Source of the DNA: Embleya scabrispora DSM 41855
GTDB lineage: Bacteria > Actinomycetota > Actinomycetes > Streptomycetales > Streptomycetaceae
Assembly (NCBI RefSeq): GCF_000372745.1
Contig: NZ_KB889684.1
Coordinates: 1 to 64,000, forward strand
Length of the DNA: 64,000 bases
Direction of reading: 5' to 3'
Position 1 is the stretch's first letter; each line of letters begins with the position of its first letter. Below, piece by piece: positions 1 to 64,000 of this stretch. Both the position numbers and the translations under genes were made by a program. A model generated the notes under the pieces. That model was not told where the DNA came from. It searched no databases and saw only the letters and a list, made by a program, of their open reading frames with translations.

Positions 1-508
1 CGAAATCCGCCCGGTATGTGCTTTCGCCTTCGGTGATCAGGCTCGCCCAGCGGCTGGGGGCGGAACCCTCGACGTGTCGCAGGTCCGGGTACGCGTGTTC
101 GATGTCGCCGATCACGAACCGCCACGGCTGCAGCCCGGCCACGCTCTCGACCGGCGGCGTCGTGGCGGGATCGGCTCGTACGAGCCACTCCTGCCAGACC
201 CGCCCGTCGGGGCCGGTGAGGATCTCGAAGCGCAACTCCGGCCACAGCGGCAACACCCACCACTGCGCATCGGCGGTGAGATCCCCGATCCTGCGCTCGG
301 CCCGGCCGGACGGCTCGCCGAGCGCGGCCCGGTACGCGCGGCCGGGGCCACCGACCGAGCGGCTGCGCACCATGCGCTGCCACTGCGCGTTGACCTCGCG
401 CATCCGGGTGCGGGTGAATTCCAACTCGCGGATGGCGTCGGCGACCAGATCGGGTTGGTAATCGCCCATGCGCCGCAACAACACCAGACAGAACTGATCC
501 GGTCCCAC
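1..508 (-). CDS. Conserved hypothetical protein, truncated by the window edge
   Basis: A minus-strand reading frame runs from a GTG at 508 off the left edge with no stop, so at least 169 codons are present and the C-terminus is missing. A GGAG lies 6 nt before the GTG and a TAA lies in frame about 30 nt upstream, which fixes the start region. The protein is rich in Trp and Arg (for example QWWVLPLWPELRFEIL near residues 82-97) and looks soluble and globular. I do not recognise the family. Plus-strand frames here encode arginine/proline-rich sequence typical of antisense shadows. Confidence 0.65.
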   Translation of the reverse strand, partial: MGPDQFCLVLLRRMGDYQPDLVADAIRELEFTRTRMREVNAQWQRMVRSRSVGGPGRAYRAALGEPSGRAERRIGDLTADAQWWVLPLWPELRFEILTGPDGRVWQEWLVRADPATTPPVESVAGLQPWRFVIGDIEHAYPDLRHVEGSAPSRWASLITEGESTYRADF

Positions 509-794
509 GCTGATCTCCGTACTCGTTCGCAGCCGGCCTCGACGTTATCCACAAAGCGGATGGCCGCGGCGTCATTCCCCGCAGGTTCGTTTCCGGCATG
601 TCGTTCCCGATGCCGTGCCCGGCACCCGCACGTCGTCCACCGCATTGTGAACGCCGAGCAGAGCCCGGGCACCCCGCAACATGTATGCCCGAGGCCCTGG
701 GATCTGACGGTTCGTCAGCGCTATCGTGAGCCCGAAGTCATCGGGCGGCCACCGGACAGTCGGCGCCGACCCATTACGTGGCAAGGGGTGGCAC

Positions 795-1328
795 ATGATC
801 GTCGACTACATCCGGATGCTCGGCGGGGACCGCATCGAGCATCCCGGCGGAACCCTGCTGGCCCACCTGAGCCGGGTCGAGGCCCTGCTCGGCACCTGGG
901 GCGCACGCCCCGAACTGCGCACCGCCGGCCTGTGTCACGCCTTCTACGGCACGGACGGCTTCGCGACCGCACTGCTCCCGCTGGACCGGCGCGCCGAACT
1001 CGCCGGCCGGATCGGCGTGGGCGCCGAGCGCATCGTGTACTTCTACGGCAGCTGCGACCGGGCCGCCAGCCACGGCACGCTGGTCGACGGCCCGTTCCGG
1101 GACCGGTTCACCGGCCGCACCTACCGGCCGAGCGAGGCCGAGCGACGCGACTTCGCCGAGCTCACCGCGGCCAACGAACTCGACATCGTCCGCGTCGTCC
1201 CGGAGCTTCGGGCGCAGTGGGGCGGGGAGCTTCGGGCCATGCTGGCCGGGTTCCGTCCGCTGCTCAGCGCCGCCGCCTGGGCCGAGTGCGAACGGGTGCT
1301 CGGGGACACCAGGGCCGGCATTCGGTAA
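795..1328 (+). CDS. DUF6817-like protein
   Basis: A 177-residue soluble protein. The ATG at 795 is preceded by AAGGGG and is preferred to an in-frame upstream GTG at 726, whose extra residues look untranslated. It begins MIVDYIRMLGGDRIEHPGG and carries spaced histidine and aspartate motifs (HLSRV near 26, CHAFYGTDGF near 49, FYGSCDR near 83). This pattern matches the DUF6817 proteins of actinomycetes, a family of unknown function that looks like a reduced HD-type helical fold (family recall, not a search). It stands alone, convergent with the VOC protein that ends at 1347. Confidence 0.7.
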   Translation: MIVDYIRMLGGDRIEHPGGTLLAHLSRVEALLGTWGARPELRTAGLCHAFYGTDGFATALLPLDRRAELAGRIGVGAERIVYFYGSCDRAASHGTLVDGPFRDRFTGRTYRPSEAERRDFAELTAANELDIVRVVPELRAQWGGELRAMLAGFRPLLSAAAWAECERVLGDTRAGIR

Positions 1329-1346
1329 CCGGTACCTGCGCGGGAA

Positions 1347-1844
1347 TCAGCGGCCCTCGGGCGTCGGGCGGTGCTCGACGTACTCGACGATCGTGCCGTC
1401 GGCATGCCGAGCGGTCACCCCCGAACCGGTGGGCACACGCCGCAGCGGTTCGAGGATCTCGGCGCCGGCCGCCGTCAGGCGTTCGAGGTAGGGCGCCAGT
1501 TCGGGGACGAGCAGGGTGCCGGTGGTGGACCGGAACCGCTCCACCGTGTCTGCGGCGCCCTCGATCAGCAGGAAGCCGCCCACGGCCGACAGCGCGATGC
1601 CGAATTCGCGGAAGGTGAACCACATGTCGCGCTCGACGCCTTGGAGGTCCTCGTAGAACCCGGTCGCGGCCTCCAGGCCACCGGGCTCGACGAAGACCCG
1701 CAGGAACGCGCGCGGCGCGGTGAGCATGGACGAGTCGTTGTTGCGACGCCACACGATGTCGGCGGTGGGATCGACTGCGTCGATGGCGGACCCGACGGCG
1801 GACCTGATGGTCGCGGGGGTTGTGGGGGTGGGCTCGCCGGTCAT
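1347..1844 (-). CDS. VOC-superfamily (glyoxalase-like) protein
   Basis: 165 residues. The ATG at 1844 follows AAGGA about 10 nt upstream; an in-frame upstream GTG at 1910 would add only Arg-rich sequence. The paired beta-alpha-beta pattern of a VOC protein is visible: FLRVFVEPGG, a helix ending FYEDLQG, then FGIALSAVGGFLLIEG, and a second module ending DGTIVEYVEHRP. VOC proteins are metal-dependent isomerases, dioxygenases or drug-binding proteins, and the substrate here cannot be told. It is divergent from the XRE regulator at 1980, with 135 bp between starts, so that regulator may control it. Confidence 0.75.
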   Translation of the reverse strand: MTGEPTPTTPATIRSAVGSAIDAVDPTADIVWRRNNDSSMLTAPRAFLRVFVEPGGLEAATGFYEDLQGVERDMWFTFREFGIALSAVGGFLLIEGAADTVERFRSTTGTLLVPELAPYLERLTAAGAEILEPLRRVPTGSGVTARHADGTIVEYVEHRPTPEGR

Positions 1845-1967
1845 GGTTTCGGGTTCCTTGTCGGTGCGTCGGCCGATCGGGCGGCCGGTGTCGATGGGTA
1901 CGGCCACCACCCTCGCGACGTCGCCCGGGCCGGGCCAGGCTCCGGTTCATACGGTGAGCAGCGGTCA

Positions 1968-1973
1968 TAGGCT
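1968..1973 (+). promoter_or_regulatory. Candidate leaderless -10 box of the XRE regulator gene
   Basis: TAGGCT is followed by 6 nt and then the ATG at 1980, with no Shine-Dalgarno sequence. This spacing puts the transcription start at or next to the A of the ATG. Confidence 0.45.
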
Positions 1974-1979
1974 GGGTCG

Positions 1980-2915
1980 ATGGCCACCGAGGACGAGCAG
2001 GATCGCCGGCGTGGGTTGGGCGGCTTCCAGCGCGCGCACCGCGAACTGCTCGCGCCCGAGGACGTCGGACTGCCCCGATCGCCGCGCCGGCGCACACCGG
2101 GCCTGCGCCGCGAGGAGGTCGCCGCCCTGTCGGGGGTCGGGGTGGCCTGGTACACGTGGCTGGAACAGGGCCGGGTGGACACCTCGCGCCAGGTGCTCGA
2201 ATCGGTGGCCCGGGCTTTGCGCCTGGACGCCGACGCACGCCGGCACGTCCTCGAACTCGCCGGCTTCCACGTGCCGGCCGACTCGGGCCCGGCGCCGGCC
2301 GACGCCCTGCGGGCGATGGTCGAGAGCCGGCCGACCAGTCCGGCGCTCGTGCTCGACCGAGCCCTGGACGTACTGGCCTGGAACGACGCCTGGCGGGCGG
2401 TTCGGCCCGATCCGGCGGCCGTGCCGATCGCGCGTCGCAACCTGCTGCTCATGCTGCTGACCGACCCTGCCCACGAGGCGGGATTCCCCGAGCGGGAGGC
2501 GATCGCCCTCGACCTGGTCCGGCACCTGCGCACCCGCCCCGACGACGCGCGCGGGCGCACCGTCGCGACACAACTACTGGTCGAGCGCCCGGACTTGTCG
2601 GCATGGTGGCGATGCCGTGCGGTGGGCGTGTTCGCGGCTCGGACGGTGCGGATTCGCGAGACCGCGACGGGGCCGGTCGCGGCGCCGGCCGGGGCGGACC
2701 GGGCGGCCGAGGGGTACGCGACGGGGGGCGTTGCACTGCGCTTCACGATGTCCTTGCTGCTGCCGGCGGAGGCGCCCGAGACCACGGTGCTGCTCTGGAC
2801 ACCCGCGGACGCGGTGACGGCCGCCCACATGGTGAACCGGACGACCGGCGCCCACTCGACGGCGGAGCGGCCGGCGGCGTCGAGGAGCAGGAGCCCGTGT
2901 CCCTCACGTGGGTGA
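1980..2915 (+). CDS. XRE-family regulator with MmyB-like ligand-binding domain
   Basis: 311 residues. The N-terminal helix-turn-helix lies around residues 38-90 and includes the PGLRREEVAALSG segment and the WLEQGR recognition-helix end typical of this class. A C-terminal MmyB-like domain follows (about 110-290), with the tryptophan-rich LDVLAWNDAWRAV and LSAWWRCRAVG segments. Such proteins bind DNA as dimers and appear to sense small, perhaps lipid-like, ligands. No ribosome site precedes the ATG; a TAGGCT box 6 nt upstream suggests a leaderless mRNA. Its divergent neighbour at 1844 (VOC protein) is the likely target. Confidence 0.85.
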   Translation: MATEDEQDRRRGLGGFQRAHRELLAPEDVGLPRSPRRRTPGLRREEVAALSGVGVAWYTWLEQGRVDTSRQVLESVARALRLDADARRHVLELAGFHVPADSGPAPADALRAMVESRPTSPALVLDRALDVLAWNDAWRAVRPDPAAVPIARRNLLLMLLTDPAHEAGFPEREAIALDLVRHLRTRPDDARGRTVATQLLVERPDLSAWWRCRAVGVFAARTVRIRETATGPVAAPAGADRAAEGYATGGVALRFTMSLLLPAEAPETTVLLWTPADAVTAAHMVNRTTGAHSTAERPAASRSRSPCPSRG

Positions 2916-3128
2916 GTCGATCGCCGCCCGTGGTGCCGAACGTCGACGACGGTGCGAACGAGAGTCGTCGGCGTCGAGCGCACCTCGGCCAGTCGGTGGG
3001 CCCGGTCCGCGAGTGCGCTCGGGGCGAGCGCCCGGGCCGCCGGGGTGGGAAACCGGGTTCGCCGGACGGGGCGTTGCTCGCGTCCGTAGCGTTGGGATGC
3101 AGCGGTTCCCGCACAGAAGGCAGGTCCC

Positions 3129-3941
3129 ATGGAATCCGGCACGCTGGCGGTACCCGGAGCCGACCTCTACTACGAGGTTCGCGGCTCCGGACCGGTCCTG
3201 TTATTGATCAACGGCAGCAACGGGGACACCGGGCTGTTCTCGGCGCTGGGCGATCGCCTGGCCGATCGCCACACCGTGGTCGCGTACGACCGACGTGGCA
3301 ACTCCCGTAGCCGGCTCACCGGTCCGCCCGGCGAACAGCGCATCGACGAGCACGCCGACGACGCGCATCGGTTGCTCCGCGCCCTCACTTCCGAACCCGC
3401 CGCCGTCTTCGGGACCAGCTCCGGTGCCACGATCGGTCTCGACCTGCTCGCTCGACATCCCGAACAGGTCGACTTGCTGATCGCCCACGAGCCTTTCGTG
3501 TTGGGGCTGTTGCCCGAGCCGAAGCAGTGGCACGAGAGGTTCGACAACGTCTGCGAGCTGTACCGGACCGACGGCGTGCAGGCCGCGATGGGCGAACTCA
3601 GCGCGCTGTTCGGGCTGGCCGGCCCGCCGGAACCGACACCGGACCTGCCGGCTCCGGTGCGGGAGTTGATCGAACGGGTGCAGGCCAACGTGCATTTCAA
3701 TCTGTCCTGGGAACTCTCGTCGTTCGCCCGCTTCGAACCGGACTTCACCGCGCTGCGGCGCGCCCCGCTGGTGCCGGTGGTCTCGAACGAGGGTGCGCAG
3801 ACGCTGCTTCACCGCACCACGGCACTGCTTGCCGAGCGCCTCGACCTCCCGGTCGTGGAGTTCCCGACCGATCACGTGGGCTACGTGTTGCGGCCGGACG
3901 AGTTCGCCGCGGCACTGGTCGAGGTGCTCGACCGGGAATAG
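3129..3941 (+). CDS. Alpha/beta-fold hydrolase
   Basis: 270 residues, normal size for the family. The start has GAAGG about 9 nt upstream. Visible landmarks are the oxyanion region LLINGSNGDTG near 25-35, YDRRGNSRS near 57, the nucleophile elbow GTSSGA around residue 97 (Ser as nucleophile), and the late histidine in PTDHVGYV near 250. No signal peptide is seen, so it is cytoplasmic. The substrate is unknown; esterase or lactonase activity is possible. It is alone and convergent with the SDR at 4052. Confidence 0.85.
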   Translation: MESGTLAVPGADLYYEVRGSGPVLLLINGSNGDTGLFSALGDRLADRHTVVAYDRRGNSRSRLTGPPGEQRIDEHADDAHRLLRALTSEPAAVFGTSSGATIGLDLLARHPEQVDLLIAHEPFVLGLLPEPKQWHERFDNVCELYRTDGVQAAMGELSALFGLAGPPEPTPDLPAPVRELIERVQANVHFNLSWELSSFARFEPDFTALRRAPLVPVVSNEGAQTLLHRTTALLAERLDLPVVEFPTDHVGYVLRPDEFAAALVEVLDRE

Positions 3942-4051
3942 TCAAACGGCCGGTCGGACCAAGGTGGTTCGGCACGTCGAGCGGAATGCCGAGGTGGCCC
4001 GGCCGCGTCGGGTGACGGCGGCCGAGCCGGGGCTGGGAATTCGTACTGCCG

Positions 4052-4813
4052 TCAGGCGCTGGCCCCGCCGTCGAGGACGAGGTCCGTGCCGACCGCGAAG
4101 CCGGCCTCGTCGGAGGCCAAGTACAGGACGGCAGACGCGAGTTCGGCCAGTGTGCCGACCCGGCCGGACGGGTTCTCGCCCCTCATCCGGTCCGCGCGAT
4201 CGGCCTCGCTCTCGCCGGGACGCAGCGACATCGTGGTGGCCAGCGGGCCGGGGCTGACCGCGTTGATCCGCACGCCCTCGCCGATGTGGTCGAGTGCTGC
4301 GCCGCGGGTGAGGGCGCTCACGGCGGCCTTGGAGGTGACGTACGCGCCGAGGTTGGCGAGTCGGGCGTGGGCGCCGAGGTTGGACGCGATGTTCACGATG
4401 GCCCCGCCGCCGTTGGCCCGCATGTAGCCGATCTCGTGCTTCATCGAGAGCCACGTGCCGGTTACGTTGACATCGAGGGTGGTCCGGAAATCCCTTTCGT
4501 CGAGGTCGGCGAGCGGGCCCACACCCTGGATCACGCCCGCGTTGTTGACGGCGACGTCGAGGCCGCCGAACAACTCGACCGTGCGGGCGACGAGGGCTGC
4601 CAGGCTCGGCGAGTCGGTGACGTCGGCGGTGACGGCCGCGCCGCGTCCGCCCTCGGCCTCGATCAACCGCACGGTCTCCGCCAGCGGCGCGGCACTGCGG
4701 CCCGCGACCACGACGGCGGCGCCCTCGCGCGCGAAGGCGAGTGCGATCTCCCGACCGGCCCCCGTGCCGGCGCCGGTGACGAGGACGGTCTTGGCGGTGA
4801 AACGTGCGGACAT
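4052..4813 (-). CDS. SDR-family oxidoreductase
   Basis: 253 residues, the standard length for a classical short-chain dehydrogenase. The cofactor motif TGAGTGAG is at residues 13-20, NNAG follows near 90, a serine sits in the NIASN strand, and the catalytic pair is YVTSK (Tyr-x-x-x-Lys). The absence of an acidic residue at the end of strand 2 (VVAGRS) hints at NADP(H). GGGAG precedes the ATG. It is the last gene of a TetR-MFS-SDR run on the minus strand, so it may modify the compound exported by the pump. A TTGG-rich repeat fills the 65 bp in front of it. Confidence 0.88.
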   Translation of the reverse strand: MSARFTAKTVLVTGAGTGAGREIALAFAREGAAVVVAGRSAAPLAETVRLIEAEGGRGAAVTADVTDSPSLAALVARTVELFGGLDVAVNNAGVIQGVGPLADLDERDFRTTLDVNVTGTWLSMKHEIGYMRANGGGAIVNIASNLGAHARLANLGAYVTSKAAVSALTRGAALDHIGEGVRINAVSPGPLATTMSLRPGESEADRADRMRGENPSGRVGTLAELASAVLYLASDEAGFAVGTDLVLDGGASA

Positions 4814-4828
4814 GGTGGTTCTCCCGGG

Positions 4829-4888
4829 TCTTGATTGGTTGGTTGGTCGGTCGGTGGGTTGGTGGGTTGGTCTGTCGGTCAGTTGGTT
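4829..4888. repeat. TTGG/TCGG simple repeat in the MFS-SDR spacer
   Basis: About 60 bp on the plus strand consist of runs such as TTGGTTGGTTGG, TCGGTCGG and two GGGTTGGT units. The repeat starts in the last codons of the MFS gene and ends about 15 bp before the SDR start. In the minus-strand mRNA it reads as unstructured AACC/GACC. The other strand has many closely spaced GG pairs. Confidence 0.7.
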
Positions 4889-6405
4889 CGGGGGCTTTCC
4901 GGTTCGCGGGCCGAGCCGTGTTCTTGGTCGCCGTCCCGGTCGCGGACCAGGGGGGACGCCACCACGGCGGCCAGGAGGAAGACCGCCCCGGCCGTGCCGA
5001 AGGCCCAGGCGTAGCCGGCGATCGCGTCGGCGCGAGTCGCGGCCACCGACATCAGCGCGGCCAGGCCGACGGTGGGCCCGAGTTCCATTGCGGTGTTCAG
5101 CACGCCGCCGGCCAGGCCCGCTCGGTGGGCGGGGACGTCCCGGGTGGTCAGGACGGCGGTGCCGGCGAAGATCAGGGCGGCGCCGACGGGCAGCAGGATC
5201 AGGCCCGGGAGGAGGTCGGGGGCGTACCGGGCGCCCTCGTCCAGGCGAGTGAGCAGGAGCAGGCCCGCGCCGCCGATCAGCAAGCCCGCCACGGTGATTC
5301 GGCCCGGACCGTATCGGCCGATCAATGGCCCGGCCGCTCGACCGGCCGCGATCAGCGCGAGGGTGAACGGTACGAACGCGCCGGCGGTCGCGAGTGGTGA
5401 CCAGGCGCGGTCCTGTTGGAGGTGGAGCGAGATCAGGAAGCTGACCAGGCCGGTGCCGGTGGCCGCGAGCAGTACTCCGACCAGTCCCAGGATCCGGCGC
5501 GGGTCGCGGACGAAGCCCGGCGGGAGGAGCGGGTCGGCCACCCGCCGTTCGACGGCCGCGAACGCGGCGAGCAGCATCGCGCCGACGCCGAGTGGGGCGA
5601 GTACCGCCGCCGACGTCCAGGCGTGGTCGCCGGTGACGGTCAGGCCGTAGCCCGCCAGGGTGATGCCGACCGTGGCCAGGATCGCGCCGAGCGGATCGAG
5701 ACCGGGACGGCCGCCCGGCTCGGCCGACGGGTGGGCGGTGGGCCCGGCGTACGTCGACTTCCCGTTCGGCAGGAGACGCGGTGTCAGGAGTAGGGCCACC
5801 ACGGCCACGGTGACCGGTATGGCGAACATCCAGCGCCAGGACACCCAGGTCGTGAGCACGCCCGAGGCGAGATTGCCGAACGCGGCGCCCAGTACGGACA
5901 GGCCACCCCAGGTCGCCATCGCCCGCCGGTACGCGCCCGGTTCGGGGTACACCGCGCGCAGCACCGCCATCGCGGCCGGCGCGGTCAACGCGGCTCCCAG
6001 GCCCTGCCCGAAGCGAACCGCGATCAGCACGGCGAAGCCTGGCGCGAACGCGGCGATCGTCGACGCGAGGCCGAACACGAGCAGGCCCACCCCGAACATC
6101 GGGCGTCCGCCGTACCGATCCGCAAGCCGACCGCCGAACAACAACAGCCCGCTGAACGGCAGCCCGTACGCGGCACTGAGCAGCACCAGGTCGGCCGAAT
6201 CCAGGCCGAACTCCCGGCCGATGTCGGGCAAGGGCACGCCGATGGCGGTGATGGTGAAGATCAGCGTGGCCTGCACGGTGCCGAGTACGGCGAAGGCGAC
6301 GGTGGCGTGCGGGGCCGGGGTGGGAGAGGGGGCGGAGGTCGTGGATGTGTTCGTGGCGCTTTGGGGATCGAGGCGCGATGTCGTGCTCGTGCCACTGCCA
6401 GTCAT
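4879..6405 (-). CDS. MFS drug exporter, DHA2-like
   Basis: 508 residues with about 14 hydrophobic segments, the length and topology of DHA2 (14-TMS) drug:proton antiporters. The signature loop GGRLADRYGGRP lies between helices 2 and 3, and a motif-C-like glycine-rich run (GLSVLGAAFGNLASG) follows in helix 5. The first about 35 residues are a Ser/Thr/Pro-rich cytoplasmic tail. GGGGG precedes the ATG. It lies downstream of the TetR gene at 6569 and upstream of the SDR. A GATCGATC palindrome lies 27 bp before the start and resembles the site in front of the TetR gene. Confidence 0.88.
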   Translation of the reverse strand: MTGSGTSTTSRLDPQSATNTSTTSAPSPTPAPHATVAFAVLGTVQATLIFTITAIGVPLPDIGREFGLDSADLVLLSAAYGLPFSGLLLFGGRLADRYGGRPMFGVGLLVFGLASTIAAFAPGFAVLIAVRFGQGLGAALTAPAAMAVLRAVYPEPGAYRRAMATWGGLSVLGAAFGNLASGVLTTWVSWRWMFAIPVTVAVVALLLTPRLLPNGKSTYAGPTAHPSAEPGGRPGLDPLGAILATVGITLAGYGLTVTGDHAWTSAAVLAPLGVGAMLLAAFAAVERRVADPLLPPGFVRDPRRILGLVGVLLAATGTGLVSFLISLHLQQDRAWSPLATAGAFVPFTLALIAAGRAAGPLIGRYGPGRITVAGLLIGGAGLLLLTRLDEGARYAPDLLPGLILLPVGAALIFAGTAVLTTRDVPAHRAGLAGGVLNTAMELGPTVGLAALMSVAATRADAIAGYAWAFGTAGAVFLLAAVVASPLVRDRDGDQEHGSAREPESPRTN

Positions 6406-6427
6406 GTAGGTACCCCCGGTCGCCTTT

Positions 6428-6444
6428 AATAGATCGATCGTTCT
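6428..6444. promoter_or_regulatory. Candidate TetR operator before the MFS gene
   Basis: AATAGATCGATCGTTCT contains the palindrome GATCGATC. A related AATAAAGATCGACCG stands before the TetR start (7188-7202), in the same orientation relative to its gene. The shared core reads AATA(AA)GATCGAYCG. The binding role is inferred. Confidence 0.4.
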
Positions 6445-6478
6445 GGAATGAGGGCATGCTTACGGTGGTCGCGTGGCC

Positions 6479-6508
6479 GGATGCGGATGCGGATGCGGAT
6501 GCGGATGC
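6479..6508. repeat. GGATGC hexamer tandem repeat
   Basis: Five perfect GGATGC copies in a row, followed by a decayed GGAATC. They lie between the TetR stop and the MFS start, outside any coding frame I accept. Confidence 0.8.
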
Positions 6509-6568
6509 GGAATCGGGGTCGGCTGCCGATCGGCGCGTGGTGCCCGGTGCGTGGTTCGGGTGCGTGGT

Positions 6569-7153
6569 TCAGGTGAGCAGTACGAGTGCCTGCCGGGTCG
6601 CGTCCCGCAGTCGGACGGAGTCCGGGCCGGCCTTGCCGACCACGCGCATCCCCTGCAGCAAAACCAACAGGAAGCGGGCCAGCACCTGGGGGTCCCGATC
6701 CGGACCCAGTTCGCCCTGCGCCCTGGCCCGGGTGAGTGCGACGGTCAGATTGGTCTCCATCTGACTCCAGCCGTACTCGACGATCCGCGCGGCACCCGCG
6801 TCGTGCGCGGCGAGTTCGGCGGCGGTGTTGGTCAGGAAGCAGCCGAGCAGCCGACTCGGCTCCTCGGCCGCCTCGCGGGCGAACCGCTCGACCAGTGCCC
6901 GAACGGCCGGCAATACCGGGCCCGGCTGGGACAACTCCTCGAACAACTCCGGGTTGCGGCTCTCCCGGTAGCGGTCGAGTGCCGCGAGGTAGAGGTCGTG
7001 CTTGTTGCCGAACGTCGCGTAGATGCTCGCTCGGGCGATGCCGAGGCGAGCCACGAGGTCCGCCATCGAGGTCGCCTCGTAGCCGCGCTCCCAGAAGAGT
7101 TCGAGAGCGGACTGCAAGGCGGCGTCGGGATCGAATTCCTTGGTCCTGGCCAC
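6569..7153 (-). CDS. TetR/AcrR-family regulator
   Basis: 194 residues. The N-terminal HTH (about 10-55) reads FDPDAALQSALELFWERGYE, then the recognition stretch IARASIYATFGNKHDLYLAAL, typical of TetR proteins. The C-terminal part is all-helical and resembles the TetR_C_6 class. The start is a GTG at 7153 with a weak ribosome site; the frame at 7158 is a shadow. It heads a same-strand run with an MFS pump and an SDR, so a repressor of efflux and of itself is the simplest reading. GATCGA-type half sites before both genes support this. Confidence 0.88.
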   Translation of the reverse strand: MARTKEFDPDAALQSALELFWERGYEATSMADLVARLGIARASIYATFGNKHDLYLAALDRYRESRNPELFEELSQPGPVLPAVRALVERFAREAAEEPSRLLGCFLTNTAAELAAHDAGAARIVEYGWSQMETNLTVALTRARAQGELGPDRDPQVLARFLLVLLQGMRVVGKAGPDSVRLRDATRQALVLLT

Positions 7154-7301
7154 GGCATGACTCTAAGGCATTCGAGAACGGGCGGTCAATAAAGATCGAC
7201 CGGCCGGGACACGTCGGGCCGGCGGGTGGGTGGGTCCGCCCGCTTGAGGGCTGCGGGACGCCCGGGGCGGCTCGGCCGTCGTGGGCCCCGATGAGCCGCT
7301 C

Positions 7302-8333
7302 TCAACCTGCCGCTCGACTCCAGCGCCCGGCCAATCGGGCGACCCGGTGCAGGAGTTCGGGTGGGCTTTCGACGGTGAAGTCGAGATCGAGGAAGGCGAG
7401 ACGGATCGCCAGCGCGTCGATCGAGGACGCCCCGGTGGTCAACCGGCACGTCCGCGTGTCGATCGCCTCCAGGACGCCGTCGGTCGCACCGATCCGGGCC
7501 GCGGCGAGTTCCGGCGAGGCATGCAGGAGCACGGTCGCGTGATGTGCGAAGGCGTGCGTGGAGATGCCGGCGCGGATGTACGCCGCGATGTCCCGGTCCG
7601 GCAGCGGACGCGGCGCGAAGCGCGGGCCGGTCGGCGGACGCAGCCGGATCCGGTCCACGCGATACGTACGCCAGTCGGTCCGGTCGAGGTCCCAGGCCAG
7701 CAGGTACCAGCGGCGTCCCGTGCAGGCGATTCGGTGCGGCTCGGCCGTGCGGACGGCCTCGCGGCCGTCGTGGGTGCGGTAGTCGAAGCGGAGCGTTCGG
7801 GCGGAGCGGCACGCCGCCGCGATCGCGGCCAGGTCGGCGGGGGCCACCGTCTCGCCGCACACCGGCAGCGACACGGTGACCGCGTCGAGTGCGTCGACCC
7901 GGTGGCGCACCCGGGCGGGCAGCGCCTGTTCGAGCTTGGCCAGCGCCCGGGCCGAGGTCGGCTCGATCCCGGCGACCGTACCGCCGACCGCGGTGCGCAG
8001 GCCCGTCACGATCGCGACCGCCTCGTCGTCGTCCAAGAGGGGCGGCGGCGACGGACCGCCCGCGTCGAGCCGATAGCCGCCGGACGACCCGCGGACCGGG
8101 TAACCCGCGGCGCGCAGTCGTTGCACGTCGCGCCGGACGGTTCGGGGGCTGACGCCCAGGTGCGCGGCGAGTCGGGGACCGGTCCACCCCGGCGCATCGG
8201 GTGGGAGGGGCCGGTCGGCGCGGTCGCGGCGCTTCGATCGCGACTGTTGCTCGGGGTCGGACCGTTGCTCGGGTCGGGATCGGAGGAGGGACAGCAGACG
8301 AAGCAGGCGGGTCGTACTCTCCAGCGTGTCCAT
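7302..8333 (-). CDS. WYL-domain transcriptional regulator (YafY-like)
   Basis: 343 residues from ATG 8333; an in-frame GTG at 8375 would add 14 residues. A DeoR/HTH_11-like DNA-binding part is split by a Pro/Arg/Gln-rich stretch (about 15-50), then continues as RLAAHLGVSPRTVRRDVQRLRAAGYPV. The WYL region follows around 180-250, with RRWYLLAWDLDRTDWRTYRVDRI, and a C-terminal extension ends the protein. WYL proteins sense ligands through an Sm-like fold. It is divergent from the HTH_42 gene at 8395 with only 61 bp between starts, so the promoters overlap and co-regulation is likely. Confidence 0.85.
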   Translation of the reverse strand: MDTLESTTRLLRLLSLLRSRPEQRSDPEQQSRSKRRDRADRPLPPDAPGWTGPRLAAHLGVSPRTVRRDVQRLRAAGYPVRGSSGGYRLDAGGPSPPPLLDDDEAVAIVTGLRTAVGGTVAGIEPTSARALAKLEQALPARVRHRVDALDAVTVSLPVCGETVAPADLAAIAAACRSARTLRFDYRTHDGREAVRTAEPHRIACTGRRWYLLAWDLDRTDWRTYRVDRIRLRPPTGPRFAPRPLPDRDIAAYIRAGISTHAFAHHATVLLHASPELAAARIGATDGVLEAIDTRTCRLTTGASSIDALAIRLAFLDLDFTVESPPELLHRVARLAGRWSRAAG

Positions 8334-8382
8334 GTGATCAGCGTGGCGTCGAATGAGGCAGGTTTCCGTCCGCATTCGCTTC

Positions 8383-8388
8383 TAGTCT
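8383..8388 (+). promoter_or_regulatory. Candidate leaderless -10 box of the HTH_42 gene
   Basis: TAGTCT, then 6 nt, then the ATG at 8395, with no Shine-Dalgarno. A 6-bp inverted repeat (CGAATG at 8350-8355, CATTCG at 8373-8378) sits just upstream, where the WYL regulator could bind. Confidence 0.45.
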
Positions 8389-8394
8389 TCGTGC

Positions 8395-9537
8395 ATGGAG
8401 ATCACCACTCTCAGCACCCGTCGACTCAATCGCGCGCTGCTCGAACGTCAGTTGTTGACCCGGCGGCACCCGATATCGGCGGAGGCGGCGATCACACACC
8501 TGGTCGGCATGCAGGCGCAGGCCCCGCACCCGCCGTACATCGGCCTGTGGACCCGCCTGGCCGACTTCAGGCCGACCGAACTGGCCGACCTGCTGACCGA
8601 CCGCCGCGTCGTGCGCCTGGGCCTGATGCGCGGCACGGTGCACCTGGTGACCGCCGCGGACTGCCTCACGCTCCGGCCCGTCGTGCAGTCGATCTACGAC
8701 GTGGACCTGTACCGCAATGCCCTGCACGGACTCGGTGAATCGAACGTCGATGTAGCCGAACTCGTAATCGCAGGGCGGGAGTTGATGGCCGAGCAACCGC
8801 TGACCGCCAAGGCGCTCGGGGTTGCGCTCGCGGAACGTTTCCCGGACGAGGACCCTAAGGCCCTCGCGCACGCGCTGCGCAGCCAGGCGCCCCTGGTCCA
8901 GGTCCCGCCGCGGGCGTTGTGGGGCCGCAGCGGTCAATCCGCCTGTACCACCGCCGAACACTGGTTGGGCCGGTCACTGGCGGCCGAAACCGCCCCGGAC
9001 GCCATGCTGTTGCGCTACCTGGCGGCCTTCGGCCCGGCCACGATCGCCGACATGCAGGCCTGGTCCGGCCTGAGCGGGTTGCGCGCGGCGGTCGATCGGC
9101 TCCGTCCGAGCCTGGCCGTCTACCGGGACGAGGCCGGCCGCGAACTCTACGACATCCCCGACGCTCCGCTGCCACCCGAGGACGCCCCGGCTCCGGTTCG
9201 GTTCCTCCCGGAGTTCGACAACATCCTCCTCTCCCACGCCGATCGCGCCCGGATCATCTCCGAGGAGGACCGCAAACGCCTCTTCACCGTCAACGGCATC
9301 ATTCGGGCAACCTTTTTGGTGGACGGCATGGTTGCGGGCATGTGGCGGCTCACCCGAGGCGGCAAACCGGTCTCGGCGGGCTCTCCCGCCGCCGTCCGCC
9401 CGTCCGGCCCGCCCCTTGTCCTGGACGTGCAACCCTTCCGCCCGATCTCCAAGGAAACCGAGGCGGCCCTGACCGCCGAAGCCACCCGCCTGCCGGCCTT
9501 CAGCACCCCACACGACCACGAGATCCGCTTCGCCTGA
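8395..9537 (+). CDS. Winged-helix DNA-binding domain protein (HTH_42 family)
   Basis: 380 residues, typical of the HTH_42/YcaQ-like family. The opening STRRLNRALLERQLL, the HLVGMQAQAPHPPYIGLWTR block (about 37-55) and VVRLGLMRGTVHLVT (about 72-86) are the family hallmark. The mid-protein FLPEFDNILLSHADRARI block is also present. Members are thought to bind branched or cross-linked DNA in a glycosylase-like way, but many have no known role. A second member lies at 51718 in this window. It is divergent from the WYL regulator and probably leaderless. Confidence 0.85.
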   Translation: MEITTLSTRRLNRALLERQLLTRRHPISAEAAITHLVGMQAQAPHPPYIGLWTRLADFRPTELADLLTDRRVVRLGLMRGTVHLVTAADCLTLRPVVQSIYDVDLYRNALHGLGESNVDVAELVIAGRELMAEQPLTAKALGVALAERFPDEDPKALAHALRSQAPLVQVPPRALWGRSGQSACTTAEHWLGRSLAAETAPDAMLLRYLAAFGPATIADMQAWSGLSGLRAAVDRLRPSLAVYRDEAGRELYDIPDAPLPPEDAPAPVRFLPEFDNILLSHADRARIISEEDRKRLFTVNGIIRATFLVDGMVAGMWRLTRGGKPVSAGSPAAVRPSGPPLVLDVQPFRPISKETEAALTAEATRLPAFSTPHDHEIRFA

Positions 9538-9609
9538 GCGGGCCCGGCCAGGTCCGAGCGTGATGGGCCCTCGCGGGCGGCGATCGGTCCGGGACGGGTC
9601 GGCGGGAGG

Positions 9610-10152
9610 TCAGACGCGGTTGCGGCGGTGCAGGCGCAGGGCCTTGAGCATGGCGACGGCGGCGGCGGTGGAGAGTGCGGCGCGGATGCCGTTCCAGATG
9701 TTCCAGGTGCTCTCGAAGTCGGCGCGGGACTTGCCCGGGTCGACGCTGCCGGCGTGGGCGAGTGCCTGGTTGAGCGGGACGTTGATGCCGGAGGTGGTCA
9801 GCACGGTGGTGGTGTACAGGGCGAGGGCGGCCAGGGTCCAGCGCAGGACGGTGGCGGCGGTCGTGTGCTTGCGCAGTTTCCAGGCGGCGATGGCCGGTGC
9901 GGCGAGGGCTGCGGTGAAGACGGTGAAGAAGAGCGGGTTCTCGATGCCGGTGTTGATCTGCTGCATCGAGTGCACGAAGTCGGCGTCGTCCTTGGTGCCG
10001 AGCAGCGGCATGACGACGGTGGAGAAGGCGACGTAGGTGCCGGCCATGAGGGTGTTGGCCACGGCGCCGGCGGTGAGCCAGCGACCGACGGTGTCGCGGG
10101 TGGTGCTGATCGCGTCGGTGCCGGCGAGGAGGGTGCGGTCGATGGCGGCCAT
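9610..10152 (-). CDS. DUF1772 / anthrone-oxygenase-like membrane protein
   Basis: 180 residues with four predicted membrane helices (about 25-50, 78-98, 103-125 and 150-170). The AGTYVAFSTVVMPLL segment, a short polar loop with SMQQINTGIENPLFF, and FESTWNIWNGIRAALS near the end match DUF1772, the family of anthrone oxygenases and related small membrane proteins. AAGGGAG lies before the ATG. In polyketide clusters such proteins hydroxylate anthrones, but no PKS lies nearby, so no substrate is assigned. It is a single gene. Confidence 0.75.
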   Translation of the reverse strand: MAAIDRTLLAGTDAISTTRDTVGRWLTAGAVANTLMAGTYVAFSTVVMPLLGTKDDADFVHSMQQINTGIENPLFFTVFTAALAAPAIAAWKLRKHTTAATVLRWTLAALALYTTTVLTTSGINVPLNQALAHAGSVDPGKSRADFESTWNIWNGIRAALSTAAAVAMLKALRLHRRNRV

Positions 10153-10298
10153 GGTGAACTCCCTTGAGAATGAAGGTTGTCGGTGGGGTTCGGCCTGCGG
10201 TTTCCGCGTTTTGCCGTCCCGTTCTTCGATGTCTCAAGACTGTCGTGCGCGCTCGCCTCGAACAACGGCCGATCTCGGAACCGTGGTTAACCCCCGGG

Positions 10299-10830
10299 TT
10301 ACCGATGCCGGGGGCGATCGCGGTTCGCGGTGGTGGCCGGTACGCGGGTGCCCCGGAGGAGCGCGGTCGGGTCGTGGGCCGGGCCGTGGCCCGCGGGTGC
10401 GGCGGGACGGAGTGTCGGCGGGTCCGCCGTGTCGGCCAGGAGCCGCGTGATGCGGCCGAAGGCGATCGTGGATCGGGCCGGGAGGATGTGCGATTCCAGG
10501 AGATCGCCGGCGTCGCGCCAAGCACGGGTTCGGACGAGGGCGTGCAGCAGGTAGGCATGGTCGTTGTGCGCGGTGCGGCTGCCGGGGATGCGGCCCGCGG
10601 CGGCTTGTTCGAACAGGGGGATGGCCTGCATCGCGAGTTGGGACAGGGCGAAGTGTTCGGCGGAGCGATCACCGGCCAGGCGCGCCGTCCGGACGGCCCG
10701 AGTGGTCGGTCGATGGGACAACTCGTGCCGATCGGCGTCGTAGGCGAGCCGGCGGGCGATCTGTTGGGCTTCCGCCACGGCTGCCAGTCTGTCCCGGGAC
10801 GGCCCGCCGACCAGGCCGGCTTTTGTAGGC
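10299..10830 (-). pseudogene. Remnant of an XRE/TPR-type transcriptional regulator
   Basis: The open part (10299-10778) and the in-frame sequence just upstream (GGPSRDRLAAVAEAQQIA) read as the C-terminal TPR-like part of the large actinomycete XRE regulators: LAYDADRHELSHR, LAGDRSAEHFALSQLAMQAI, then PLFEQAAAG and AHNDHAYLLHALVRTRAWRDA. In intact relatives I recall an HTH domain in front and some 60-70 residues between LAMQAI and PLFEQ; both are missing here. So the gene has lost its N-terminus and has an internal deletion, and it should not bind DNA. Family match is from memory. Confidence 0.6.
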
Positions 10831-10873
10831 GGGAGCGGTCGGCGGTGACATGTGCGGCAGTCGGGGGATGTTA

Positions 10874-10896
10874 TGGAGCGACTGCTCTGTTATGGT
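10874..10896 (+). promoter_or_regulatory. Promoter and candidate autoregulatory site of the TetR gene
   Basis: TATGGT (10891-10896) stands 6 nt before ATG 10903, a leaderless arrangement. Just upstream GAGC-GACT-GCTC forms a small inverted repeat inside ATGGAGCGACTGCTC, positioned between the -35 and -10 regions where a repressor would block transcription. Confidence 0.4.
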
Positions 10897-10902
10897 CTCG
10901 GC

Positions 10903-11571
10903 ATGCCGCGTCCTCGGGTTCACGATCTTGATCGGCTGCTGGACGTGGCCGAGCGGCTGGTGGCCGATGGTGGGCCGGAGCGGTTCACCGTGCGGTCGTT
11001 GGCGGTTGCCTCGGGGGTGTCCAATGGGGCGATCTATCACGCGTTCGGGTCGCTGCCGGTGATGCTCGGACGGGTGTGGTCGCGCGCGGCGGGCGACTTC
11101 CTGGACCTGCAGACGGAACTCGTCGACGCGGTGTGGTCGGACGGGCCCGAGAGCGGTGTTCGGGCGGTGGTGGCCGCGGCGAGCGCGCCCGCGGTGTTCG
11201 CGGATCGACGACCCGAGGCGGCTCGGTTGCTCATGGGCGTGCGTCGCGAGCAGTTGCTCGGTCCCGAGGTGCCGCAGGAGTCGGCCGAGGCGCTGTTCGC
11301 CCTGGACAAGCGGGTGTTGGCACTGCTCACCCGGCTGGCGCGGGGAATGTGGGGCCGGGCGGACGGGCCGAGTGTCGAGGTGGTGACGCTGTGTGTGGTC
11401 GATCTGCCGACGGCCGTGTTCCGCCGGGAACTGACCGGGCCGGCCGTCGATGGTCGGCCCCGGGTCGGCGCCGACAGCCGAGAACGTTTGGCGGCCGCGG
11501 TCCGCGCGGTGCTCGCCCTCCCGCTGCCGCCCCCGCATGCCGGGCGCACGGCGGCTTCCGGAAAGGAATGA
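10903..11571 (+). CDS. TetR-family regulator
   Basis: 222 residues from ATG 10903; an upstream in-frame GTG at 10852 would run through the promoter. The HTH spans about 8-55 with RFTVRSLAVASGVSNGAIYHAFGSLPVMLGRVW split over the two helices. The C-terminal domain is helical and acidic. Its stop overlaps an ATGA at 11568, and the enoyl-CoA hydratase starts three bases after it, so the two genes are cotranscribed and probably coupled. An acyl-CoA ligand would fit the partner, but that is inference. Confidence 0.87.
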   Translation: MPRPRVHDLDRLLDVAERLVADGGPERFTVRSLAVASGVSNGAIYHAFGSLPVMLGRVWSRAAGDFLDLQTELVDAVWSDGPESGVRAVVAAASAPAVFADRRPEAARLLMGVRREQLLGPEVPQESAEALFALDKRVLALLTRLARGMWGRADGPSVEVVTLCVVDLPTAVFRRELTGPAVDGRPRVGADSRERLAAAVRAVLALPLPPPHAGRTAASGKE

Positions 11572-11573
11572 CC

Positions 11574-12230
11574 ATGCCCGAACTCCGCCACGAGGACACC
11601 GTCTTCGTCCTGGACCTCGGCGACGACGAGAACCGATTCGCGCCGGATTGGCTGAAGAGCGTGCACGCCCTGCTCGACACGGTCGTCGCGCACCCCGAGC
11701 CGGCCGTCCTGGTCACCACGGGAGAGGGCAAGTTCTACTCCAACGGCCTCGACCTGGACTGGTTGGCCGAGCACGGCGACCAAATGGTGCCCTACGTCGC
11801 CGACGTCGAGGACCTGCTGGCCCGAATGCTCACGCTGCCGGTCCCGACCATCGCCGCGGTGAACGGCCACGCGTTCGGGGCCGGCGCGATGTTCGCGATC
11901 GCCCACGACTTCCGGATCATGCGGGCCGACCGCGGCTACTTCTGCTTCCCCGAGGTCGACATCCGGATCCCCTTCTCGCCCGGCATGGCCGCGCTCGTCC
12001 AGGCCAAGCTGACCCCGGCCGCCGCCGTCGCCTCGATGACCACCGGACAGCGCTTCGGCGGCGTCCGGGCGCAGGAGGTCGGGTTGGTCGACGACGTCGC
12101 CGACGAGGCGGGCCTGGTCGAGGCGGCCACGGCCCGGATACGGCCGCTGGCGGGCAAGGATCGCACCACCCTGGGCGTGATCAAGTCGACCATGTACGCG
12201 GCTGCGGCGGCGGCGCTCACCACCCGCTGA
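11574..12230 (+). CDS. Enoyl-CoA hydratase/isomerase family protein
   Basis: 218 residues, a little shorter than classic crotonases (about 260). The two oxyanion-hole segments are visible: GKFYSNGLDLDWL near 50-62 and NGHAFGAGAMFAIAHDFRIM near 97-116. FPEVDIRIPFSPGM follows near 125. The region where hydratases place their second catalytic glutamate is not typical, and the short form with SNGLDLDW resembles delta3,delta2-enoyl-CoA isomerase relatives. ATG 11574 has AAAGGA at good distance; ATG 11568 overlaps the TetR stop. Role in fatty acyl-CoA turnover under the TetR regulator is likely. Confidence 0.85.
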   Translation: MPELRHEDTVFVLDLGDDENRFAPDWLKSVHALLDTVVAHPEPAVLVTTGEGKFYSNGLDLDWLAEHGDQMVPYVADVEDLLARMLTLPVPTIAAVNGHAFGAGAMFAIAHDFRIMRADRGYFCFPEVDIRIPFSPGMAALVQAKLTPAAAVASMTTGQRFGGVRAQEVGLVDDVADEAGLVEAATARIRPLAGKDRTTLGVIKSTMYAAAAAALTTR

Positions 12231-12261
12231 GGGGCTCGGGGCGTGCGGTGCGCGTGCGGTG

Positions 12262-12918
12262 TCAGGTGCCGGGGAGCGAGGTGCTCTCACCCGGGGCCAG
12301 GCGTCGGACGGGACGGGTGTCGGAGCCGGCGAGTTGACCGAGGATGCGCTCGGCGAGGGCGAGGCCGGTGTCGTTGTACACGCCGTCGTGGATCAGGAAC
12401 GCCTGTGCCGGGGCGACCGCGCGGACGTAGTCGGCGGCGTCGCCGAGTTTGAGCCAGGGGGCGCCCGCCGGCACCAGCAGCGTGGGCACCGCTTCCCCGG
12501 GGAGGGTGAACGCGTCGCCGGGGTGGAAGACGCGGCCGTCGATCAGGAAGCCGACGTTGTCGATGACGGCGATGTCGGGGTGGATCACGGCGTGCTTCTC
12601 GCCGTGTACGTGCACCGCCACGCCCTGCGCGCCGCCGATCTCGAATGTGTCGCCGTGTGTCACCGCGTGGATTCGGCCGGCCAGGTCGGGGAACTGCGCG
12701 GCGACGGCGGGATTGGTCCAGATCTCCAGGTCCGGATTGGCCGCGGCGGCGGCCCGAAGCGTGTCGGGGACCACGTGGTCGAAGTGCTCGTGGGTGATCA
12801 GTACGGCGTCGGCCCCGACCATCGCGTCGGGTTCGCTGAAGGCACCGGGGTCGATCACGATGGTGCCCCGATCCGTGGTCAGACGTACGCACGCGTGGCC
12901 GAGCTTGGTGAACTGCAT
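12262..12918 (-). CDS. MBL-fold metal-dependent hydrolase (UlaG-like)
   Basis: 218 residues. The strong AGGAGG lies 8 nt before ATG 12918. The metallo-beta-lactamase signature THEHFDH is at about residues 42-48, supplying the first metal ligands, with DPGAF near 24 as the strand-1 aspartate. Later ligands are HGEKHAVIHPDIA near 105 and FHPGDAF near 130. The protein has the beta-sandwich order of the YtkL/UlaG-type MBL hydrolases. It is a single gene facing the spermidine-synthase-like gene at 13070 with about 150 bp between starts. Confidence 0.88.
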   Translation of the reverse strand: MQFTKLGHACVRLTTDRGTIVIDPGAFSEPDAMVGADAVLITHEHFDHVVPDTLRAAAAANPDLEIWTNPAVAAQFPDLAGRIHAVTHGDTFEIGGAQGVAVHVHGEKHAVIHPDIAVIDNVGFLIDGRVFHPGDAFTLPGEAVPTLLVPAGAPWLKLGDAADYVRAVAPAQAFLIHDGVYNDTGLALAERILGQLAGSDTRPVRRLAPGESTSLPGT

Positions 12919-13069
12919 GGCCGCCTCCTGGGTGGGTTCCGTTTCGTGAAGCCTGTTCGGTGCTGCGGTGCTGCGGCGCTGCGGTGCCTGTTGCCGCTGC
13001 CCGGGTCGATCATGCCAAGGCAATCGATGCCGGGGCGGGGAGGGGGCGCGGCTGGGAGACAATCGATGC

Positions 13070-13936
13070 ATGTACGACGACCAGCAAGAACCGACCGAGT
13101 CGATTCCGGTGGGGCGGGCGACGGATCTCGGTGCGGCGTTGCTGATGCCCGACATCGACCGGCCCCACGCGTGGCTGCTCACGCTCAACGATTCGCCGCA
13201 GTCGTACGTGGATCTCGACCGGCCCGAGCACCTGGAATTCGAGTACACGCGGCGCCTCGGCCACGTCGTCGACCTCGTGGCCGAACAGGGTGCGCCGATT
13301 GCCGCGCTGCATCTGGGCGGCGGTGGCCTGACGTTGCCCCGCTACATCGCGGCCACCCGGCCCGGCTCGGCGCAGACCGTCGCCGAACTCGACGGCGAAC
13401 TGGTGGCGTTGGTGCTGGAGCATCTGCCGTTGCCGGAGGGCGAGAGCATGGCCATACACACGGGCGACGCCCGTGCCGAGCTGACGGCGCGGTCCGACGA
13501 CTCGGCCGATCTGGTGATCGCCGACGTATTCGGGGGAGCGCAGGTGCCCGCTCACCTGACGTCGCGCGAGTTCGCCGCCGAGGCGGCTCGGGTGTTGCGG
13601 CCCGGCGGGGTGTACGCGGCCAATATCGCCGATGGCGGGGACCTCGACTTCTCGCGGGCCCAAGTGGCCACCCTGCGGGCGGTGTTCCCGGAGGTGGCGT
13701 TGATGGCCGAGCCGGGCGTGTTGCGTGGCAGGCGCTTCGGCAACCTCGTCGTCGTGGCGTCCACGATCACGCTGCCGGTGTCGCAGTTGGCCCGGCGTAC
13801 GGCCGGCGACGACACGCCTGCCCGGGTGCTCTCCGGGATCGAGGCCCGGGTGTTCTCGCGGGATGTCGCGCCGGTGACGGACGAGACCGCAACCCCGTCG
13901 CCGGCTCCGCCCGGGGGTACGTTCCGCATCGGATGA
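13070..13936 (+). CDS. Spermidine-synthase-like SAM/dcSAM-binding protein
   Basis: 288 residues. The Rossmann methyltransferase-like core begins at ALHLGGGGLTLPRYIAA (about 77-93), continues through VAELDGELV (acidic ribose ligand), GDARAEL and DLVIADVFGGAQVPAHLTS, then LRPGGVYAANIAD. This order matches the PABMT/spermidine-synthase-like proteins of actinomycetes, often annotated as fused or spermine synthase. The classic gate-keeper loop is shortened, so polyamine synthesis is not certain. GACAAT lies 6 nt before the ATG, with a GGGAGA further out, so leaderless or weakly led translation is possible. Confidence 0.8.
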   Translation: MYDDQQEPTESIPVGRATDLGAALLMPDIDRPHAWLLTLNDSPQSYVDLDRPEHLEFEYTRRLGHVVDLVAEQGAPIAALHLGGGGLTLPRYIAATRPGSAQTVAELDGELVALVLEHLPLPEGESMAIHTGDARAELTARSDDSADLVIADVFGGAQVPAHLTSREFAAEAARVLRPGGVYAANIADGGDLDFSRAQVATLRAVFPEVALMAEPGVLRGRRFGNLVVVASTITLPVSQLARRTAGDDTPARVLSGIEARVFSRDVAPVTDETATPSPAPPGGTFRIG

Positions 13937-13964
13937 GTGGGCGCCGGACCCGCGACCGGTCGGT

Positions 13965-14360
13965 TCAGGCCCAGAAGTCCTCCGCCGCCGCCATGTCCTC
14001 GACGCACTCGTCGAGGTCGGTGATCTTCTCGCCGACGACGCGGAACACGATGCCGCCCACCTGGTCGAGCGTCTTGCCCGCTCGCTCGCCGGTGGCTCGA
14101 TGTACCGACATCACGTGGCCACGACCGTCGACGAAGAGGTGTTGCAACTCGACCCGGAAGGTGCCGTTCGTCTCGGTGGCGAGCTGTACGTAGTAGCCGA
14201 GGACCGCGTCCGCGCCCTTGAAGTCGCCCGACAGCGCGTGGTCGCCGGGGACGTGGTGCGCACAGTCGGTCGTCATCATCGCGCGCAGGGTGTCCATATC
14301 GCCGCGCGAGAACGCCTCGTAGCCCCGACGAATCAATGCGGCGTGTGCATGTTCAGCCAT
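13965..14360 (-). CDS. SnoaL-like / NTF2-fold protein
   Basis: 131 residues from ATG 14360, which follows GGAAGG; an earlier in-frame start at 14420 is unlikely. It opens with LIRRGYEAFSRGDMDTLRAMM and has the HVPGDHALSGDFKGADAVLGYY segment, then strands ending VVGEKITDLDECVED. These are the marks of a SnoaL_2 cone-shaped fold that binds small hydrophobic ligands. Members act as polyketide cyclases, isomerases or binding proteins, and nothing nearby indicates a substrate. Confidence 0.85.
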   Translation of the reverse strand: MAEHAHAALIRRGYEAFSRGDMDTLRAMMTTDCAHHVPGDHALSGDFKGADAVLGYYVQLATETNGTFRVELQHLFVDGRGHVMSVHRATGERAGKTLDQVGGIVFRVVGEKITDLDECVEDMAAAEDFWA

Positions 14361-14416
14361 GGCATTTCGCCACCTTCCGCAATAGACATGGAGGAATGGC
14401 TGACCACTCCACCCTG

Positions 14417-15005
14417 TCACTCCACACGTCGCCGGTCCACTCCCCTGTCGGCTCGGGTTCGGTCGGCCGCGGGTGAGGTGAAGGCGCGGCGGTAGTCGGC
14501 GGGGGAGATGCCCAGGCGGCCGGCGAAGTGGCGGCGGAGGTTGGCGGCGGTGCCCAGACCGCTGCGTTCACCGATCTGCTCGACGGGGAGGTCGGTGGTC
14601 TCCAAAAGCGATTGGGCCCGGGCCAGGCGCTGGGTGAGCAGCCATTGGAGCGGAGTGGTGCCGGTGGCGGCCTGGAGACGGCGAAAGAAGGTGCGCGGAC
14701 TCATCCGTGCCCGGCGGGCCAGGTCCTCGACGGTGAGCGGACGGTCGAGGTGGGCGCCGGCCCAGTGCAGGACCGGGGCCAGGCCCTCGTCGTCGGCGGT
14801 GGGGACGGACAGGTCCACGAACTGGGCCTGGCCGCCGGGTCGATGGGCCTGGACCACCATCCGGCGGGCGAGCTGGTTGGCGATGTGGGCGCCCAGGTCG
14901 GTGCGCACGATGTGCAGGCACAGGTCGAGGCCCGCGGTCATGCCGGCGCTGGTGAGTACGGTGCCGTCGTCGACGTAGAGCACGCTGTCGTCGACGGTGA
15001 CCTTC
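14417..15005 (-). pseudogene. GlxA/AraC-type regulator, N-terminal half deleted
   Basis: The open frame (GTG 14983 to 14417, 188 codons) encodes the end of the DJ-1/PfpI-like domain (LYVDDGTVLTSAGMTAGLDLC) and a full AraC DNA-binding domain (about 85-180: LTVEDLARRARMSPRTFFRRL, then GLGTAANLRRHFAGRLGISPADYR). Intact GlxA-type regulators are about 310-330 residues, so some 130-140 N-terminal residues are absent. In-frame homology stops near 15005 at KVTVDDS, where sequence of a different gene on the other strand begins. A shortened regulator made from GTG 14983 cannot be excluded. Confidence 0.75.
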
Positions 15006-15009
15006 CGGG

Positions 15010-15354
15010 GTGATGTGGGCGGCGCTGACCGGCTGGCTGCACGGTTCCGCCGTGGTCGGCGCCGACGGGGTGAGCGCGGCCGACTTCACGCCGGTCGCCA
15101 ACCGCTGGTTGACGCACGCCGTGGCCGGCTTCATCGGCGAGTACGCCAGGCAGGTCGACGCGGGCGCCTACCCCGGCGACGACGCCACACTGGACGTGCA
15201 CCTCGCGACGATGGATCACCTGGTCCACGCGAGCCGGGCGCGCGATATCGACACCACGCTCGCGGAGCTGTACCGCGGGTACACCAGGCGGGCGATCGCA
15301 GCCGGGCACGGCTCGGACGGCTACGCCCGGCTGATCGAGGGGCTCCGCAAGTGA
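15010..15354 (+). pseudogene. Imine reductase-like NAD(P)-dependent oxidoreductase, C-terminal fragment
   Basis: About 114 codons remain. They match the helical C-terminal domain of imine-reductase/6PGDH-like enzymes: WAALTGWLHGSAVVGADGV, then FIGEYARQVDAGAYPGDDATLDVH, DHLVHASRARDIDTTL and GHGSDGYARLIEGLRK. The NADPH-binding Rossmann domain (about 170 residues) is gone, and a TGA at 14998 closes the frame immediately upstream. It abuts the truncated GlxA gene head to head. Its stop overlaps a GTGA that opens the next broken gene. Confidence 0.78.
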
Positions 15355-15884
15355 ACGCGCCGGAACCGACGAGGCCGCCTGGGCCCGCGAGGCCGACGAC
15401 GAGCGGTCCTGTCGGCAACTGCTCGACCACATCGTGCTGGGCCTGGTCGGCTACGCGGGTCTGCTGATCGCGCGGCCGACCGATCGCTACATCACGCTCT
15501 TCGCCTCGCTCGATCCGCCGGCGCCCATCGACGCATGTTCGGACGGGCCGCGCCGGGACGCTGCTCGCGGCGACCGTGCGCGAGACACCGCCCGAGGTCC
15601 GCGCGTGGCATCCGTGGGGCCATGCGGATCGGACCGGATTCGCCGCGATGGGCGTGGCCGAACTCCTCCTGCACACGTACGACGTCACCCGGGCCCTCGG
15701 CCTCGCCTGGTCGCCGCCGGACGAACTCGCCGCCCCGGCGCTCGCCCGACTGTTCCCCGACGCGCCCGCGGTTGCGGGCGACGCCCCGGCCGACGTGCTG
15801 CTGTGGCGCACGGGCCGGGGCGACCTGCCGGGCCGGCCGCGGATCCCGGCCGGCGCGTGGCGGTGGGACGGGCGGGTGCGCTGA
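15351..15884 (+). pseudogene. Maleylpyruvate-isomerase/DinB-like protein, frameshifted
   Basis: Two frames carry one protein. The first gives DEAAWAREADDERSCRQLLDH and VLGLVGYAGLLIARPTDRYITLFASLDPPAPIDAC; the second, from about 15540, gives AGTLLAATVRETPPEVRAWHPWG and DRTGFAAMGVAELLLHTYDVTRALGL to the stop at 15884. The switch lies at about 15535-15545. The sequence resembles mycothiol-dependent maleylpyruvate isomerase-like DinB proteins (about 190-200 residues). The N-terminus is also short or out of frame. A GTG at 15351 overlaps the preceding fragment's stop. Confidence 0.65.
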
Positions 15885-15914
15885 GGCGCACCCGCAGGTC
15901 CGAAGCACTCGGGC

Positions 15915-16589
15915 TCAGACCTCCGCCGGTGTCTCGTTGTACACGCCCGCGTAGTCCTGACCCGACAACTTCTGGATCGCTTCCATGATCTCGTCGGTGA
16001 TCTCGCGCCGGGCCCGGGCCACGTCCTTGCGCTCGTAGTGGTGCGAGAAATCGAGCGGTTCGCCGAAGCGGATGAGCGCGCGCGGCGACAACTTCGGGAT
16101 GTTCGAGCCGATCGGCTGGACCTGGTCCGTGCCGATGATCCCGACCGGCACCACCGGGCAACGCGCGGCGAGCGCGAGCCACGCGACGCCGGTCCTGCCT
16201 CGGTACAGCCGGCCGTCGCGAGAGCGGGTGCCCTCGGGGTAGATCCCGAACGCGTCGCCGCGTTCGAGCACCGAGAGCGCGGTCTCCAGGGCGGCCTTCG
16301 CCGCGCTGTGCGTGCCTCGGGGCACCGGGACGGCACCGATTCCGGAGAAGAACGCCTTGCCGACCCGGCCCTTGAGCCCGGGGCCGTCGAAATATTCGGC
16401 CTTGGCGAGGAACGACACCTTGCGCGGCATGACCACGGGGATCGCGACGCTGTCAACGAACGACAGGTGGTTGCTGGCGATGATGACCGGGCCGGTCATC
16501 GGTACGTTCTCGCGGCCCTCGGTGTGCGGGCGATAGATCGCCTTCGCGGTGGGCGCCACGACGCCATGCATGAACTTGTCGATCAGCAC
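15915..16589 (-). CDS. 1-acyl-sn-glycerol-3-phosphate acyltransferase (PlsC-like)
   Basis: 224 residues from GTG 16589, which has GGGGGA in front; the longer frame to 16679 adds residues with no family resemblance. The catalytic HX4D motif is NHLSFVD (about 46-52), followed by GAVPVPRG near 83 and the glycerol-phosphate-binding YPEGTRS near 110. The fold and length match bacterial PlsC. It would move an acyl group to lysophosphatidic acid at the membrane during phospholipid synthesis. It is a single gene with about 160 bp to the TetR gene upstream. Confidence 0.88.
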   Translation of the reverse strand: MLIDKFMHGVVAPTAKAIYRPHTEGRENVPMTGPVIIASNHLSFVDSVAIPVVMPRKVSFLAKAEYFDGPGLKGRVGKAFFSGIGAVPVPRGTHSAAKAALETALSVLERGDAFGIYPEGTRSRDGRLYRGRTGVAWLALAARCPVVPVGIIGTDQVQPIGSNIPKLSPRALIRFGEPLDFSHHYERKDVARARREITDEIMEAIQKLSGQDYAGVYNETPAEV

Positions 16590-16749
16590 GGATCCCCCGT
16601 GGGAGTGGGTGAGGTCTGGAAACACGCGCCACCTTATCGAGTCTGCGGCACCCCCTACGACGCATGTACCCACCTGCACTGTTGACGCAGTGTCAAATGT
16701 TCGTCACGACACCGATCGTGATCGGCTATACCGCCCCGCCCGACCGCGT

Positions 16750-17469
16750 TCACACCCGCCGAGCGAGCGATTCCAGCACCAGGTCGAGCACATCCTCGAA
16801 CGGACTGCCCGCCATCTCCTCGGCCAGGTGCCTGCGAACCGTGCCGATCGCCGGGTAGTCCGCCTTGGGCAGCGTGTTGTACGTCTCCTCCCAGGATCGG
16901 TCGTCGGCCGCCCGCACCTCGGGTGCGAGTGCGGTGTAGGACGCCTCCAGGGCCGCGTGCGCCAGGACGGTGTCGATGAACGCGCGGTAGTAGCGAACCG
17001 CGTCGGCGGGGGAGAAGCCCGCCGAGAGCAGCAGGGAGACCCCCATCTCCACGGCCCGGAACTCGTTGTGCCGCCGGGTCACCCGGGCCGCCGCGATCGC
17101 GGCCACGCGCGGGTGGCGCAGATAGCCGTCGCGCACCCGCAGGCCCAGCTCGCGCAGCGACGCCACCCAGTCGGGGCCCGGCCGGTAGCCCACCAGGGTC
17201 TCGCCGATCAGGAAGTCGGCGATCGCGAGCAGCAGGTCGTCGGTGCTGCGGAAATACCGATAGATGGCGGTGGGGTCGCACCCGAGCGCGGCGCCGAGCT
17301 TGCGTACGGTCAGCGCCTCCGCGCCTTGGTGTCCGATCAGGCGTACCGCACAATCAACAATGACATCATCGGACAAAACCGTCCCCGACTTGGTCGGCCG
17401 GCGACGGCGACGTTCACCCACGACCCGATCCGCCCGGTCCGCTTGATCCCCCCGGTCCACATGCTCCAT
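16750..17469 (-). CDS. TetR-family regulator
   Basis: 239 residues if ATG 17469 is used; the frame opens at 17574 and the true start is uncertain. An Arg-rich lead (RRRRRPTKSG) precedes the HTH (about 35-85) with EALTVRKLGAALGCDPTAIYRYFRSTDDLL. The C-terminal domain belongs to the TetR_C_11-like type. It is divergent from the permease-amidohydrolase operon at 17663, whose promoter must lie in the shared 190 bp, so it is the likely regulator of that operon. Confidence 0.85.
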   Translation of the reverse strand: MEHVDRGDQADRADRVVGERRRRRPTKSGTVLSDDVIVDCAVRLIGHQGAEALTVRKLGAALGCDPTAIYRYFRSTDDLLLAIADFLIGETLVGYRPGPDWVASLRELGLRVRDGYLRHPRVAAIAAARVTRRHNEFRAVEMGVSLLLSAGFSPADAVRYYRAFIDTVLAHAALEASYTALAPEVRAADDRSWEETYNTLPKADYPAIGTVRRHLAEEMAGSPFEDVLDLVLESLARRV

Positions 17470-17662
17470 GCGTTCCACTCGTTTCTCCGCGACCGGTTCG
17501 GCGTGCGCCGAGCCCGGTTCCCGGTGTCTCGGTCCGAATGCCACCGTCCTGCGCGTCACCGCCCTCGCGTGCATCTTATGTCAACACCATTGACGTAATT
17601 CTGACGCAGGCTGTTTCATCGGCGTCCACCCCCTGTCAGCTTTAGCCTCCCTTGGAGCGCCG

Positions 17663-19204
17663 ATGTCCACGAACCTGCCCCGGGACGATCAACCGCCCGC
17701 GCTGCGCAAGTCGCTCGGTGTCGTCGACGGCATCGCGGTCGCCGCGTCCAGCACGGCGGCCACCACCAGCATCGGCGTCGGCATGGGCAGCCTGGCCGCC
17801 ACCGTCGGGTTGGCCACGCCGGCCATCATCCTGATCGCCTTCCTGCCCATGCTCGGCATCGCCGGCGCGTACGCCCGACTCAACCGGGTCGAGCCGAACT
17901 GCGGCAGCGGCTACGTCTGGGTCGGCAAGTCGATCGGCCCGTACTCCGGGTTCCTCACCGGTTGGGTCGCGCTCGCCGGATCGATCATCTTCCTCGCGTA
18001 CACCAGCGCGATCACCGGCTCGGTGCTGCTCCAGTTCGCCAACAAGGCCGGCTGGCACGAGTTCGCCGGGCTGGCCCTGGACCCGAACTCGACCAAGCTC
18101 AGCACCGTCCTGGGTCTGGTCGTCCTGGTCGTGGTCACCGTGCTCGCGATCACCGGCGTGCACCAGGCGACCCGGTTGCAGACCTTCCTGCTCGTCTTCG
18201 AGTACTCGGTGCTGCTGATCTTCTGCGTCTGGGCGATCGCCTCCGGCGAGCAGCCGTTCTCGTTCTCCTGGTTCAACCCGTTCGAGATCGACTCGGCCTC
18301 GGACTTCGCCCAGGGCCTGGTGCTCGCGGTGTTCTTCTTCTGGGGCTGGGACGCGGCGTTCAGCGTCACCGAGGAGACCAAGAACCCCGAGGACTCCGCG
18401 CGCGGCGGATTGATCGCGCTGTTCGTGATGCTCGGCATGTTCCTGCTCGGTGCGATCGCCTTCCAGCGCGTGATGACCGCCCCGGAACTGGCCGAGAACG
18501 GGCCGCAGGGCCTGACCTTCCTGGGCGCGCACCTCGCCGCCGACCCGTGGGCGAGCCTGCCGCTGCTCGCGCTGATCTTCTCCGCGATCGCCTCCCTGCA
18601 GTCCGGCGTCATTCCCACCGCGCGTGGCATGCTGGCGATGGGCCGCGACCAGACGCTCGGCAAGGTGTGGACCCGGATCCACCCGACCTTCGGATCGCCC
18701 GCGATCGGCACGATGTTGATCATGGCGATCGCCGCCGGCACCGCCGTCCTGGCCATCGGCATCCCCAAGCTCAACGACATGATCCTGGCCGCGGTCAACT
18801 CGATCGGCCTGATCGTCGCCTTCTACTACGGCCTGACCGCCATCGCCTGCGCGGTCCGCTTCTGGCCGACGCTGCGCACCGACCGGCGTGAGGGCGTGCG
18901 CGCCGTGGTCATCCCCGGGCTGAGCGGGCTGGCGCTGCTGGGTGTCGGGGCCTACCTCTCCTACGACTACCTGACCATGAGCGACAGCTTCGAACTCAGC
19001 CCCGACAACGGCTGGTTCATGTTCTCCGTGCCGGTGGTGGTGATCCTCAGCGGGCTGGGCTTCGCCGCGTACGCCAAGTACGTACGCAAGTCGGCCTACT
19101 TCGAGACCGGCCGGGGCACCGACGGCGACTCGATCGAGCTGCCGATGGACCGCTACAACGACGCCGCCGATTTCGACGCGTTCAACTCCAAGGGAATCGC
19201 ATGA
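17663..19204 (+). CDS. APC-superfamily amino acid/amine permease
   Basis: 513 residues with about 12 membrane helices. TTGGAG stands before the ATG. The first helix has the unwound glycine-rich GVGMGSLAATVGLATP, and NCGSGYVWVGKSIGPYSGFLTGW marks helices 2-3 of APC transporters. EETKNPEDSARGG in the mid loop is typical of this class. The last four bases overlap the amidohydrolase start (ATGA at 19201), so import of the substrate and its hydrolysis are probably coupled. Substrate unknown; an amine or amide compound would fit. Confidence 0.87.
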   Translation: MSTNLPRDDQPPALRKSLGVVDGIAVAASSTAATTSIGVGMGSLAATVGLATPAIILIAFLPMLGIAGAYARLNRVEPNCGSGYVWVGKSIGPYSGFLTGWVALAGSIIFLAYTSAITGSVLLQFANKAGWHEFAGLALDPNSTKLSTVLGLVVLVVVTVLAITGVHQATRLQTFLLVFEYSVLLIFCVWAIASGEQPFSFSWFNPFEIDSASDFAQGLVLAVFFFWGWDAAFSVTEETKNPEDSARGGLIALFVMLGMFLLGAIAFQRVMTAPELAENGPQGLTFLGAHLAADPWASLPLLALIFSAIASLQSGVIPTARGMLAMGRDQTLGKVWTRIHPTFGSPAIGTMLIMAIAAGTAVLAIGIPKLNDMILAAVNSIGLIVAFYYGLTAIACAVRFWPTLRTDRREGVRAVVIPGLSGLALLGVGAYLSYDYLTMSDSFELSPDNGWFMFSVPVVVILSGLGFAAYAKYVRKSAYFETGRGTDGDSIELPMDRYNDAADFDAFNSKGIA

Positions 19205-20904
19205 GCACGACCGAGCAGACCGCTTCCGCCGCTTCCTTTGCGGCCCCTGCCTTCGCGGCCCCTGCCTTCGCTTCGGGCGTCGCCGACGTCGTCTTCACCG
19301 GCGGCCCGGTGTACACCGTCGACGCGGCGCGCAGCCGGGCGAGCTCCGTGGCCGTGCGCGACGGGCGGATCGTCGCGGTCGGGCACGACGAGGTGCGCGA
19401 GCTGATCGGCGATCGCACCGAGGTCGTCGATCTCGCGGGCAGGCTGCTGATTCCCGGCTTCCAGGACGCGCACGTGCACCCGGTGGGCGGCGGCGTCGAA
19501 ATGGGTCAGTGCGACCTGTCCGAGTACGAGACGCTCGCCGAATACCGGCAGGTGGTGCGGGCCTACGCCGACGCCAACCCGGACCTCGAATGGATCACCG
19601 GCGGCGGCTGGTCGATGGAGGCGTTCCCGGGCGGCCTGCCGCACCGGTCGATGCTCGACGACCTGGTCTCGGACCGGCCGGTGTACCTGCCCAACCGGGA
19701 CCACCACGGCGCGTGGGCCAACGGCGTGGCGCTGCGGCTGGCGGGCATCACCCGGGACACCCCGGATCCGGCCGACGGCCGGATCGAGCGCGACCCGGAC
19801 GGTGAACCGACGGGCGTGCTCCAGGAGGGCGCGGCCGACCTGATCGGCCGGCTGCTGCCGCCGCTCACCGCCGAGGACCAGGTGGCCGGCCTGCTCCGGG
19901 CACAGCGGTTGCTGCACTCGCTGGGCATCACCGCCTGGCAGGACGCGCTGCTCGGCGCGCACGCGAACATCAGCGACGCGAGCGCCGCGTACCTGACGGC
20001 GATGGACCGCGGGCTGCTGACCGCGCGCGTGGTCGGCTCGCTGTGGTGGCAGCGCGACCGGGGGATCGAGCAGATCGACGAACTGCGCGCGCGTCGCGCC
20101 GCGGGCACGCGCGGACGGTTGTCCTGTACGACCGTCAAGATCATGCAGGACGGCGTCGCGGAGAACTTCACCGCCGCGATGCTCAGCCCGTATCTGACGT
20201 CGTGCGGATGCGCCTCCGACAACAGCGGGATCAGCTTCATCGAGCCGGAGGCGCTGCGGCGATACGTCACGGCCCTGGACGCGGACGACTTCCAGGTGCA
20301 CTTCCACGCACTGGGCGACCGCGCGGTCCGGGAGGCGCTGGACGCGGTGGCCGCGATGCGCGCGGCGAACGGGTGGAAGGACACCCGGCCGCACCTGGCC
20401 CACCTCCAAGTGGTGCACCCGGCCGACATCACCCGGTTCCGCGAACTCGGGGCGAGTGCGAACATGCAGCCGCTGTGGGCCGCGCACGAGCCGCAGATGG
20501 ACACGTTGACCATCCCGTTCCTGGGCGCGGAGCGGGCCGCGTGGCAGTACCCGTTCGGCGCGCTGGCGCGCAGCGGTGCGACGTTGGTCGCGGGCAGTGA
20601 CTGGCCGGTGTCCAGCCCGGACCCGATCCAGGGCATCCACGTGGCGGTGAACCGGCGGATCCACGGGTCGGACTCGCCGGCCTTCTTCCCGGAACAGCGG
20701 CTCGACCTGCACACCGCGCTCGCGGCGTACACGGCGGGCAGCGCGTACGTGAACCACCTGGACGCCACGGGCAGCATCGTGGTGGGCAAGCACGCGGACC
20801 TCGTGGTGCTCGACCGCGACCCGTTCGCAGCGCCGGAGAGCGAGATTGGCGCGACGCGGGTGTCGGAGACGTTCGTGGGTGGGGAGCGGGTGTTCGGGAG
20901 GTAG
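19201..20904 (+). CDS. YtcJ-like amidohydrolase
   Basis: 567 residues, usual for YtcJ-type amidohydrolases. Strand-1 metal ligands are DAHVHP (near 88), followed by ITGGGWSMEAFPGGLPHRS and VYLPNRDHHGAWANG. A later HFHALGDRAVR supplies His, HLAHLQ another, and the metal-binding Asp lies in AGSDWPVSSPDP near 463. The N-terminus holds two AAPAF units from a 15-bp direct repeat (19240-19269). It probably hydrolyses an amide or N-acyl compound brought in by the permease whose stop it overlaps. Confidence 0.87.
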   Translation: MSTTEQTASAASFAAPAFAAPAFASGVADVVFTGGPVYTVDAARSRASSVAVRDGRIVAVGHDEVRELIGDRTEVVDLAGRLLIPGFQDAHVHPVGGGVEMGQCDLSEYETLAEYRQVVRAYADANPDLEWITGGGWSMEAFPGGLPHRSMLDDLVSDRPVYLPNRDHHGAWANGVALRLAGITRDTPDPADGRIERDPDGEPTGVLQEGAADLIGRLLPPLTAEDQVAGLLRAQRLLHSLGITAWQDALLGAHANISDASAAYLTAMDRGLLTARVVGSLWWQRDRGIEQIDELRARRAAGTRGRLSCTTVKIMQDGVAENFTAAMLSPYLTSCGCASDNSGISFIEPEALRRYVTALDADDFQVHFHALGDRAVREALDAVAAMRAANGWKDTRPHLAHLQVVHPADITRFRELGASANMQPLWAAHEPQMDTLTIPFLGAERAAWQYPFGALARSGATLVAGSDWPVSSPDPIQGIHVAVNRRIHGSDSPAFFPEQRLDLHTALAAYTAGSAYVNHLDATGSIVVGKHADLVVLDRDPFAAPESEIGATRVSETFVGGERVFGR

Positions 20905-20958
20905 GGCTCGACCGGGGTGTGGTCGGGGCCGAGTCCGGGCCCCGGTGCGGATGCGGGT

Positions 20959-20992
20959 GTGGTCGGGCCCGAATCCGGGCGGGGCCGACCAC
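20959..20992 (+). terminator. Stem-loop after the amidohydrolase
   Basis: An inverted repeat pairs GTGGTCGGGCCC with GGGGCCGACCAC around a loop of about 10 nt, 55 bp past the stop at 20904. No T-run follows, as is common in high-GC actinomycetes. A looser copy of the left part stands at about 20918-20945. Confidence 0.5.
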
Positions 20993-21045
20993 GGTCGGGT
21001 TCGGTCCTGGTCGAGACGGATCGTCGGGCGTGGCCGGGACGGGTC

Positions 21046-21279
21046 GCCGGCCTGCCGAGTGGCGTCACGGACGAGTTCGGCGATCCGTTCCCGGTGTGGT
21101 GGCTCGGCGGTGAAGGTGACGATCTTCTGGTCCGGCCGGTCGGCGACCCGAAGCACCACGTGGGTGAGGTCGAGGCGCCCCAACAGCGGGTGGCGAAGGC
21201 GCTTTCGGCCCGAGGACAGCGCGCTCACGTCGTATCGGGGCCACCACGCGTCCGCCTCCGGCCCGGCGGCGCGCAGCCG
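21046..21279 (-). pseudogene. C-terminal fragment of an XRE/MmyB-type regulator
   Basis: About 78 codons resemble the end of an MmyB-like ligand-binding domain: WWPRYDVSALSSGRKRLRH, LGRLDLTHVVLRVADRP, DQKIVTFTAEPP. No HTH or first half is found upstream; instead the stop of the NTF2-like gene at 21364 lies 85 bp away. The frame runs on downstream without a normal stop, through sequence antisense to the amidohydrolase. I read it as a leftover of a deleted regulator. Confidence 0.55.
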
Positions 21280-21363
21280 TGAGGCCGACGGCGGGCTGCT
21301 CGTGCCTGCCGCCGGCCGGGCGCGGGATTGGTGCGGGCGGGCTTCGGGTGGATCGCGGTCCGG

Positions 21364-22230
21364 TCAGTCGGCGGCGGTGTGGGCCCGAGCCACCGTGAGG
21401 CTGTCCTCGTATACGTGGTAGCGGCTGATCAGGCCCGCCTCGACGGTGACGTGCAGCGCGCACCGCGCCCGGTAGGCCGTACCGGTGGACGCGGCCGTAC
21501 GCCGGATCTCGGTCAGCAGGACCGCCTCGGGCCCGTCGACCAGGATCCGCAGGTCGGGTCCGGCGACCGGATCGTCGCCCTCCCGGGGGTGGTCGTCGGT
21601 GTGCGCGGCGGCCAGTTCGCGAAAGTGCGCGGCGACATCGGCGCGCGTCGAACGCTGCCGGATCCACGGCGTCGACGGGTGGCCCTCGGCAGGCCAGTCG
21701 AGCAGCCAGTCCACGTTGTCGGCGAACAGTTCGGCGATCCGATCCGGCTCGCCCGACCCGACGCGGCGCACGAACTCGGCGACGACGGCATCCGTACCGG
21801 GCGTCGGGTCGGTCGACACGGTGAACTGGTGGTCGTGCCGGATCCGGCCGTCCGGACCGAGTCGCGCGACCACCCTCCCGGTCCACGCCACATCGCCGCC
21901 GGCCGCCGGAACCATGTAGGTCGTGAAGGTGATCGCGCCGTGGTGGCCGACCGCGTCCTCGGCCGAGCGGAAGACGAAACCGCCCTTGTCGACCAGCTGT
22001 TCGTAGGCATCGGTGATGCGATCCAGCAGCGCGTGGTGCCCGATGTGTTCCCCGGACGAGATGGTCTGGATCCCGTCCGGCGCCCACAGCGCCTCGACGG
22101 CGGCCCGCCTGGCGCCCGGGTCCGGCTCGTTCCACACGGCCACGTAACGGTCGACGAACGCGTCGATGTCGACATCGATGTCGGTGGGGGTGGCGGGAAC
22201 GGTCTTGTCGGTGGTGTGGATGGCGTTCAT
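21364..22230 (-). CDS. Protein with two NTF2-like (SnoaL) domains
   Basis: 288 residues. Two related units follow each other: DAFVDRYVAVWNEPDPGARRAAV with LWAPDGIQTI (about 15-145), and VAEFVRRVGSGEPDRIAELFADNVDWLLDWP (about 150-285). Each has the opening helix, acidic turn and strand pattern of the NTF2/SnoaL fold. A single chain would form an internal pseudo-dimer. The ATG at 22230 lacks a ribosome site; TACGTT 7 nt upstream suggests a leaderless transcript. It is divergent from the WYL regulator, with a perfect palindrome between them. Confidence 0.8.
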   Translation of the reverse strand: MNAIHTTDKTVPATPTDIDVDIDAFVDRYVAVWNEPDPGARRAAVEALWAPDGIQTISSGEHIGHHALLDRITDAYEQLVDKGGFVFRSAEDAVGHHGAITFTTYMVPAAGGDVAWTGRVVARLGPDGRIRHDHQFTVSTDPTPGTDAVVAEFVRRVGSGEPDRIAELFADNVDWLLDWPAEGHPSTPWIRQRSTRADVAAHFRELAAAHTDDHPREGDDPVAGPDLRILVDGPEAVLLTEIRRTAASTGTAYRARCALHVTVEAGLISRYHVYEDSLTVARAHTAAD

Positions 22231-22250
22231 GGACGGGAACGTAGACGTGG

Positions 22251-22275
22251 TCCACTGACACGTTGTGTCAGTGGA
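22251..22275. promoter_or_regulatory. Perfect 25-bp palindromic operator
   Basis: TCCACTGACAC, a 3-bp spacer GTT, then the exact reverse complement GTGTCAGTGGA. It lies 20 bp from the NTF2-like start and 18 bp from the WYL-regulator start, so one bound protein could control both genes. The WYL protein is the natural candidate (inference). Confidence 0.7.
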
Positions 22276-22293
22276 GTCGGGCAGACTTCCCGG

Positions 22294-23355
22294 ATGCGGG
22301 CGAGTCGGCTGGTCTCCATCCTGTTGCTGTTGCAGACCCGGGGGCGGGTCACCGCGCGGGAGATCGCGGAGACCCTGGAGGTCTCCGTCCGGACGATCTA
22401 CCGGGACATGGAGTCGCTGAGCGCGGCCGGGGTGCCGCTGTACGCGGATCCGGGCCATCGCGGCGGATACGAACTGCTCGACGGTTTCCGCACCCGACTG
22501 ACCGGCCTCACCACCGGCGAGGCCGAATCGTTGTTCCTCACCGGCCTGCCGACCGCGGCCGCCGATCTGGGCCTCGGCTCGGCGGTGACCGCCGCGCACC
22601 TGAAGCTGATGGCCGCGCTCCCGCCCGAACTGCGGGACCGCGCCGGGCGGATCGCCGAGTGCTTCCACCTCGACGCGCCCTCCTGGTATGGCGCCGAGGA
22701 CCACACCCCACACCTGGCCGAGGCCGCGGATGCGGTGTGGAACCGGCGACGGCTGCGCATCCGCTATCTGCGCTGGGCCGAGCCGCACGAGAACACGCGG
22801 GTGGTGGCTCCGTACGGCGTGGTGCTCAAGGCGGGCGCCTGGTATCTCGTGGCGGGGCATGTGGAGGCGTACGGGCAGGGGCGCGTCGAGGCGGAGGCGG
22901 CAGCGCGGGGCGGGACGGGGGCGCGGATCCGTACGTACCGGGTGTCGCGAATCCTGGACCTCGACGCCCTCGCGGAGACGTTCGAGCGACCGGCCGGGTT
23001 CGCGTTGGCCGGGTACTGGGAGGAGTACCTGGACAGGTTCGACCGCCGCCGGCATCGCGCGTCGGCGACTGTGCGGATGTCGCCGATCGCGATGAAGCGG
23101 CTGACGGACGTGCTGGAGCCGGTCGTCGTACGCGCGGCCCACACGAGCGCCACCCGCCCCGACGCCGACGGCTGGGTCGAGGTCGTCCTTCCGATCGAGT
23201 CGGTCGACTCGGCGATCACGACCCTCCTGCCGTTCGGCGGCGAGGCGGAGGTGCTCGGGCCACCGGAACTGCGGGCGGGGATGCGTGCCTCGGCGACGGC
23301 GTTGGCACGGGTGTACGGGGGGCGTGATGCGGAGGCCGATGGCGATCGGTGGTGA
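22294..23355 (+). CDS. WYL-domain transcriptional regulator
   Basis: 353 residues from ATG 22294; the frame is open far upstream but that part is antisense to the NTF2-like gene. The HTH_11 domain reads LVSILLLLQTRGRVTAREIA, then VSVRTIYRDMESLSAAGVPLYADPG. The WYL segment is near 190 (KAGAWYLVAGHVEAYG), followed by RTYRVSRILDLDAL, and a WCX C-terminal domain. An unusual Gly/Arg-rich insert (RVEAEAAARGGTGARI) separates WYL from its RTYRV strand. CAGACT lies 6 nt before the ATG. It probably binds the adjacent 25-bp palindrome. Confidence 0.87.
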   Translation: MRASRLVSILLLLQTRGRVTAREIAETLEVSVRTIYRDMESLSAAGVPLYADPGHRGGYELLDGFRTRLTGLTTGEAESLFLTGLPTAAADLGLGSAVTAAHLKLMAALPPELRDRAGRIAECFHLDAPSWYGAEDHTPHLAEAADAVWNRRRLRIRYLRWAEPHENTRVVAPYGVVLKAGAWYLVAGHVEAYGQGRVEAEAAARGGTGARIRTYRVSRILDLDALAETFERPAGFALAGYWEEYLDRFDRRRHRASATVRMSPIAMKRLTDVLEPVVVRAAHTSATRPDADGWVEVVLPIESVDSAITTLLPFGGEAEVLGPPELRAGMRASATALARVYGGRDAEADGDRW

Positions 23356-23909
23356 TCGGGCGGATCGCGAAGATCCGGCGGAGGGGACGACCGGACGCGG
23401 TTACCAGCCGCACGCCGGCCGCGCACCAACCGGATGAGGGACTTCCGGATATTGCATTTTTTGCCGTGGCTATACGAATTCCGGCCACGGGATGCCGGTC
23501 CGACGTGCACAATCAAGCCTTTGCCCGTGGATCATGAACGACGCCGGACCCGATGGGCCCGTCGCCTTTCGTGCCACGGGCATGACCATCCCGTACGCAA
23601 CCGACACGTTGGCGAGGCGGGTTGTGGCTCGGAGCACAACCCGAAGTCGCGGACGACGAGGCCGGATCATAGGGTCGCGAGCATGGCGATTCGCGAGCCT
23701 GCCGGGTGATCGAGTGGACCGAGGGGCCACCGGATCGCATGGTTGGACGCCCGAGTGATCAAATGTCCGAGTGACTCTGCGGGGCGCACGTCCGATCCGC
23801 CCGCGTCCCGCAGTTGGCCCGATGATTGGGCCGGGCCAGGGCCCGTCCATCCCGATCCCGCCGCGTCGCGCCCGGCGGGATCGGGGGACGGGCTCCGGTG
23901 CGTCCGACG
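23356..23909. other. Gene-less stretch between the WYL and GNAT genes
   Basis: No frame here has plausible protein character. The stretch holds a TTTTTT run at 23457-23462 followed by an inverted repeat (CCGTGGC at 23464-23470, GCCACGG at 23484-23490), and a perfect 9-bp hairpin, CGGGTTGTG/CACAACCCG, at 23618-23643 with an 8-nt loop. The hairpin could end transcription between the convergent genes. The AT-rich pocket near 23450-23480 stands out from the GC-rich surroundings. Confidence 0.5.
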
Positions 23910-24629
23910 TCATCGGGCCGGCGTCGGGTGCGACGCGCCCCGGTCGAGATCGCGCGACCAGGCCACCTCGCGGTCGAGTTGGCCACTCGCGCGGAACAGG
24001 GTCACCTGGTGAGTGTCGGCCAGGACCGTCGCGAGGCGGGTACGATCGGCCGGCTCGAAGCCCAACCGCTGCCAGAACGGACCTGATCGGCGACTGAACA
24101 GCCACGCCCGTCGGGCGCCGGCCGCAGCAGCGCGATCGAGTGCGAAGTGGGCCAGTTCCAGCCCCAGACCGCGCCCCCGGGCATCCCGATCCACCGCGAC
24201 GCTACGAATGAGCGCATGATCACCGGCGGCTGACAACTCGTACCCGGTGCTGCCGCGCACCTTCCCGCCGCCGTCCCGAAGCAGCCACAACCGCACACCG
24301 GCCGCATCGAGCCCACTGAGCGTGAGATCGGCACGCATGAGGAAGTCGTGCAGGTCGGGGAGGTCGGCGGGGGTGAGGGGCGCGAGGGCGGATGCGGCGA
24401 TTCCGACGAAGGGGGCGGGGTCGCCGGCGCGTGGCCCGCCGGGCTGCGTGGGCTGCGCGGGCTGCGTGGGCGCCCAAGCGTGCCCGGTTCCTGTGGTGTC
24501 CGTGGTGTCCGTGGTGTTCGTGGTGTTCGTGGCGTCCACCGATTTCCGAGTGCGGTCGGCGTCGGCGAGTCCCCTGGAACCCCCGGTGCACGTGGCTTCG
24601 TCCGCGTCTACCGCTGCCCTGACGTCCAT
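23910..24629 (-). CDS. GNAT-family N-acetyltransferase (ArsN2-like), with repeat-rich N-terminus
   Basis: 239 residues. The ATG at 24629 follows GGAGGA closely, so the long N-terminal lead is really translated. Residues about 30-70 are low-complexity TNT/TDT, then QPAQPTQPGG, encoded by 9-bp tandem repeats. The GNAT core follows (about 85-225): SGLDAAGVRLWLLRDGG, HALIRSVAVDRDARGRGLG (acetyl-CoA loop), then RRSGPFWQRLGFEPADR. The core resembles ArsN2-type acetyltransferases tied to arsenic resistance (family recall); no other ars gene is here. It lies 41 bp after the TetR gene on the same strand. Confidence 0.8.
   Translation of the reverse strand: MDVRAAVDADEATCTGGSRGLADADRTRKSVDATNTTNTTDTTDTTGTGHAWAPTQPAQPTQPGGPRAGDPAPFVGIAASALAPLTPADLPDLHDFLMRADLTLSGLDAAGVRLWLLRDGGGKVRGSTGYELSAAGDHALIRSVAVDRDARGRGLGLELAHFALDRAAAAGARRAWLFSRRSGPFWQRLGFEPADRTRLATVLADTHQVTLFRASGQLDREVAWSRDLDRGASHPTPAR
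24442..24537. repeat. Two 9-bp tandem repeat blocks inside the GNAT gene
   Basis: Block 1 (24442-24468): three GGCTGCGYG units. Block 2 (24493-24537): five units of the form GTGGTGTYC or GTGGCGTCC. Units are whole codons, so changes in copy number would lengthen or shorten the N-terminal linker without a frameshift. Confidence 0.75.
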
Positions 24630-24670
24630 GGCGTCCTCCGTGCGATCCGATACGACAGTCGAGGTGGGGG

Positions 24671-25261
24671 TCAGGGCTTCGGGGCGGGGGCTGAGCGCAG
24701 TAGCGCGGTGGTCAGGGAGCGGACCGAGGTGGTGAGGCGCTCGGGGCCGCCGTTGTCGACGATGTGGCGGACCAGGTCGGCGTCGAACATGCCGAGGAGG
24801 GCGTGGGCCGCGAAGTCGACGTCCAGGTCCGGGTGGGAGCGGGTGAGCAGGTCGGTGATGTGGGCGTGCCAGCGTAGGTAGGTCGGATCGGTGTACTTGT
24901 CCTCGGCGCAGGCGCGTTCGTGCGCGGCCAGCAGGACGATGTTGCCGGCGGCGAGTTCGGCGAGGGCATCGAGGAAGGCCGGGAGGCGCACCTCGGCGGG
25001 GGATTCCGGGCCCAGTGGTGGCGGGCCGGTGGCGATTGCCTCGCTGAGGAGGAGGGCGCGCTCTTCCAGCAGAGCGCGGAGCAGGCCCGTGCGGTTGCCG
25101 AAGCGGCGGAACACAGTGCCCTTGCCGACGCCGGCCTCCGCCGCGACCTTGTCGAGGGAGACGTACTCGAAGCCGTGCTCGGCCAGCAGGACTTCGGCTG
25201 CGTGCAGGATGGCGCGGCGGTTGCGCGTGGCATCGGCGCGCTCGTGAACCGGCTGGGACAC
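24671..25261 (-). CDS. TetR-family regulator
   Basis: 196 residues from GTG 25261, chosen because AGGAG lies 5 nt before it; an upstream GTG at 25288 lacks such a site. The HTH (about 10-60) has RRAILHAAEVLLAEHGFEYVSLD and VGKGTVFRRFGNRTGLLRALL. The C-terminal part resembles TetR_C_SbtR-like proteins. It is followed by the GNAT gene and is divergent from a frameshifted alcohol dehydrogenase. Two palindromes of the same sequence lie in the gap and are probably its operators. Confidence 0.87.
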   Translation of the reverse strand: MSQPVHERADATRNRRAILHAAEVLLAEHGFEYVSLDKVAAEAGVGKGTVFRRFGNRTGLLRALLEERALLLSEAIATGPPPLGPESPAEVRLPAFLDALAELAAGNIVLLAAHERACAEDKYTDPTYLRWHAHITDLLTRSHPDLDVDFAAHALLGMFDADLVRHIVDNGGPERLTTSVRSLTTALLRSAPAPKP

Positions 25262-25338
25262 AGGGGCTCCTGGGGCGGGGTGGGTCACGCGACGGGTGAT
25301 CGGACGGGCCGTCGGGCGGGCATCGCACCTTGAACAAT

Positions 25339-25389
25339 CGGACTGACAGTCCGCATATTACCCCGGGGTCTATCCGGACTGATGGTCCG
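25339..25389. promoter_or_regulatory. Paired TetR operators
   Basis: CGGACTGACAGTCCG (25339-25353) is a perfect 7-1-7 palindrome, and CGGACTGATGGTCCG (25375-25389) is a second copy differing at two central bases. Start-to-start distance is 36 bp, between the TetR start and the broken dehydrogenase. Confidence 0.7.
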
Positions 25390-25477
25390 AATAGGCACGG
25401 GTGGTGACCGTGGAGTCCACACGGCCGGCCGGCGGTCGATGCGATCGGCGGCCGGCCGTGCGATCGAGGGGGCCGGT

Positions 25478-26229
25478 ATGGCTGTTCGTGCTCTGATTGT
25501 CGATCCGGAGGCGCCGGGCGGGATTCGGGAGGCCGAGATCCCCGAGCCGGCACCGGGGCCGGTCAGGTGTTGGTCGAGGTGCGGCATGTGTCGGTCAACC
25601 ATGGTGATGTGCGCACGGACGTGTGGCCGGCCGGGACGGTGCCGGGCCATGACGCGGCGGGCGTGGTGGTTCGGGCGGCGGCGGATGGACGTGGGCCGGC
25701 GGGTACTGATCACCGGTGCGGCCGGTGGCGTGGGTCGGATGGCGGTGCAACTCGCGGCGCGAGCCGGCGCGCGGGTGATCGCGTCCGTCGGCACCCCGGA
25801 ACGCGGCGCCGGGCTGGTCGAACTCGGCGCGGCCGAGGTCGTGGTGGGCCTGGACGGGGTCGACGAGCCGTTGGATGTGGTGCTCGACAACGTCGGCGGG
25901 CCGCAACTGGTGGCCGTCTGGCGGCTGTTGGCGCCCGGGGGAACGTGCAGAGCATTGGTTGGGCCTCGGGGGAAGCGGCGGTTTTCCCGCCCTGTTCGAC
26001 GTTCGCGTCGGGGGTGGCTCGGACGTTGAGCTCCTTCGGTGACGCGAGCGACCCGGGGCCCGACCTCGCCACGCCGGTCGGGCTGGTGGCCTCCGGCGAA
26101 CTGGTCGTCGAGATCGGTCTGCGTGAGCCGTGGGAGCGGGTGGCGCGGGCGTTCGCGGCGCTCGCGGGACGACGGGTGGCGGGGAAGGCGGTGCTCGACG
26201 TGGCGCCGGCCGAGATCGAGCGGGTTTGA
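25478..26229 (+). pseudogene. Zinc-type alcohol dehydrogenase/quinone oxidoreductase, multiply frameshifted
   Basis: Protein pieces alternate between two frames. MAVRALIVDPEAPGG and AEIPEPAPGP are followed at about 25560 by a shift to QVLVEVRHVSVNHGDVRTD and PGHDAAGVVV. At about 25690 a jump back gives VLITGAAGGVGRMAVQLAAR (NADPH-binding loop) and LDVVLDNVGGPQLV, and near 25945 another shift gives VQSIGWASG to LFKA-like end VLDVAPAEIERV. The substrate-domain segment between the second and third pieces is also missing (about 60-70 residues). Three lesions make sequencing error an unlikely sole cause. The twin TetR operators stand in front of it. Confidence 0.75.
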
Positions 26230-26398
26230 GGGCGTCGGCCCGGGGACGACCCGGGCGTGCCGGCGTTCGCGGTGCGCGCGGTGGCGGGTGCATTGCCTTA
26301 CGCGGTCGGCGAAATCGGCTCGCGTCGATGATCAGCGGGCGGGTGGTCATGCCTATGGTTGACGCGATCGAACCAGCGTCTTGCATGGGGGACCGTTC

Positions 26399-27160
26399 AT
26401 GATCGTCGAATACATCCGCTACACGATCGCCGAAGCGGACAGTACCGAGTTCGAGGCCGCGTATACGCGCGCGGCCGAGTCGCTTGCGGCCGCGCCCGAG
26501 TGTGTGGACTACGAGTTGAGCAGGTGTCAGGAGGAGGCGTCCGCCTACATCCTGCGGATCCGTTGGACCTCGACGGACGCGCACCTGAACGGCTTCCGCA
26601 AGGGTGAGCACTTCGCCGCCTTCTTCGCCGCGATCCGGCCGTATGTCACCGCGATCGAGGAGATGCGGCACTACGCGGTGACCGACGTGGTGGGCAAGGG
26701 CGGTTCGACCCCGACGCTGTACGAGTGGGCCGGTGGTGCGCCCGCGTTCGAGCGGCTGTTCGGCACGTTCTACGAGCGGGTGGCCAAGGACGAGATCCTC
26801 GCTCCGGTGTTCGCGAACATGGATCCGCACCATGCCGAGCATGTGGCGTCCTGGCTGGGCGAGGTCTTCGGTGGCCCGTCCCGCTACAGCACCGAGTTGG
26901 GCGGGCATCGACACATGGCCTCGCGCCACCTGGGTCGGGGGATCACCGAGACGCAGCGGCGCCGGTGGGTCGCGCTGCTCCTGGAGACGGCCGACGACGT
27001 GGACCTGCCGGCCGACCCGGAGTTCCGCGGGGTGCTCGCGTATTACCTGGAGTGGGGCACCCGGATGGCGATCCTGTACTCCGGGGCCAACCCGCCGCCG
27101 CTCCCGGACTCGCCGATGCCGCGCTGGGACTGGGGCCAGACTCCGCCGTACCTGGGCTGA
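26399..27160 (+). CDS. ABM monooxygenase-like domain fused to a group II truncated haemoglobin
   Basis: 253 residues from ATG 26399, with GGGGGA in front. The N-terminal about 100 residues form an ABM (antibiotic biosynthesis monooxygenase) ferredoxin-like domain: MIVEYIRYTIAEAD, ECVDYELSRCQEEASAYIL, HFAAFFAAIRPYVTAIEEM. Residues about 105-250 are a GlbO-type globin: FERLFGTFYERVAKDEILAP (B-helix with B10 Tyr), LGGHRHMASRHLG with the proximal His region, and RRRWVALLLE with the G8 Trp. The pairing suggests haem- or oxygen/NO-linked oxidation chemistry in the cytoplasm. It stands alone and is closed by a strong stem-loop. Confidence 0.85.
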   Translation: MIVEYIRYTIAEADSTEFEAAYTRAAESLAAAPECVDYELSRCQEEASAYILRIRWTSTDAHLNGFRKGEHFAAFFAAIRPYVTAIEEMRHYAVTDVVGKGGSTPTLYEWAGGAPAFERLFGTFYERVAKDEILAPVFANMDPHHAEHVASWLGEVFGGPSRYSTELGGHRHMASRHLGRGITETQRRRWVALLLETADDVDLPADPEFRGVLAYYLEWGTRMAILYSGANPPPLPDSPMPRWDWGQTPPYLG

Positions 27161-27176
27161 CCGAACCCGTACCCAC

Positions 27177-27215
27177 CGACCCGGATCGGGCTCGACACGG
27201 GCCCGATCCGGGTCG
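27177..27215 (+). terminator. 15-bp perfect stem-loop after the haemoglobin gene
   Basis: The left arm (27177-27191, CGACCCGGATCGGGC) is exactly complementary to the right arm (27201-27215) around a 9-nt loop. It begins 17 bp after the stop codon. No T-run follows. Confidence 0.65.
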
Positions 27216-27671
27216 CCGCCGGTCCGGGTACGGATCACGCGCGCATCGAGGGCGGTTCGGGCCCGCTCCCGGTGGAAATGCAAGAGGGGTCGGGTACGGA
27301 TCGCACGGCGGGCGTCGACCGGGTGATCGCCCGACGAGTACCGGGCAAACATCCGACGGCTCCGAGCGAAGGCCGGCGTCCGCCGGGCAGGGGCGGCCCG
27401 ATGGCCGAGCGATCATCACGTCGAGCCTTCGATCAGCTACGCGCGTCGGCCACGGAGCGCGATCGACCGGCTCCTCGCCGGCTCGCCCGCATATGCCGCC
27501 AAACGGACCTAGCGTGTGGTAAACCCAAAATCTGGGTAATGGCTACCCCTCCGATTGGCAAGGATTCCCGCTCCGACCCAACCGCCCCCTCGTCGCATCG
27601 GTCACCGACACGGCAGCATCTGCGGCGTCGATGTCACTCGTGACAGATCCGTCACATGGAGGAACACCCAC
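27216..27671. other. Gene-less promoter region of the secreted hydrolase
   Basis: No convincing frame. It contains an AT-richer pocket at about 27512-27546 with the 5-5-5 inverted repeat ACCCA-AAATC-TGGGT (27523-27537), and a perfect 6-2-6 palindrome TGTCAC-TC-GTGACA at 27632-27645, 27 bp before the GTG start. These are candidate regulator sites. Confidence 0.45.
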
Positions 27672-29261
27672 GTGAAGAGACACACTCTCGTCGCGTTCGC
27701 AGCCGCCACTACGTTGGTGGGCGGGCTCCTGACCCTCGCTCCGCCGGCTTTGGCGGACGACTCGCCCGCACCCCAGGCCGAGTCCTCAGCCACCCCCATT
27801 GCCTGGAAGAACTGCGGCAGCTCGAACTATCCGACGCTGGAATGCGGTTCACTCCAGGTCCCGATGGACCACAGCAACCCCGGCGGTCGGCAGATCACCC
27901 TCGCGGTGTCGCGGGTTCCGCACACCGCTGCGAAGTCGCTCGGCCCGCTCCTGGTCAACCCCGGTGGCCCCGGTGCGCCGGGTCGCGGACTGGCCGGCTA
28001 CGTCGCGAAGAACCTGCGCCCCGAGGTGGCCGCGCAGTTCGACGTGATCGGCTTCGACCCCCGCGGCGCGGGCGCCAGCGAGCCGCACCTGGACTGTGTC
28101 CCGGGCTTCAACAACCCGGTTCGTCCGGACACCGTCCCGGACAACTTCGGTGACGAACTGACCAACATCAAGCGGGTGTACGAGTACGCCCAGGCGTGCG
28201 GCGACAAGTACGGCGACTTCCTGAAGCACATGAACACGCCGGCCTCGGCCGCGGACATGGACTCGATCCGCGCCGCCCTGGGGGCCAAGCAGATCAGCTA
28301 CTTCGGGTACTCGTACGGGACTTACCTCGGCTCGGTCTACGCCAAGCTGTTCCCGAGTCGGGTCAAGCGACTGGTGCTGGACAGCATCGTCGACCCGAGC
28401 AAGGACAGCGTCTGGTACGGCGGCCAGCTCACCCAGGACGTGGCCTTCAACAGCAACATGAAGGCGTTCTTCGGGTGGGTCGCCAAGTACGACGCGAACT
28501 ACCACCTGGGCACCGACCCCGCCAAGGTCGAGCGTGCCTGGTACACGATGCGCGACGAGTTGAGCAAAACCCCGGCCGAGGGCGTCGTCGGTGGCGCCGA
28601 GATCGAGGACGCGTTCGCGCAGGGCGGCTACAACGACTCGACGTGGGCCGAACTGGCCGAAGGCTTCTCGGGATACGTGGTCGACCACGTCACGGCTCCG
28701 CTGCGCACCGCGTACGAGGACCTGGCGGCGGCGAGCCCGGGCAACGACAACATCAACAGTGGCTACCTGGCCACCCAGTGCCGGGACGCGGCTTGGCCCA
28801 AGGACTGGGCGACCTGGCACCGGGACGCGGTCAAGACGTACGCCAAGGCGCCTTTCCTGACCTGGAACAACGTCTGGTTCAACGCGGCGTGCGCGTTCTG
28901 GCCGACGTCGAGCCTCAAGCCGGTGAACGTCGCCAACGACAAGTTGCCCAAGACCCTGCTGTTCCAGGCGACCAACGATGCCGCGACCCCCTACGAGGGT
29001 GGCGTCACGATGCACCGCCTGCTCCGTGACTCGGCCCTCGTGGTCGAGCAGGGCGGCCGCAACCACGGCATCTCGCTCAGCGGCAACAGCTGCCTGGACG
29101 ACTACCTGAACGAGTACCTGGTCACCGGCAAGACCCCGAAGGGCAGGGGTCACGGCCAGGCCGACGCGGTCTGCCAAAAGCTCCCCGACCCGGTACCGAA
29201 CCCGGCGGCCGCGGAAGTGAAGGTCGCCGCCGCGCCGAAGATTTCCAAGACCGCACTCTAG
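27672..29261 (+). CDS. Secreted tripeptidyl-aminopeptidase-like alpha/beta hydrolase
   Basis: 529 residues from GTG 27672, with GGAGG about 9 nt upstream. A signal peptide is clear: KRH, a hydrophobic core to residue about 28, then ALA-DD as the cleavage site. The mature enzyme has LLVNPGGPGAPG (oxyanion loop), DVIGFDPRGAGAS, the nucleophile elbow GYSYGTYLG, TNDAATP with the acid, and GGRNHG with the histidine. This matches the Streptomyces SlpD/Tap-type exopeptidases that release N-terminal tripeptides outside the cell. Two cysteines in TQCRDAAW and NAACAFW suggest a disulfide. Single gene. Confidence 0.88.
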   Translation: MKRHTLVAFAAATTLVGGLLTLAPPALADDSPAPQAESSATPIAWKNCGSSNYPTLECGSLQVPMDHSNPGGRQITLAVSRVPHTAAKSLGPLLVNPGGPGAPGRGLAGYVAKNLRPEVAAQFDVIGFDPRGAGASEPHLDCVPGFNNPVRPDTVPDNFGDELTNIKRVYEYAQACGDKYGDFLKHMNTPASAADMDSIRAALGAKQISYFGYSYGTYLGSVYAKLFPSRVKRLVLDSIVDPSKDSVWYGGQLTQDVAFNSNMKAFFGWVAKYDANYHLGTDPAKVERAWYTMRDELSKTPAEGVVGGAEIEDAFAQGGYNDSTWAELAEGFSGYVVDHVTAPLRTAYEDLAAASPGNDNINSGYLATQCRDAAWPKDWATWHRDAVKTYAKAPFLTWNNVWFNAACAFWPTSSLKPVNVANDKLPKTLLFQATNDAATPYEGGVTMHRLLRDSALVVEQGGRNHGISLSGNSCLDDYLNEYLVTGKTPKGRGHGQADAVCQKLPDPVPNPAAAEVKVAAAPKISKTAL

Positions 29262-29460
29262 GCCCGCGTCACGCCGCACACGCGGCAGCCCGGGCGTCGA
29301 TCACGGCACCACGCCGACACCGCACCACCGCACCGCGAGTACGTACGGGCCCGTCGCCTCCGCGGCGGGCCCATACGCGTTCCCGCGTTTCGTGCCCGAC
29401 CCCGTCCTGCCCCGTCCTGCCGTAAGGTCTGCTGCCGAGGTTCCGGTGAAGGGGGACGCG

Positions 29461-30288
29461 GTGCACCTGACGGGTGTCGGCAAGCGGTATACCCTGCGCG
29501 GCCCATGGGTGTTGCGCGGAGTGGATCTACACCTGCCGCGCGGTGGGCTGATCCGGGTCGAAGGCGGCAACGGCGGTGGCAAATCCACCCTGTTGCGGGT
29601 TGTCGCCGGGGTCTGCGAACCGACCGCCGGCAGTGTCACCGAACGCGGCTCGGCCGCCTACGTTCCCGAGCGATTCCCGCCCGAACTGCCGTTCACCGCA
29701 CTGCGATACCTCACCCACCTGGGCCGGTTGCACGGTCTCACCGGCCGGGAGAGTCGACGGCGGGCCGAGGACTGGGCCGAGCGGCTGGACTTCGCGGACA
29801 AGGTACGGGCGCCGCTGCGCGGGTTGTCCAAGGGCACCTGCCAAAAGGTGGCGGTGGCCCAGGCGTTCATGGCCGAACCCGATCTGCTCGTCCTGGACGA
29901 GGCGTGGACCGGGCTCGACGTCCCCTCGCGCGGTGTGCTGGACGGTTGTGTGGTCGAGCGGGTCGAGGCCGGTGCCACCGTGGTCTTCGTCGACCACGAC
30001 CCGCGCCGACTGGCCGACGAGGTGACCGACACGTACCGGGTCGAGGCGGGCCGGGTCGCGCCGGTGATCCCCACCGCGAAGGCCATCCGCGTGGTGATCG
30101 ACATCGACTGCGGACACCGCCCCGAACTCGACCGCCTGCCGGGCGATCCCGTCCGAGAGGAGACGCGCCCGGGCGAGCTTCGGCTGCACAGCACCACGGC
30201 GCACTCCGACGCGTTGTTGCGCCATCTGCTCACCGCCGTGCCGGGAGTCGGCGTGCGCGCGGTGCACCGGGAAGGGGACGGCGCGTGA
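29461..30288 (+). CDS. ABC transporter ATP-binding protein
   Basis: 275 residues from GTG 29461, chosen for AAGGGGGA directly upstream; GTG 29446 and GTG 29392 are in-frame alternatives. Walker A is GGNGGGKST (about 35-43), the ABC signature is LSKGTCQK (122-129), and Walker B LLVLDE (142-147) is followed by the switch histidine in FVDHD. The last about 70 residues are an extra C-terminal domain not typical of simple exporters. Its stop overlaps the permease GTG (GTGA), so the two make one ABC-2-like system, possibly for export of a small compound. Confidence 0.86.
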   Translation: MHLTGVGKRYTLRGPWVLRGVDLHLPRGGLIRVEGGNGGGKSTLLRVVAGVCEPTAGSVTERGSAAYVPERFPPELPFTALRYLTHLGRLHGLTGRESRRRAEDWAERLDFADKVRAPLRGLSKGTCQKVAVAQAFMAEPDLLVLDEAWTGLDVPSRGVLDGCVVERVEAGATVVFVDHDPRRLADEVTDTYRVEAGRVAPVIPTAKAIRVVIDIDCGHRPELDRLPGDPVREETRPGELRLHSTTAHSDALLRHLLTAVPGVGVRAVHREGDGA

Positions 30289-30962
30289 TCTCCGCCGTGG
30301 TGCGTTATCAGGCCGCCCTTGTGTTGCGGTCCCACCGATGGATACCGCCCGCGCTGGTGTACGCGGCGGTGATGGCGATCGGTGTGGCCGGCGGCGACCC
30401 GCTGCTCGCCTCGTTCGGGTGGGCCGCCGCCGCGATCATGCCGATCGCGGTGTGGCTCACGCGCGTGTCCGCCACGGTCGAGCCCGCGGCGGCCCGGCAG
30501 ACCGCCTCGGCCGTGGTCGGACCCGGCCGGGCGCATCTTGCCGCGCTGTTGGTCGCGCTGGTCCTGGCCTGTGTGCTCGCCGCGCTGTGCACCGCGGCGC
30601 TGGCCGTGTCGACCGACCGGATCGCCGATCACGCGACACACGGCGTGAGTCGGGGCGAGGCGATCGCCGCGGGGGCGGTGGCCCAGCTCGTCACCATCCT
30701 GGCCGGCGTGGCGATCGGCGCGCTGACCAACCGCCCGATGTTGCGGCGCCCGGCATACGCCGTCCCGCTCGCGGCGCTGGCCACCCTGGCCGCGCTGGTG
30801 GTCACCGGCAGCCCCGCGGCACGCGTCCTCGAAGTGGTCACCGACGCCGCCAGGAACGATCGGGTGGACCTGCCGACCACACAACTGGCGATCGTGGCAG
30901 GCATATTCGTGGTGGCGGTGGCCGCCGCCTGCCGCGTCGCGGCCCGCGTGGAACACGACTGA
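30285..30962 (+). CDS. ABC transporter membrane protein
   Basis: 225 residues with six hydrophobic helices (about 18-34, 40-58, 82-105, 125-148, 155-175, 198-218). The start is the GTG of the GTGA overlap with the ATP-binding gene. It has no recognisable family signature beyond the ABC-2 arrangement of helices in pairs, but the coupled position next to a full ATP-binding subunit fixes its role as the transmembrane partner. Export is more likely than import, as no binding protein is present. Confidence 0.8.
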   Translation: MISAVVRYQAALVLRSHRWIPPALVYAAVMAIGVAGGDPLLASFGWAAAAIMPIAVWLTRVSATVEPAAARQTASAVVGPGRAHLAALLVALVLACVLAALCTAALAVSTDRIADHATHGVSRGEAIAAGAVAQLVTILAGVAIGALTNRPMLRRPAYAVPLAALATLAALVVTGSPAARVLEVVTDAARNDRVDLPTTQLAIVAGIFVVAVAAACRVAARVEHD

Positions 30963-31051
30963 TCCGAGCGCGTGGGCGAGGACCACAGTCGGGGCGAGCG
31001 GGTCGACGGCGAGTTCGGCGAGCCGAGCCCGGACGGAAGGGCTGTCCGGGC

Positions 31052-31708
31052 TCAGGGGGTGTCGAGCCACTCGGCCAGGTAGGCCGGGATCTCCTGGTCT
31101 CGGTCCGGGCGCACCGGCCCGCGCGTGGTGGTCAGGGGGACGACGCCGGCGAAGTGCGGCAGGTCGAGGTCGTCGGGGTCCTCGGCCAGGCCGTGGTCGC
31201 GGATCTTCGCGGCGACCTGGTCCAGTTCCAGTCGAAAGACCGCGGTCTGCGCGTTCTCCTTCGGGTTGGGCGGGCGCACGTCGTCGGCGCGACCCGGGAC
31301 CAGGTGGTCGATGATCACCCGGTAGGCGTGCAGCTGCTCGTCCGGGTCGGTGACGTGCACCAGCGGGCCGTGCGCGATCACGCAGCGGTAGTCCATCGAG
31401 TGGTGCATCGCCGATCGGGAGAGCACCACGGAGTCCACGTGGGTGACCGAGACCGCCACCGGCAGGCCCTCGGCGCCGCTCGCCCGTGCGGCCAGCGCGA
31501 GCTGTCCGCCGCTGGAGGTGTGCAGGTACAGGCGCTCGCCGTCGCGGCCGAACGCGAGCGGGATCAGCTGCGGTCGACCGCCGAGGGTGAACGAGACGTG
31601 CGCGAGGAAGCCCGCGTCGAGGATCGCGTGTACCGCCTCGACGTCGTAGTGCATCCGGTCGCGGTGCCGATGGGGGGTGGTGGCGGCGGTGGCGGGGTAC
31701 TCGGTCAT
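31052..31708 (-). CDS. Pyridoxamine 5'-phosphate oxidase-like flavin-binding protein
   Basis: 218 residues from ATG 31708, which has AAAGGA upstream (a GTG directly before it is in frame). The split-barrel fold shows as AGFLAHVSFTLGGRPQLIPLAFG, RLYLHTSSGGQLAL, VAVSVTHVDSVVLSRSAMHHSMDYRCVIAHG. This is the FMN-binding PNPOx-related family (NimA/nitroreductase-like), with substrates ranging from nitroimidazoles to F420-type reductions. It is divergent from the MocR-type regulator at 31956 and shares its operator region, a common pairing for MocR regulators and vitamin B6-related genes. Confidence 0.85.
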   Translation of the reverse strand: MTEYPATAATTPHRHRDRMHYDVEAVHAILDAGFLAHVSFTLGGRPQLIPLAFGRDGERLYLHTSSGGQLALAARASGAEGLPVAVSVTHVDSVVLSRSAMHHSMDYRCVIAHGPLVHVTDPDEQLHAYRVIIDHLVPGRADDVRPPNPKENAQTAVFRLELDQVAAKIRDHGLAEDPDDLDLPHFAGVVPLTTTRGPVRPDRDQEIPAYLAEWLDTP

Positions 31709-31720
31709 CACGATGATCCT

Positions 31721-31756
31721 TTGTACTAGTTCAAATCAGTGATTGGAGTAGTACAA
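31721..31756. promoter_or_regulatory. Concentric palindrome between the PNPOx-like and MocR genes
   Basis: Outer arms TTGTACTA (31721-31728) and TAGTACAA (31749-31756) are exact reverse complements. Inside them AATCA-G-TGATT (31734-31744) forms a second perfect palindrome with nearly the same centre. It begins 13 bp upstream of the PNPOx-like start and is the likely MocR-type operator. Confidence 0.65.
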
Positions 31757-31880
31757 TAGAGCCGGCCTCCGGCAGGATGTCAACGGCATAATCCGACGAC
31801 CCGCCGGATTCGGGGTCTCGGCAACGGCCCGCAGCCCGCGGTCCGCAGTCGGATGCGGAATCCGGATACCCAACGCGGAA

Positions 31881-31930
31881 TACGGCAGCCGCACCTGCCG
31901 TACGCAAGATCCGGCAGCCGCAATCTGCCG
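31881..31930. repeat. Two CGGCAG hairpins before the MocR gene
   Basis: TACGGCAG/CTGCCGTA with a 6-nt loop (31881-31902) and CGGCAG/CTGCCG with a 7-nt loop (31912-31930). Both share CGGCAGCCGCA, so they are also direct repeats. They end 25 bp before the MocR ATG and could act on its transcription or early translation. Confidence 0.65.
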
Positions 31931-31955
31931 CGTGACGCCCAGACGCAGGAGAAGC

Positions 31956-33263
31956 ATGGCCACCACCGGTCGCACCGCCGCCGACATCGCCGCATCCGTC
32001 GAACGCGACCTGCACACCCGCGAGCTCGCGCCCGGCGATGCGTTGCCGCCGGTGCGTACGCTCGCGGCCGAGCTGGGCGTCAACGCCAACACCGTCGCCG
32101 CCGCGTACCGCACCCTGCGCGAACGCGGCATCGTGGAGACGCACGGCCGGGCCGGCACCCGGATCCGGGCCCGCCCGGCGACCACCCGGCGCGACGACCT
32201 GGGCCCTCGCGTACCGCCCGGCACCCGCGACCTGTCCAACGGCGAGCCCGACCCCACGCTGCTGCCGTCGCCGGCCTGGCCCGATCCGAGCGGCTGGCGT
32301 CCGCTCTACCTGCACGCCGCCCTGTACGAGCCGTTCGCCGAAGCCGCCCGCGCGGTGCTGCGCGCGGGCGGCGTGGGCACCGCGCACCTGGCCGCCACCT
32401 CCGGCGCGCTGGACGGCATGGAGCGCGCGCTCACCGCGCACCTGCGGCCCGGCGACCTGGTCGCGGTCGAGGATCCGGGCTGGGGAAACCTGCTCGACCT
32501 GCTCGCCGCGCTGAACCTGACCCCGCGGCCGATCCCGGTCGACGACGACGGCCCCGACCCGACCGCGACCGAGGCCGCGCTGCGCGCCGGCGCCCGCGCA
32601 CTCGTGGTCACCAGCCGCGCACAAAACCCCACCGGCGCCTGCGTGTCGGCCCAGCGGGCCGCCGAACTGCGCCCGATCCTTGCCGCGCACCCGCACGTGG
32701 TGCTCCTGGAGGACGACCACGGCAACGACATCTCCGGCCTGGACCTGCACACCCTCACCGGCGTCGGCGCCCACTGGGCGCACATCCGCTCGGCGTCCAA
32801 GGCGTACGGGCCGGACCTGCGCTGCGCCGTCGTGAGCGGCGACGCGGTCACCGTCGACCGGATCGGCGGCCGGCAGCGGCTCGGCCCCGGCTGGGTCAGC
32901 CACGTGCTGCAACACGCGGTCGCCCATGTGTGGACCGACCCCGACGTGGCCGAACGCGTGCGACTCGCACGCGAGGCGTACCGGGTGCGCCGTACCCGCC
33001 TGATCGACGCGCTGCGCGCCCGCGGGGTGGCCTCGGTCGGCCGGACCGGGATCAACGTGTGGATCGAGGTGTCCGACGAGACCACCGCCGTGGCCGACCT
33101 GCTCGCCCGGGGCTGGGTGGTCGCCCCCGGCTCGCGGTTTCGGATCACCTCCGCGCCCGGCCTGCGGATCACCGTGGCCACCCTCACCGCCGAGGAGACC
33201 GAGCGGCTGGCCGACGCGGTGGCCCTCGCGGTACGGACCGGGACCCGGCGGCAGACGCGGTGA
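31956..33263 (+). CDS. MocR-type regulator: GntR HTH fused to an aminotransferase-like domain
   Basis: 435 residues. AGGAG stands close before ATG 31956, so the in-frame upstream start at 31932 is rejected. The winged GntR HTH (about 10-75) has LPPVRTLAAELGVNANTVAAAYRTLRERGIVE. The fold-type-I aminotransferase domain follows (about 95-430): ATSGALDGMERAL, VEDPGWGN, SRAQNPTG, EDDHGNDISG and the PLP lysine in IRSASKAYGPDLR. MocR proteins bind PLP and regulate B6 or amino-acid genes. The target is presumably the divergent PNPOx-like gene and itself. Confidence 0.88.
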   Translation: MATTGRTAADIAASVERDLHTRELAPGDALPPVRTLAAELGVNANTVAAAYRTLRERGIVETHGRAGTRIRARPATTRRDDLGPRVPPGTRDLSNGEPDPTLLPSPAWPDPSGWRPLYLHAALYEPFAEAARAVLRAGGVGTAHLAATSGALDGMERALTAHLRPGDLVAVEDPGWGNLLDLLAALNLTPRPIPVDDDGPDPTATEAALRAGARALVVTSRAQNPTGACVSAQRAAELRPILAAHPHVVLLEDDHGNDISGLDLHTLTGVGAHWAHIRSASKAYGPDLRCAVVSGDAVTVDRIGGRQRLGPGWVSHVLQHAVAHVWTDPDVAERVRLAREAYRVRRTRLIDALRARGVASVGRTGINVWIEVSDETTAVADLLARGWVVAPGSRFRITSAPGLRITVATLTAEETERLADAVALAVRTGTRRQTR

Positions 33264-33433
33264 CGCGCCGGGTGGATCATTGCCTGGGTGAATCACCCGG
33301 GATGGATCCGGTATGAGAGGTGGGGCAAACCGAACCCCGAGGTCGGGGGCTGTCACCCTCGATACGGGTGCCCCGAGACGGGGAGCATGAGCACACTCCA
33401 CCATCACGACCGTTACGCCCCGAGGATGCCCCC

Positions 33434-34726
33434 ATGTACACGTTCCTGAAGGCCCCGTTCACGCGACGAACGTGGGCCGAGGCCGGCTACGCGATCCTCA
33501 CCGTCCCGCTCGCGACGTTCGGCTTCGCCGCGGTCTTCCTGCTCGCGGTGTTCGGGATCGGGCTGACCGTCACCCTGATCGGCCTGCCGATCCTGGCCCT
33601 CGCGGTGATGGGCGCGCGGGCATGGGGTGGTGTGCACAAGGGTCTCGCGCGCACCATGCTCGGGGTCGAGACGCCGCCGCTGCGCGCGTTCCGGCCCAGG
33701 CGAGGCCCGCTCGGGCTGCTCGGCTCCGCGCTGGGCAACGCCGAGGGCTGGCGGGCCATCGCCTACCACGTGCTCAAGTTCCCGCTGAGCGTGCTGATGG
33801 CCCTGGTGACCGGCGCGTTCTGGAGCTACGGGCTGATCATGCTGGTGTATCCGCTGCTCCGGGTCGTGTTGGATCCGCACACCACCGACTCGCACGGCGT
33901 CGAGCGCCGTTCGGGGATCCAGATCGGCGACTTGTACTTCGACACCTGGCCGCTCTCGTTGCTGGTGAGTGTGTCCGCCATCCCGATTCTGCTCCTCGCC
34001 CCCTGGGCGGTACGCGCGGTCGTCCAGCTCGACCGGCTGCTCATTCCCGCCCTGCTCGGGCCGAGCAAGTCCGCGCAACGAGTGGCCGATCTGGAGGAGA
34101 CCCGGGCGATCGCCGTCGACGACTCGGCCGCGACGCTGCGTCGGATCGAACGCGACCTGCACGACGGAGCGCAGGCCCGACTCGTCGCGCTCGCGATGAA
34201 CCTCAGCATGGCCAAGGAGAAGCTGGACACCGAGGACACCGAGCGTCCGATGGACGTGGACCGCGCGCGCACGCTCGTGGACAGCGCGCTGGGCAACGCC
34301 CGCGAGGCGATCGTCGAACTACGCGACCTCGCCCGGGGTATCCACCCACCCGTTCTGGACCAGGGCCTGGACGCCGCGCTGGCCACCCTGGCCGCGTGCA
34401 GCGCGGTCCCGGTGCAGGTACACACCGACATCGACGTCCGCCCGCCCGCCACGATCGAGACCATCGCCTACTTCTGCGCCGCCGAACTGCTCACCAACGT
34501 CGCCCATCACTCCGGTGCGAGCGAGGCGGTCGTCGACGTACGAGTCCGCGACGGCCGGTTGCGCATGTCGGTCACCGACAACGGGAACGGCGGCGCGAAC
34601 GTGAGCAAGGGCAGTGGCCTCACCGGCCTGGTCGAGCGGGTGCGTACGGTGGACGGCGTACTGCGGATCGTCAGCCCGCCGGGCGGCCCGACCGAGGCGA
34701 CGGTCGAGTTGCCGGCCCGAGGGTGA
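33434..34726 (+). CDS. NarL-type sensor histidine kinase
   Basis: 430 residues from ATG 33434 (GAGGA upstream); the open frame before it is not protein-like. Four hydrophobic segments (about 20-60, 115-145, 172-195) with a short extracellular loop form the sensor part, like the putative-sensor/DUF4153-type domains of actinomycete kinases. HisKA_3 follows with RRIERDLHDGAQARL, phosphoacceptor His 243. The ATPase domain has NVAHHSGAS, VTDNGNGG and GSGLTGLVERV. It lies 48 bp before its response regulator gene; the pair forms a two-component system with an unknown stimulus. Confidence 0.87.
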   Translation: MYTFLKAPFTRRTWAEAGYAILTVPLATFGFAAVFLLAVFGIGLTVTLIGLPILALAVMGARAWGGVHKGLARTMLGVETPPLRAFRPRRGPLGLLGSALGNAEGWRAIAYHVLKFPLSVLMALVTGAFWSYGLIMLVYPLLRVVLDPHTTDSHGVERRSGIQIGDLYFDTWPLSLLVSVSAIPILLLAPWAVRAVVQLDRLLIPALLGPSKSAQRVADLEETRAIAVDDSAATLRRIERDLHDGAQARLVALAMNLSMAKEKLDTEDTERPMDVDRARTLVDSALGNAREAIVELRDLARGIHPPVLDQGLDAALATLAACSAVPVQVHTDIDVRPPATIETIAYFCAAELLTNVAHHSGASEAVVDVRVRDGRLRMSVTDNGNGGANVSKGSGLTGLVERVRTVDGVLRIVSPPGGPTEATVELPARG

Positions 34727-34774
34727 GCGCGGCCCCGGGAGCCGGGGCCGCGGGGGCATGGGACGATCGAGCCC

Positions 34775-35419
34775 ATGCGCATCGTCATTGCCGAGGACGC
34801 CGCGATCCTGCGGGACGGCCTCGTTCAACTTCTCCTCGACCGCGACCACGAGGTCGCGGCCGCCGTCGCGGACGCCGACGCCCTGCGAGCGGCGGTGGTC
34901 GAGCACAAACCGGACGTGTGCGTGGTCGACATCCGGATGCCCCCGACACACACCGACGAGGGCCTGCGCGCCGCGATCGACATCCGCCGGGGCCACCCCG
35001 GCATCGGGGTGTTGGTCTTCTCGCAGTACATCGAGACCCGGTACGCCGCACAACTGCTCGGCGGCAACGCGGCGGGCGTGGGCTACCTGCTCAAGGAACG
35101 CGTCGTGGACACCCGGGACTTCACCGACGCGCTGGAGCGGGTCGCGGCCGGCGGCACCGCGCTGGACCCCGAGGTGGTCACCCAACTGTTCGGCGCCGGG
35201 CTGCGCAGCGGCGGCCTGAGCACGCTCACCCCGCGCGAACACGAGGTGCTCGGGCTGATGGCCGAGGGCCGTACGAACGCGGCGATCGCGAAGAAGCTGG
35301 TGGTGACGGAGCGCGCGGTGGAAAAGCACGTCGGCAACATCTTCACCAAACTCGACCTGCCGCCTTCGGACACCGACCATCGCCGGGTGATGGCGGTGCT
35401 GCGGTATCTGCAGCTCTGA
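34775..35419 (+). CDS. NarL/LuxR-type response regulator
   Basis: 214 residues. The receiver domain has EDAAILRDGL, phosphoacceptor Asp in VVDIRMPP (about residue 51-55), then SQYIETRYAAQLL and GYLLKERV. The LuxR HTH follows (about 148-205): LTPREHEVLGLMAEGRTNAAIAKKL, VVTERAVEKHVGNIFTKL. It is the partner of the kinase just upstream. GACGAT is placed 7 nt before the ATG, which could give an internal leaderless transcript for the regulator alone. Confidence 0.9.
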   Translation: MRIVIAEDAAILRDGLVQLLLDRDHEVAAAVADADALRAAVVEHKPDVCVVDIRMPPTHTDEGLRAAIDIRRGHPGIGVLVFSQYIETRYAAQLLGGNAAGVGYLLKERVVDTRDFTDALERVAAGGTALDPEVVTQLFGAGLRSGGLSTLTPREHEVLGLMAEGRTNAAIAKKLVVTERAVEKHVGNIFTKLDLPPSDTDHRRVMAVLRYLQL

Positions 35420-35684
35420 GGGGCCGGGGGCGCGGTAGCCGCGCCGGCCTGTGCGAAGGGGCGGGTGGCGGTGCCCGCGCATCGAACCGCCCTGTCCGGG
35501 TTCGTCCGGCGCCGGATCGGCTCGGGCCATCCGCGGCGCCTGGGGCCTGCGGCTTCGAGAAACGGACCGTTGCGCTTTCGACTTCGCGGACCGGTGCGGG
35601 ATGCCCGGATCGCCCCCTCCGTGATCCGCGCATCCCACACCGTCCTCGGGCCGACCACGGCATCGGCCCCCGGGGCGGATCGGT

Positions 35685-35927
35685 TCACGGCTGTACCGGC
35701 TCCTCGACCCGCATGTCGGTCCGCGCACACTCGACGGCGTGGTGTGCGCCGAGCACGATCGACGTGAACGCGGCCGGTCCGGGGCCGGCTGCGGGCGCGA
35801 TCGTGCCCACCTCGTGTGTGCCCATGCCGCTCTCGTCCGTGCCGCGCGCGGTCAGCACGACGATCGCCGACACCACCGCCGCCAGGATGCCCGCCGCCGC
35901 CGCGGGCAAGGCGCGTCCGCGACTCAC
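35685..35927 (-). CDS. Possible small membrane-anchored protein
   Basis: An 80-residue frame from GTG 35927. After SRGR comes one clear hydrophobic segment (about 6-27, ending AIVVLTARG), then a short polar tail with a single Cys. It looks like a one-pass membrane peptide, and codon bias in this part is acceptable. The ribosome site is weak (GAGATCG), and I know no family. The upstream part of the same frame is not protein-like. It may be chance. Confidence 0.3.
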   Translation of the reverse strand: MSRGRALPAAAAGILAAVVSAIVVLTARGTDESGMGTHEVGTIAPAAGPGPAAFTSIVLGAHHAVECARTDMRVEEPVQP

Positions 35928-36375
35928 CCGATCGATCTCACCGGCCGGGCGGCACACCACGCCTCGCGCACCCTCGTAGCGGTGCTCCGCCGCCGCCACT
36001 CCGGCGCCGGATGCCAAGGCGTGGCCCGGTCGTTCCGAAGGCAGGTCGCCGCCTCCGGCCGGATGTGCCGCTCGTCCGTCGCGCTCCACCATGGGATGCG
36101 CGCCATCGAACCCGTGCCGCTTCGGTCGCCGTCGAACCGGGTCGGCGCCTTGGCCGGCTGCGGGTCCCGCCGCAGCAGCCGCGAGCACGGGGCGGGCGCC
36201 CGGTGGCCGCCGCCACCGGGCGTTCCCGCATACGCCAAGGGCGCGGCAAATCGCGCCCCCGTGGGCACCGGATCGGTGGGAGCCGTGCTGTGGTTGCGGT
36301 CGGATTCACGCATGCGCGACCTCCCCCGAAACGCCGTGCCCGCCCCACCCCGGGCGGGCACGGCGTAGCGCGAGG
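35928..36375. other. Gene-less stretch upstream of the kinase gene end
   Basis: I find no frame with credible protein features on either strand; the open frames are Arg/Pro/Ala-rich shadows. The same holds for 35420-35684. Whether a decayed gene lies here cannot be told from the sequence alone. Confidence 0.4.
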
Positions 36376-37968
36376 CTAGGGGCGTTCCTTGTGGGTTTCC
36401 TGTGAACGGGCGGCCGGGGAAGGGATTTTCCCGGTGGATCGGGTCGCCGCGCGGGATTTCGGTCCGTCGGCCCGGGTCCGGGACACGGCCGGGGTGGGCC
36501 GCGTGTCAAACGCGTCGGGCGCGGGCCGACTCGCCGACGCCGGGGTCCGGATGCCCAACCAGGCGCGCTCTCGGGCCGCGACCGGGTCGGCCCGCAGCGG
36601 CAGCACCACCTCGACCCGGGTGCCGCGTCCCGACGGCGGCACCCCGACGGTGACCCGGCCGCCGTGCAGCGCGACCTGCTGGGCGACCAGGGTCAACCCC
36701 AGCCCGGCGCCGGGGCTGTCCGGGCCGCGCCGGAATCGCTCGAACACCACCTCGCGCAACTCCGGTGCGATACCGGGCCCGTCGTCGTCCACGCACACCA
36801 CACCACAGTCCATCCCGGGCAGCACCTTCACCAGCACCCGACCCGCCCCGTGTACCAGCGCATTGCCCACCAGGTTGTCCACGAGCAGGCGCAGCCCGGG
36901 CGCGAGTCCGTACACGACCACCTCGTGCGGCGCCTCGACGCGCACGTCGACGCCATTCGCGGCGGCCCGCTCCTCGACACCGGGCCGGCGAGTCGGCGCG
37001 GCCCGGACCGCCGCGTGCGCCACCTCGCCCAACTCCACCGGCCCGAACGCCGACGCATCCACCAGATCGCCCTGGGCGAGCGCGCGCAACGCGGTCAGTA
37101 CCGACAACACCCGTTCGTGGCCCACTCGTAGATCCGCGACCACGTCCTCGCGCTCCGCCGAGGCCAGGTCCGGATAGGTGGCCAGCACATCCAGATCGGT
37201 GCGCATCCCGGTGAGCGGGCTGCGCAGTTCGTGGTCGACAGTGGCGGCGAACGAGCGTGCGGTCTCCAGTGCTTCGCGGGTGCGCGCGGTCTGCGCCGCG
37301 TACCGGCCCAGCACGTCGTCGAGGGTGCGGCCGAGTTCGTCCACCTCGACCACGCCGGACGGCACGTGTACCGCGTCGTGCGCGCCGTCGTCCGGATCCA
37401 GCCGGGCCGCCCGGCGGCGCAGCGCGCGCAACGATCGGGTGGCCGCGGCGCCGGCGGCGAGTCCGGCCAGCCCGGACAGCGGCACCGTGAACGCGGTGAC
37501 CACGTACACCCGCCGCCGCAACAGCGCGGCCTGCGCGGCCGGTTCGCCCGAGGGCACGAATACGTACAGCGAGCCGTTCGGCACCGGTCGGGTCACCATC
37601 CGCCAGGACCGCCCGCCCGCGTGCACCGTCACCGGGGACGGCGCGCGCTTGGGCAGCGGCGCGTCCTCCGGTGGCTGGGGTCCCACCAACAGTGGTCCGT
37701 CCGGGGTGTCGACGCGGACGCCGACGTCCAGGGCCAGGCCCAGGATCCGGTACTGCCGGGTGCGGATGGCCTGTTGGCGCTCGTCAAGGTCGGCTCGGGC
37801 CAGGATCCGGGCGGGTGGCGCCAGGCGTTCGGCCCGCTGCTGGAGCTGCTGCTCCTGACGCTGCATCAGGTCGTGTCGGGCCCAACGCACCACGAGAGTT
37901 CCCGCGCCCAGCACGAGCAGAGGCACCAGGACGGCGACCGACAGTGCGACCCGGGTGGAGAGCTTCAT
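36376..37968 (-). CDS. Sensor histidine kinase (HisKA/EnvZ type)
   Basis: 530 residues. TM1 is at 8-28 and TM2 at about 154-176, enclosing an extracytoplasmic domain of about 125 residues rich in Pro. HAMP follows, then the H-box FAATVDHELRSPLTG with phosphoacceptor His 246. The ATP-binding part has NLVGNALVHG, VDDDGPGIAPE, FERFRRG and GAGLGLTLV. The last about 65 residues are a Pro/Arg/Ser-rich tail with no domain. The ATG overlaps the response-regulator stop (ATGA at 37965-37968), so the pair is translated together. Confidence 0.88.
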   Translation of the reverse strand: MKLSTRVALSVAVLVPLLVLGAGTLVVRWARHDLMQRQEQQLQQRAERLAPPARILARADLDERQQAIRTRQYRILGLALDVGVRVDTPDGPLLVGPQPPEDAPLPKRAPSPVTVHAGGRSWRMVTRPVPNGSLYVFVPSGEPAAQAALLRRRVYVVTAFTVPLSGLAGLAAGAAATRSLRALRRRAARLDPDDGAHDAVHVPSGVVEVDELGRTLDDVLGRYAAQTARTREALETARSFAATVDHELRSPLTGMRTDLDVLATYPDLASAEREDVVADLRVGHERVLSVLTALRALAQGDLVDASAFGPVELGEVAHAAVRAAPTRRPGVEERAAANGVDVRVEAPHEVVVYGLAPGLRLLVDNLVGNALVHGAGRVLVKVLPGMDCGVVCVDDDGPGIAPELREVVFERFRRGPDSPGAGLGLTLVAQQVALHGGRVTVGVPPSGRGTRVEVVLPLRADPVAARERAWLGIRTPASASRPAPDAFDTRPTPAVSRTRADGPKSRAATRSTGKIPSPAARSQETHKERP

Positions 37969-38723
37969 CCGAGACCGCCCGAGGCACGCAATACGAAGCC
38001 GACCCCGCGCACGGTGTGCAGCACGCGGGGTCGGCCGTTGGCCTCCAACTTGCGGCGCAGGTAGCTGACGAAGGTGTCGACCACATCGGTGCGCACGTCG
38101 AAGTCGTAGCCCCAGACCCGGTCCAGCAGCTGGTCCCGGGTCAACACCAGGCCCGGATTGCGGGTGAAGACCTCCAGCAGCGCGAACTCACGGCGGGTCA
38201 GCTCCAAGGCGGCGCCGTGGCAGGTGGCGACGTGCGCGGCCACATCCACCGCGACCGGGCCGACCCGCAGCACCGGTTCGTGCGCGCCGACCGCCGGTCG
38301 GCGGCGCAGTAACGCCCGTAATCGCAGGTCGAGTTCGCGCAGATCGAAGGGTTTCACCAGGTAGTCGTCGGCGCCGCTCTCCAGGCCCGCGATGCGATCG
38401 GCCGTCTCGTCGCGCGCGGACAACATCAGGACCGGCGTCTCGGCGCCTCGGGCCCGCAGCGCGGCGCACACCTCGATGCCGCTGACCCCGGGCATCGCCA
38501 CGTCCAGGACCACGACCTGGGGATCGAGTGCGGGCGCAGGCGGGGCGGCGGGAACGATCGGCGGTGCGGGCGCGATCAGCTCGAGGGCTCGGGCGCCGTC
38601 GGGGGCGAGGGAGACGTGGTACCCGGCCAGGCGCAGGCCACGTTCGAGGGCGCGCCGGATGGAGGGGTCGTCGTCCACGACCAGCACGTGCGGCGCGTGG
38701 CCGGTGCCCGGTTCCGCGGTCAC
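37965..38723 (-). CDS. OmpR-type response regulator with Pro/Ala-rich insert
   Basis: 252 residues from GTG 38723. The receiver has DDDPSIRRALERGL, phosphoacceptor Asp 74 in VVLDVAMPG and the conserved Lys in VKPFD. Between helix 2 and strand 3 an extra run (about 51-68, APAPPIVPAAPPAPALDP) pushes the Asp some 15-20 residues later than usual. The winged-helix output domain has LTRREFALLEVFTRNPG, VLTRDQLLDRVWG and VDTFVSYLRRKLE. It precedes and overlaps its kinase gene. Confidence 0.88.
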   Translation of the reverse strand: MTAEPGTGHAPHVLVVDDDPSIRRALERGLRLAGYHVSLAPDGARALELIAPAPPIVPAAPPAPALDPQVVVLDVAMPGVSGIEVCAALRARGAETPVLMLSARDETADRIAGLESGADDYLVKPFDLRELDLRLRALLRRRPAVGAHEPVLRVGPVAVDVAAHVATCHGAALELTRREFALLEVFTRNPGLVLTRDQLLDRVWGYDFDVRTDVVDTFVSYLRRKLEANGRPRVLHTVRGVGFVLRASGGLG

Positions 38724-38918
38724 CGGGTCGCGGCCTGCGATTCCGCGGCGGGCGCATGCGATATGTGTCGCCGGCTGAACGCCTCGACGCGATCTGTGAT
38801 GGCCATGTCGTCGGCTCGACCCATGTCGTCCCCCGGAAGGCTGTTGCCGCTGTCGCCGAAGTTGTCGGTGCACAACCTATGGCCGGAAAGCACGTGTTGT
38901 ACGGCGAATGAGGGCTCG

Positions 38919-39671
38919 TCAACGAGGTGGTGGGGCCGGGGCGTCGGGGTGGCCCGGGGGTGGCGGGTGAGGTGGGGCGTGGGGGGTGTCGCGAGGTGTG
39001 TCCTTCGCCATGGCGGACAACCAGCGGAACCAGTTCGTGCGGTTGATCGGGATCTGTGGGTTGCGCAACAGCCACAGCACATGGCCGGCCTGATCCCGGG
39101 TCCACGGCTCGCCGGAGACCTGCGCCTTCGCCAGCCGGGCGCGCAGGTCCTCGCCGTCCACCACGCGGGCGATCCGCGAGTACTCGCGGTCCTTGCAACG
39201 ATGCCGGCGGTACACCACCAGTTCGACCAGGTCCAGCAGCCGGGCCCGGGCGGCGGCGTGGTGCCCGGGGACGGCGAGCAGCCGGATCAGCCGCTGCTTG
39301 GTGCTCCAGACCTTGGCGTGCCGGGTCCATTCGGTCGGGTATCGGGCCTCCCACTCCAGGTAGGTCAGCGCGTACGGCAGTCCGCCCCAATCGGGCACCT
39401 CGGCCGGGGTGGGCGAGTCGGTGAGCAGGGCTGCGGCGGGCGTGCGGAGCCACGCGGCGCGGAAGCGCTGCCAGGCCGCCTCCTCGGCGGAGACCGAGCG
39501 GGGCACGCGCAAGACGATCGTGTCGTACGCGGCGCGCGCCTCGCGAGTGTCCCGGGTCACCCGCAGATACCGATCCAGGGCGCGTCGATGGGCGATCTCG
39601 TCGTCCGACACGAGCGCGCGCATCCAGCCCAGCCGGGTGTCCCAGTCCTCGATCGCGCCTCGTTCCGTCAC
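38919..39671 (-). CDS. Hypothetical protein with Pro-rich tail
   Basis: 250 residues from GTG 39671. The first about 220 residues are helical and rich in Arg, Trp and Leu (for example DEIAHRRALDRYLRVTRD, YLEWEARYPTEWTRHAKVW), then HRCKDREYSRIARVV and LLRNPQIPINRTNWFRWL. The last about 25 residues are Pro/His-rich and disordered. I recognise no family and no catalytic motif. It lies between the two-component genes and the AAA+ gene, on the same strand but with 195 bp before the regulator. Confidence 0.65.
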   Translation of the reverse strand: MTERGAIEDWDTRLGWMRALVSDDEIAHRRALDRYLRVTRDTREARAAYDTIVLRVPRSVSAEEAAWQRFRAAWLRTPAAALLTDSPTPAEVPDWGGLPYALTYLEWEARYPTEWTRHAKVWSTKQRLIRLLAVPGHHAAARARLLDLVELVVYRRHRCKDREYSRIARVVDGEDLRARLAKAQVSGEPWTRDQAGHVLWLLRNPQIPINRTNWFRWLSAMAKDTPRDTPHAPPHPPPPGHPDAPAPPPR

Positions 39672-39886
39672 GCCGACGATCTACCCAGGTGTCCCCGGAA
39701 CAAGTCCGCGATGAGGCCGGCCAGACGAGCGAACTCGTCACCACGGGGCTGGGGGTGTCCATCTCGACGGGTTTGGGGGTACTTGGGGTGGGAGCGGCGG
39801 TGGCGGCGCGTTGCCCGCCACCGGCGCGGCCCGGGTGGTTGTGGGGGTTGGGCGGTGGGGAGGGTAGCCCTCGGGTCGGGGGCGGG

Positions 39887-42529
39887 TCAGGCGCTGCCTG
39901 TGGCGAGTTGGGGGGTGCGGGTGATGCGGCCGGTCAGGGCGAGGGGCGGGGTGTTGGGGTGGGTCGGGCGCGGGGGGAGGGCGGCGACGCCGGAGCGGTT
40001 GGGGCCGGCGGTGGCCAGTTCGGCGCGGATGCGGACCTCCATCAGGGCGCCCGCGGGCGCGGCCAGTGCCTTGGCCAGGAGTTCGCAGGCGGCTTCGGTG
40101 CGGCCCTCGGCGCGTTCGACGACCGCGAGCGCGTACAGCGCGTAGGCACCGACCGGGGTGAGCCCCTTGGTGCCGGTCAGCCGCAGGGCCTGCCAGGCGC
40201 CGTCGCGCGCCTCGGCGATCCGACCCTGGGTGGTCGCGGCCATCGAGAGTGCGGCCAGGAACCACGCGGCCAGCGTGCCCTGTCCGGTGGAGCGGGCCAG
40301 CCGCAGACCCTCGGCGGCGTGCGTCTCGGCCTCGACGGCCCGCCCGGACAGCGCGCCGGCGACCGCGAGCGGCATCAGGGCCGCGGCGAGGGCGCCTCGG
40401 GCGCCGTGCGTGCGCAGTACCGCGGCCTCGTCGAGCAGGACCTCGTAGGCGGCCTGGTCGGTGGCCGCCGCGTGGACCGCCAGCGGGGTGACCTCCCACA
40501 GCGCGATACCCAGGCCGTACAGCCGGGCCCGGGTGGCCGGCGCGACCATCGCCGGGGAAACGCCGTCGGCGCCGAGCGCGGCCACGACGGTGCGCAGCGG
40601 GTCGTCGGCGGCCAGGGGGAGCGCGGACAGGGCCGTGCGGGCCTGGGTGGTCCGGGCGCGGTCGCCCGCCTCCCAGGCGGCGCCGGTCGCGGCGAGCAGG
40701 AGCGCGGCGCGACCGTGGGCCGCTTCCAAGAGCAGCGCTCCCGCTTCGGAGCGGTGTCCTTCGGCGTGCCGCAGCGCGGCGCGGAGCCGGATCGCGGTGC
40801 CGGAGGAGTGTGCCGAGGAGCCCTCGTCGGCGACGCCGTCCAGGTCGGTGGCGTCGGCGGTGTCGAGCAGGGTGCGCGCGCGGGTCGGGAAGCCGGCCTC
40901 CCACGCGGCGTATGCGGCGGCCACGTAGCGGCGGCGGGCCGCCGGGCGGTCCGAGGTCAGTCGGGCGGCCTGCTCCCAGGTCGCGGCGGCGGCGCCCGCG
41001 CCGAGTTCGCGGCGGGTGCGCCCGGCGCCGGCTTCCAGCGCGGCGGCGAGGTCGGCGTCGGGGCCGGTGGCGAGCGCGGCCAGGTGCCACGGTCGCCGGT
41101 AGGCGAGAGCACCGCTCGCGGCGTAGACCAGCGCTCCGTGAAGTGAGCGGCGCTCCGCAGGGCTGAGCGAGCGGCGTACCTCTTCGCGCGCCGCCGCGTC
41201 GCGGAATCGCACCCGGTGTTCGGCGGCGTCGACCAGGCCGGCCCGCATCACCGCGAGCCGAGCGCCCCGACCGATGCCGATCCGCCGACCGGCGACGGCC
41301 AACTGGTCCAGGTCGGCGGCCGGTTCGAGCGCGGCCAACGCGAGCAGCCGGCGAGCCTCCTCCGGCAGCGCCGCGAAGGGCGCGTCCCCACCGGCGACCG
41401 CCGCACCGGGACCCGCCCGGCGCGCACCCGTTTCGGCGGCGCCCCGGGAGGTCTCCGCCGCCGCCCGAGCTGCCGCGTCTGCTGCGAATTGCCCCGATGT
41501 GTCCGGAAGTTGCCCGATTGTGGCATCGACTCCCTCACTCACGGCCGTCGTCACCTGCTCCGCGGCGCCGACGCCCCGGAACACACCGCCCGCCGCGCCT
41601 TCCGGCCGACCACGTCGTGTGTCCGCCGTTGCGCGGCCCGTCGAAGGCTCCGCCGCGCGGGCCGTCGGAGCGGCGTCGGTGATGGTGCCAACGCCGGTGT
41701 CGGTGCCGGTGCCGGTGCCGGAGAGCAGGCCGGTGGTTCCCGCCCCACCCGCGGCCGAGCCGTCGTCGACTCCGCGATCCGAGGCCGCCCGCTCGGCCGC
41801 CCCCGACTCGACCCCGCCACCGCCGGCCGCGCTGCCAACCTCGGCCCCGCCCGCGCCCACGGCCGACCCAGGCGCCTCCGCCGCGCCTGCCCCGTCCGCG
41901 GCACGGCCGCCCACACCCACCGACGCCTCCGTCGCGCCCGCCTCGCTCGCGACCGGCGCCTCCGCCGTCTCCGCCTCGTTCACGACCCCGCCACCCACAC
42001 CCGAATCCGCCGCCGCCGGACCCGGCCCCGCGGTCGCCCCCTGCCGCGTCGCGCGAAGCACGGCGATCGGCAGGCCCTCGGCGCGTCCCGCGATGTAGGA
42101 GACGACCGCGGCCGAGGCCGCGTCGAGCCAGTGGGCGTCGTCGACGAGGACCAGGACCGGCTGTTCCCGGGCGGCGATCAGGATCAGCGAGCAGGCCGCA
42201 GCGGCCACCACGCCGCGATCGGCCGCGCCGGGGGCCAGGCCGAGTGCGGTGCGCAGCGCCTGGGCCCGGGTGTGCGGGAGGCGGCCGATCCTCGGGTGCA
42301 GGCCGGCGAGCAGTTGGCGCAGTGCGGTGTAGGGGAGGGCGCCGCCGCCGCGCGGGCCGGCCGTCCGCAGGACGGTCATCCCCTTCGCCTCCCACATCGC
42401 CTCGGCCAGGAGCGTCGTCTTGCCCGCCCCCGCGGCCCCGCGCAGCACGACCGCTCCGCCGTCACCGGCGCGCGTCCGTTGCAACAGTGCCGTGACGGCG
42501 GCCAGTTCGTCGTTCCTTCCGTGAAGCAC
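39887..42529 (-). CDS. Large AAA+ ATPase of LAL type, without LuxR domain
   Basis: 880 residues from GTG 42529, preceded by GAGGAG; the frame to 42655 is not needed. Walker A GAAGAGKTT is at 31-39 and Walker B LVLVDDAHWLD at 126-136, as in LAL/MalT-like STAND ATPases. From about 163 to 382 the chain is Ala/Gly/Thr/Glu-rich low complexity, in place of the usual lid region. A winged-helix-like part (PFAALPEEARRLLALAA) and TPR-like helices follow to about 850. No LuxR HTH is found at the C-terminus or in other frames nearby. It could be a signalling ATPase or a decayed regulator. Confidence 0.8.
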   Translation of the reverse strand: MLHGRNDELAAVTALLQRTRAGDGGAVVLRGAAGAGKTTLLAEAMWEAKGMTVLRTAGPRGGGALPYTALRQLLAGLHPRIGRLPHTRAQALRTALGLAPGAADRGVVAAAACSLILIAAREQPVLVLVDDAHWLDAASAAVVSYIAGRAEGLPIAVLRATRQGATAGPGPAAADSGVGGGVVNEAETAEAPVASEAGATEASVGVGGRAADGAGAAEAPGSAVGAGGAEVGSAAGGGGVESGAAERAASDRGVDDGSAAGGAGTTGLLSGTGTGTDTGVGTITDAAPTARAAEPSTGRATADTRRGRPEGAAGGVFRGVGAAEQVTTAVSEGVDATIGQLPDTSGQFAADAAARAAAETSRGAAETGARRAGPGAAVAGGDAPFAALPEEARRLLALAALEPAADLDQLAVAGRRIGIGRGARLAVMRAGLVDAAEHRVRFRDAAAREEVRRSLSPAERRSLHGALVYAASGALAYRRPWHLAALATGPDADLAAALEAGAGRTRRELGAGAAAATWEQAARLTSDRPAARRRYVAAAYAAWEAGFPTRARTLLDTADATDLDGVADEGSSAHSSGTAIRLRAALRHAEGHRSEAGALLLEAAHGRAALLLAATGAAWEAGDRARTTQARTALSALPLAADDPLRTVVAALGADGVSPAMVAPATRARLYGLGIALWEVTPLAVHAAATDQAAYEVLLDEAAVLRTHGARGALAAALMPLAVAGALSGRAVEAETHAAEGLRLARSTGQGTLAAWFLAALSMAATTQGRIAEARDGAWQALRLTGTKGLTPVGAYALYALAVVERAEGRTEAACELLAKALAAPAGALMEVRIRAELATAGPNRSGVAALPPRPTHPNTPPLALTGRITRTPQLATGSA

Positions 42530-42655
42530 GGAAACTCTCCTCGCATCTCGCTCACACCCCCGTGGTGTGGCCGGCGGCCCCGCCGGATTCGGCCGGACCG
42601 CCGCACTATGAGCCTGAGCTTGCCCGTTCCCGGTCAACACATGTTCAACATTCAC

Positions 42656-42845
42656 TCAACGTGTGGAGTCCGGGCCAAGTAATTACGGACATGTGACACC
42701 GACATCGGGTCGGCGTCACGCCGGCATCCGGCTGAATATCCGTCAGTCTTTCGGCTGAAGATCCTTCGAACAGCCGTCCCAAGGTTCTTCCCGACGTCCG
42801 GCCAACCTCCGTCCAATGTCCGTTCGAGCCCCATCCGAATGCCCG
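42656..42845. other. Lower-GC intergenic stretch with decayed short repeats
   Basis: This gap has lower GC than the genes. CGGCTGAAtATCC and CGGCTGAAgATCC are near-identical 13-mers about 27 bp apart, and several GTCCG elements recur at irregular spacing to 42845. It must hold the promoter of the AAA+ gene on the right side of that gene. Confidence 0.45.
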
Positions 42846-43649
42846 TCAGTCCTTGTACTCCGGCCGCCGCTTGTCCTTGCGGGCCCGAATGGCCTCCTCG
42901 AAGTTCTCCGTGGTCAGTCGCACGTACAACTGGGCGTGCCCCTCGTGGTCCATGTGCGAGTGCATGCTGCCGGCCTCCATGCCGGACCACAGCAACCGTT
43001 TGGTCACTTCCACCCCCACTCGACTGAACCCGATGATTCGCTCGGCGAGTTCGTACGCGTCGTCGAGCAACTTCTCGCCCGACACCACGCGCGACACCAG
43101 CCCGATCCGCTCGGCCTCGGTCGCGTCCACGTCCCGTCCGGACAACATGATCTCGAATGCCCGAGACGACCCGATCGCCCGGGGGAGCAAATAGCTGATT
43201 CCGAGCTCGCTCGCGGTGAGCCCGTTGTTGATGCCGGCCGCCCGGAAGTAGGCCGTGTCGGCGGCGATTCGGATGTCGGTGGCGGTGGCGAGACAGAAGC
43301 CGCCGCCGATCGCGGCGCCGTTGATCGCGCCGATCACCGGTTGGTGCATCCGACGCAGTCCCAGGATCACGTCGTCCAGGATCTCCATCGAACGACGGGC
43401 GATGCTGGTGCGGGTCAGACCCTTGATGCCGGGGATGCGGCCGGAATTCTCCAGATCCGCACCGGAACAGAAGCCCCTCCCGGCGCCGGTCAATATGACG
43501 ACACGCGTATCGTTGTCGGCGCTCACGGCTTCCAGAGCCTCACGAAAGGGGACCATGACGTCGAAAGCCATGGCGTTCATGCGGTCCGGTCGATTGAGGG
43601 TGATGAGCGTGACATGGGGGCGGGGCTTGTCGACGAGTACGAAGGACAT
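42846..43649 (-). CDS. Enoyl-CoA hydratase
   Basis: 267 residues from ATG 43649 (GGATGA upstream). The first oxyanion segment is GAGRGFCSGADLENSG (about 55-70), the second NGAAIGGGFCLATATDIRIA (about 108-127), with the catalytic-region glutamate in NNGLTASELGISYLLPRAIG. The C-terminus EGHAQLYVRLTTENFEEAIRARKDKRRPEYKD is the standard end of bacterial crotonases. Full length and intact. It would hydrate an enoyl-CoA in fatty acid or other acyl-CoA breakdown. Divergent from the methyltransferase gene. Confidence 0.9.
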   Translation of the reverse strand: MSFVLVDKPRPHVTLITLNRPDRMNAMAFDVMVPFREALEAVSADNDTRVVILTGAGRGFCSGADLENSGRIPGIKGLTRTSIARRSMEILDDVILGLRRMHQPVIGAINGAAIGGGFCLATATDIRIAADTAYFRAAGINNGLTASELGISYLLPRAIGSSRAFEIMLSGRDVDATEAERIGLVSRVVSGEKLLDDAYELAERIIGFSRVGVEVTKRLLWSGMEAGSMHSHMDHEGHAQLYVRLTTENFEEAIRARKDKRRPEYKD

Positions 43650-43925
43650 GGGGGCGTCATCCTCGGCATGATTGAGGGGCAAAGGGCTTCGAGTCGCACG
43701 GCGTCGGGCCGGGCGACCGGGGAACCGAAGAGCGTGAATCCGCTTCCGGTGCCGTCGATCGGGACGAACCGCCCGATCGCCGACCGGGCGATCGGCCGCG
43801 AACCGGCCGACGCGACACGTTCGGCGTCGCGTCGATGGTTCGGGGCGCGCGCCCGGTCCGCGGTGCGTACCTGGGTCGGGACCCGCACGTGGTTCGGGAC
43901 ACGCAAGCCATTCTTGACCAAGTCA

Positions 43926-44618
43926 ATGAAACCGCTCAAGGCCGATCCGCGGCTCTTCGACGCCTTCGCGGGCGACTACGACCGCTATGCGGGACTGTGC
44001 GACCCTCTCGGCGAGTGGCTCGCCGGGCTCGAACTGACCGGCGACCGTGCGTTGGACGCCGGCTGCGGCTCCGGGCGGCACGCGCTGGCGCTGGCCGGCT
44101 CCTATACCGAGGTGCTGGCCGCGGATGTGAGCGCGCCGCTGATCGAGGTCGCCCGGATACGGCGCTCGCACCAGCGGATCCGCTACGAGGTCGCCTCGCT
44201 CACGGACGTCCACGACGGCGAGGGCTTCGACCTGGTGCTGAGCATGGGCACCCTGCACCATCTCTCGGACCTGGGTGCGGCGTTGGCGCACCTGAAGTCG
44301 CTGGTGCGACCCGGCGGCGAGATCGTGCTGGTCGACAACGTGGCCACCGTGCCCGGCGCGACGCGCCGGCAGTACATCGCCGGCGCCGCCCGCGAACTGG
44401 CCCACGACCTGCGGCGCATGCGCGCCCGGGACGCCTGGTGGCTGTACCGCTTTCGCACCGGCGCGGTGTGGCTGGACCACCTGATGTCGGATCACTACCT
44501 GACCCGCGCGCAGTATCGGGACCGCTACGGCGAGGTCTTCCCGGGCGCGGACTTCGTCGACCTGTCCTTCGCCACCGCGATGCGTTGGCGCCGGACCATC
44601 GGACCGACGGCGGGATAG
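43926..44618 (+). CDS. Class I SAM-dependent methyltransferase
   Basis: 230 residues from ATG 43926. Motif I is ALDAGCGSGRHALALA (about 38-53), motif II-like acidic position follows in VLAADVS, then GFDLVLSMGTLHHLSDL and RPGGEIVLVDN. The C-terminal part (WWLYRFRTGAVWLDHLMSDHYL) is a substrate-binding cap of a type-11/25 methyltransferase. The acceptor is unknown. The gene lies only 12 bp before lipB, so the two are probably cotranscribed. Confidence 0.87.
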   Translation: MKPLKADPRLFDAFAGDYDRYAGLCDPLGEWLAGLELTGDRALDAGCGSGRHALALAGSYTEVLAADVSAPLIEVARIRRSHQRIRYEVASLTDVHDGEGFDLVLSMGTLHHLSDLGAALAHLKSLVRPGGEIVLVDNVATVPGATRRQYIAGAARELAHDLRRMRARDAWWLYRFRTGAVWLDHLMSDHYLTRAQYRDRYGEVFPGADFVDLSFATAMRWRRTIGPTAG

Positions 44619-44630
44619 GGGGCCGGCGCG

Positions 44631-45302
44631 ATGCACGGACAGGGCACGACCGCGACCGCGCCGGTACGAGTCGACCTGGGCGCGGTGGCGTACCCGACAG
44701 CGCAGGTCGACATGGCGCGCTGGGTCGCCGAGCGGCAGCAGGATCTCGCCCCCGACCGACTGTTCCTGCTCACCCACCCGCCGGTGATCACCTACAGCGC
44801 ACGCACCCCGGTGGCCGACCTCCCGGATCCGGCGTCGCCGATCCCGCTGGTCGAGGTGGACCGCGGTGGCCACGCGACCTATCACGGGCCGGGCCAGCTG
44901 ATCGGCTACCTGATCGTGAACGTGCGGGCGCTCGGCCCCGGGGACCTGGTGCGCCGGGTGGAGAATGGCCTGCTCGCCGCGCTGGACACACTCGGCTTCC
45001 CGGCGATCCGGCGCGAGACCCCGGCGGGCGCGCCCAGCCTGGTCGGCATCTGGACGCCCGACCACCGCAAGCTCGCGTCCATCGGAATGCGGATCCGACG
45101 CGGTGTCAGCAGCCACGGCTTCGCGCTCAACATCGACCCCGACCTGAGCGCGTTCAGCACATTCACCGCGTGTGCCCTCCCGGACACGACGATGACGTCA
45201 CTGGCCGAGCTCGCCGCCGAAACCGGCCGAGCGACACCGACCGAGTGGGCGGTCCGCGACGCGGTGGCCGCCGCACTCACCGAGGAACTCACCCGCCGCT
45301 AG
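44631..45302 (+). CDS. lipB: Octanoyltransferase (lipoate biosynthesis)
   Basis: 223 residues, the normal LipB length. The family box VDRGGHATYHGPGQLIGYLI (about 76-95) is intact. The catalytic lysine is in DHRKLASIGMRIRRGVSSHGFALN and the catalytic cysteine in FTACALPDT. The enzyme moves the octanoyl group from ACP to lipoyl domains of dehydrogenase complexes. The usual partner lipA is absent; the gene follows a methyltransferase instead. Its end overlaps the convergent DinB gene by 14 bp. Confidence 0.92.
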   Translation: MHGQGTTATAPVRVDLGAVAYPTAQVDMARWVAERQQDLAPDRLFLLTHPPVITYSARTPVADLPDPASPIPLVEVDRGGHATYHGPGQLIGYLIVNVRALGPGDLVRRVENGLLAALDTLGFPAIRRETPAGAPSLVGIWTPDHRKLASIGMRIRRGVSSHGFALNIDPDLSAFSTFTACALPDTTMTSLAELAAETGRATPTEWAVRDAVAAALTEELTRR

Positions 45303-45900
45303 GGCGTGTCTGCAATCCCCCGCCGAGCACCACGACGCCCGGCATCCGTCCTTCGGGCTCCTCGCCGCGCTCGGCGCGGACGCCGGTGACGTCCCACAGG
45401 TGGTGGACCGGGTCGTGGATGAAGTAGCGCGCGAAGGACTCGACGGTGAAGATCATGCCGTCGCTGCGGATGCCGGTACGGGCCCACCCGTCCTCGGCCA
45501 CCGCCGCGAACGCGTCGGCCAGCGTGGCGCCGGCCGACGCGAGGTCGGCGGCGACCCGTACCGGGTCCTGCTCGGAGTAGCGCGACTCGACGGCCGTCGC
45601 GTCCTGGTCCCAGTTGGCGAACTCCGGGGCGTCCTGCGTCAGCATCAGCCGCAGTCGCTCGTCGAACAGGACGAACACGTCGCGGACGTGGCACGCGTAC
45701 TCGGCCGGAGACCAGGTGTCCGGATTCGGCCGGACGCGCAGTTCGTCGCCGCCGGAGACGAGCAACTCGTGCCACGCGGCGGCGTTCGCGCGGGTCAGCG
45801 CGGGGATCCGGGTGCGCGGGACGGTCGGGGTGTCCAGCCCGCAGTCGGGACAGGCCGACTCGAGAACCCACGTCCAGCTCTTGGTCTCGGGAATGATCAT
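45289..45900 (-). CDS. DinB-family protein
   Basis: 203 residues from ATG 45900; CATTCT lies 6 nt upstream and no ribosome site is seen. The DinB four-helix bundle shows as LTRANAAAWHELLVSGGD, WSPAEYACHVRDVFVLFDERLRLML (with a metal-ligand His) and the late HDPVHHLWDVTG pair of histidines. DinB proteins of actinomycetes are thiol-dependent, often mycothiol-linked, enzymes. An N-terminal CPDCG segment (CxxC) could bind metal or act as a thiol pair. It overlaps lipB at the 3' end. Confidence 0.85.
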   Translation of the reverse strand: MIIPETKSWTWVLESACPDCGLDTPTVPRTRIPALTRANAAAWHELLVSGGDELRVRPNPDTWSPAEYACHVRDVFVLFDERLRLMLTQDAPEFANWDQDATAVESRYSEQDPVRVAADLASAGATLADAFAAVAEDGWARTGIRSDGMIFTVESFARYFIHDPVHHLWDVTGVRAERGEEPEGRMPGVVVLGGGLQTRPSGG

Positions 45901-46123
45901 GTACCGAGAATGGCCCACCCGACCCCACCCGAACAAGGCATTTCCCCGCGAAGGCCACCGGTTCGCCAGTCGGGGCGGCGCGGTGCGCGACCAGGTGTCC
46001 GAGGACGCGCGTGGTGGTGGTGCGGCCGGGGTCGGAGATGCCGGCGTGGACGCATCCGGGCGATGACCGCGAGCGATTCGTGCCGCCTGGGCACAACCTC
46101 CTCGTCCGGCTCACGGCACGCCC

Positions 46124-46129
46124 TACGAT
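46124..46129 (+). promoter_or_regulatory. Candidate leaderless -10 box of the YciI-like gene
   Basis: TACGAT followed by 6 nt and the ATG at 46136, with no Shine-Dalgarno. Confidence 0.45.
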
Positions 46130-46135
46130 CGGGGC

Positions 46136-46429
46136 ATGTTCGTGATCACGCTGACCTACGTCGCCCCCATCGAGGACATCGACGCGCTCCTGCCCGCCCA
46201 CCTCGAGTGGCTCGACCGGTACTACGCCGCCGGCACCCTGCTGGCCTCCGGGCGGCGGGTGCCCCGTACCGGTGGGGTGATCCTGGCACGCGCCACGGAT
46301 CGGGCCGAGCTCGACGCCGTGCTGGCGGAAGACCCGTTCCGGAGTGAGGGCGCGGCGACGTACGACGTTGTCGAATTCGCGCCCACCCGGACCGCTCCAG
46401 GGCTCGAAGGGCTGATCCCGACGGACTGA
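46136..46429 (+). CDS. YciI-like protein
   Basis: 97 residues. MFVITLTYVAPIEDIDALLPAHLEWLDRYYAAGTLLASG is the YciI signature, with the conserved His at about 22 and Asp/Ser positions, then DPFRSEGAATYDVVEFAPTR at the end. YciI proteins have a ferredoxin-like fold and are thought to be small enzymes or subunits, sometimes dehalogenase-like. The gene stands alone, with a leaderless-type start. Confidence 0.85.
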   Translation: MFVITLTYVAPIEDIDALLPAHLEWLDRYYAAGTLLASGRRVPRTGGVILARATDRAELDAVLAEDPFRSEGAATYDVVEFAPTRTAPGLEGLIPTD

Positions 46430-46707
46430 AGTGCCGACAATAGCCGTTCATTTCCAGCACATTTGATGGCGATTACTCACCAATTCAGACAAGAAACGAG
46501 TACAGGCTTCCGCATTCAGGTCCTCGGGTGATTTCGTGTTGAGAACACACCCGGTTCGGGCGATGGGGGTCGTTCACCCGCCGGGGCGGGCATCGAGCGC
46601 CGGGTATCCCAATCGCAGCACTCATTCCCCGCTCGGCGCGCCATACCCGGGTACACCGGATACAACGGCACAGCTTGCGACAGGACGTGTGGGGGAGGCG
46701 CTGACCG
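46430..46707. promoter_or_regulatory. AT-richer upstream region of the terpene operon
   Basis: The first half of this 278-bp gap (about 46440-46550) is clearly lower in GC than its surroundings. GGATACAAC near 46655-46663 could be a -10 element. No coding frame is convincing. It is the only room for the promoter of the terpene synthase genes. Confidence 0.4.
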
Positions 46708-48399
46708 ATGCGCGTGCGAGATACCCGGTTGCCGGGGTGGCCTGCGGAAATGTTCGTACCCGAACTGCCCGTGGCGACCGCTCGGCTGCGTCGGCGGGTC
46801 GCCGATTCGGTTCGCCACGACGGCGCTGTGCGCGGTCCGTGCCGCAGCCGGGTGCTCGAATCGGCACTGTTGCTGCGCCTTTTGGAGCGCACCGGTATCG
46901 AGGCCGACCACCACCGTCGAGTTGCCGAGTTCCTGAGTGATCACCTGGACAGCACCGAACCTTTGGATCGGTTACTCGCAACGATCGCTTTACGCCATGT
47001 CGGCGACCCTTGCGAGTACGGGACGGGCGATCTTCTCGACCGATTTCTGAGACGGGCGCCGGCATTTCTCAACGCCCGCAAACGGGTCATGCTGGAGACC
47101 GTTCTGGCCCTGCTCGGCCCACCGCGTCGGGCCGCCCGCCGGCCGTTCGACCCACGCGCGTTCGACACCGGCAACCTGCACCCGTGGGCGCACGTGCAGA
47201 CCATCGCGCTCAAGGTCGCGCTGGCCGACCTCACCGGTCACGCGGACCGGGTCGCCCCGGCCGAACTGCGCCTGCTCCAGGACACCCAGCGACAACCGGG
47301 GGTTTGGGAGGGCAACATCCTGGTGCATCTGCTGGTGCTGCACGCGCTCGCCGACCGGCCGCACCTGGACGCGCTGCTCGTCAACGGCGTGGCCAAGGCG
47401 CTGGCCCACCAACGCGACGACGGCGGAGTGCCGTTCGTGACCGACACCGACACCTGGTGTGCGGTCACCGCGGGCGTCGCGCTGGATGCCTCCGGCGCCC
47501 CGTACGAGGTCCGCCGGCGGATCGGCGACCACCTGGCGGCGCGCCAACGGCCGGACGGCGGCTGGTCGTACACCGTCGCGGCGGTGCTCGCCGACGTGGA
47601 CGACACCTCGGTGGCGATCGAGTTCCTGCACGCGACCGACCCGGTGCGTTACCGGCGCAACATCGACGTCGGCCTACGCGCGCTGTGGTCCTACCAGGGC
47701 CCGGACGGCGGATTCCCCACGTACATCACCGGCGCGCCGTCGGAGGCGTGCATGACCGCCGCCGCCGTCAACGCGCTGAGCGTACGCGCGGCGCGACACG
47801 TACAACGCATCACCGCCGGGCGCCGGTTCCTGGCCGCCGCGCAGCATTCCGACGGCACGTTCGAACCGGACTGGAGCCGCAGCCGCTACCACGCGATCTT
47901 CCGCGCCCTGCTGGCCATCGACGCCTGCGGTCCCGAGACCTACCGGGCCACCGTCAAGCGGGCGCTCGTCGCCATCCGCGAGGGGCAGAACCCGGACGGC
48001 GGCTGGGGCCAGCAACCCGGCGACCCCAGCGACGCGATCAGCACCGCGTACGCCCTGACCGCGTTGTGTCGGCAAAACGACCCGCGCCCGGTGGCGCGCG
48101 GCGTCGAGTACCTGCTGGGCGCGCAACGCGGCGACGGCGGGATCGACTCGGTACCGGACATGCTCGGCACCAGGCCGTTCCTGTACGTGATCCCGTGCCT
48201 GGCCGACCACTTCACCCTGCTGGCCCTGGGCCACCTCGGCAATCGACTCGCCCTGCGATCGCACCGCCCCGCGGGCACCCCGCGTGGCCCGGGCGTACTA
48301 CACCCCACGACTCTGCGCGCCCCCGCGCCCGGCACCGCCGGATCGCGCGGCGAGGGCAGGAAAACTCCGACGCAGACCGGCGAAAGGAGCCCGGCGTGA
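46708..48399 (+). CDS. Class II terpene cyclase (DxDD), diterpene/sesquiterpene type
   Basis: 563 residues. The class II acid motif is DVDD at 296-299, inside LADVDDTSVAIEFL, the arrangement of bacterial copalyl- and drimenyl-type cyclases that protonate the terminal double bond of GGPP or FPP. Five QXXDGG-type (QW-like) repeats frame it (about 235, 280, 330, 427 and 473). No DDxxD class I motif is present. GGGGGAGG precedes the ATG; ATG 46750 is a weaker option. The last four bases overlap the class I gene. The last about 45 residues are a Pro/Gly/Arg-rich tail. Closest functional class by memory is labdane-forming cyclases of Streptomyces. Confidence 0.85.
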   Translation: MRVRDTRLPGWPAEMFVPELPVATARLRRRVADSVRHDGAVRGPCRSRVLESALLLRLLERTGIEADHHRRVAEFLSDHLDSTEPLDRLLATIALRHVGDPCEYGTGDLLDRFLRRAPAFLNARKRVMLETVLALLGPPRRAARRPFDPRAFDTGNLHPWAHVQTIALKVALADLTGHADRVAPAELRLLQDTQRQPGVWEGNILVHLLVLHALADRPHLDALLVNGVAKALAHQRDDGGVPFVTDTDTWCAVTAGVALDASGAPYEVRRRIGDHLAARQRPDGGWSYTVAAVLADVDDTSVAIEFLHATDPVRYRRNIDVGLRALWSYQGPDGGFPTYITGAPSEACMTAAAVNALSVRAARHVQRITAGRRFLAAAQHSDGTFEPDWSRSRYHAIFRALLAIDACGPETYRATVKRALVAIREGQNPDGGWGQQPGDPSDAISTAYALTALCRQNDPRPVARGVEYLLGAQRGDGGIDSVPDMLGTRPFLYVIPCLADHFTLLALGHLGNRLALRSHRPAGTPRGPGVLHPTTLRAPAPGTAGSRGEGRKTPTQTGERSPA

Positions 48400-49445
48400 G
48401 CACACCCACCGTCGTCGACCTCCCGATCAGCTTCCATCTGCCGAAGCTCGCGAACCTGTTGCCGATGACGTTCCATCCCGAGACCGACCGGCTGATGCGC
48501 GAATCCCGCTGGTGGGCGCACCGCCACCTGGGTTTCGCCTACGCCGGCGACGCGGCTCGGATCGACAAGAACGTGGACGGCACACTGCTGGTGTCGTTGT
48601 CCGTTCCGCACGCCGACTACGAACTCGCCCTGACCACGGCCAAGGTGATGAACTACCTGATCGGCATCGAGAACAGCCTGGTCGACAAGGCGGGCCTGGG
48701 CGGCAGTTCGTTCGCCACCCGTAACGTCTTCGGCCGCTTCATGTCCGATCTGCTCGGCTGGGGGGACGGCTCGACCCCCCTGCGCGAGGACTTCTCCTGG
48801 TTGCGCGAGCGCATGCCGCCCGCCCGCTGGGTTCGCTTCGTCTCCTACATGGAGGACTTCGCACACGGCTTCACCACCGAACTGGAGAGCTGGCGCGACG
48901 CCGGGATATCCGACTACGACACCTACATGGACGACCGCCGGCACAGTCTGGGCGTGCGCTGGCTGTTCGGCTTCGCCGAGGAGGGCGTCCCGGGCGTGGC
49001 ACTGTCCCAGGAGGCGTTTCGCTCGCCCGAGATGGTGGCCCTCCACGACACCGCGATAGACGGATACACGCTGATCAACGACCTGGTCTCGTACCGCAAG
49101 GAACTGGTCATGGACGACCGGGTGAACCTGGTCTACTACCTCGGCGAGGCCGAGGGGCTCGACCTCGAAGGCGCGATGAACAAGATCTGCGGGCTGATCG
49201 ACGCCACCGAACGCAAGTTCCTCGACCTGCGCGAGCGCATCATGGCCGGCCCACACGGCGGCGAACCGGGCATGCGGGCCTACCTCGACGAGGTCGGCCA
49301 CGTGATGACCTCCAATTTGTGGTGGGCCACCGTCAGCAAGCGCTACGAACCCGGCGGACTGGGCTGGGACGGCTCGACCGCCGGCACCATGACCTTCCAC
49401 CGGGACCGCGCCGTGTTCGTCCCGGATCCCCAACCGGGCGGGTGA
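48396..49445 (+). CDS. Class I terpene synthase with atypical Asp-rich motif
   Basis: 349 residues from GTG 48396, coupled by GTGA to the class II gene and with GAAAGGAG upstream. The NSE triad is NDLVSYRKE (N228, S232, E236). The diphosphate-sensor Arg 182 sits exactly 46 residues before it in DDRRHSLG. The C-terminal RY pair is at 316-317 in SKRY. But where DDxxD is expected, about 135-140 residues before the NSE, the chain reads IENSLVDK (91-98), with only E92 and D97 acidic. It should ionise the product of the class II enzyme; the metal site must differ from the norm. Confidence 0.83.
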   Translation: MSTPTVVDLPISFHLPKLANLLPMTFHPETDRLMRESRWWAHRHLGFAYAGDAARIDKNVDGTLLVSLSVPHADYELALTTAKVMNYLIGIENSLVDKAGLGGSSFATRNVFGRFMSDLLGWGDGSTPLREDFSWLRERMPPARWVRFVSYMEDFAHGFTTELESWRDAGISDYDTYMDDRRHSLGVRWLFGFAEEGVPGVALSQEAFRSPEMVALHDTAIDGYTLINDLVSYRKELVMDDRVNLVYYLGEAEGLDLEGAMNKICGLIDATERKFLDLRERIMAGPHGGEPGMRAYLDEVGHVMTSNLWWATVSKRYEPGGLGWDGSTAGTMTFHRDRAVFVPDPQPGG

Positions 49446-49528
49446 GGGGCATCGGGACCGACACCCACCCGAGCCGGCTCCCGCCGAGCCCGTCGCCCAC
49501 CCGACCCCGTCGCCGCCCGCGGATCCAC

Positions 49529-49557
49529 CCGCCGACGCGCCTTCCGCGCGTCGGCGG
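49529..49557 (+). terminator. 11-bp stem-loop after the terpene operon
   Basis: CCGCCGACGCG and CGCGTCGGCGG pair perfectly around a 7-nt loop, 83 bp past the class I stop. ACTTTGC follows. It separates the terpene pair from the acyltransferase gene. Confidence 0.65.
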
Positions 49558-49787
49558 ACTTTGCCCGACCCTGACACAACGTCAAGGGGACTTCGGGGCG
49601 GCTTTAATCATTCACTCATGTAGCACGTCCATGCTGCCTACATGGACTTTCCGCGTTGTGGCACCCCGCGTCCTGCGGTTCGACCCGGCTCGCATCCCGC
49701 ACGGACGGCGCGACCGCCCGTCGCACCCCGGCGAAATCGGCGGGCCCGCGGCGAGGTGATCGCCGGTTTCGGGGCAGGCGCTCGTTG
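49558..49787. promoter_or_regulatory. Promoter region of the acyltransferase gene
   Basis: Holds GCTTTAATCATT near 49601-49612, a possible -10 region, and a 7-bp inverted repeat CATGTAG (49617-49623)/CTACATG (49638-49644). No credible coding frame is present, so the acyltransferase is probably transcribed on its own. Confidence 0.4.
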
Positions 49788-51074
49788 ATGGCCCTCTCCC
49801 TCGGCACCCACGACACCCGGACCCGGGGCGCCCGCCCGACGCTCGCACCGGCACCGGCACCCGGGGCCGGCCGCCGGCCGCATCTGCACCGGGTCGACCT
49901 GATCCGCGACGTCGCCTTCGTGTGCGTGATCGTGGTGCACGTCATCGGCGTCACGTACCCCTTCCCGGGCGAGGGCCCGGCGTTCACCCAACTCGTCCTG
50001 CACTCGACACGTGCGGTGTTCTTCTTCGTCAGCACGTTCGTGCTCTTCCACAGTGCCTACGGCCGCCCACTGCGCGTCGGTGCCTTCCTCACCAAGCGGT
50101 TCAAGCTCCTGGGGGTCCCGTATCTGCTGTGGTCCACCGCCTATTGGGCGCTGGGCGACCACGCGCGGATCCGACACGACCTGCCCGGCGCGCTGGCCGA
50201 TCTGCGCGGCGGCATCGTCTGGGGCGGGTCCTGGTACCACCTGTACTTCCTGCTCGTGTCGCTCCAGATCGCCGTGCTCTTCCCGCTCTTCCTGAGGCTG
50301 GTCCGCGCCTGCGCCGGCCGACACTCGCTGCTGCTCGCGATCGCCGGCCTCGGACAACTCGCGGCGCTGGTGGTGCTGTTCCACGAGACGCCGCTGAGCG
50401 GCCCGCTGGAGTGGTATCGCATCCACGGTGGCATGCTGCTGCCCACCTACGGCTTCTTCGTGCTGTCCGGCGCGCTCGCCGCGGTGCACCTGGACGCCTT
50501 CCACGCCTGGGTCCTGGGCCACACCCGGACCATCTGCTTCGGCACGCTCTCGATGCTCGCGCTGACCTACGCGTGGTACCGGCACACCGTGGCCGCGGGC
50601 CGGGACACCGCGACCGCCTCGATCGCCACCCAGCCGGTGAGCCTGCTGTGGGGGCCGGTCGCGGTGCTCGCGCTGTACGCCCTCGCCGCCCGGTGGGAGC
50701 GCGCCCGGACGCCGATCCCGAGTCGGCGTGCCGCCGCGCGCGGAGCGCAACTGGCCTTCGGCGTCTACCTCGTGCACCCGATGATCCTGCGGTTGCTGGA
50801 ACTGAACGGCTTCGCCGCCGCGTTGCCGTGGTCGTCCGCCGTCGACACCGTCGTACTGGTGGCCGTGGTCGCGATCGCCTCCACCGGATTTGCCTGGCTG
50901 GTCGCGCGGACCCCGCTGAGCCCGTGGCTGATCGGCCGCGAGCGGGCACCGGGTCGATGGTCGACCCGGTCGGCCCGGTCCCACCGGCGGCCCGGGCCGG
51001 CGCCGGCGGGTCAGCAGGTCGGCAGCAGGTCCTTCGCCGAGCCGGTGGTCTCCAACCACGCCTCGGGCGCGTAG
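49788..51074 (+). CDS. Membrane acyltransferase (acyltransferase 3 family)
   Basis: 428 residues from ATG 49788; the open frame upstream looks non-coding. About 10-11 membrane helices span 45-400. The opening RRPHLHRVDLIRDVAFVCVIVVHVIG has the R/H-D pattern of acyltransferase 3 (OafA-like) enzymes, and STRAVFFFVSTFVLF follows. Such enzymes move acyl groups onto sugars, peptides or lipids at the membrane. A tailoring role on the terpene is possible but there is a terminator between. Its last 64 bp overlap the convergent SH3-like gene. Confidence 0.82.
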   Translation: MALSLGTHDTRTRGARPTLAPAPAPGAGRRPHLHRVDLIRDVAFVCVIVVHVIGVTYPFPGEGPAFTQLVLHSTRAVFFFVSTFVLFHSAYGRPLRVGAFLTKRFKLLGVPYLLWSTAYWALGDHARIRHDLPGALADLRGGIVWGGSWYHLYFLLVSLQIAVLFPLFLRLVRACAGRHSLLLAIAGLGQLAALVVLFHETPLSGPLEWYRIHGGMLLPTYGFFVLSGALAAVHLDAFHAWVLGHTRTICFGTLSMLALTYAWYRHTVAAGRDTATASIATQPVSLLWGPVAVLALYALAARWERARTPIPSRRAAARGAQLAFGVYLVHPMILRLLELNGFAAALPWSSAVDTVVLVAVVAIASTGFAWLVARTPLSPWLIGRERAPGRWSTRSARSHRRPGPAPAGQQVGSRSFAEPVVSNHASGA

Positions 51075-51553
51075 CCGGCGCCGTGTCCGGTGGTCACGAG
51101 CACCCACTGATCGCTCTTGCCGCCGCGCCAGCCGTACACGTTCGCACCCTTGGCCCGGCAGGTCGCGGTCAGTTCGGTGCCCGCGCTCACCTCGGCGACG
51201 GTCTTGCCCTTGCCCGGCTTCTCACGTATCTCCAGGCCGATCGCCTGGCGCGCGATGACCGCCATCTTGGCCGTCGAGGTGGGCGAGGGCACCGAGGAGC
51301 CGCTCGCGCGCGCGGACGGATTCACCGACCCGGACGCGTTGGGCAGCGCGGTCGCCGCCGCGGACTTCTTGCCGTTGTCGCCCCCGCCGGAGGACAACAA
51401 CCACCACGCCAGGATCACGATCGCCCCGACGATCACCGCCCCGATCACCAGACCGTTCCCAGCCCTGGGCGGACGCGGACCACCCGCGCTCGCCGCCCTG
51501 CGGGCGAGCGTCATTCGACGCCAATCGAACCGGGACGATCCCGCAGACGACAT
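51011..51553 (-). CDS. Membrane-anchored SH3-like domain protein
   Basis: 180 residues from ATG 51553. A short basic cytoplasmic lead (about 1-33) is followed by one membrane helix (about 34-53, GLVIGAVIVGAIVILAWWLL) and a Ser/Ala/Thr-rich linker. The extracellular end (about 98-178) is a bacterial SH3-type fold: LEIREKPGKGKTVAEVSAGTEL, then GWRGGKSDQWVLV and GYAPEAWLE. Two Cys (about 132 and the last residue) may bond. It may bind cell-wall peptide. Convergent, overlapping neighbour: the acyltransferase. Confidence 0.75.
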   Translation of the reverse strand: MSSAGSSRFDWRRMTLARRAASAGGPRPPRAGNGLVIGAVIVGAIVILAWWLLSSGGGDNGKKSAAATALPNASGSVNPSARASGSSVPSPTSTAKMAVIARQAIGLEIREKPGKGKTVAEVSAGTELTATCRAKGANVYGWRGGKSDQWVLVTTGHGAGYAPEAWLETTGSAKDLLPTC

Positions 51554-51705
51554 GCTGACTCCTTCACACGGACGTGCGGTGGTACGGGGTGAACTCACTA
51601 CGCACTACTCGGTACTCGATTCTTTCCTGTACCGACCCCGTCACGGTAAAGCGATCCGGAATCGCCGCGCCGTATGATTCCCGGCCACATGTCGCACCGG
51701 ACCCC

Positions 51706-51711
51706 TATGGT
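51706..51711 (+). promoter_or_regulatory. Candidate leaderless -10 box of the second HTH_42 gene
   Basis: TATGGT, 6 nt, then the ATG at 51718, with no Shine-Dalgarno. Confidence 0.45.
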
Positions 51712-51717
51712 CGGCGC

Positions 51718-52887
51718 ATGACCTCTGCGTTGCCACGGATCACCGACGACGAACGACGAGCGCGTTTGGGCATTCGGCATCGGCTGGCGGCCGGCGCGCG
51801 CGCCGCGAACGCGGAGGACGCGGCCCGCGCCGTGCTCCTGCTGCACGCCACCGACCCTGCCACGGTGTACGTGTCCGCCTGCGCGCGCCTGGCCGAACCG
51901 TCGTCGGCCGAGGTCGAACGTGCGCTCTACGACGACAGGTCGCTGGTCCGGATGCCCGGCATGCGGCGCACCGTCTACGTGGTCCCGCGCGAACTCGTGC
52001 ACGTGGTGCAGCGCTCCAGCACCGACGCGGTCGCGATCACGCAGCGCCGGGTGATGCTCCAGTTCCTCGCGTCGGGTGGCTACGACGAGGCGTGGCTGGA
52101 CGAGGTCGAGGCCGCCACCGTAGCCGCGCTCGCCGAGCTGGGTGAGGCGACGGCGGTGCAACTGGGCGAAGTGGTACCGCAGTTGCGCACCCAGATCCGG
52201 GTGGCGATCGGCAAGCCGTACGAGGCGAACCAGGGGGTGTCCACGCGGCTGCTGTTCACGCTCTCCTGCGAGGGCAGGATCGTCCGGACCAGGCCGCAGG
52301 GGTCGTGGTTGTCCAGCCGGTTCCGGTACACCATCGCACCGCCGCTGCCGGAGATCGGCAGGACCGAGGCCAAGGCCGAACTGGTGCGCGGGTGGCTGGC
52401 CGCGTTCGGACCCGGGACGCCGGCCGACCTCAAGTGGTGGACCGGCTGGACGGCGGCCGACACCCGCCACGCGCTCGCGGCGGTGCGCGCGGTGGAGGTC
52501 GCGTTGGACGACGGGAGCGTGGGCTACGTGTTGCCCGGCGACGAGGCGCCGAGCCCGACGCCGGAGCCGTGGGCGGCATTGCTGCCGGCGCTGGACGCCA
52601 CGCCGATGGCTTGGAAGGGGCGGGACTGGTACATCACGCCCGAGCTGCGTGAGCGCCTGTTCGACCGGATGGGCAACATCGGCCCGACCGTGTGGTGGAA
52701 CGGCCGCGTCGTCGGCGGGTGGGCCACGCGAGCGGACGGAGAGGTCGTCTGGCAGGCATTGGTCGACCTCCCGCCGGAGGCGACCAAGGCCATCGAGGCC
52801 GAGGCCGCCCGGCACGCCTCGTGGTTGGCCGGCACGTGTGTGACACCCCGCTTCCGTGTCCCCCTGGAGCGGGAACTGAGCGGATAG
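51718..52887 (+). CDS. Winged-helix DNA-binding domain protein (HTH_42 family), second copy
   Basis: 389 residues. It shares the family pattern with the gene at 8395: RARLGIRHRLAAGARAANAEDAARAVLLLHATDPATVYVSACAR, then VRMPGMRRTVYVVPRELVHVV, and FGPGTPADLKWWTGWTAADTRHAL in the mid part. The central LPALDATPMAWKGRDWY and MGNIGPTVWWNGRVVGGW blocks match. The two copies are diverged, so they are not a recent duplication. TATGGT 6 nt before the ATG suggests a leaderless mRNA. Single gene; role unknown. Confidence 0.85.
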   Translation: MTSALPRITDDERRARLGIRHRLAAGARAANAEDAARAVLLLHATDPATVYVSACARLAEPSSAEVERALYDDRSLVRMPGMRRTVYVVPRELVHVVQRSSTDAVAITQRRVMLQFLASGGYDEAWLDEVEAATVAALAELGEATAVQLGEVVPQLRTQIRVAIGKPYEANQGVSTRLLFTLSCEGRIVRTRPQGSWLSSRFRYTIAPPLPEIGRTEAKAELVRGWLAAFGPGTPADLKWWTGWTAADTRHALAAVRAVEVALDDGSVGYVLPGDEAPSPTPEPWAALLPALDATPMAWKGRDWYITPELRERLFDRMGNIGPTVWWNGRVVGGWATRADGEVVWQALVDLPPEATKAIEAEAARHASWLAGTCVTPRFRVPLERELSG

Positions 52888-52928
52888 GCACGGCGTCGCC
52901 CGCCCGCCGGGCCGGCGGGCCGCCGTGT

Positions 52929-53762
52929 TCAGGGCCGGGCGGCCGTCACGGACGGTTCGGCGCCGACGCGCGCGGTGCGGGGCGCGGTGGTGTACACGAC
53001 CAGCATGAGGTCGGGGTCGCCGGGAAAGGACAGGGTCTCGTAGGCGGTGTCCAGTACGGTGCCGTCGGCGGGGCGCAGGCGCTTGGTCCCATGCGTCTTC
53101 TCGGCCACCTGGTGGGCGTCCCACAACGGCCGGAAGCACGGGTTGCCGGCGGACAACTCCTCGACGAGGGCGGCCATGCGCGCGTCGTGCGAGTGCCGCG
53201 CGGCGTCCAGGCGCAGGAACGCGACCGTGTCGGCGGCGACCCGCTCCCAATCCGGGTAGAACCGGTCCGCGTCCGGGGACAGGAACGTGTGCCGCGCCAT
53301 ATTGCGCTCGTGCGGCGCCATCGCGCTCAGCCCCATCACCGCGTCGGCGGCCGGATTCCAGGTCAGCACGTCCATGCACCGGCCCAGTACGAACGCGGGC
53401 GCGTCGATCCGGTCCAGGAGCACCTGTACGCCCGGTCGCGCCGTCGACGGCGCGAGCTGCCGCGCGCTCACCCGGGTCGGCCGGGCCAGATCCCACATGT
53501 GCTCGTACTCGGTCGGATCCAGCCGCAGCGCGCGCCCGATCGCATCCAGTACGGCGTCCGAGACGTGCTGCCCCCGGCCCTGCTCCAGCCGCACGTAGTA
53601 GTCCACACTCACGCCCGCGAGCTGCGCGACCTCCTCGCGCCGCAACCCGGCCACCCGACGCTTGCGCCCGAACACCGGCAACCCGACCTCCTCGGGCCCG
53701 ACCCGGGCCCGACACGCGCGGAGGAAGTCACCCAGCTGCTCGAACGACGCATCCACACTCAT
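52929..53762 (-). CDS. XRE-family regulator with MmyB-like domain
   Basis: 277 residues. The HTH (about 10-80) has LGDFLRACRARVGPEEVGLP, VAGLRREEVAQLAGVSVDYYVRLEQGRG. The MmyB-like domain (about 105-270) has DAPAFVLGRCMDVLTWNPAADAVMG, FYPDWERVAADTVAFLR and LWDAHQVAEKTHGTKRLRP. It is complete, unlike the fragment at 21046. TAGAGT sits 6 nt before the ATG, a leaderless type. It is divergent from the SDR at 53939, with 176 bp between starts, so that gene is the likely target. Confidence 0.87.
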   Translation of the reverse strand: MSVDASFEQLGDFLRACRARVGPEEVGLPVFGRKRRVAGLRREEVAQLAGVSVDYYVRLEQGRGQHVSDAVLDAIGRALRLDPTEYEHMWDLARPTRVSARQLAPSTARPGVQVLLDRIDAPAFVLGRCMDVLTWNPAADAVMGLSAMAPHERNMARHTFLSPDADRFYPDWERVAADTVAFLRLDAARHSHDARMAALVEELSAGNPCFRPLWDAHQVAEKTHGTKRLRPADGTVLDTAYETLSFPGDPDLMLVVYTTAPRTARVGAEPSVTAARP

Positions 53763-53768
53763 GCTCGG

Positions 53769-53774
53769 ACTCTA
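53769..53774 (-). promoter_or_regulatory. Candidate leaderless -10 box of the XRE regulator gene
   Basis: On the minus strand TAGAGT is followed by CCGAGC and the ATG at 53762. No ribosome site is seen. Confidence 0.45.
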
Positions 53775-53938
53775 AATGCCGTGACCCACCCGTATTCGCG
53801 CGCCCCGTCGACCCGCCTCCGAAGGTGGTACGGGCAGACCCAGGAAAACGCGGGCTCTGGGTGGGGGGCGCGGGCGCGGGCAAGGTGAGGTGGGTCAGCG
53901 GGGAACACGCCTCGCGCCGCCTGCACTGGAGTCTTCCC

Positions 53939-54706
53939 ATGAGTTACACCGCGCTTGCCGGTCGGATCGCCGTCGTCACCGGAGCCGCCAGCGGCATGGG
54001 TGCCGAGACCGCCCGGCTGCTCGCCGCCCACGGTGCGCACGTCGCGTTGCTCGCCCGACGTGAGGATCGGCTCAAGGACCTGGCCGCCGAGATCACCGCC
54101 GCCGGCGGCACCGCCCTGGCCGTCGCCGTCGACGTCACCGACCAGGACTCGGTGGACGCCGGCGCGGCCCGGATCCGCGCCGAACTCGGCCGGGTCGACC
54201 TGGTCGTCAACTCGGCCGGGGTGATGCTGCCCAACCCGCTCGACGACGGCCGAATCGACGAGTGGACCCGGATGATCGACACCAACGTCACCGGCGCGCT
54301 GCGGATCATCCGCGCGTTCACCGCCGACCTGGTGGCCGCCGCTGCCGACGGGCGGGCCGCGGACCTGGTCGACATCTCCTCGATCGGCGCACACGTGACC
54401 TTCCCGAACTACGCGGTGTACGGCGCGACCAAGGCCGCGCTCACCCACCTGTCCGCGTCCTTGCGCAGCGAACTGGGCCCGCGCGACGTCCGGGTCACCA
54501 ACATCGAGCCGGGCCTGACCGACACCGAACTCGGCTCGCACATCGACAACGCCGAACTGGGGGAATCGGGCCAACTCGGCGCCATGTTCGACGCGATCGG
54601 CAGCCTGGCCGCCACCGACGTCGCCGACCTGGTGGCGTACGCGGCAACCCGACCGCGCCACGTCAACCTGCGCCAGATCGTGATTCTCCCGACCCGCCAG
54701 GCGTGA
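53939..54706 (+). CDS. SDR-family oxidoreductase
   Basis: 255 residues from ATG 53939; an open frame before it is rich in Gly and Trp and looks untranslated. TGAASGMG (about 14-21) binds cofactor, LLARREDRL after strand 2 favours NADP(H), NSAGVM follows near 90, and the catalytic residues are in DISSIGAHV (Ser) and YGATK (Tyr, Lys). This is the clan of serine/xylitol-type dehydrogenases with broad 3-hydroxy acid activity. It is opposite an XRE regulator that probably controls it. Confidence 0.88.
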   Translation: MSYTALAGRIAVVTGAASGMGAETARLLAAHGAHVALLARREDRLKDLAAEITAAGGTALAVAVDVTDQDSVDAGAARIRAELGRVDLVVNSAGVMLPNPLDDGRIDEWTRMIDTNVTGALRIIRAFTADLVAAAADGRAADLVDISSIGAHVTFPNYAVYGATKAALTHLSASLRSELGPRDVRVTNIEPGLTDTELGSHIDNAELGESGQLGAMFDAIGSLAATDVADLVAYAATRPRHVNLRQIVILPTRQA

Positions 54707-54712
54707 GCGCCG

Positions 54713-54752
54713 GCGCGGCGGCGCGGCGGCGCGGCGGCGCGGCGGCGCGGCG
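54713..54752. repeat. Five perfect 8-bp tandem repeats
   Basis: GCGCGGCG is repeated five times without change between the stops of the convergent genes at 54706 and 54755. The unit pairs with itself poorly but the block is all G and C, and it may stall or end transcription from both sides. Confidence 0.85.
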
Positions 54753-54754
54753 GA

Positions 54755-55144
54755 TCATCGGGTCAGGTCGACCCTGCGGACGTCCCGGGACACCGTGAAG
54801 CCCTCCCGTTCACACAGGTCGAGGATTTCGGCAGTGCGGCGGGAGGCTCGGAAGTAGGCAGCGCGACCGGGCCGGAAATAATACGTACGCCCCGTCGCCG
54901 CGCGCAGGCCCACCATCGGAGTCCGCAGCATCCCGACGCTCGGGAAAATCAGCTCGATCTCCGCCGGTGAACTCACCGCCAACGACGCGCCGTTGAACGC
55001 CGTCGTCACCCAGGCCGGACGGCCCCGAAGGGTGATCAGACCGGGCTCGACCCGTAATCCGGCCAACGGCCATCGCACGCACACGTAGCCGGTCGTGTAC
55101 TTCCCGGCCATCTCCGGCACCAGCGCCGAGCCCACGATCTCCAT
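54755..55144 (-). CDS. Conserved hypothetical protein
   Basis: 129 residues. Pattern suggests a small beta-rich domain: YVCVRWPLAGLRVEPGLITLRG, FNGASLAVSSPAEIELIFPSVG, TYYFRPGRAAYFRASR, ending with a helix and DVRRVDLT. The block resembles a PH-like or split-barrel surface protein, but I do not recognise the family. No signal peptide. No ribosome site is evident before the ATG; CATCAT lies 6 nt upstream. Single gene, convergent with the SDR. Confidence 0.65.
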   Translation of the reverse strand: MEIVGSALVPEMAGKYTTGYVCVRWPLAGLRVEPGLITLRGRPAWVTTAFNGASLAVSSPAEIELIFPSVGMLRTPMVGLRAATGRTYYFRPGRAAYFRASRRTAEILDLCEREGFTVSRDVRRVDLTR

Positions 55145-55291
55145 CGCCCGATGATGAGACCCGCCGGTACGGAAAGGAAGCCCCGACCCCGATCGCCGCG
55201 GGCCGGCCCGGCGGGGGTGATGTTGCGCCGGCCGGGGGGTGTTGACTATGACTTGTCAGGCCCGCCCGCCACCCCGTACGAGGAGCCTCCC

Positions 55292-55990
55292 GTGGCGTTG
55301 TTTCGTCGCCAGTCCCGCAGCCAGCAGAACACCGCCTGGGGGCAGGACGTGCGCGGCGTCCTGATGAGCGCGCCGCCGGATCGCATCCGCCAGGACCTGC
55401 GGCTGATCGTCAGCCGACCCGGCCCGCACCTGGGCGCGCAGGGCATGGTGTGGCCGCTGGGCGATCGCGGCGAGATCGTCGCCGTGGCGTGCGTCAAGGG
55501 CCCCGACGGCGTCGCCGTCACGGTCGAGACGCCGATGGTGCAGCACTGGGGGATGGCGGTCGAGGACGTCTGGCTCCAGGCCGCGACGAACCTGCGGATG
55601 GAGGGGTACGGCGGCACGCCGATGGACATCTCCACCGGCAGCACGCTGCACTCGCTGCTCGGTCAGGGCTGGCCCGGATCGGCCCAGTTGTTCCGGCTCG
55701 GCGAGGCGATCGGAGACCCGCTGCGCGCGGGTGCGCTGGTCTGCCTGCCCGTGGACAACGGCCTGCTCGCGCTGCCGCTCACCTCGCAGCGCACCGTGGG
55801 CATGGCCGGCTTCGTACTCAAGACCGCCCAGGGGCTGACTCGGGATCAGCAGGCCCTGTCCAGCGGGATGTTCTGGTGGCACGAGGGCATTCTGGAGGAA
55901 CTCGAAGTCAACTGGCAGGGGCCGGAGCACGCCACGCTCACCGGGTCCGCGCGATTCGGGCAGGTGGTTCGCGCACTGCCGCCCCAGTGA
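55292..55990 (+). CDS. Conserved hypothetical protein
   Basis: 232 residues from GTG 55292, preceded by GAGGAG; the frame open from 55151 is not needed. It begins ALFRRQSRSQQNTAWGQDVRG and has IRQDLRLIVSRPGPHLGAQGMVW, FWWHEGILEELEVNWQGPEHATL near the end. Alpha/beta composition, no membrane segment, no recognised domain. It is followed after 50 bp by the VOC gene on the same strand, so they may be cotranscribed. Function unknown. Confidence 0.7.
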   Translation: MALFRRQSRSQQNTAWGQDVRGVLMSAPPDRIRQDLRLIVSRPGPHLGAQGMVWPLGDRGEIVAVACVKGPDGVAVTVETPMVQHWGMAVEDVWLQAATNLRMEGYGGTPMDISTGSTLHSLLGQGWPGSAQLFRLGEAIGDPLRAGALVCLPVDNGLLALPLTSQRTVGMAGFVLKTAQGLTRDQQALSSGMFWWHEGILEELEVNWQGPEHATLTGSARFGQVVRALPPQ

Positions 55991-56040
55991 GTGATCACCC
56001 GTTCCGGCCTTCTCGTCCCACTACGTACCGAGGTGCCGTC

Positions 56041-56397
56041 ATGCCCGCTGTGTTCTCCGAACTCGTCGTAGACGCCAACGACGTCCCCGCCCTCGCCGAG
56101 TTCTGGTGTCGAGTGCTCGACTGGGACCTCACCGTCCAGGGCGAGGACATCGAGCTGAACGCGCCCGACGGGTCGCTGCCCACGATCCTGTTCCAGCCGG
56201 TCCCCGAGGGCAAGGCGGTCAAGAACCGGCTGCACATCGACGTCAGCCCGGCGATCGGCTCGAACCAGGAGAGCGAACTGGCCCGCCTGCTCGCGCTCGG
56301 TGCCAAGCCCGCCGACGTCGGCCAGGGTGAGCAGAGTTGGCACGTGCTGACCGACCCCGAGGGCAACGAGTTCTGCCTGCTGCGCACCCCCAAATAG
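56041..56397 (+). CDS. Glyoxalase/VOC family protein
   Basis: 118 residues. FSELVVDANDVPALAEFWCRVLDW is the first beta-alpha module, then LNAPDGSLPTILFQPVPEGKAVKNRLHIDV, and LTDPEGNEFCLL as the last strand with its acidic metal ligand Glu. This is the glyoxalase_6 type common in actinomycetes, whose roles range from resistance to isomerase activity. It lies behind the hypothetical gene at 55292 and may belong to the same transcript. Confidence 0.85.
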   Translation: MPAVFSELVVDANDVPALAEFWCRVLDWDLTVQGEDIELNAPDGSLPTILFQPVPEGKAVKNRLHIDVSPAIGSNQESELARLLALGAKPADVGQGEQSWHVLTDPEGNEFCLLRTPK

Positions 56398-56476
56398 CCC
56401 GGCGCCCGCCCTGCGCGGCGGTCCCGTGCCCGTGAGCCGCCCGCCCCGTGCCACCGCGGGCGCGGGCGCGGCGGGC

Positions 56477-57613
56477 TCACGTCTCGGTGAGCCGGTACCG
56501 GTAGTGCTCCCGCTCCACCGTCCAGGTCCGCCCGCCTGTGTCCGGCGCGTCCGGAAAGCCGGTGCCCGCCGGGACCGCCTCCAGACGCAGCCGATCGGCG
56601 TTCACCACCGGTGCGCCGGCCACGCCGTAGTACAGCTCGACCGCCGCGTCGCGGTCGCCGTAGACCAGGATGCGGTCTTGCATGAGCACCGCCAGCGCGG
56701 GTCGCTCCGGGTCGAACAGGCCCCACGTCATCCCGTCGCCCGGATGCCCCAGGAACAGCACCGAGCGCGGCTCGGCCAACGCGAAACCGGTCAGCCGCAC
56801 ATCCACCGGACCCAGGACGGGCCCCGCGTCCACCGCGCCGTGGTCGAGCAGGTCGCGCAACACGTCCAACGCGCCCGGCGCCAGATCCTCGCCGATCACC
56901 GCGAGGTCGCCGGTCAGCGCGTGGGTCCGGCCCGGCCCGGCGTGCGGGCCGCGGAGCTGGAGGAAACCGCAGCGCGCCACCGACGCGCTGGTCAGCGTCC
57001 CGTCGACGGCGCGCTCCCACGCCACGGCCAGTTCCAGGCCCGGCCGCAGCCACATCGGGGCGACCAGCACGCCGTCCGGCGCGAGCTGCTCCACCCAGGC
57101 CGGCGGCAGGTCCGGCACCCCCACCGTGGCCTCGATCCGGTCGAACGGCGCCCGGTCCGCGACCCCGACCCAGCCGTCCCCGGTCCGCACGTCCACACGC
57201 GTGCCGAGCCCGGCCAGGCGCCGTGCGGCCGCGCGCGCCAACTCGGCGGAGACCTCGACGCTGACCACCTCGCCCTCGGGACCGGTCAGCCGGGCCAGCA
57301 GGGCCGCGTTGTACCCGCTCCCGGTGCCGATCTCCAGCACCCGCATCCCGGGTCGCACGGCGAGCTGTTCGAGCATCAGCGCGACCATCGCCGGCTGGCT
57401 CACCGTGCTGTCCGGAAGCCCTCGCTCGTCGGTGGACAGCACCACGACCCGGTCCTCGTAGGCGTGGGCCAACGAGGTGGCGCCGGGGGTGAACAGCTCG
57501 CGGGGCACCTGCGTCATCGCGTTCGCGACCGCCTCGGTGCGTACGCTCCCGGTCAGGCGCAGCCGCTGCACCAGCGCCATCCGCAGGCGGGCCGCCGCGC
57601 GCTCGTCGTTCAT
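56477..57613 (-). CDS. PIMT-like protein methyltransferase with extra C-terminal domain
   Basis: 378 residues from ATG 57613. The N-terminal about 200 residues match protein-L-isoaspartate O-methyltransferase: VPRELFTPG, STVSQPAMVALMLEQLAV, then motif I RVLEIGTGSGYNAALLARL (about 91-109), and IEATVGVPDLPPAWVEQLAPDG. The region after about 210 (RCGFLQLRGPHAG, LDVLRDLLDHG, VLMQDRILVYGDRDAAVEL) is an added domain not in housekeeping PIMTs (about 210 residues). This long type is used in actinomycetes for peptide (lanthipeptide/RiPP) or general repair methylation; no precursor peptide was seen. Confidence 0.8.
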   Translation of the reverse strand: MNDERAAARLRMALVQRLRLTGSVRTEAVANAMTQVPRELFTPGATSLAHAYEDRVVVLSTDERGLPDSTVSQPAMVALMLEQLAVRPGMRVLEIGTGSGYNAALLARLTGPEGEVVSVEVSAELARAAARRLAGLGTRVDVRTGDGWVGVADRAPFDRIEATVGVPDLPPAWVEQLAPDGVLVAPMWLRPGLELAVAWERAVDGTLTSASVARCGFLQLRGPHAGPGRTHALTGDLAVIGEDLAPGALDVLRDLLDHGAVDAGPVLGPVDVRLTGFALAEPRSVLFLGHPGDGMTWGLFDPERPALAVLMQDRILVYGDRDAAVELYYGVAGAPVVNADRLRLEAVPAGTGFPDAPDTGGRTWTVEREHYRYRLTET

Positions 57614-57714
57614 GGCCCCCGTGTACCCGCCCGGGCGGGTGTCGGCACCCCGGTACGGCGCTCGGCTGTCCACTGCGCGCCGCTCGACCCGGGCGGTGCG
57701 CCCCCTCGGCGCGC

Positions 57715-59070
57715 TCACGGGTGGGCGGCGCGGGATCCGGTGCGGGCGGTGATCTCGTTCGCCGACAGGTAGGCGTCGGTCTTCTCCAGGTTGCCCATCC
57801 GGCCGTCCAGGTCGGACATGAAGCCGAGCCGGACCAGGTCGTCGCCCGCGAAGGCGTGCTGGACCCAGTTGGACAACACCCGGGTGCGGGCCCGGATCGA
57901 GGGCACGGTCATCAGGTGGTAGCCGCGGGTGATCGCCTGCGCCGGCAGGCCGCGCAATTCGTAGCCGAGCGGCCGAGCCACCGCCTGGGTGCCGCCGAGG
58001 TCGACGACCAGGCCCAGGTCCTTGTGCCGGAACGGGCTCATCCGTTGTCCGCGCAACGAAGCGACCACGTTGGCGGCGGCGATCTTGGCCTGCCGATGCG
58101 CGTACTGCGCGGTCGGCGGGCAGATCGCGCCGTTGCCCTTGGCCAGGTCGGGTACGGCCGCGGCGTCGCCGAGGGCGAACACGTCCGGGTGGCCGGGCAC
58201 GGCCAGGTCGGCGGCGACGGCGAGCCGACCGCGCACCAGTTCGGTGCCCGTCGTGCTCATCAGCGGGCTCGCGGTGACGCCCGCCGTCCACACCAGCGTC
58301 CGGCAGGGCAGCTTCTCGCCGGTGGTCAGCGTCACCGAGTCCTCGGTGATCTCCCGCACGCTGATTCCCAGCCGCACGTCGACACCGCGCTTGGCCAGCA
58401 TCTGTAGCGTGGCCTTGCCCAGGTTCTCGCCGAGCTCGGGCATCAGGCGCGGAGCCACGTCCACGATCATCCAGCGCACCCGCGCCGGGTCCAGGCGCGG
58501 GAAGTGCCGGAGCGAGTTGGTGGTGAGCATCTCCAGGCACGCCGCGGTCTCCACGCCCGCGTAGCCACCGCCGACCACGATGAACTGGCAGCGCGAGGCG
58601 CGCTCGGCCGGGTCGGTGCTGGAGTTGGCGATCTCCAACTGGGCGATCACGTGGTCGCGCAGGTAGACCGCCTCGGCCAGGTTCTTCATGCCGTGCCCAT
58701 AGGTGGTCAGGCCCGGGATGTCGAAGGTGCGGGTCACGCTGCCCGGTGCCAGTACGAGCTTGTCGTAGTGCTCGTTGGTGATGTCGCCGGAGATCTTGCG
58801 TACGACGCACACCTTGGCCGCGAGGTCGACGCCGATCGCGCCGCCGGGCAGGACGTGGGTGCGCTTGAACATCCGGTGCAGCGGCACGGCCGTGGTGCGC
58901 GAGGACAACACGCCGGCCGCGACCTGTGGCAGCAGCGGCCGGTAGACCATGTAGTCCATCGGACTCACGAGCACGATCTCGGCCTCGCGCGGACCGAGGG
59001 TTCGTTCCAGTCTGCGCACCGTCTCGAACCCGGCGAATCCTGCTCCGACGACGACCACCCGCTGCACCAT
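57715..59070 (-). CDS. ndh: Type II NADH dehydrogenase (NDH-2)
   Basis: 451 residues from ATG 59070, with GGAAGGGG upstream. The FAD dinucleotide fold is VVVVGAGFAGFETVRRLE (GAGFAG 9-14) and the NADH fold is VVGGGYAGVETAACLEML (near 166). VLAPGSVTRTFDIPG, TLVWTAGVTASPLM and VFALGDAAAVPDLA (FAD ribityl Asp) complete it. The C-terminal helix ITRGYHLMTVPSIRARTRVLSNWVQHAF is the usual membrane anchor. NDH-2 passes electrons from NADH to quinone without pumping protons. The gene stands alone. Confidence 0.88.
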   Translation of the reverse strand: MVQRVVVVGAGFAGFETVRRLERTLGPREAEIVLVSPMDYMVYRPLLPQVAAGVLSSRTTAVPLHRMFKRTHVLPGGAIGVDLAAKVCVVRKISGDITNEHYDKLVLAPGSVTRTFDIPGLTTYGHGMKNLAEAVYLRDHVIAQLEIANSSTDPAERASRCQFIVVGGGYAGVETAACLEMLTTNSLRHFPRLDPARVRWMIVDVAPRLMPELGENLGKATLQMLAKRGVDVRLGISVREITEDSVTLTTGEKLPCRTLVWTAGVTASPLMSTTGTELVRGRLAVAADLAVPGHPDVFALGDAAAVPDLAKGNGAICPPTAQYAHRQAKIAAANVVASLRGQRMSPFRHKDLGLVVDLGGTQAVARPLGYELRGLPAQAITRGYHLMTVPSIRARTRVLSNWVQHAFAGDDLVRLGFMSDLDGRMGNLEKTDAYLSANEITARTGSRAAHP

Positions 59071-59207
59071 GGTTGCCCCTTCCGGGAAGGCCCCGGGCAG
59101 GAAACCCGCGACCATTTGGCACATTTTGTCCAAACATATGGGGATCGTCGGCCCGACACGACCGGGGCGGGCCATCCGAGGCGGCGCCGGCGGCGGCTCC
59201 GGGCGGC

Positions 59208-60488
59208 TCAGCCGGCGGGGCGCCGGGACCGACCCAGCGCGAAGCCGGCCGCGACACACAGGACCGGGGCGGTCAGGAAGCCGGCCACCAGATTGAGGCC
59301 GCCGTAGCCGGCCAGACCCAGGACCGACCCGGAGGCCGCGCCGCCCGCCGCGCCGGCCAGGTTCATCAGCAGGTCCGACACGCCCTGAACGCCCGGTCGT
59401 TCGCCCGCCGGCACCGATTCGGCGAGCAGCGCCGACCCGGCGACCAGAGAACACGACCAGCCGAGGCCGAGCAGGACCAGGCCGACCATGGTGCGCCACG
59501 TGGAGTGGCCCGAGGTGCCGGCGACGAACACCGCGACCAGCAGCACGAACTGGCCGCCCAGGATCACCGGGATCCGGCCGAATCGGTCGGCGGCCCAGCC
59601 GACCACCGGCGACAGGGCGTACATCCCGGCGACATGCAGGCTGATGGTCAGCCCGATCAGGGTCAACGCGGTGCCGTGGTCCTTCATGTGTACCGGTGTC
59701 ATCGCCATCACCGACACCATCACCACGTGTCCGAACGCCATCGTGGCCAGCCCGAGCATCGCCCGCGGTGCCCGGCGGACCACCGCGAGCGCACCGCGCA
59801 GGTTGCCGCGGGGCGGCTGCCGGTCGCCGAGGTCGATGCGGGCGAGCAGCAGCGGATCCGGGCGCAGCGCGGCCCACAGGATGCCGCCGGCGCCGGCGAA
59901 GGACACGACGGAGAACAGGAACGGCCCGGACAATTCGGGCAGGCCGAGTGCGCGGGCGACCACGGCACCCGGCTCGTTCAGGTTGGGGCCCAGGACCGCG
60001 CCGACGGTGGTCGACCACACCACGATCGACAGCGCCTTGGCCCGGCCCGCGTCGTCGGCGAGGTCGGTCGCGGCGTATCGGGACTGAAGGTTGGCGGCGG
60101 TGCCGGCGCCGAGGACGAGCAGCGCGGCGATCAACAGCGGGAACCACTCCAGTACGGCCGCCAGGATCACCCCGCCGGCCGCGGCCGTCGCGAGCCCCCA
60201 GCCGACGGTCAGCGCGACCCGCCGTCCGTGCCGGGACGCGGCCCGCGACATCGGGATGGCGAACACCGCCGCGCCCAGGGTGATCGCGGTGGTCGCCAAC
60301 CCCGACCAGCTCTTCGATCCGGACAGGTCCTCGGCGAGCAGGCCGCCGACGGTCAGCGCCGAACCCATCCCCACACCGCCGACCACCTGCGCGGCGATCA
60401 GGACGCGTACGGTCCGCTGCTGAAGCGCCGATCGGTCGACCCGCTCGGGATCGGCCGACGCGGATATGGCCGGATCCAAGTCGGTCAT
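59208..60488 (-). CDS. MFS transporter
   Basis: 426 residues with 12 predicted helices. It starts at ATG 60488. Loop 2-3 reads MSRAASRHGRRVA and the central loop holds RIDLGDRQPPRGN. The chain has the Gly/Ala-rich helices of small exporter-type MFS proteins (GGVGMGSALTVGG and AGAAGGAASG). The long reading frame continuing to 63863 on this strand is a shadow. Substrate unknown. A 137-bp gap separates it from NDH-2, so cotranscription is not certain. Confidence 0.84.
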   Translation of the reverse strand: MTDLDPAISASADPERVDRSALQQRTVRVLIAAQVVGGVGMGSALTVGGLLAEDLSGSKSWSGLATTAITLGAAVFAIPMSRAASRHGRRVALTVGWGLATAAAGGVILAAVLEWFPLLIAALLVLGAGTAANLQSRYAATDLADDAGRAKALSIVVWSTTVGAVLGPNLNEPGAVVARALGLPELSGPFLFSVVSFAGAGGILWAALRPDPLLLARIDLGDRQPPRGNLRGALAVVRRAPRAMLGLATMAFGHVVMVSVMAMTPVHMKDHGTALTLIGLTISLHVAGMYALSPVVGWAADRFGRIPVILGGQFVLLVAVFVAGTSGHSTWRTMVGLVLLGLGWSCSLVAGSALLAESVPAGERPGVQGVSDLLMNLAGAAGGAASGSVLGLAGYGGLNLVAGFLTAPVLCVAAGFALGRSRRPAG

Positions 60489-60698
60489 GCCGGGTTCACC
60501 ACCAGGTTTGGAAGGGATACGCGAACCCACAGCGTGACGGACGGACCCGGGTGATCCCAAGTGGGGGCCATGGTGACCCGGTCGTCGGTGGCGCGAATCG
60601 TTGGGGACTGCAAGATCATTCCACTGGAGCGGGCGGGCGGTCGACTGGGATGATGCGGGCATTCCAATGGGACGATCGACGATCGTGGGGGAGCGGAC

Positions 60699-61304
60699 GT
60701 GTTCATTTCCGAAGTGGGCGGAGTCCGGGCGCCGGACACGGCGAGCGCGCGGGCCGCGTACGGGGTCTGTGCGGAGTACGCGGAGATCGGGCTGCGGAAC
60801 CACTCGGTGCGGTCGTACTTCTGGGCCGCCTCGGTGGGGGCGGCCCGGGGCATCGAATTCGACGCCGAACTGCTCTGCGTCGCGGCGCTGTTGCACGATC
60901 TGTCGCTGACCGCTCCGTTCGACAGCCATACGCTCGCGTTCGAGGAGGCGGGTGCGCACCTGGCCCGGGTCTTCGCGGCGGGGGCGGGCTGGGCCGAGCC
61001 GCGTCGGGACCGACTGGCCGAGATCATCGTGCTGCACATGCGCGACGCGGTGCCGGCGGAGGCGGATCCGGAGAGTCACCTGCTTCAGATCGCGGTGGGG
61101 GCCGATGTGTCCGGGCGCGGACTGGATTCCTTCGAGCCGGACTTCGCCGCGGCGCTGCTGACGGCGGTGCCGCGAGCCGGGTTCGCGCCCGCGTTCCTGC
61201 GGGCCGCGCGCGATCAGGCGGAGCGCAAGCCGGCGAGTGTGGCGGCCGAGTTGATGCGGGGCGGGTGGGCCGAGCGGATCTGCGGGAATCCGTTGGACCA
61301 CTGA
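60699..61304 (+). CDS. HD-domain protein
   Basis: 201 residues from GTG 60699, with GGGGGAG 8 nt upstream. The metal box is visible as RNHSVRSYFW (first His, about 34) and AALLHDLSLT (His-Asp, about 65-68), with HMRD later near 115. It belongs to the small HD proteins related to cyanamide-hydratase-like and phosphohydrolase proteins. Metal binding and a hydrolytic role are likely; the substrate is unknown. The following gene starts 90 bp downstream on the same strand. Confidence 0.8.
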   Translation: MFISEVGGVRAPDTASARAAYGVCAEYAEIGLRNHSVRSYFWAASVGAARGIEFDAELLCVAALLHDLSLTAPFDSHTLAFEEAGAHLARVFAAGAGWAEPRRDRLAEIIVLHMRDAVPAEADPESHLLQIAVGADVSGRGLDSFEPDFAAALLTAVPRAGFAPAFLRAARDQAERKPASVAAELMRGGWAERICGNPLDH

Positions 61305-61394
61305 CGCGGGGCTCGCAGCGGCGCCGCCGGGTGTGTGCCCGGTCGTGGTCCCGGGTATGTACAGGCGCCGCAGACCGGAGGGATCGGCTGACCC

Positions 61395-61892
61395 ATGGCG
61401 ATGCTCGACGAAGACCAGGCCCGGGCGCTGCTGCGGGCCCTGGACGACCCGGAGCATCTGGCGGCTCCGCCGGATTACGACGCGGTCGCCACGCGCGAGC
61501 GTTTCGACCGGCTGGTCGAGCGATTGCACGCGGACTTCGGATGTCGCTGTCCGGTCGAGGGCGCGGCCGGAGCGGCGAGTCGACACGGGGTGATCGTGGT
61601 GCCCGCGGCGGCGCTTGCGGGGACCGGGCGGATCACCCTGGTGGTCAGCAACTTCGGCGACATGGTCGTCACGAGCGTCGACGCGCCGGACGATCACCCC
61701 GTCGGCGCGGCGCCCGCGTACGTGTCGCCGGCGGACCTGGAGCGGGTCGAGGCCGCGCTCGACGAACTCGGCTATCGGATCGTGCCGGAGGATGTGTTGC
61801 GGACGACGTACGACGGGGTGAGCCGGCTCGCGGACCATTACACGGTCGAGGACGGGCCGACGTGGTGGATCAGGTTCTTCGACTACCCGTGA
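61395..61892 (+). CDS. Conserved hypothetical protein
   Basis: 165 residues; GGAGGG is 12 nt before the ATG. It has a helical start (DEDQARALLRALDDPEHLAAPPDYDAVATRERF), then strands HGVIVVPAAALAG, ITLVVSNFGDMVVTSV, and ends ADHYTVEDGPTWWIRFFDYP. A single Cys pair (CRC) is near 52. No family is known to me. It may share a transcript with the HD gene in front. Confidence 0.7.
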   Translation: MAMLDEDQARALLRALDDPEHLAAPPDYDAVATRERFDRLVERLHADFGCRCPVEGAAGAASRHGVIVVPAAALAGTGRITLVVSNFGDMVVTSVDAPDDHPVGAAPAYVSPADLERVEAALDELGYRIVPEDVLRTTYDGVSRLADHYTVEDGPTWWIRFFDYP

Positions 61893-62250
61893 TCCGGGCG
61901 CCCCGGTGCGGGCCGTGTCGGCGTCCGGGGTGCCCATGCGGCAGGTCGCCGTCGGCCCGAACGACCGTGCCGGGACCGGGGCGCGACCGCCGCCGGGGGC
62001 CGGCCGACGGCCCGAGCCGGGGGCGCGTCGATCACGGCGGCGCGACCACCTCTGGCTGGGGTTTTGTTCCATCTCGGTGACGGTCTGGTCGAACTCGCCT
62101 ACCTCCGGATCGGCTTCCCCGCCTGCTGGTGTGCGATGTCGGTGACCGGAGCGCCGTTGGCCGAGGTCGAGGCGGTGTACGCGTCGACGTGGCGGGACTT
62201 GACCGGACCGGCTTCGGATCCGCAGGCGGGCGACGAAAAGCATTGCGACC
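61893..62250. other. Gene-less stretch
   Basis: Open frames here are short and inconsistent with the local codon bias. One plus-strand piece (about 62064-62261) reads LGDGLVELAYLRIGFPACWC, which might be a remnant, but no start, ribosome site or family supports it. Confidence 0.4.
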
Positions 62251-62278
62251 ACTACATCTGAAGTACTATAACTGTAGT
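62251..62278. promoter_or_regulatory. Promoter and palindrome of the reductase gene
   Basis: ACTACA (62251-62256) and TGTAGT (62273-62278) are inverted. Inside, ACTATA-AC-TGTAGT (62265-62278) is itself a near palindrome and contains a TACTAT/TATAAC -10-like box. It is an AT-rich island in GC-rich DNA, 41 bp before the ATG at 62319. Confidence 0.55.
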
Positions 62279-62318
62279 CATCGTCGCATGTCAGCGATCC
62301 CCACAGGAAAGAGCCCGG

Positions 62319-62897
62319 ATGCGAAAGCTCACGTACTTCATCGCCGCGACCCTCGACGGCTTCATCGCCGACAAGGACGGCAACTTCGACTTCTTCCCGG
62401 TGGGCGAGGACGTCCTGGCGCACCTCGTCGCCGAGTACCCGGAGACGCTTCCGGCGCATGTGGCCCCACACGTGGGCGTCGCACCGGACGCCGAGTTCCG
62501 GCACTTCGACACGGTCGTGATGGGCCGGGCCACCTACGACCCCGCCCTGCAAGTGGGTATCACGAGCCCGTACAGCCACCTGCGTACGTACGTCGTCACC
62601 GGCAGCATCACCGAGAGCCCCGACCCCGGGGTGACCCTGGTGGCCGGCGACCCGGTCGCCAAGGTCCGCGAATTGAAGGCCGAGCCGACCGGCAAGGGCA
62701 TCTGGCTGGCCGGCGGCGCGCGCCTGGCGGGGAGCCTGATGGGCGAGATCGACGAACTCGTGATCAAGACCTACCCGATCCTGATCGGCACCGGAATCCC
62801 GATGTTGTCGGGCGAGTTCGAGGTCACCGCGTTCACCCGCACGGGCGGCACGGTGCTCGCCGGCGGGACGTCCGTCGCGACCTACAGCAGGACGTGA
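62319..62897 (+). CDS. RibD-C/dihydrofolate reductase-like protein
   Basis: 192 residues with AGGAAAG before the ATG. It starts RKLTYFIAATLDGFIADKDGNFDFF, then VVMGRATYDPALQVG, YVVTGSITESPDPGVTLVAGDP and GIWLAGGARLAGSLM, the NADPH-binding loop, ending IKTYPILIGTGIPML. This is the RibD C-terminal type, a DHFR-fold reductase. Single-domain members in actinomycetes are widespread and act on unknown substrates. Its promoter carries a palindrome but no regulator gene is next to it. Confidence 0.87.
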   Translation: MRKLTYFIAATLDGFIADKDGNFDFFPVGEDVLAHLVAEYPETLPAHVAPHVGVAPDAEFRHFDTVVMGRATYDPALQVGITSPYSHLRTYVVTGSITESPDPGVTLVAGDPVAKVRELKAEPTGKGIWLAGGARLAGSLMGEIDELVIKTYPILIGTGIPMLSGEFEVTAFTRTGGTVLAGGTSVATYSRT

Positions 62898-62962
62898 CGG
62901 CGCGACGGTCGCGCTCCGCCGCCACGCGAGGCCGTCGGCGGCGGGGCCCGGTCGGGGCGGGC

Positions 62963-63832
62963 TCAGTCGAGGGCGAGTTCGAAGTCCCAGACCCGATGTT
63001 CGATGCGTAGACCGGCGAGGGGCAGGGCCTGGCGTACGGCGCCCTCGGTGTCGCCGTCGAATTCGAACACCGCGAGTTCGCGCACGTCCGGATACGTCCG
63101 GCGGATCGACTCCACCAGTTCGGCGACCAGGGCTCCCAGGATGGCGGCCCCGACCCCGGGGGCGGTGATCGCCTCGCCCGCGTTGAGGTACGCCCGGTCG
63201 TCTTCGACGGCGACGGTGAGCTCGGCGCCCTCGCCGATCAGGCCCACCCGGGGCGGGGGCAGTGTGCGCACCCGGACCGCGGGCAGGCCGCCCGGCGGCC
63301 ACCAGCCGCTCGGGTCGACCGTCCAGATCCGGGCGATCTCGCCGGTGACCCGGGCCCCGAGCACCCGGGCCGCCTCGCCCTCCGGCCCGGTTTCGGTGCC
63401 GCTCCAATGCAGCACCCGCGCCCCGACGGTACGGGCCTGCTCGGCGGCGCGCCGGTACATCCGCACGAACGCGTCCCGTTCCTCGGCGGTCGCGGGCGCA
63501 GCCCCGGGGCGGGGCTCGCAGACCAACCGGCGCGCGAGTCGATCGGCCCGCTCGCCCTGCGCGGTCACGGCGGCCTCGCCGTCGCCGTGGATGCTCAGCC
63601 GGCCGAGCATCCGGCCGGCGCGACGCGCGGTGACGGTCCCGATCCGATCGCCGGACGTGTCCGCGGCGGAGCCGATGCCGACGCCGGTATCGGCATCGGC
63701 CGAGGCGGCGATCGAGGGGGTCTGCGACGGCGACGTCGGGGCGGGAAGGGTCACCGAGGCGTAGACCTCCGTGGCACGCCGCTCCTCGGCCGCGGGGTTG
63801 CCGACCCAATCGAGAGAAATGTCGCGCTTCAT
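62963..63832 (-). CDS. Conserved hypothetical protein
   Basis: 289 residues from ATG 63832; GACGAT lies 6 nt upstream. After a Ser/Ala/Asp-rich stretch (about 30-65) come RRAGRMLGRLSIHGDGEAAV, a helical part EERDAFVRMYRRAAEQARTVGARVLHWSG, and strands AYLNAGEAITAPGVGAAILGALVAEL, AVFEFDGDTEGAVRQALPLAGL. It has the look of an ACT- or acetyltransferase-like fold but I cannot place it. Single gene, convergent with the reductase at 62319. Confidence 0.65.
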   Translation of the reverse strand: MKRDISLDWVGNPAAEERRATEVYASVTLPAPTSPSQTPSIAASADADTGVGIGSAADTSGDRIGTVTARRAGRMLGRLSIHGDGEAAVTAQGERADRLARRLVCEPRPGAAPATAEERDAFVRMYRRAAEQARTVGARVLHWSGTETGPEGEAARVLGARVTGEIARIWTVDPSGWWPPGGLPAVRVRTLPPPRVGLIGEGAELTVAVEDDRAYLNAGEAITAPGVGAAILGALVAELVESIRRTYPDVRELAVFEFDGDTEGAVRQALPLAGLRIEHRVWDFELALD

Positions 63833-64000
63833 GGACCCATCGTCCCCCGACCGGGGTGGGCACACAGATCGCACACCGCCGTCCGGCCGGGCCGGCCCCG
63901 TCCCGGACCGGACCCGGACCCGGATTCGGGGTGGTCGGGCGGGTGTGCCGTCGGCGGGTGCGGCGTGCCCCTGCCGTGTGGGGTGCGCGGGTGTGGCGGG

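Follow-up and report, generated by a model that had tools for sequence, protein, structure and literature searches.

Overlapping terpene synthase genes and their surroundings

The 64,000-nt stretch of DNA of the soil actinomycete Embleya scabrispora that was analysed (the window) carries, on its forward strand, a class II terpene cyclase gene followed by a class I terpene synthase gene. The former runs from an ATG at 46708 to a stop codon ending at 48399 (46708..48399, 563 aa) and the latter from a GTG at 48396 to a stop codon ending at 49445 (48396..49445, 349 aa), so that both share a GTGA stop/start overlap (48396..48399) that is identical in the four Embleya genomes. A Shine-Dalgarno-like AAAGGAG, as read in the sequence, is located 6 nt 5' of the class I GTG (48383..48389, forward strand). 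The first-pass annotation of this DNA had assigned both frames to these classes, and their positions, motifs, Pfam and PDB matches agree with it. The class II protein matched SQHop_cyclase_C (2.2e-13) in Pfam and SsDMS (7XQ4, 9e-80) by sequence, and the class I protein matched Terpene_syn_C_2 (9.4e-24; 84.7 bits, cut-off 23.7) and AriE (9LPB, 7.6e-50). These four matches indicate that the gene pair is not due to chance. The overlap had also been taken as showing that both proteins are made together; its conservation in all four genomes makes co-production likely, although it is not a proof.

Two conserved non-coding stretches precede the pair on the same strand. The first, likely regulatory (46440..46570), has 70–95% invariant columns in 40-column windows of the four genomes, the baseline being the 48% and 55% of fourfold-degenerate sites that are invariant in the two genes. 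The second, a leader with a Shine-Dalgarno-like stretch 5' of the class II ATG (46657..46707), has 83–90%. A scan for sigma-70-like promoters found none. A terminator-like hairpin noticed by eye 3' of the class I gene was discarded, as it was absent from the scan and its stretch is poorly conserved. Downstream lies a gene for a membrane acyltransferase (Acyl_transf_3; 49788..51074, forward strand), which is kept in the four genomes and has its own conserved block before it; its link to the pair is doubtful. Acyltransferase genes also adjoin class I relatives in Streptomyces sp. 150FB (Acyl_transf_3) and Streptomyces sp. NBC_01471 (PapA_C). However, a triad with an acyltransferase is not supported: BLASTP found nothing above chance level between the Embleya protein and that of 150FB, the latter has its best matches in the genome of the window on other contigs, and the Embleya gene has that upstream block of its own. 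A PADLOC search for defence systems gave no match for either protein of the pair. Finally, no polyprenyl synthase or P450 match was found in the window, in agreement with the first-pass statement that it holds neither a GGPP synthase nor a P450; on the contig, the closest P450 match (C123:91110) lies some 42 kb off.

Motifs and predicted folds of the two enzymes

The class II protein contains D296-V-D-D299-T, whose DVDD catalytic motif (D296–D299) is encoded at 47593..47604 of the forward strand, and QW-like repeats such as PDGGW at residues 282–286 and 429–433. All the motifs on which the initial assignment relied, namely these two in the first protein and the NSE, sensor Arg and RY in the second, were found. 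Residues D296 and D298 are Asp in the 38 rows of the class II alignment, and D298 aligns with D303 of SsDMS. The equivalent of SsDMS F248, F243, is Phe in 34 of those rows and does not discriminate. The AlphaFold model (mean pLDDT 86) matches SsDMS and squalene-hopene cyclases, and the C-terminal tail from residue 517 is predicted to be disordered. With the DXDD acid motif in a predicted beta-gamma (alpha-alpha barrel) fold, the protein has the features of a class II cyclase. A grouping with non-terpene prenyltransferases, which the first-pass annotation had named as potential counter-evidence, was rejected, since its matches to SsDMS and squalene-hopene cyclases are far stronger than that to Prenyltrans, and the protein is a squalene-hopene/SsDMS-type cyclase.

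The class I protein shows an alpha fold, and by alignment an NSE motif (N228-D-L-V-S232-Y-R-K-E236, 49077..49103), the diphosphate-sensor Arg181 (48936..48938) and the RY pair Arg316-Tyr317 (49341..49346), all on the forward strand, as a class I synthase does. It has no DDxxD; at that place there is an atypical Asp-rich motif, E92-N-S-L-V-D97 (48669..48686, forward strand), in which E92 aligns with VenA D115. The first metal-binding Asp is replaced by Glu in the seven members of the class I clade. The window enzyme is closest to VenA and AriE; neither this kinship nor the atypical motif had been mentioned in the first-pass annotation. AriE cyclises acyclic GGPP. VenA is reported to cyclise acyclic GGPP directly, to accept FPP and GPP, and to be inactive as the D115N variant (PMC10325987). 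In the same work a subclass comprising VenA, Bnd4 and FgGS is proposed, defined by a D(S/T/N)XX(X)D/E motif and by a Glu or Gln about 30 residues upstream of it (PMC10325987). The window enzyme keeps the second-place Asn and Asp97, but its first Asp is Glu. Since this is so in all seven clade members, we considered the enzyme a close relative of that subclass and did not count it as a member. VenA Gln83 falls opposite Val60, where the alignment is gapped. In addition, four aromatic residues of the VenA pocket are aliphatic in the aligned positions (Y88L, W107V, Y108M and F215L), and their loss could be used by a bulky pre-cyclised substrate.

Conservation of the pair and partner genes of its relatives

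The pair and its 4-nt overlap are kept in the four Embleya genomes, and the flanks are largely kept. Both genes are under purifying selection, with dN/dS values of 0.21–0.35 for the class II gene (six pairs) and of 0.04–0.16, or no amino-acid change, for the class I gene (six ortholog pairs); the class II sequence is the faster-evolving one. A first search of genome contigs with the class II protein as query gave no match. Outside Embleya two relatives of the class I clade are known, both in damaged loci. In NBC_01471 a class II gene lies upstream of the class I relative and both frames are broken, and in 150FB the class I relative stands by a C-terminal stub of a class II gene that is identical to NBC_01471 in 35 of 38 nt (E 8e-11). 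The class I copy of 150FB is changed at 2 of the 21 residues that are invariant in an 11-row alignment. A class II gene or a remnant of one thus adjoins six of the seven known class I clade members. A further, intact class I copy (79%) occurs in E. hyalina, with no class II match for about 9 kb around it.

Relatives of the class II gene were compared in 60 regions around the better matches among the matches listed, 14 partial or weaker places (E 4e-58 to 3e-14) being left out. Of the 61 loci surveyed, the 64-kb window being counted as one and the others spanning up to 20 kb, 30 contain a class I match. In a 60-row tree, from which L093 and L097 were left out and which carried a long-branch warning for L041, L070, L090 and others, the window protein is placed outside the SsDMS clade and together with 16 Streptomycetaceae genes. 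Its clade (20 rows, 95/93) is made up of 4 rows of the genus, 15 genes that have a class I synthase at most two genes away, and L046, which has a HAD-type gene nearby and no class I match. The SsDMS clade (11 rows, 100/100), where a drimenyl diphosphate synthase would be expected, includes all six Nudix-flanked genes of the tree, and the window protein belongs to the other half. However, partner type does not track the tree perfectly: a Nudix neighbour is missing from 4 of the 10 rows that share the clade with SsDMS, and HAD-flanked and class-I-flanked genes are intermixed in one 4-row clade. The tree label "class I flanked" denotes 18 loci of one protein cluster; tblastn found class I matches in 6 further loci (L083, L084, L089, L091, L093 and L095), five of which appear as "no group". 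For each of the labels Nudix, HAD, aromatic prenyltransferase, UppS, methyltransferase and MMPL given to partners, Pfam was used to check one or two representatives, and the other members were assigned by BLAST clustering. Neighbour lengths are rough, as the purpose-built gene caller starts some genes late and cut the class II gene of the window itself.

Proposed route, alternatives and relation to known systems

Both genes probably encode enzymes acting consecutively on one precursor. When GGPP is bicyclised, the diphosphate remains allylic and open to a class I enzyme; with FPP this is not so. As drimenyl diphosphate is non-allylic and SsDMS relatives often have a Nudix gene beside them, the presence of a class I partner suggests a C20 intermediate of labdane type (or a monocyclic C15 one). 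The first-pass annotation had proposed a labdane or drimane pathway; the former appears favoured and the latter less likely for the same reasons. In the labdane-type route, to which we give about even credence, the class II cyclase would protonate the terminal double bond of geranylgeranyl diphosphate, with D298 as the acid, and close a decalin while retaining the diphosphate. The class I synthase would then ionise the resulting allylic diphosphate, with Mg2+ coordinated by E92 and N228/S232/E236 and with the assistance of R181 and R316-Y317, and may release a labdane-related diterpene hydrocarbon or alcohol. Outside the window, the genome has five polyprenyl synthase matches, one of which might supply the GGPP. 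The conserved pair, the constraint on both genes, the class-I-paired clade of the class II gene, the pairing beyond Embleya, the sequence proximity of the second enzyme to AriE and to VenA, a diterpene synthase, and its four lost pocket aromatics count for this route. Against it count the use of FPP by SsDMS and the kept equivalents of SsDMS F248 and Y505, the independence of VenA from a class II partner, the lone intact class I copy of E. hyalina, the absence of a linked GGPP synthase gene, the imperfect fit between tree and partners, the faster class II evolution and the reported inactivity of VenA D115N (PMC10325987), Glu being at that site here.

Some of these observations would also suit two enzymes working in parallel, the class II one making drimenyl diphosphate, which a housekeeping phosphatase would hydrolyse to drimenol, and the class I one cyclising acyclic GGPP as VenA does, with the overlap serving co-regulation only. 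The SsDMS fold and residues of the first protein, the VenA/AriE kinship of the second and the lone E. hyalina copy agree with this, as does the S. clavuligerus cav cluster, in which a drimenyl diphosphate synthase and the class I cyclase CavF are reported to occur together, CavF having no assigned role and the authors suspecting two neighbouring clusters (PMC11035983). However, the grouping of the class II gene with class-I-paired genes outside the SsDMS clade, the absence of Nudix or HAD matches among the 10 neighbour proteins scanned and the lost VenA pocket aromatics make it rather unlikely, though it is the alternative to be taken most seriously. Less probable still is a sequential C15 route, in which FPP would be turned by the class II enzyme into a drimane or monocyclic diphosphate, to be ionised by its class I partner to a sesquiterpene; if true, this would couple class II and class I enzymes in sesquiterpene formation. 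The FPP-using nearest solved class II relative, the acceptance of FPP and GPP by VenA (PMC10325987) and the class I synthase of the sister pair L051, the sole one searched, whose best PDB match is the sesquiterpene synthase germacradien-4-ol synthase, are consistent with it. However, a class I enzyme should not easily ionise the non-allylic drimenyl diphosphate, and a monocyclic product would require an early stop of the class II cascade.

It is very unlikely that the two genes are non-functional relics in decay. Both known relatives outside Embleya are broken or have lost the class II gene, and no polyprenyl synthase or P450 lies close by, but the low dN/dS of both genes, their intact frames, the conserved upstream region and their presence in the four Embleya genomes argue against decay. 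We tentatively suggest, while considering it less than an even prospect, that a VenA/AriE-type class I synthase was recruited to act on the already cyclised diphosphate that an SsDMS-like class II enzyme supplies, its metal site being rebuilt around a Glu replacing an essential Asp, and that in this family of class II cyclases the partner type (Nudix, HAD, aromatic prenyltransferase or class I) gives a hint as to whether an allylic diphosphate is retained in the product. If so, the pair would offer a two-gene test system for the adaptation of a class I enzyme from acyclic GGPP to a pre-cyclised substrate, and for whether Glu can stand in for the first metal-motif Asp that is essential in VenA. 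The class II clade set against the partner gene would be an imperfect but testable guide to the products of the many SsDMS-like cyclases in Streptomycetaceae that are still uncharacterised. Searches of the open-licence PMC literature, Embleya terpene papers included, brought up no description of the pair, and the passages on phaterpene and olindenone (PMC12860625, PMC12453296) describe no such pair.

Comparison with SsDMS of Streptomyces showdoensis (7XQ4, 7XR7, 7XRA) revealed a shared beta-gamma fold (Z 48.0, rmsd 1.8 over 483 residues), the DXDD motif and the equivalents of F248, D303 and Y505 (F243, D298 and Y493), with 38% identity and a position in another clade as differences. SsDMS is the closest solved class II relative and uses FPP; for the window enzyme we infer the substrate. 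The S. platensis ent-copalyl diphosphate synthase (5BP8), a class II beta-gamma cyclase using GGPP, is farther (Z 30.0, rmsd 3.7, 22% identity; sequence match E 0.013). The SsDMS relative CavC, which the tree does not include, belongs to the cav cluster with a Nudix hydrolase and P450s, whereas the window gene has a class I partner. The class I enzyme resembles VenA (venezuelaene synthase, 7Y9G) and AriE (9LPB) in fold (Z 33.5 for each, a value within 1 of that of several other class I enzymes) and, together with Bnd4 by its published motif, in NSE, sensor Arg, RY and the Asn/Ser second in the Asp-rich motif. It differs from VenA in that Tyr88, Trp107, Tyr108 and Phe215 are not kept, nor apparently Gln83, in the Glu of its motif and in having a class II partner. 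It is closer to VenA (24% identity) than to LrdC (6OH6; Z 30.1, 18%). Labdane-related class II/class I pairs include CldB/CldD of cyslabdan, RmnB/RmnD of raimonol and LrdB/LrdC. Unlike them, the window has no GGPP synthase or P450; as in them, class II and class I cyclase genes stand side by side, here overlapping in all four genomes, and the likeness is one of arrangement. The probable consecutive action and the unusual metal-binding site of the second enzyme make the pair a good lead to an undescribed terpene, the system itself being of an already known kind.

The gene pair and its conservation in Embleya

The class II terpene cyclase gene lies on the forward strand at 46708-48399 (563 residues; Pfam SQHop_cyclase_C, 2.2e-13) and is followed on the same strand by the class I terpene synthase gene at 48396-49445 (349 residues; GTG start; Pfam Terpene_syn_C_2, 9.4e-24), GTGA being common to the stop of the former and the start of the latter. 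Reading frames and Pfam matches confirmed the overlapping pair proposed in the first-pass annotation, and its remark that the window holds neither a GGPP synthase nor a P450 was borne out, as no polyprenyl synthase or P450 match was obtained within the 64 kb. Elsewhere in the source genome (11.4 Mb in 190 contigs) five polyprenyl synthase matches were present, and the whole genome gave seven Terpene_syn_C_2 matches including that of the window, two of them sharing one frame. Besides the overlap, AAAGGAG is found six bases before the GTG, so the class I gene is also preceded by its own stretch resembling a ribosome-binding site.

The pair is present in all four Embleya genomes compared, namely that of the window and three congeners (including Embleya hyalina NBRC 13850 and Streptomyces sp. 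SID3343), with class II identities to the window protein of 84, 83 and 75%, class I identities of 97, 97 and 90%, and an identical GTGA overlap in the four. The five genes at each side are largely shared among these genomes and have unremarkable Pfam assignments (YCII, DinB, lipoyl ligase A/B-type, methyltransferase, enoyl-CoA hydratase, AlkZ-like, regulator, SDR); a membrane acyltransferase gene is directly downstream, and one of the ten neighbours scanned gave no Pfam match. In the six pairwise comparisons dN/dS was 0.21-0.35 for class II and 0.04-0.16, or zero amino-acid change, for class I. In two non-coding blocks upstream of the pair, the share of columns invariant in all four genomes was 70-95% (46440-46570) and 83-90% (46657-46707), both above the fourfold sites of the two genes (48 and 55% invariant), which suggests selection on the promoter of the pair. 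Another conserved non-coding block, at 49600-49675 upstream of the Acyl_transf_3 gene and carrying the inverted repeat GTCCATG-N7-CATGGAC, looks like a separate promoter or operator.

The class II protein and its partner genes

The AlphaFold model of the class II protein (mean pLDDT 86, below 50 in the tail from residue 517) gave Z 48.0 with SsDMS, an FPP-using drimenyl diphosphate synthase (rmsd 1.8 over 483 residues, 38% identity), Z 39.2 with squalene-hopene cyclase and Z 30.0 with ent-copalyl diphosphate synthase 5BP8 (rmsd 3.7). By alignment, D303, F248 and Y505 of SsDMS correspond to D298, F243 and Y493. Across 38 aligned class II rows, positions 296 and 298 were always D, F243 was F in 34 and position 299 was variable (D 21, C 12, T 4, A 1); these residues therefore do not separate C15 from C20. 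The DXDD motif reads DXDC in the 12 rows with C at 299, nine of which are class-I-paired genes.

A class II tree of 60 rows was built with the window protein, SsDMS and 58 loci, from 60 regions fetched around the better class II matches, among those listed, in 394 genomes of the family Streptomycetaceae. Every one of the six Nudix-flanked genes falls in the SsDMS clade (11 rows, 100/100), along with four genes that lack a Nudix neighbour. The window protein, its three orthologs and 16 further genes make up a 20-row clade (95/93). For 15 of the 16 a class I synthase is found no more than two genes away; the remaining one, L046, lacks a class I match and has a HAD-type hydrolase gene on its upstream side. 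In the neighbouring class I cluster, 18/18 members gave a Terpene_syn_C_2 match, and 11 genes from an operon that includes an aromatic prenyltransferase (PTase_Orf2 by Pfam on a representative) grouped together (100/100; L063 among them). The class-I-flanked label needed three changes on the tree against a shuffled mean of 14.3, with 0/500 shuffles as low, a result that near-copies help. Partner type thus agrees in the main with the class II tree; the exceptions are L046 and a four-row clade that joins two HAD-flanked genes to two class-I-flanked ones as sisters.

Several fetched loci showed other layouts. In L058-L062 and L064-L069 (11 loci) an SsDMS-like class II cyclase shares the locus with an MMPL transporter and an aromatic prenyltransferase (PTase_Orf2), and 10 of the 11 also have an FAD monooxygenase (Pfam on representatives); these are probable uncharacterised meroterpenoid clusters. 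Downstream of the class II cyclase, L044, L048, L050 and L054 have a UppS-like cis-prenyltransferase (assigned by Pfam in L044) together with a class I synthase and an FAD oxidoreductase-like gene, a combination that may point to a substrate or product of an unusual isoprenoid type. In L049, L051, L052 and L053 the class II and class I genes are followed by one for a SAM methyltransferase (Pfam on L052), making a methylated substrate or product possible. Embleya hyalina carries a second, distant pair (L041, 7.6-10.2 kb; 33 and 31%), with an adjoining P450 gene and, farther upstream, a large gene that by eye is polyketide-synthase-like.

Class I relatives and pairing

The best solved relatives of the class I protein by sequence were AriE (9LPB, 7.6e-50) and VenA (7Y9G, 1e-36). 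Its structure model (pLDDT 85) gave Z 33.5 with both, several other class I enzymes being tied within 1, and 30.1 with LrdC. Relatives at E 1e-40 are rare: they occurred in 7 of 394 family genomes, five of them in the clade, and in 3 of 394 class genomes, where the only clade member was the window's own. A scan of named genomes added S. sp. 150FB, and these searches together found no clade members outside the genus beyond it and S. sp. NBC_01471.

On a plasmid record of NBC_01471 (NZ_CP109451.1) the class I gene (60%) has a class II gene (43%) immediately upstream; unless the record has errors, the class II match is broken across two frames towards its end and the class I gene carries an in-frame stop. 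In the 150FB genome the class II protein found weak matches at most (best 3.2e-7); nevertheless, its locus L117 holds a class II C-terminal stub (9776-9989) upstream of the class I copy, and 35 of the 38 bases directly 5' of that copy match the NBC_01471 class II 3' end (E 8e-11), so the class II gene was probably lost there. This class I copy has 2 of the 21 residues invariant in an 11-row alignment altered (G254E, A260E), an apparent case of partner loss followed by change. With the genus pairs, a class II gene or remnant adjoins six of the seven clade members. The seventh, a class I paralog of E. hyalina (79%), is intact, retains all 21 invariant residues and has no class II neighbour, and is the main counter-evidence to the pairing.

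Likely route and comparison with known enzymes

When GGPP is bicyclised the product is an allylic diphosphate, which is the usual class I substrate; with FPP the C2-C3 double bond is consumed and a non-allylic primary diphosphate results. The SsDMS and CavC genes have a Nudix hydrolase as neighbour (PMC11035983), and other drimane synthases occur as fusions with a HAD phosphatase (PMC13244436). Sequential action on C15 is accordingly unlikely, and the drimane half of the earlier labdane-type or drimane-type proposal is the less likely one. It is somewhat less unlikely, though still doubtful, that the enzymes act in parallel, the class II enzyme making drimenyl diphosphate and the class I enzyme cyclising acyclic GGPP directly; the lone E. 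hyalina paralog counts in favour of this, and the place of the class II gene outside the SsDMS clade, among class-I-paired genes, counts against it. The chemistry, the tie between the two genes, the pairing rule of their class II clade and a class I partner nearest in sequence to AriE and the diterpene synthase VenA favour the labdane-type half. The best reading of the pair is therefore a C20 route of labdane type, for which we infer order, substrate and product: the class II enzyme would bicyclise GGPP and the class I enzyme would convert the resulting allylic diphosphate into a hydrocarbon or alcohol.

The NSE, sensor Arg and RY are present in the class I protein, and E192 and S214 of VenA are conserved too. 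VenA Asp115, described in PMC10325987 as an essential ligand of two Mg2+ (D115N is inactive), is replaced by Glu92, which was found in all seven clade members (four genus orthologs, the E. hyalina paralog, NBC_01471 and 150FB). VenA Ser116 becomes Asn93, as in the DNAMVD of Bnd4, a motif also present in 9LPB; Asp120 is kept as Asp97, and the pocket residues Tyr88, Trp107, Tyr108 and Phe215 are Leu65, Val84, Met85 and Leu185.

In the open-licence literature searched we did not find described either an SsDMS-like class II enzyme combined with a VenA/AriE-like class I enzyme or the conserved Asp-to-Glu change in the metal motif of the latter; the pairing of class II with class I cyclases is itself a known arrangement. 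PMC10325987 puts forward a subclass marked by D(S/T/N)XX(X)D/E and an upstream Glu/Gln, and foresees enzymes without a recognisable Asp motif. The clade lacks the first motif, and the upstream site falls, with low confidence, at Val60; on these sequence features we call it a close relative of the VenA subclass and not a member.
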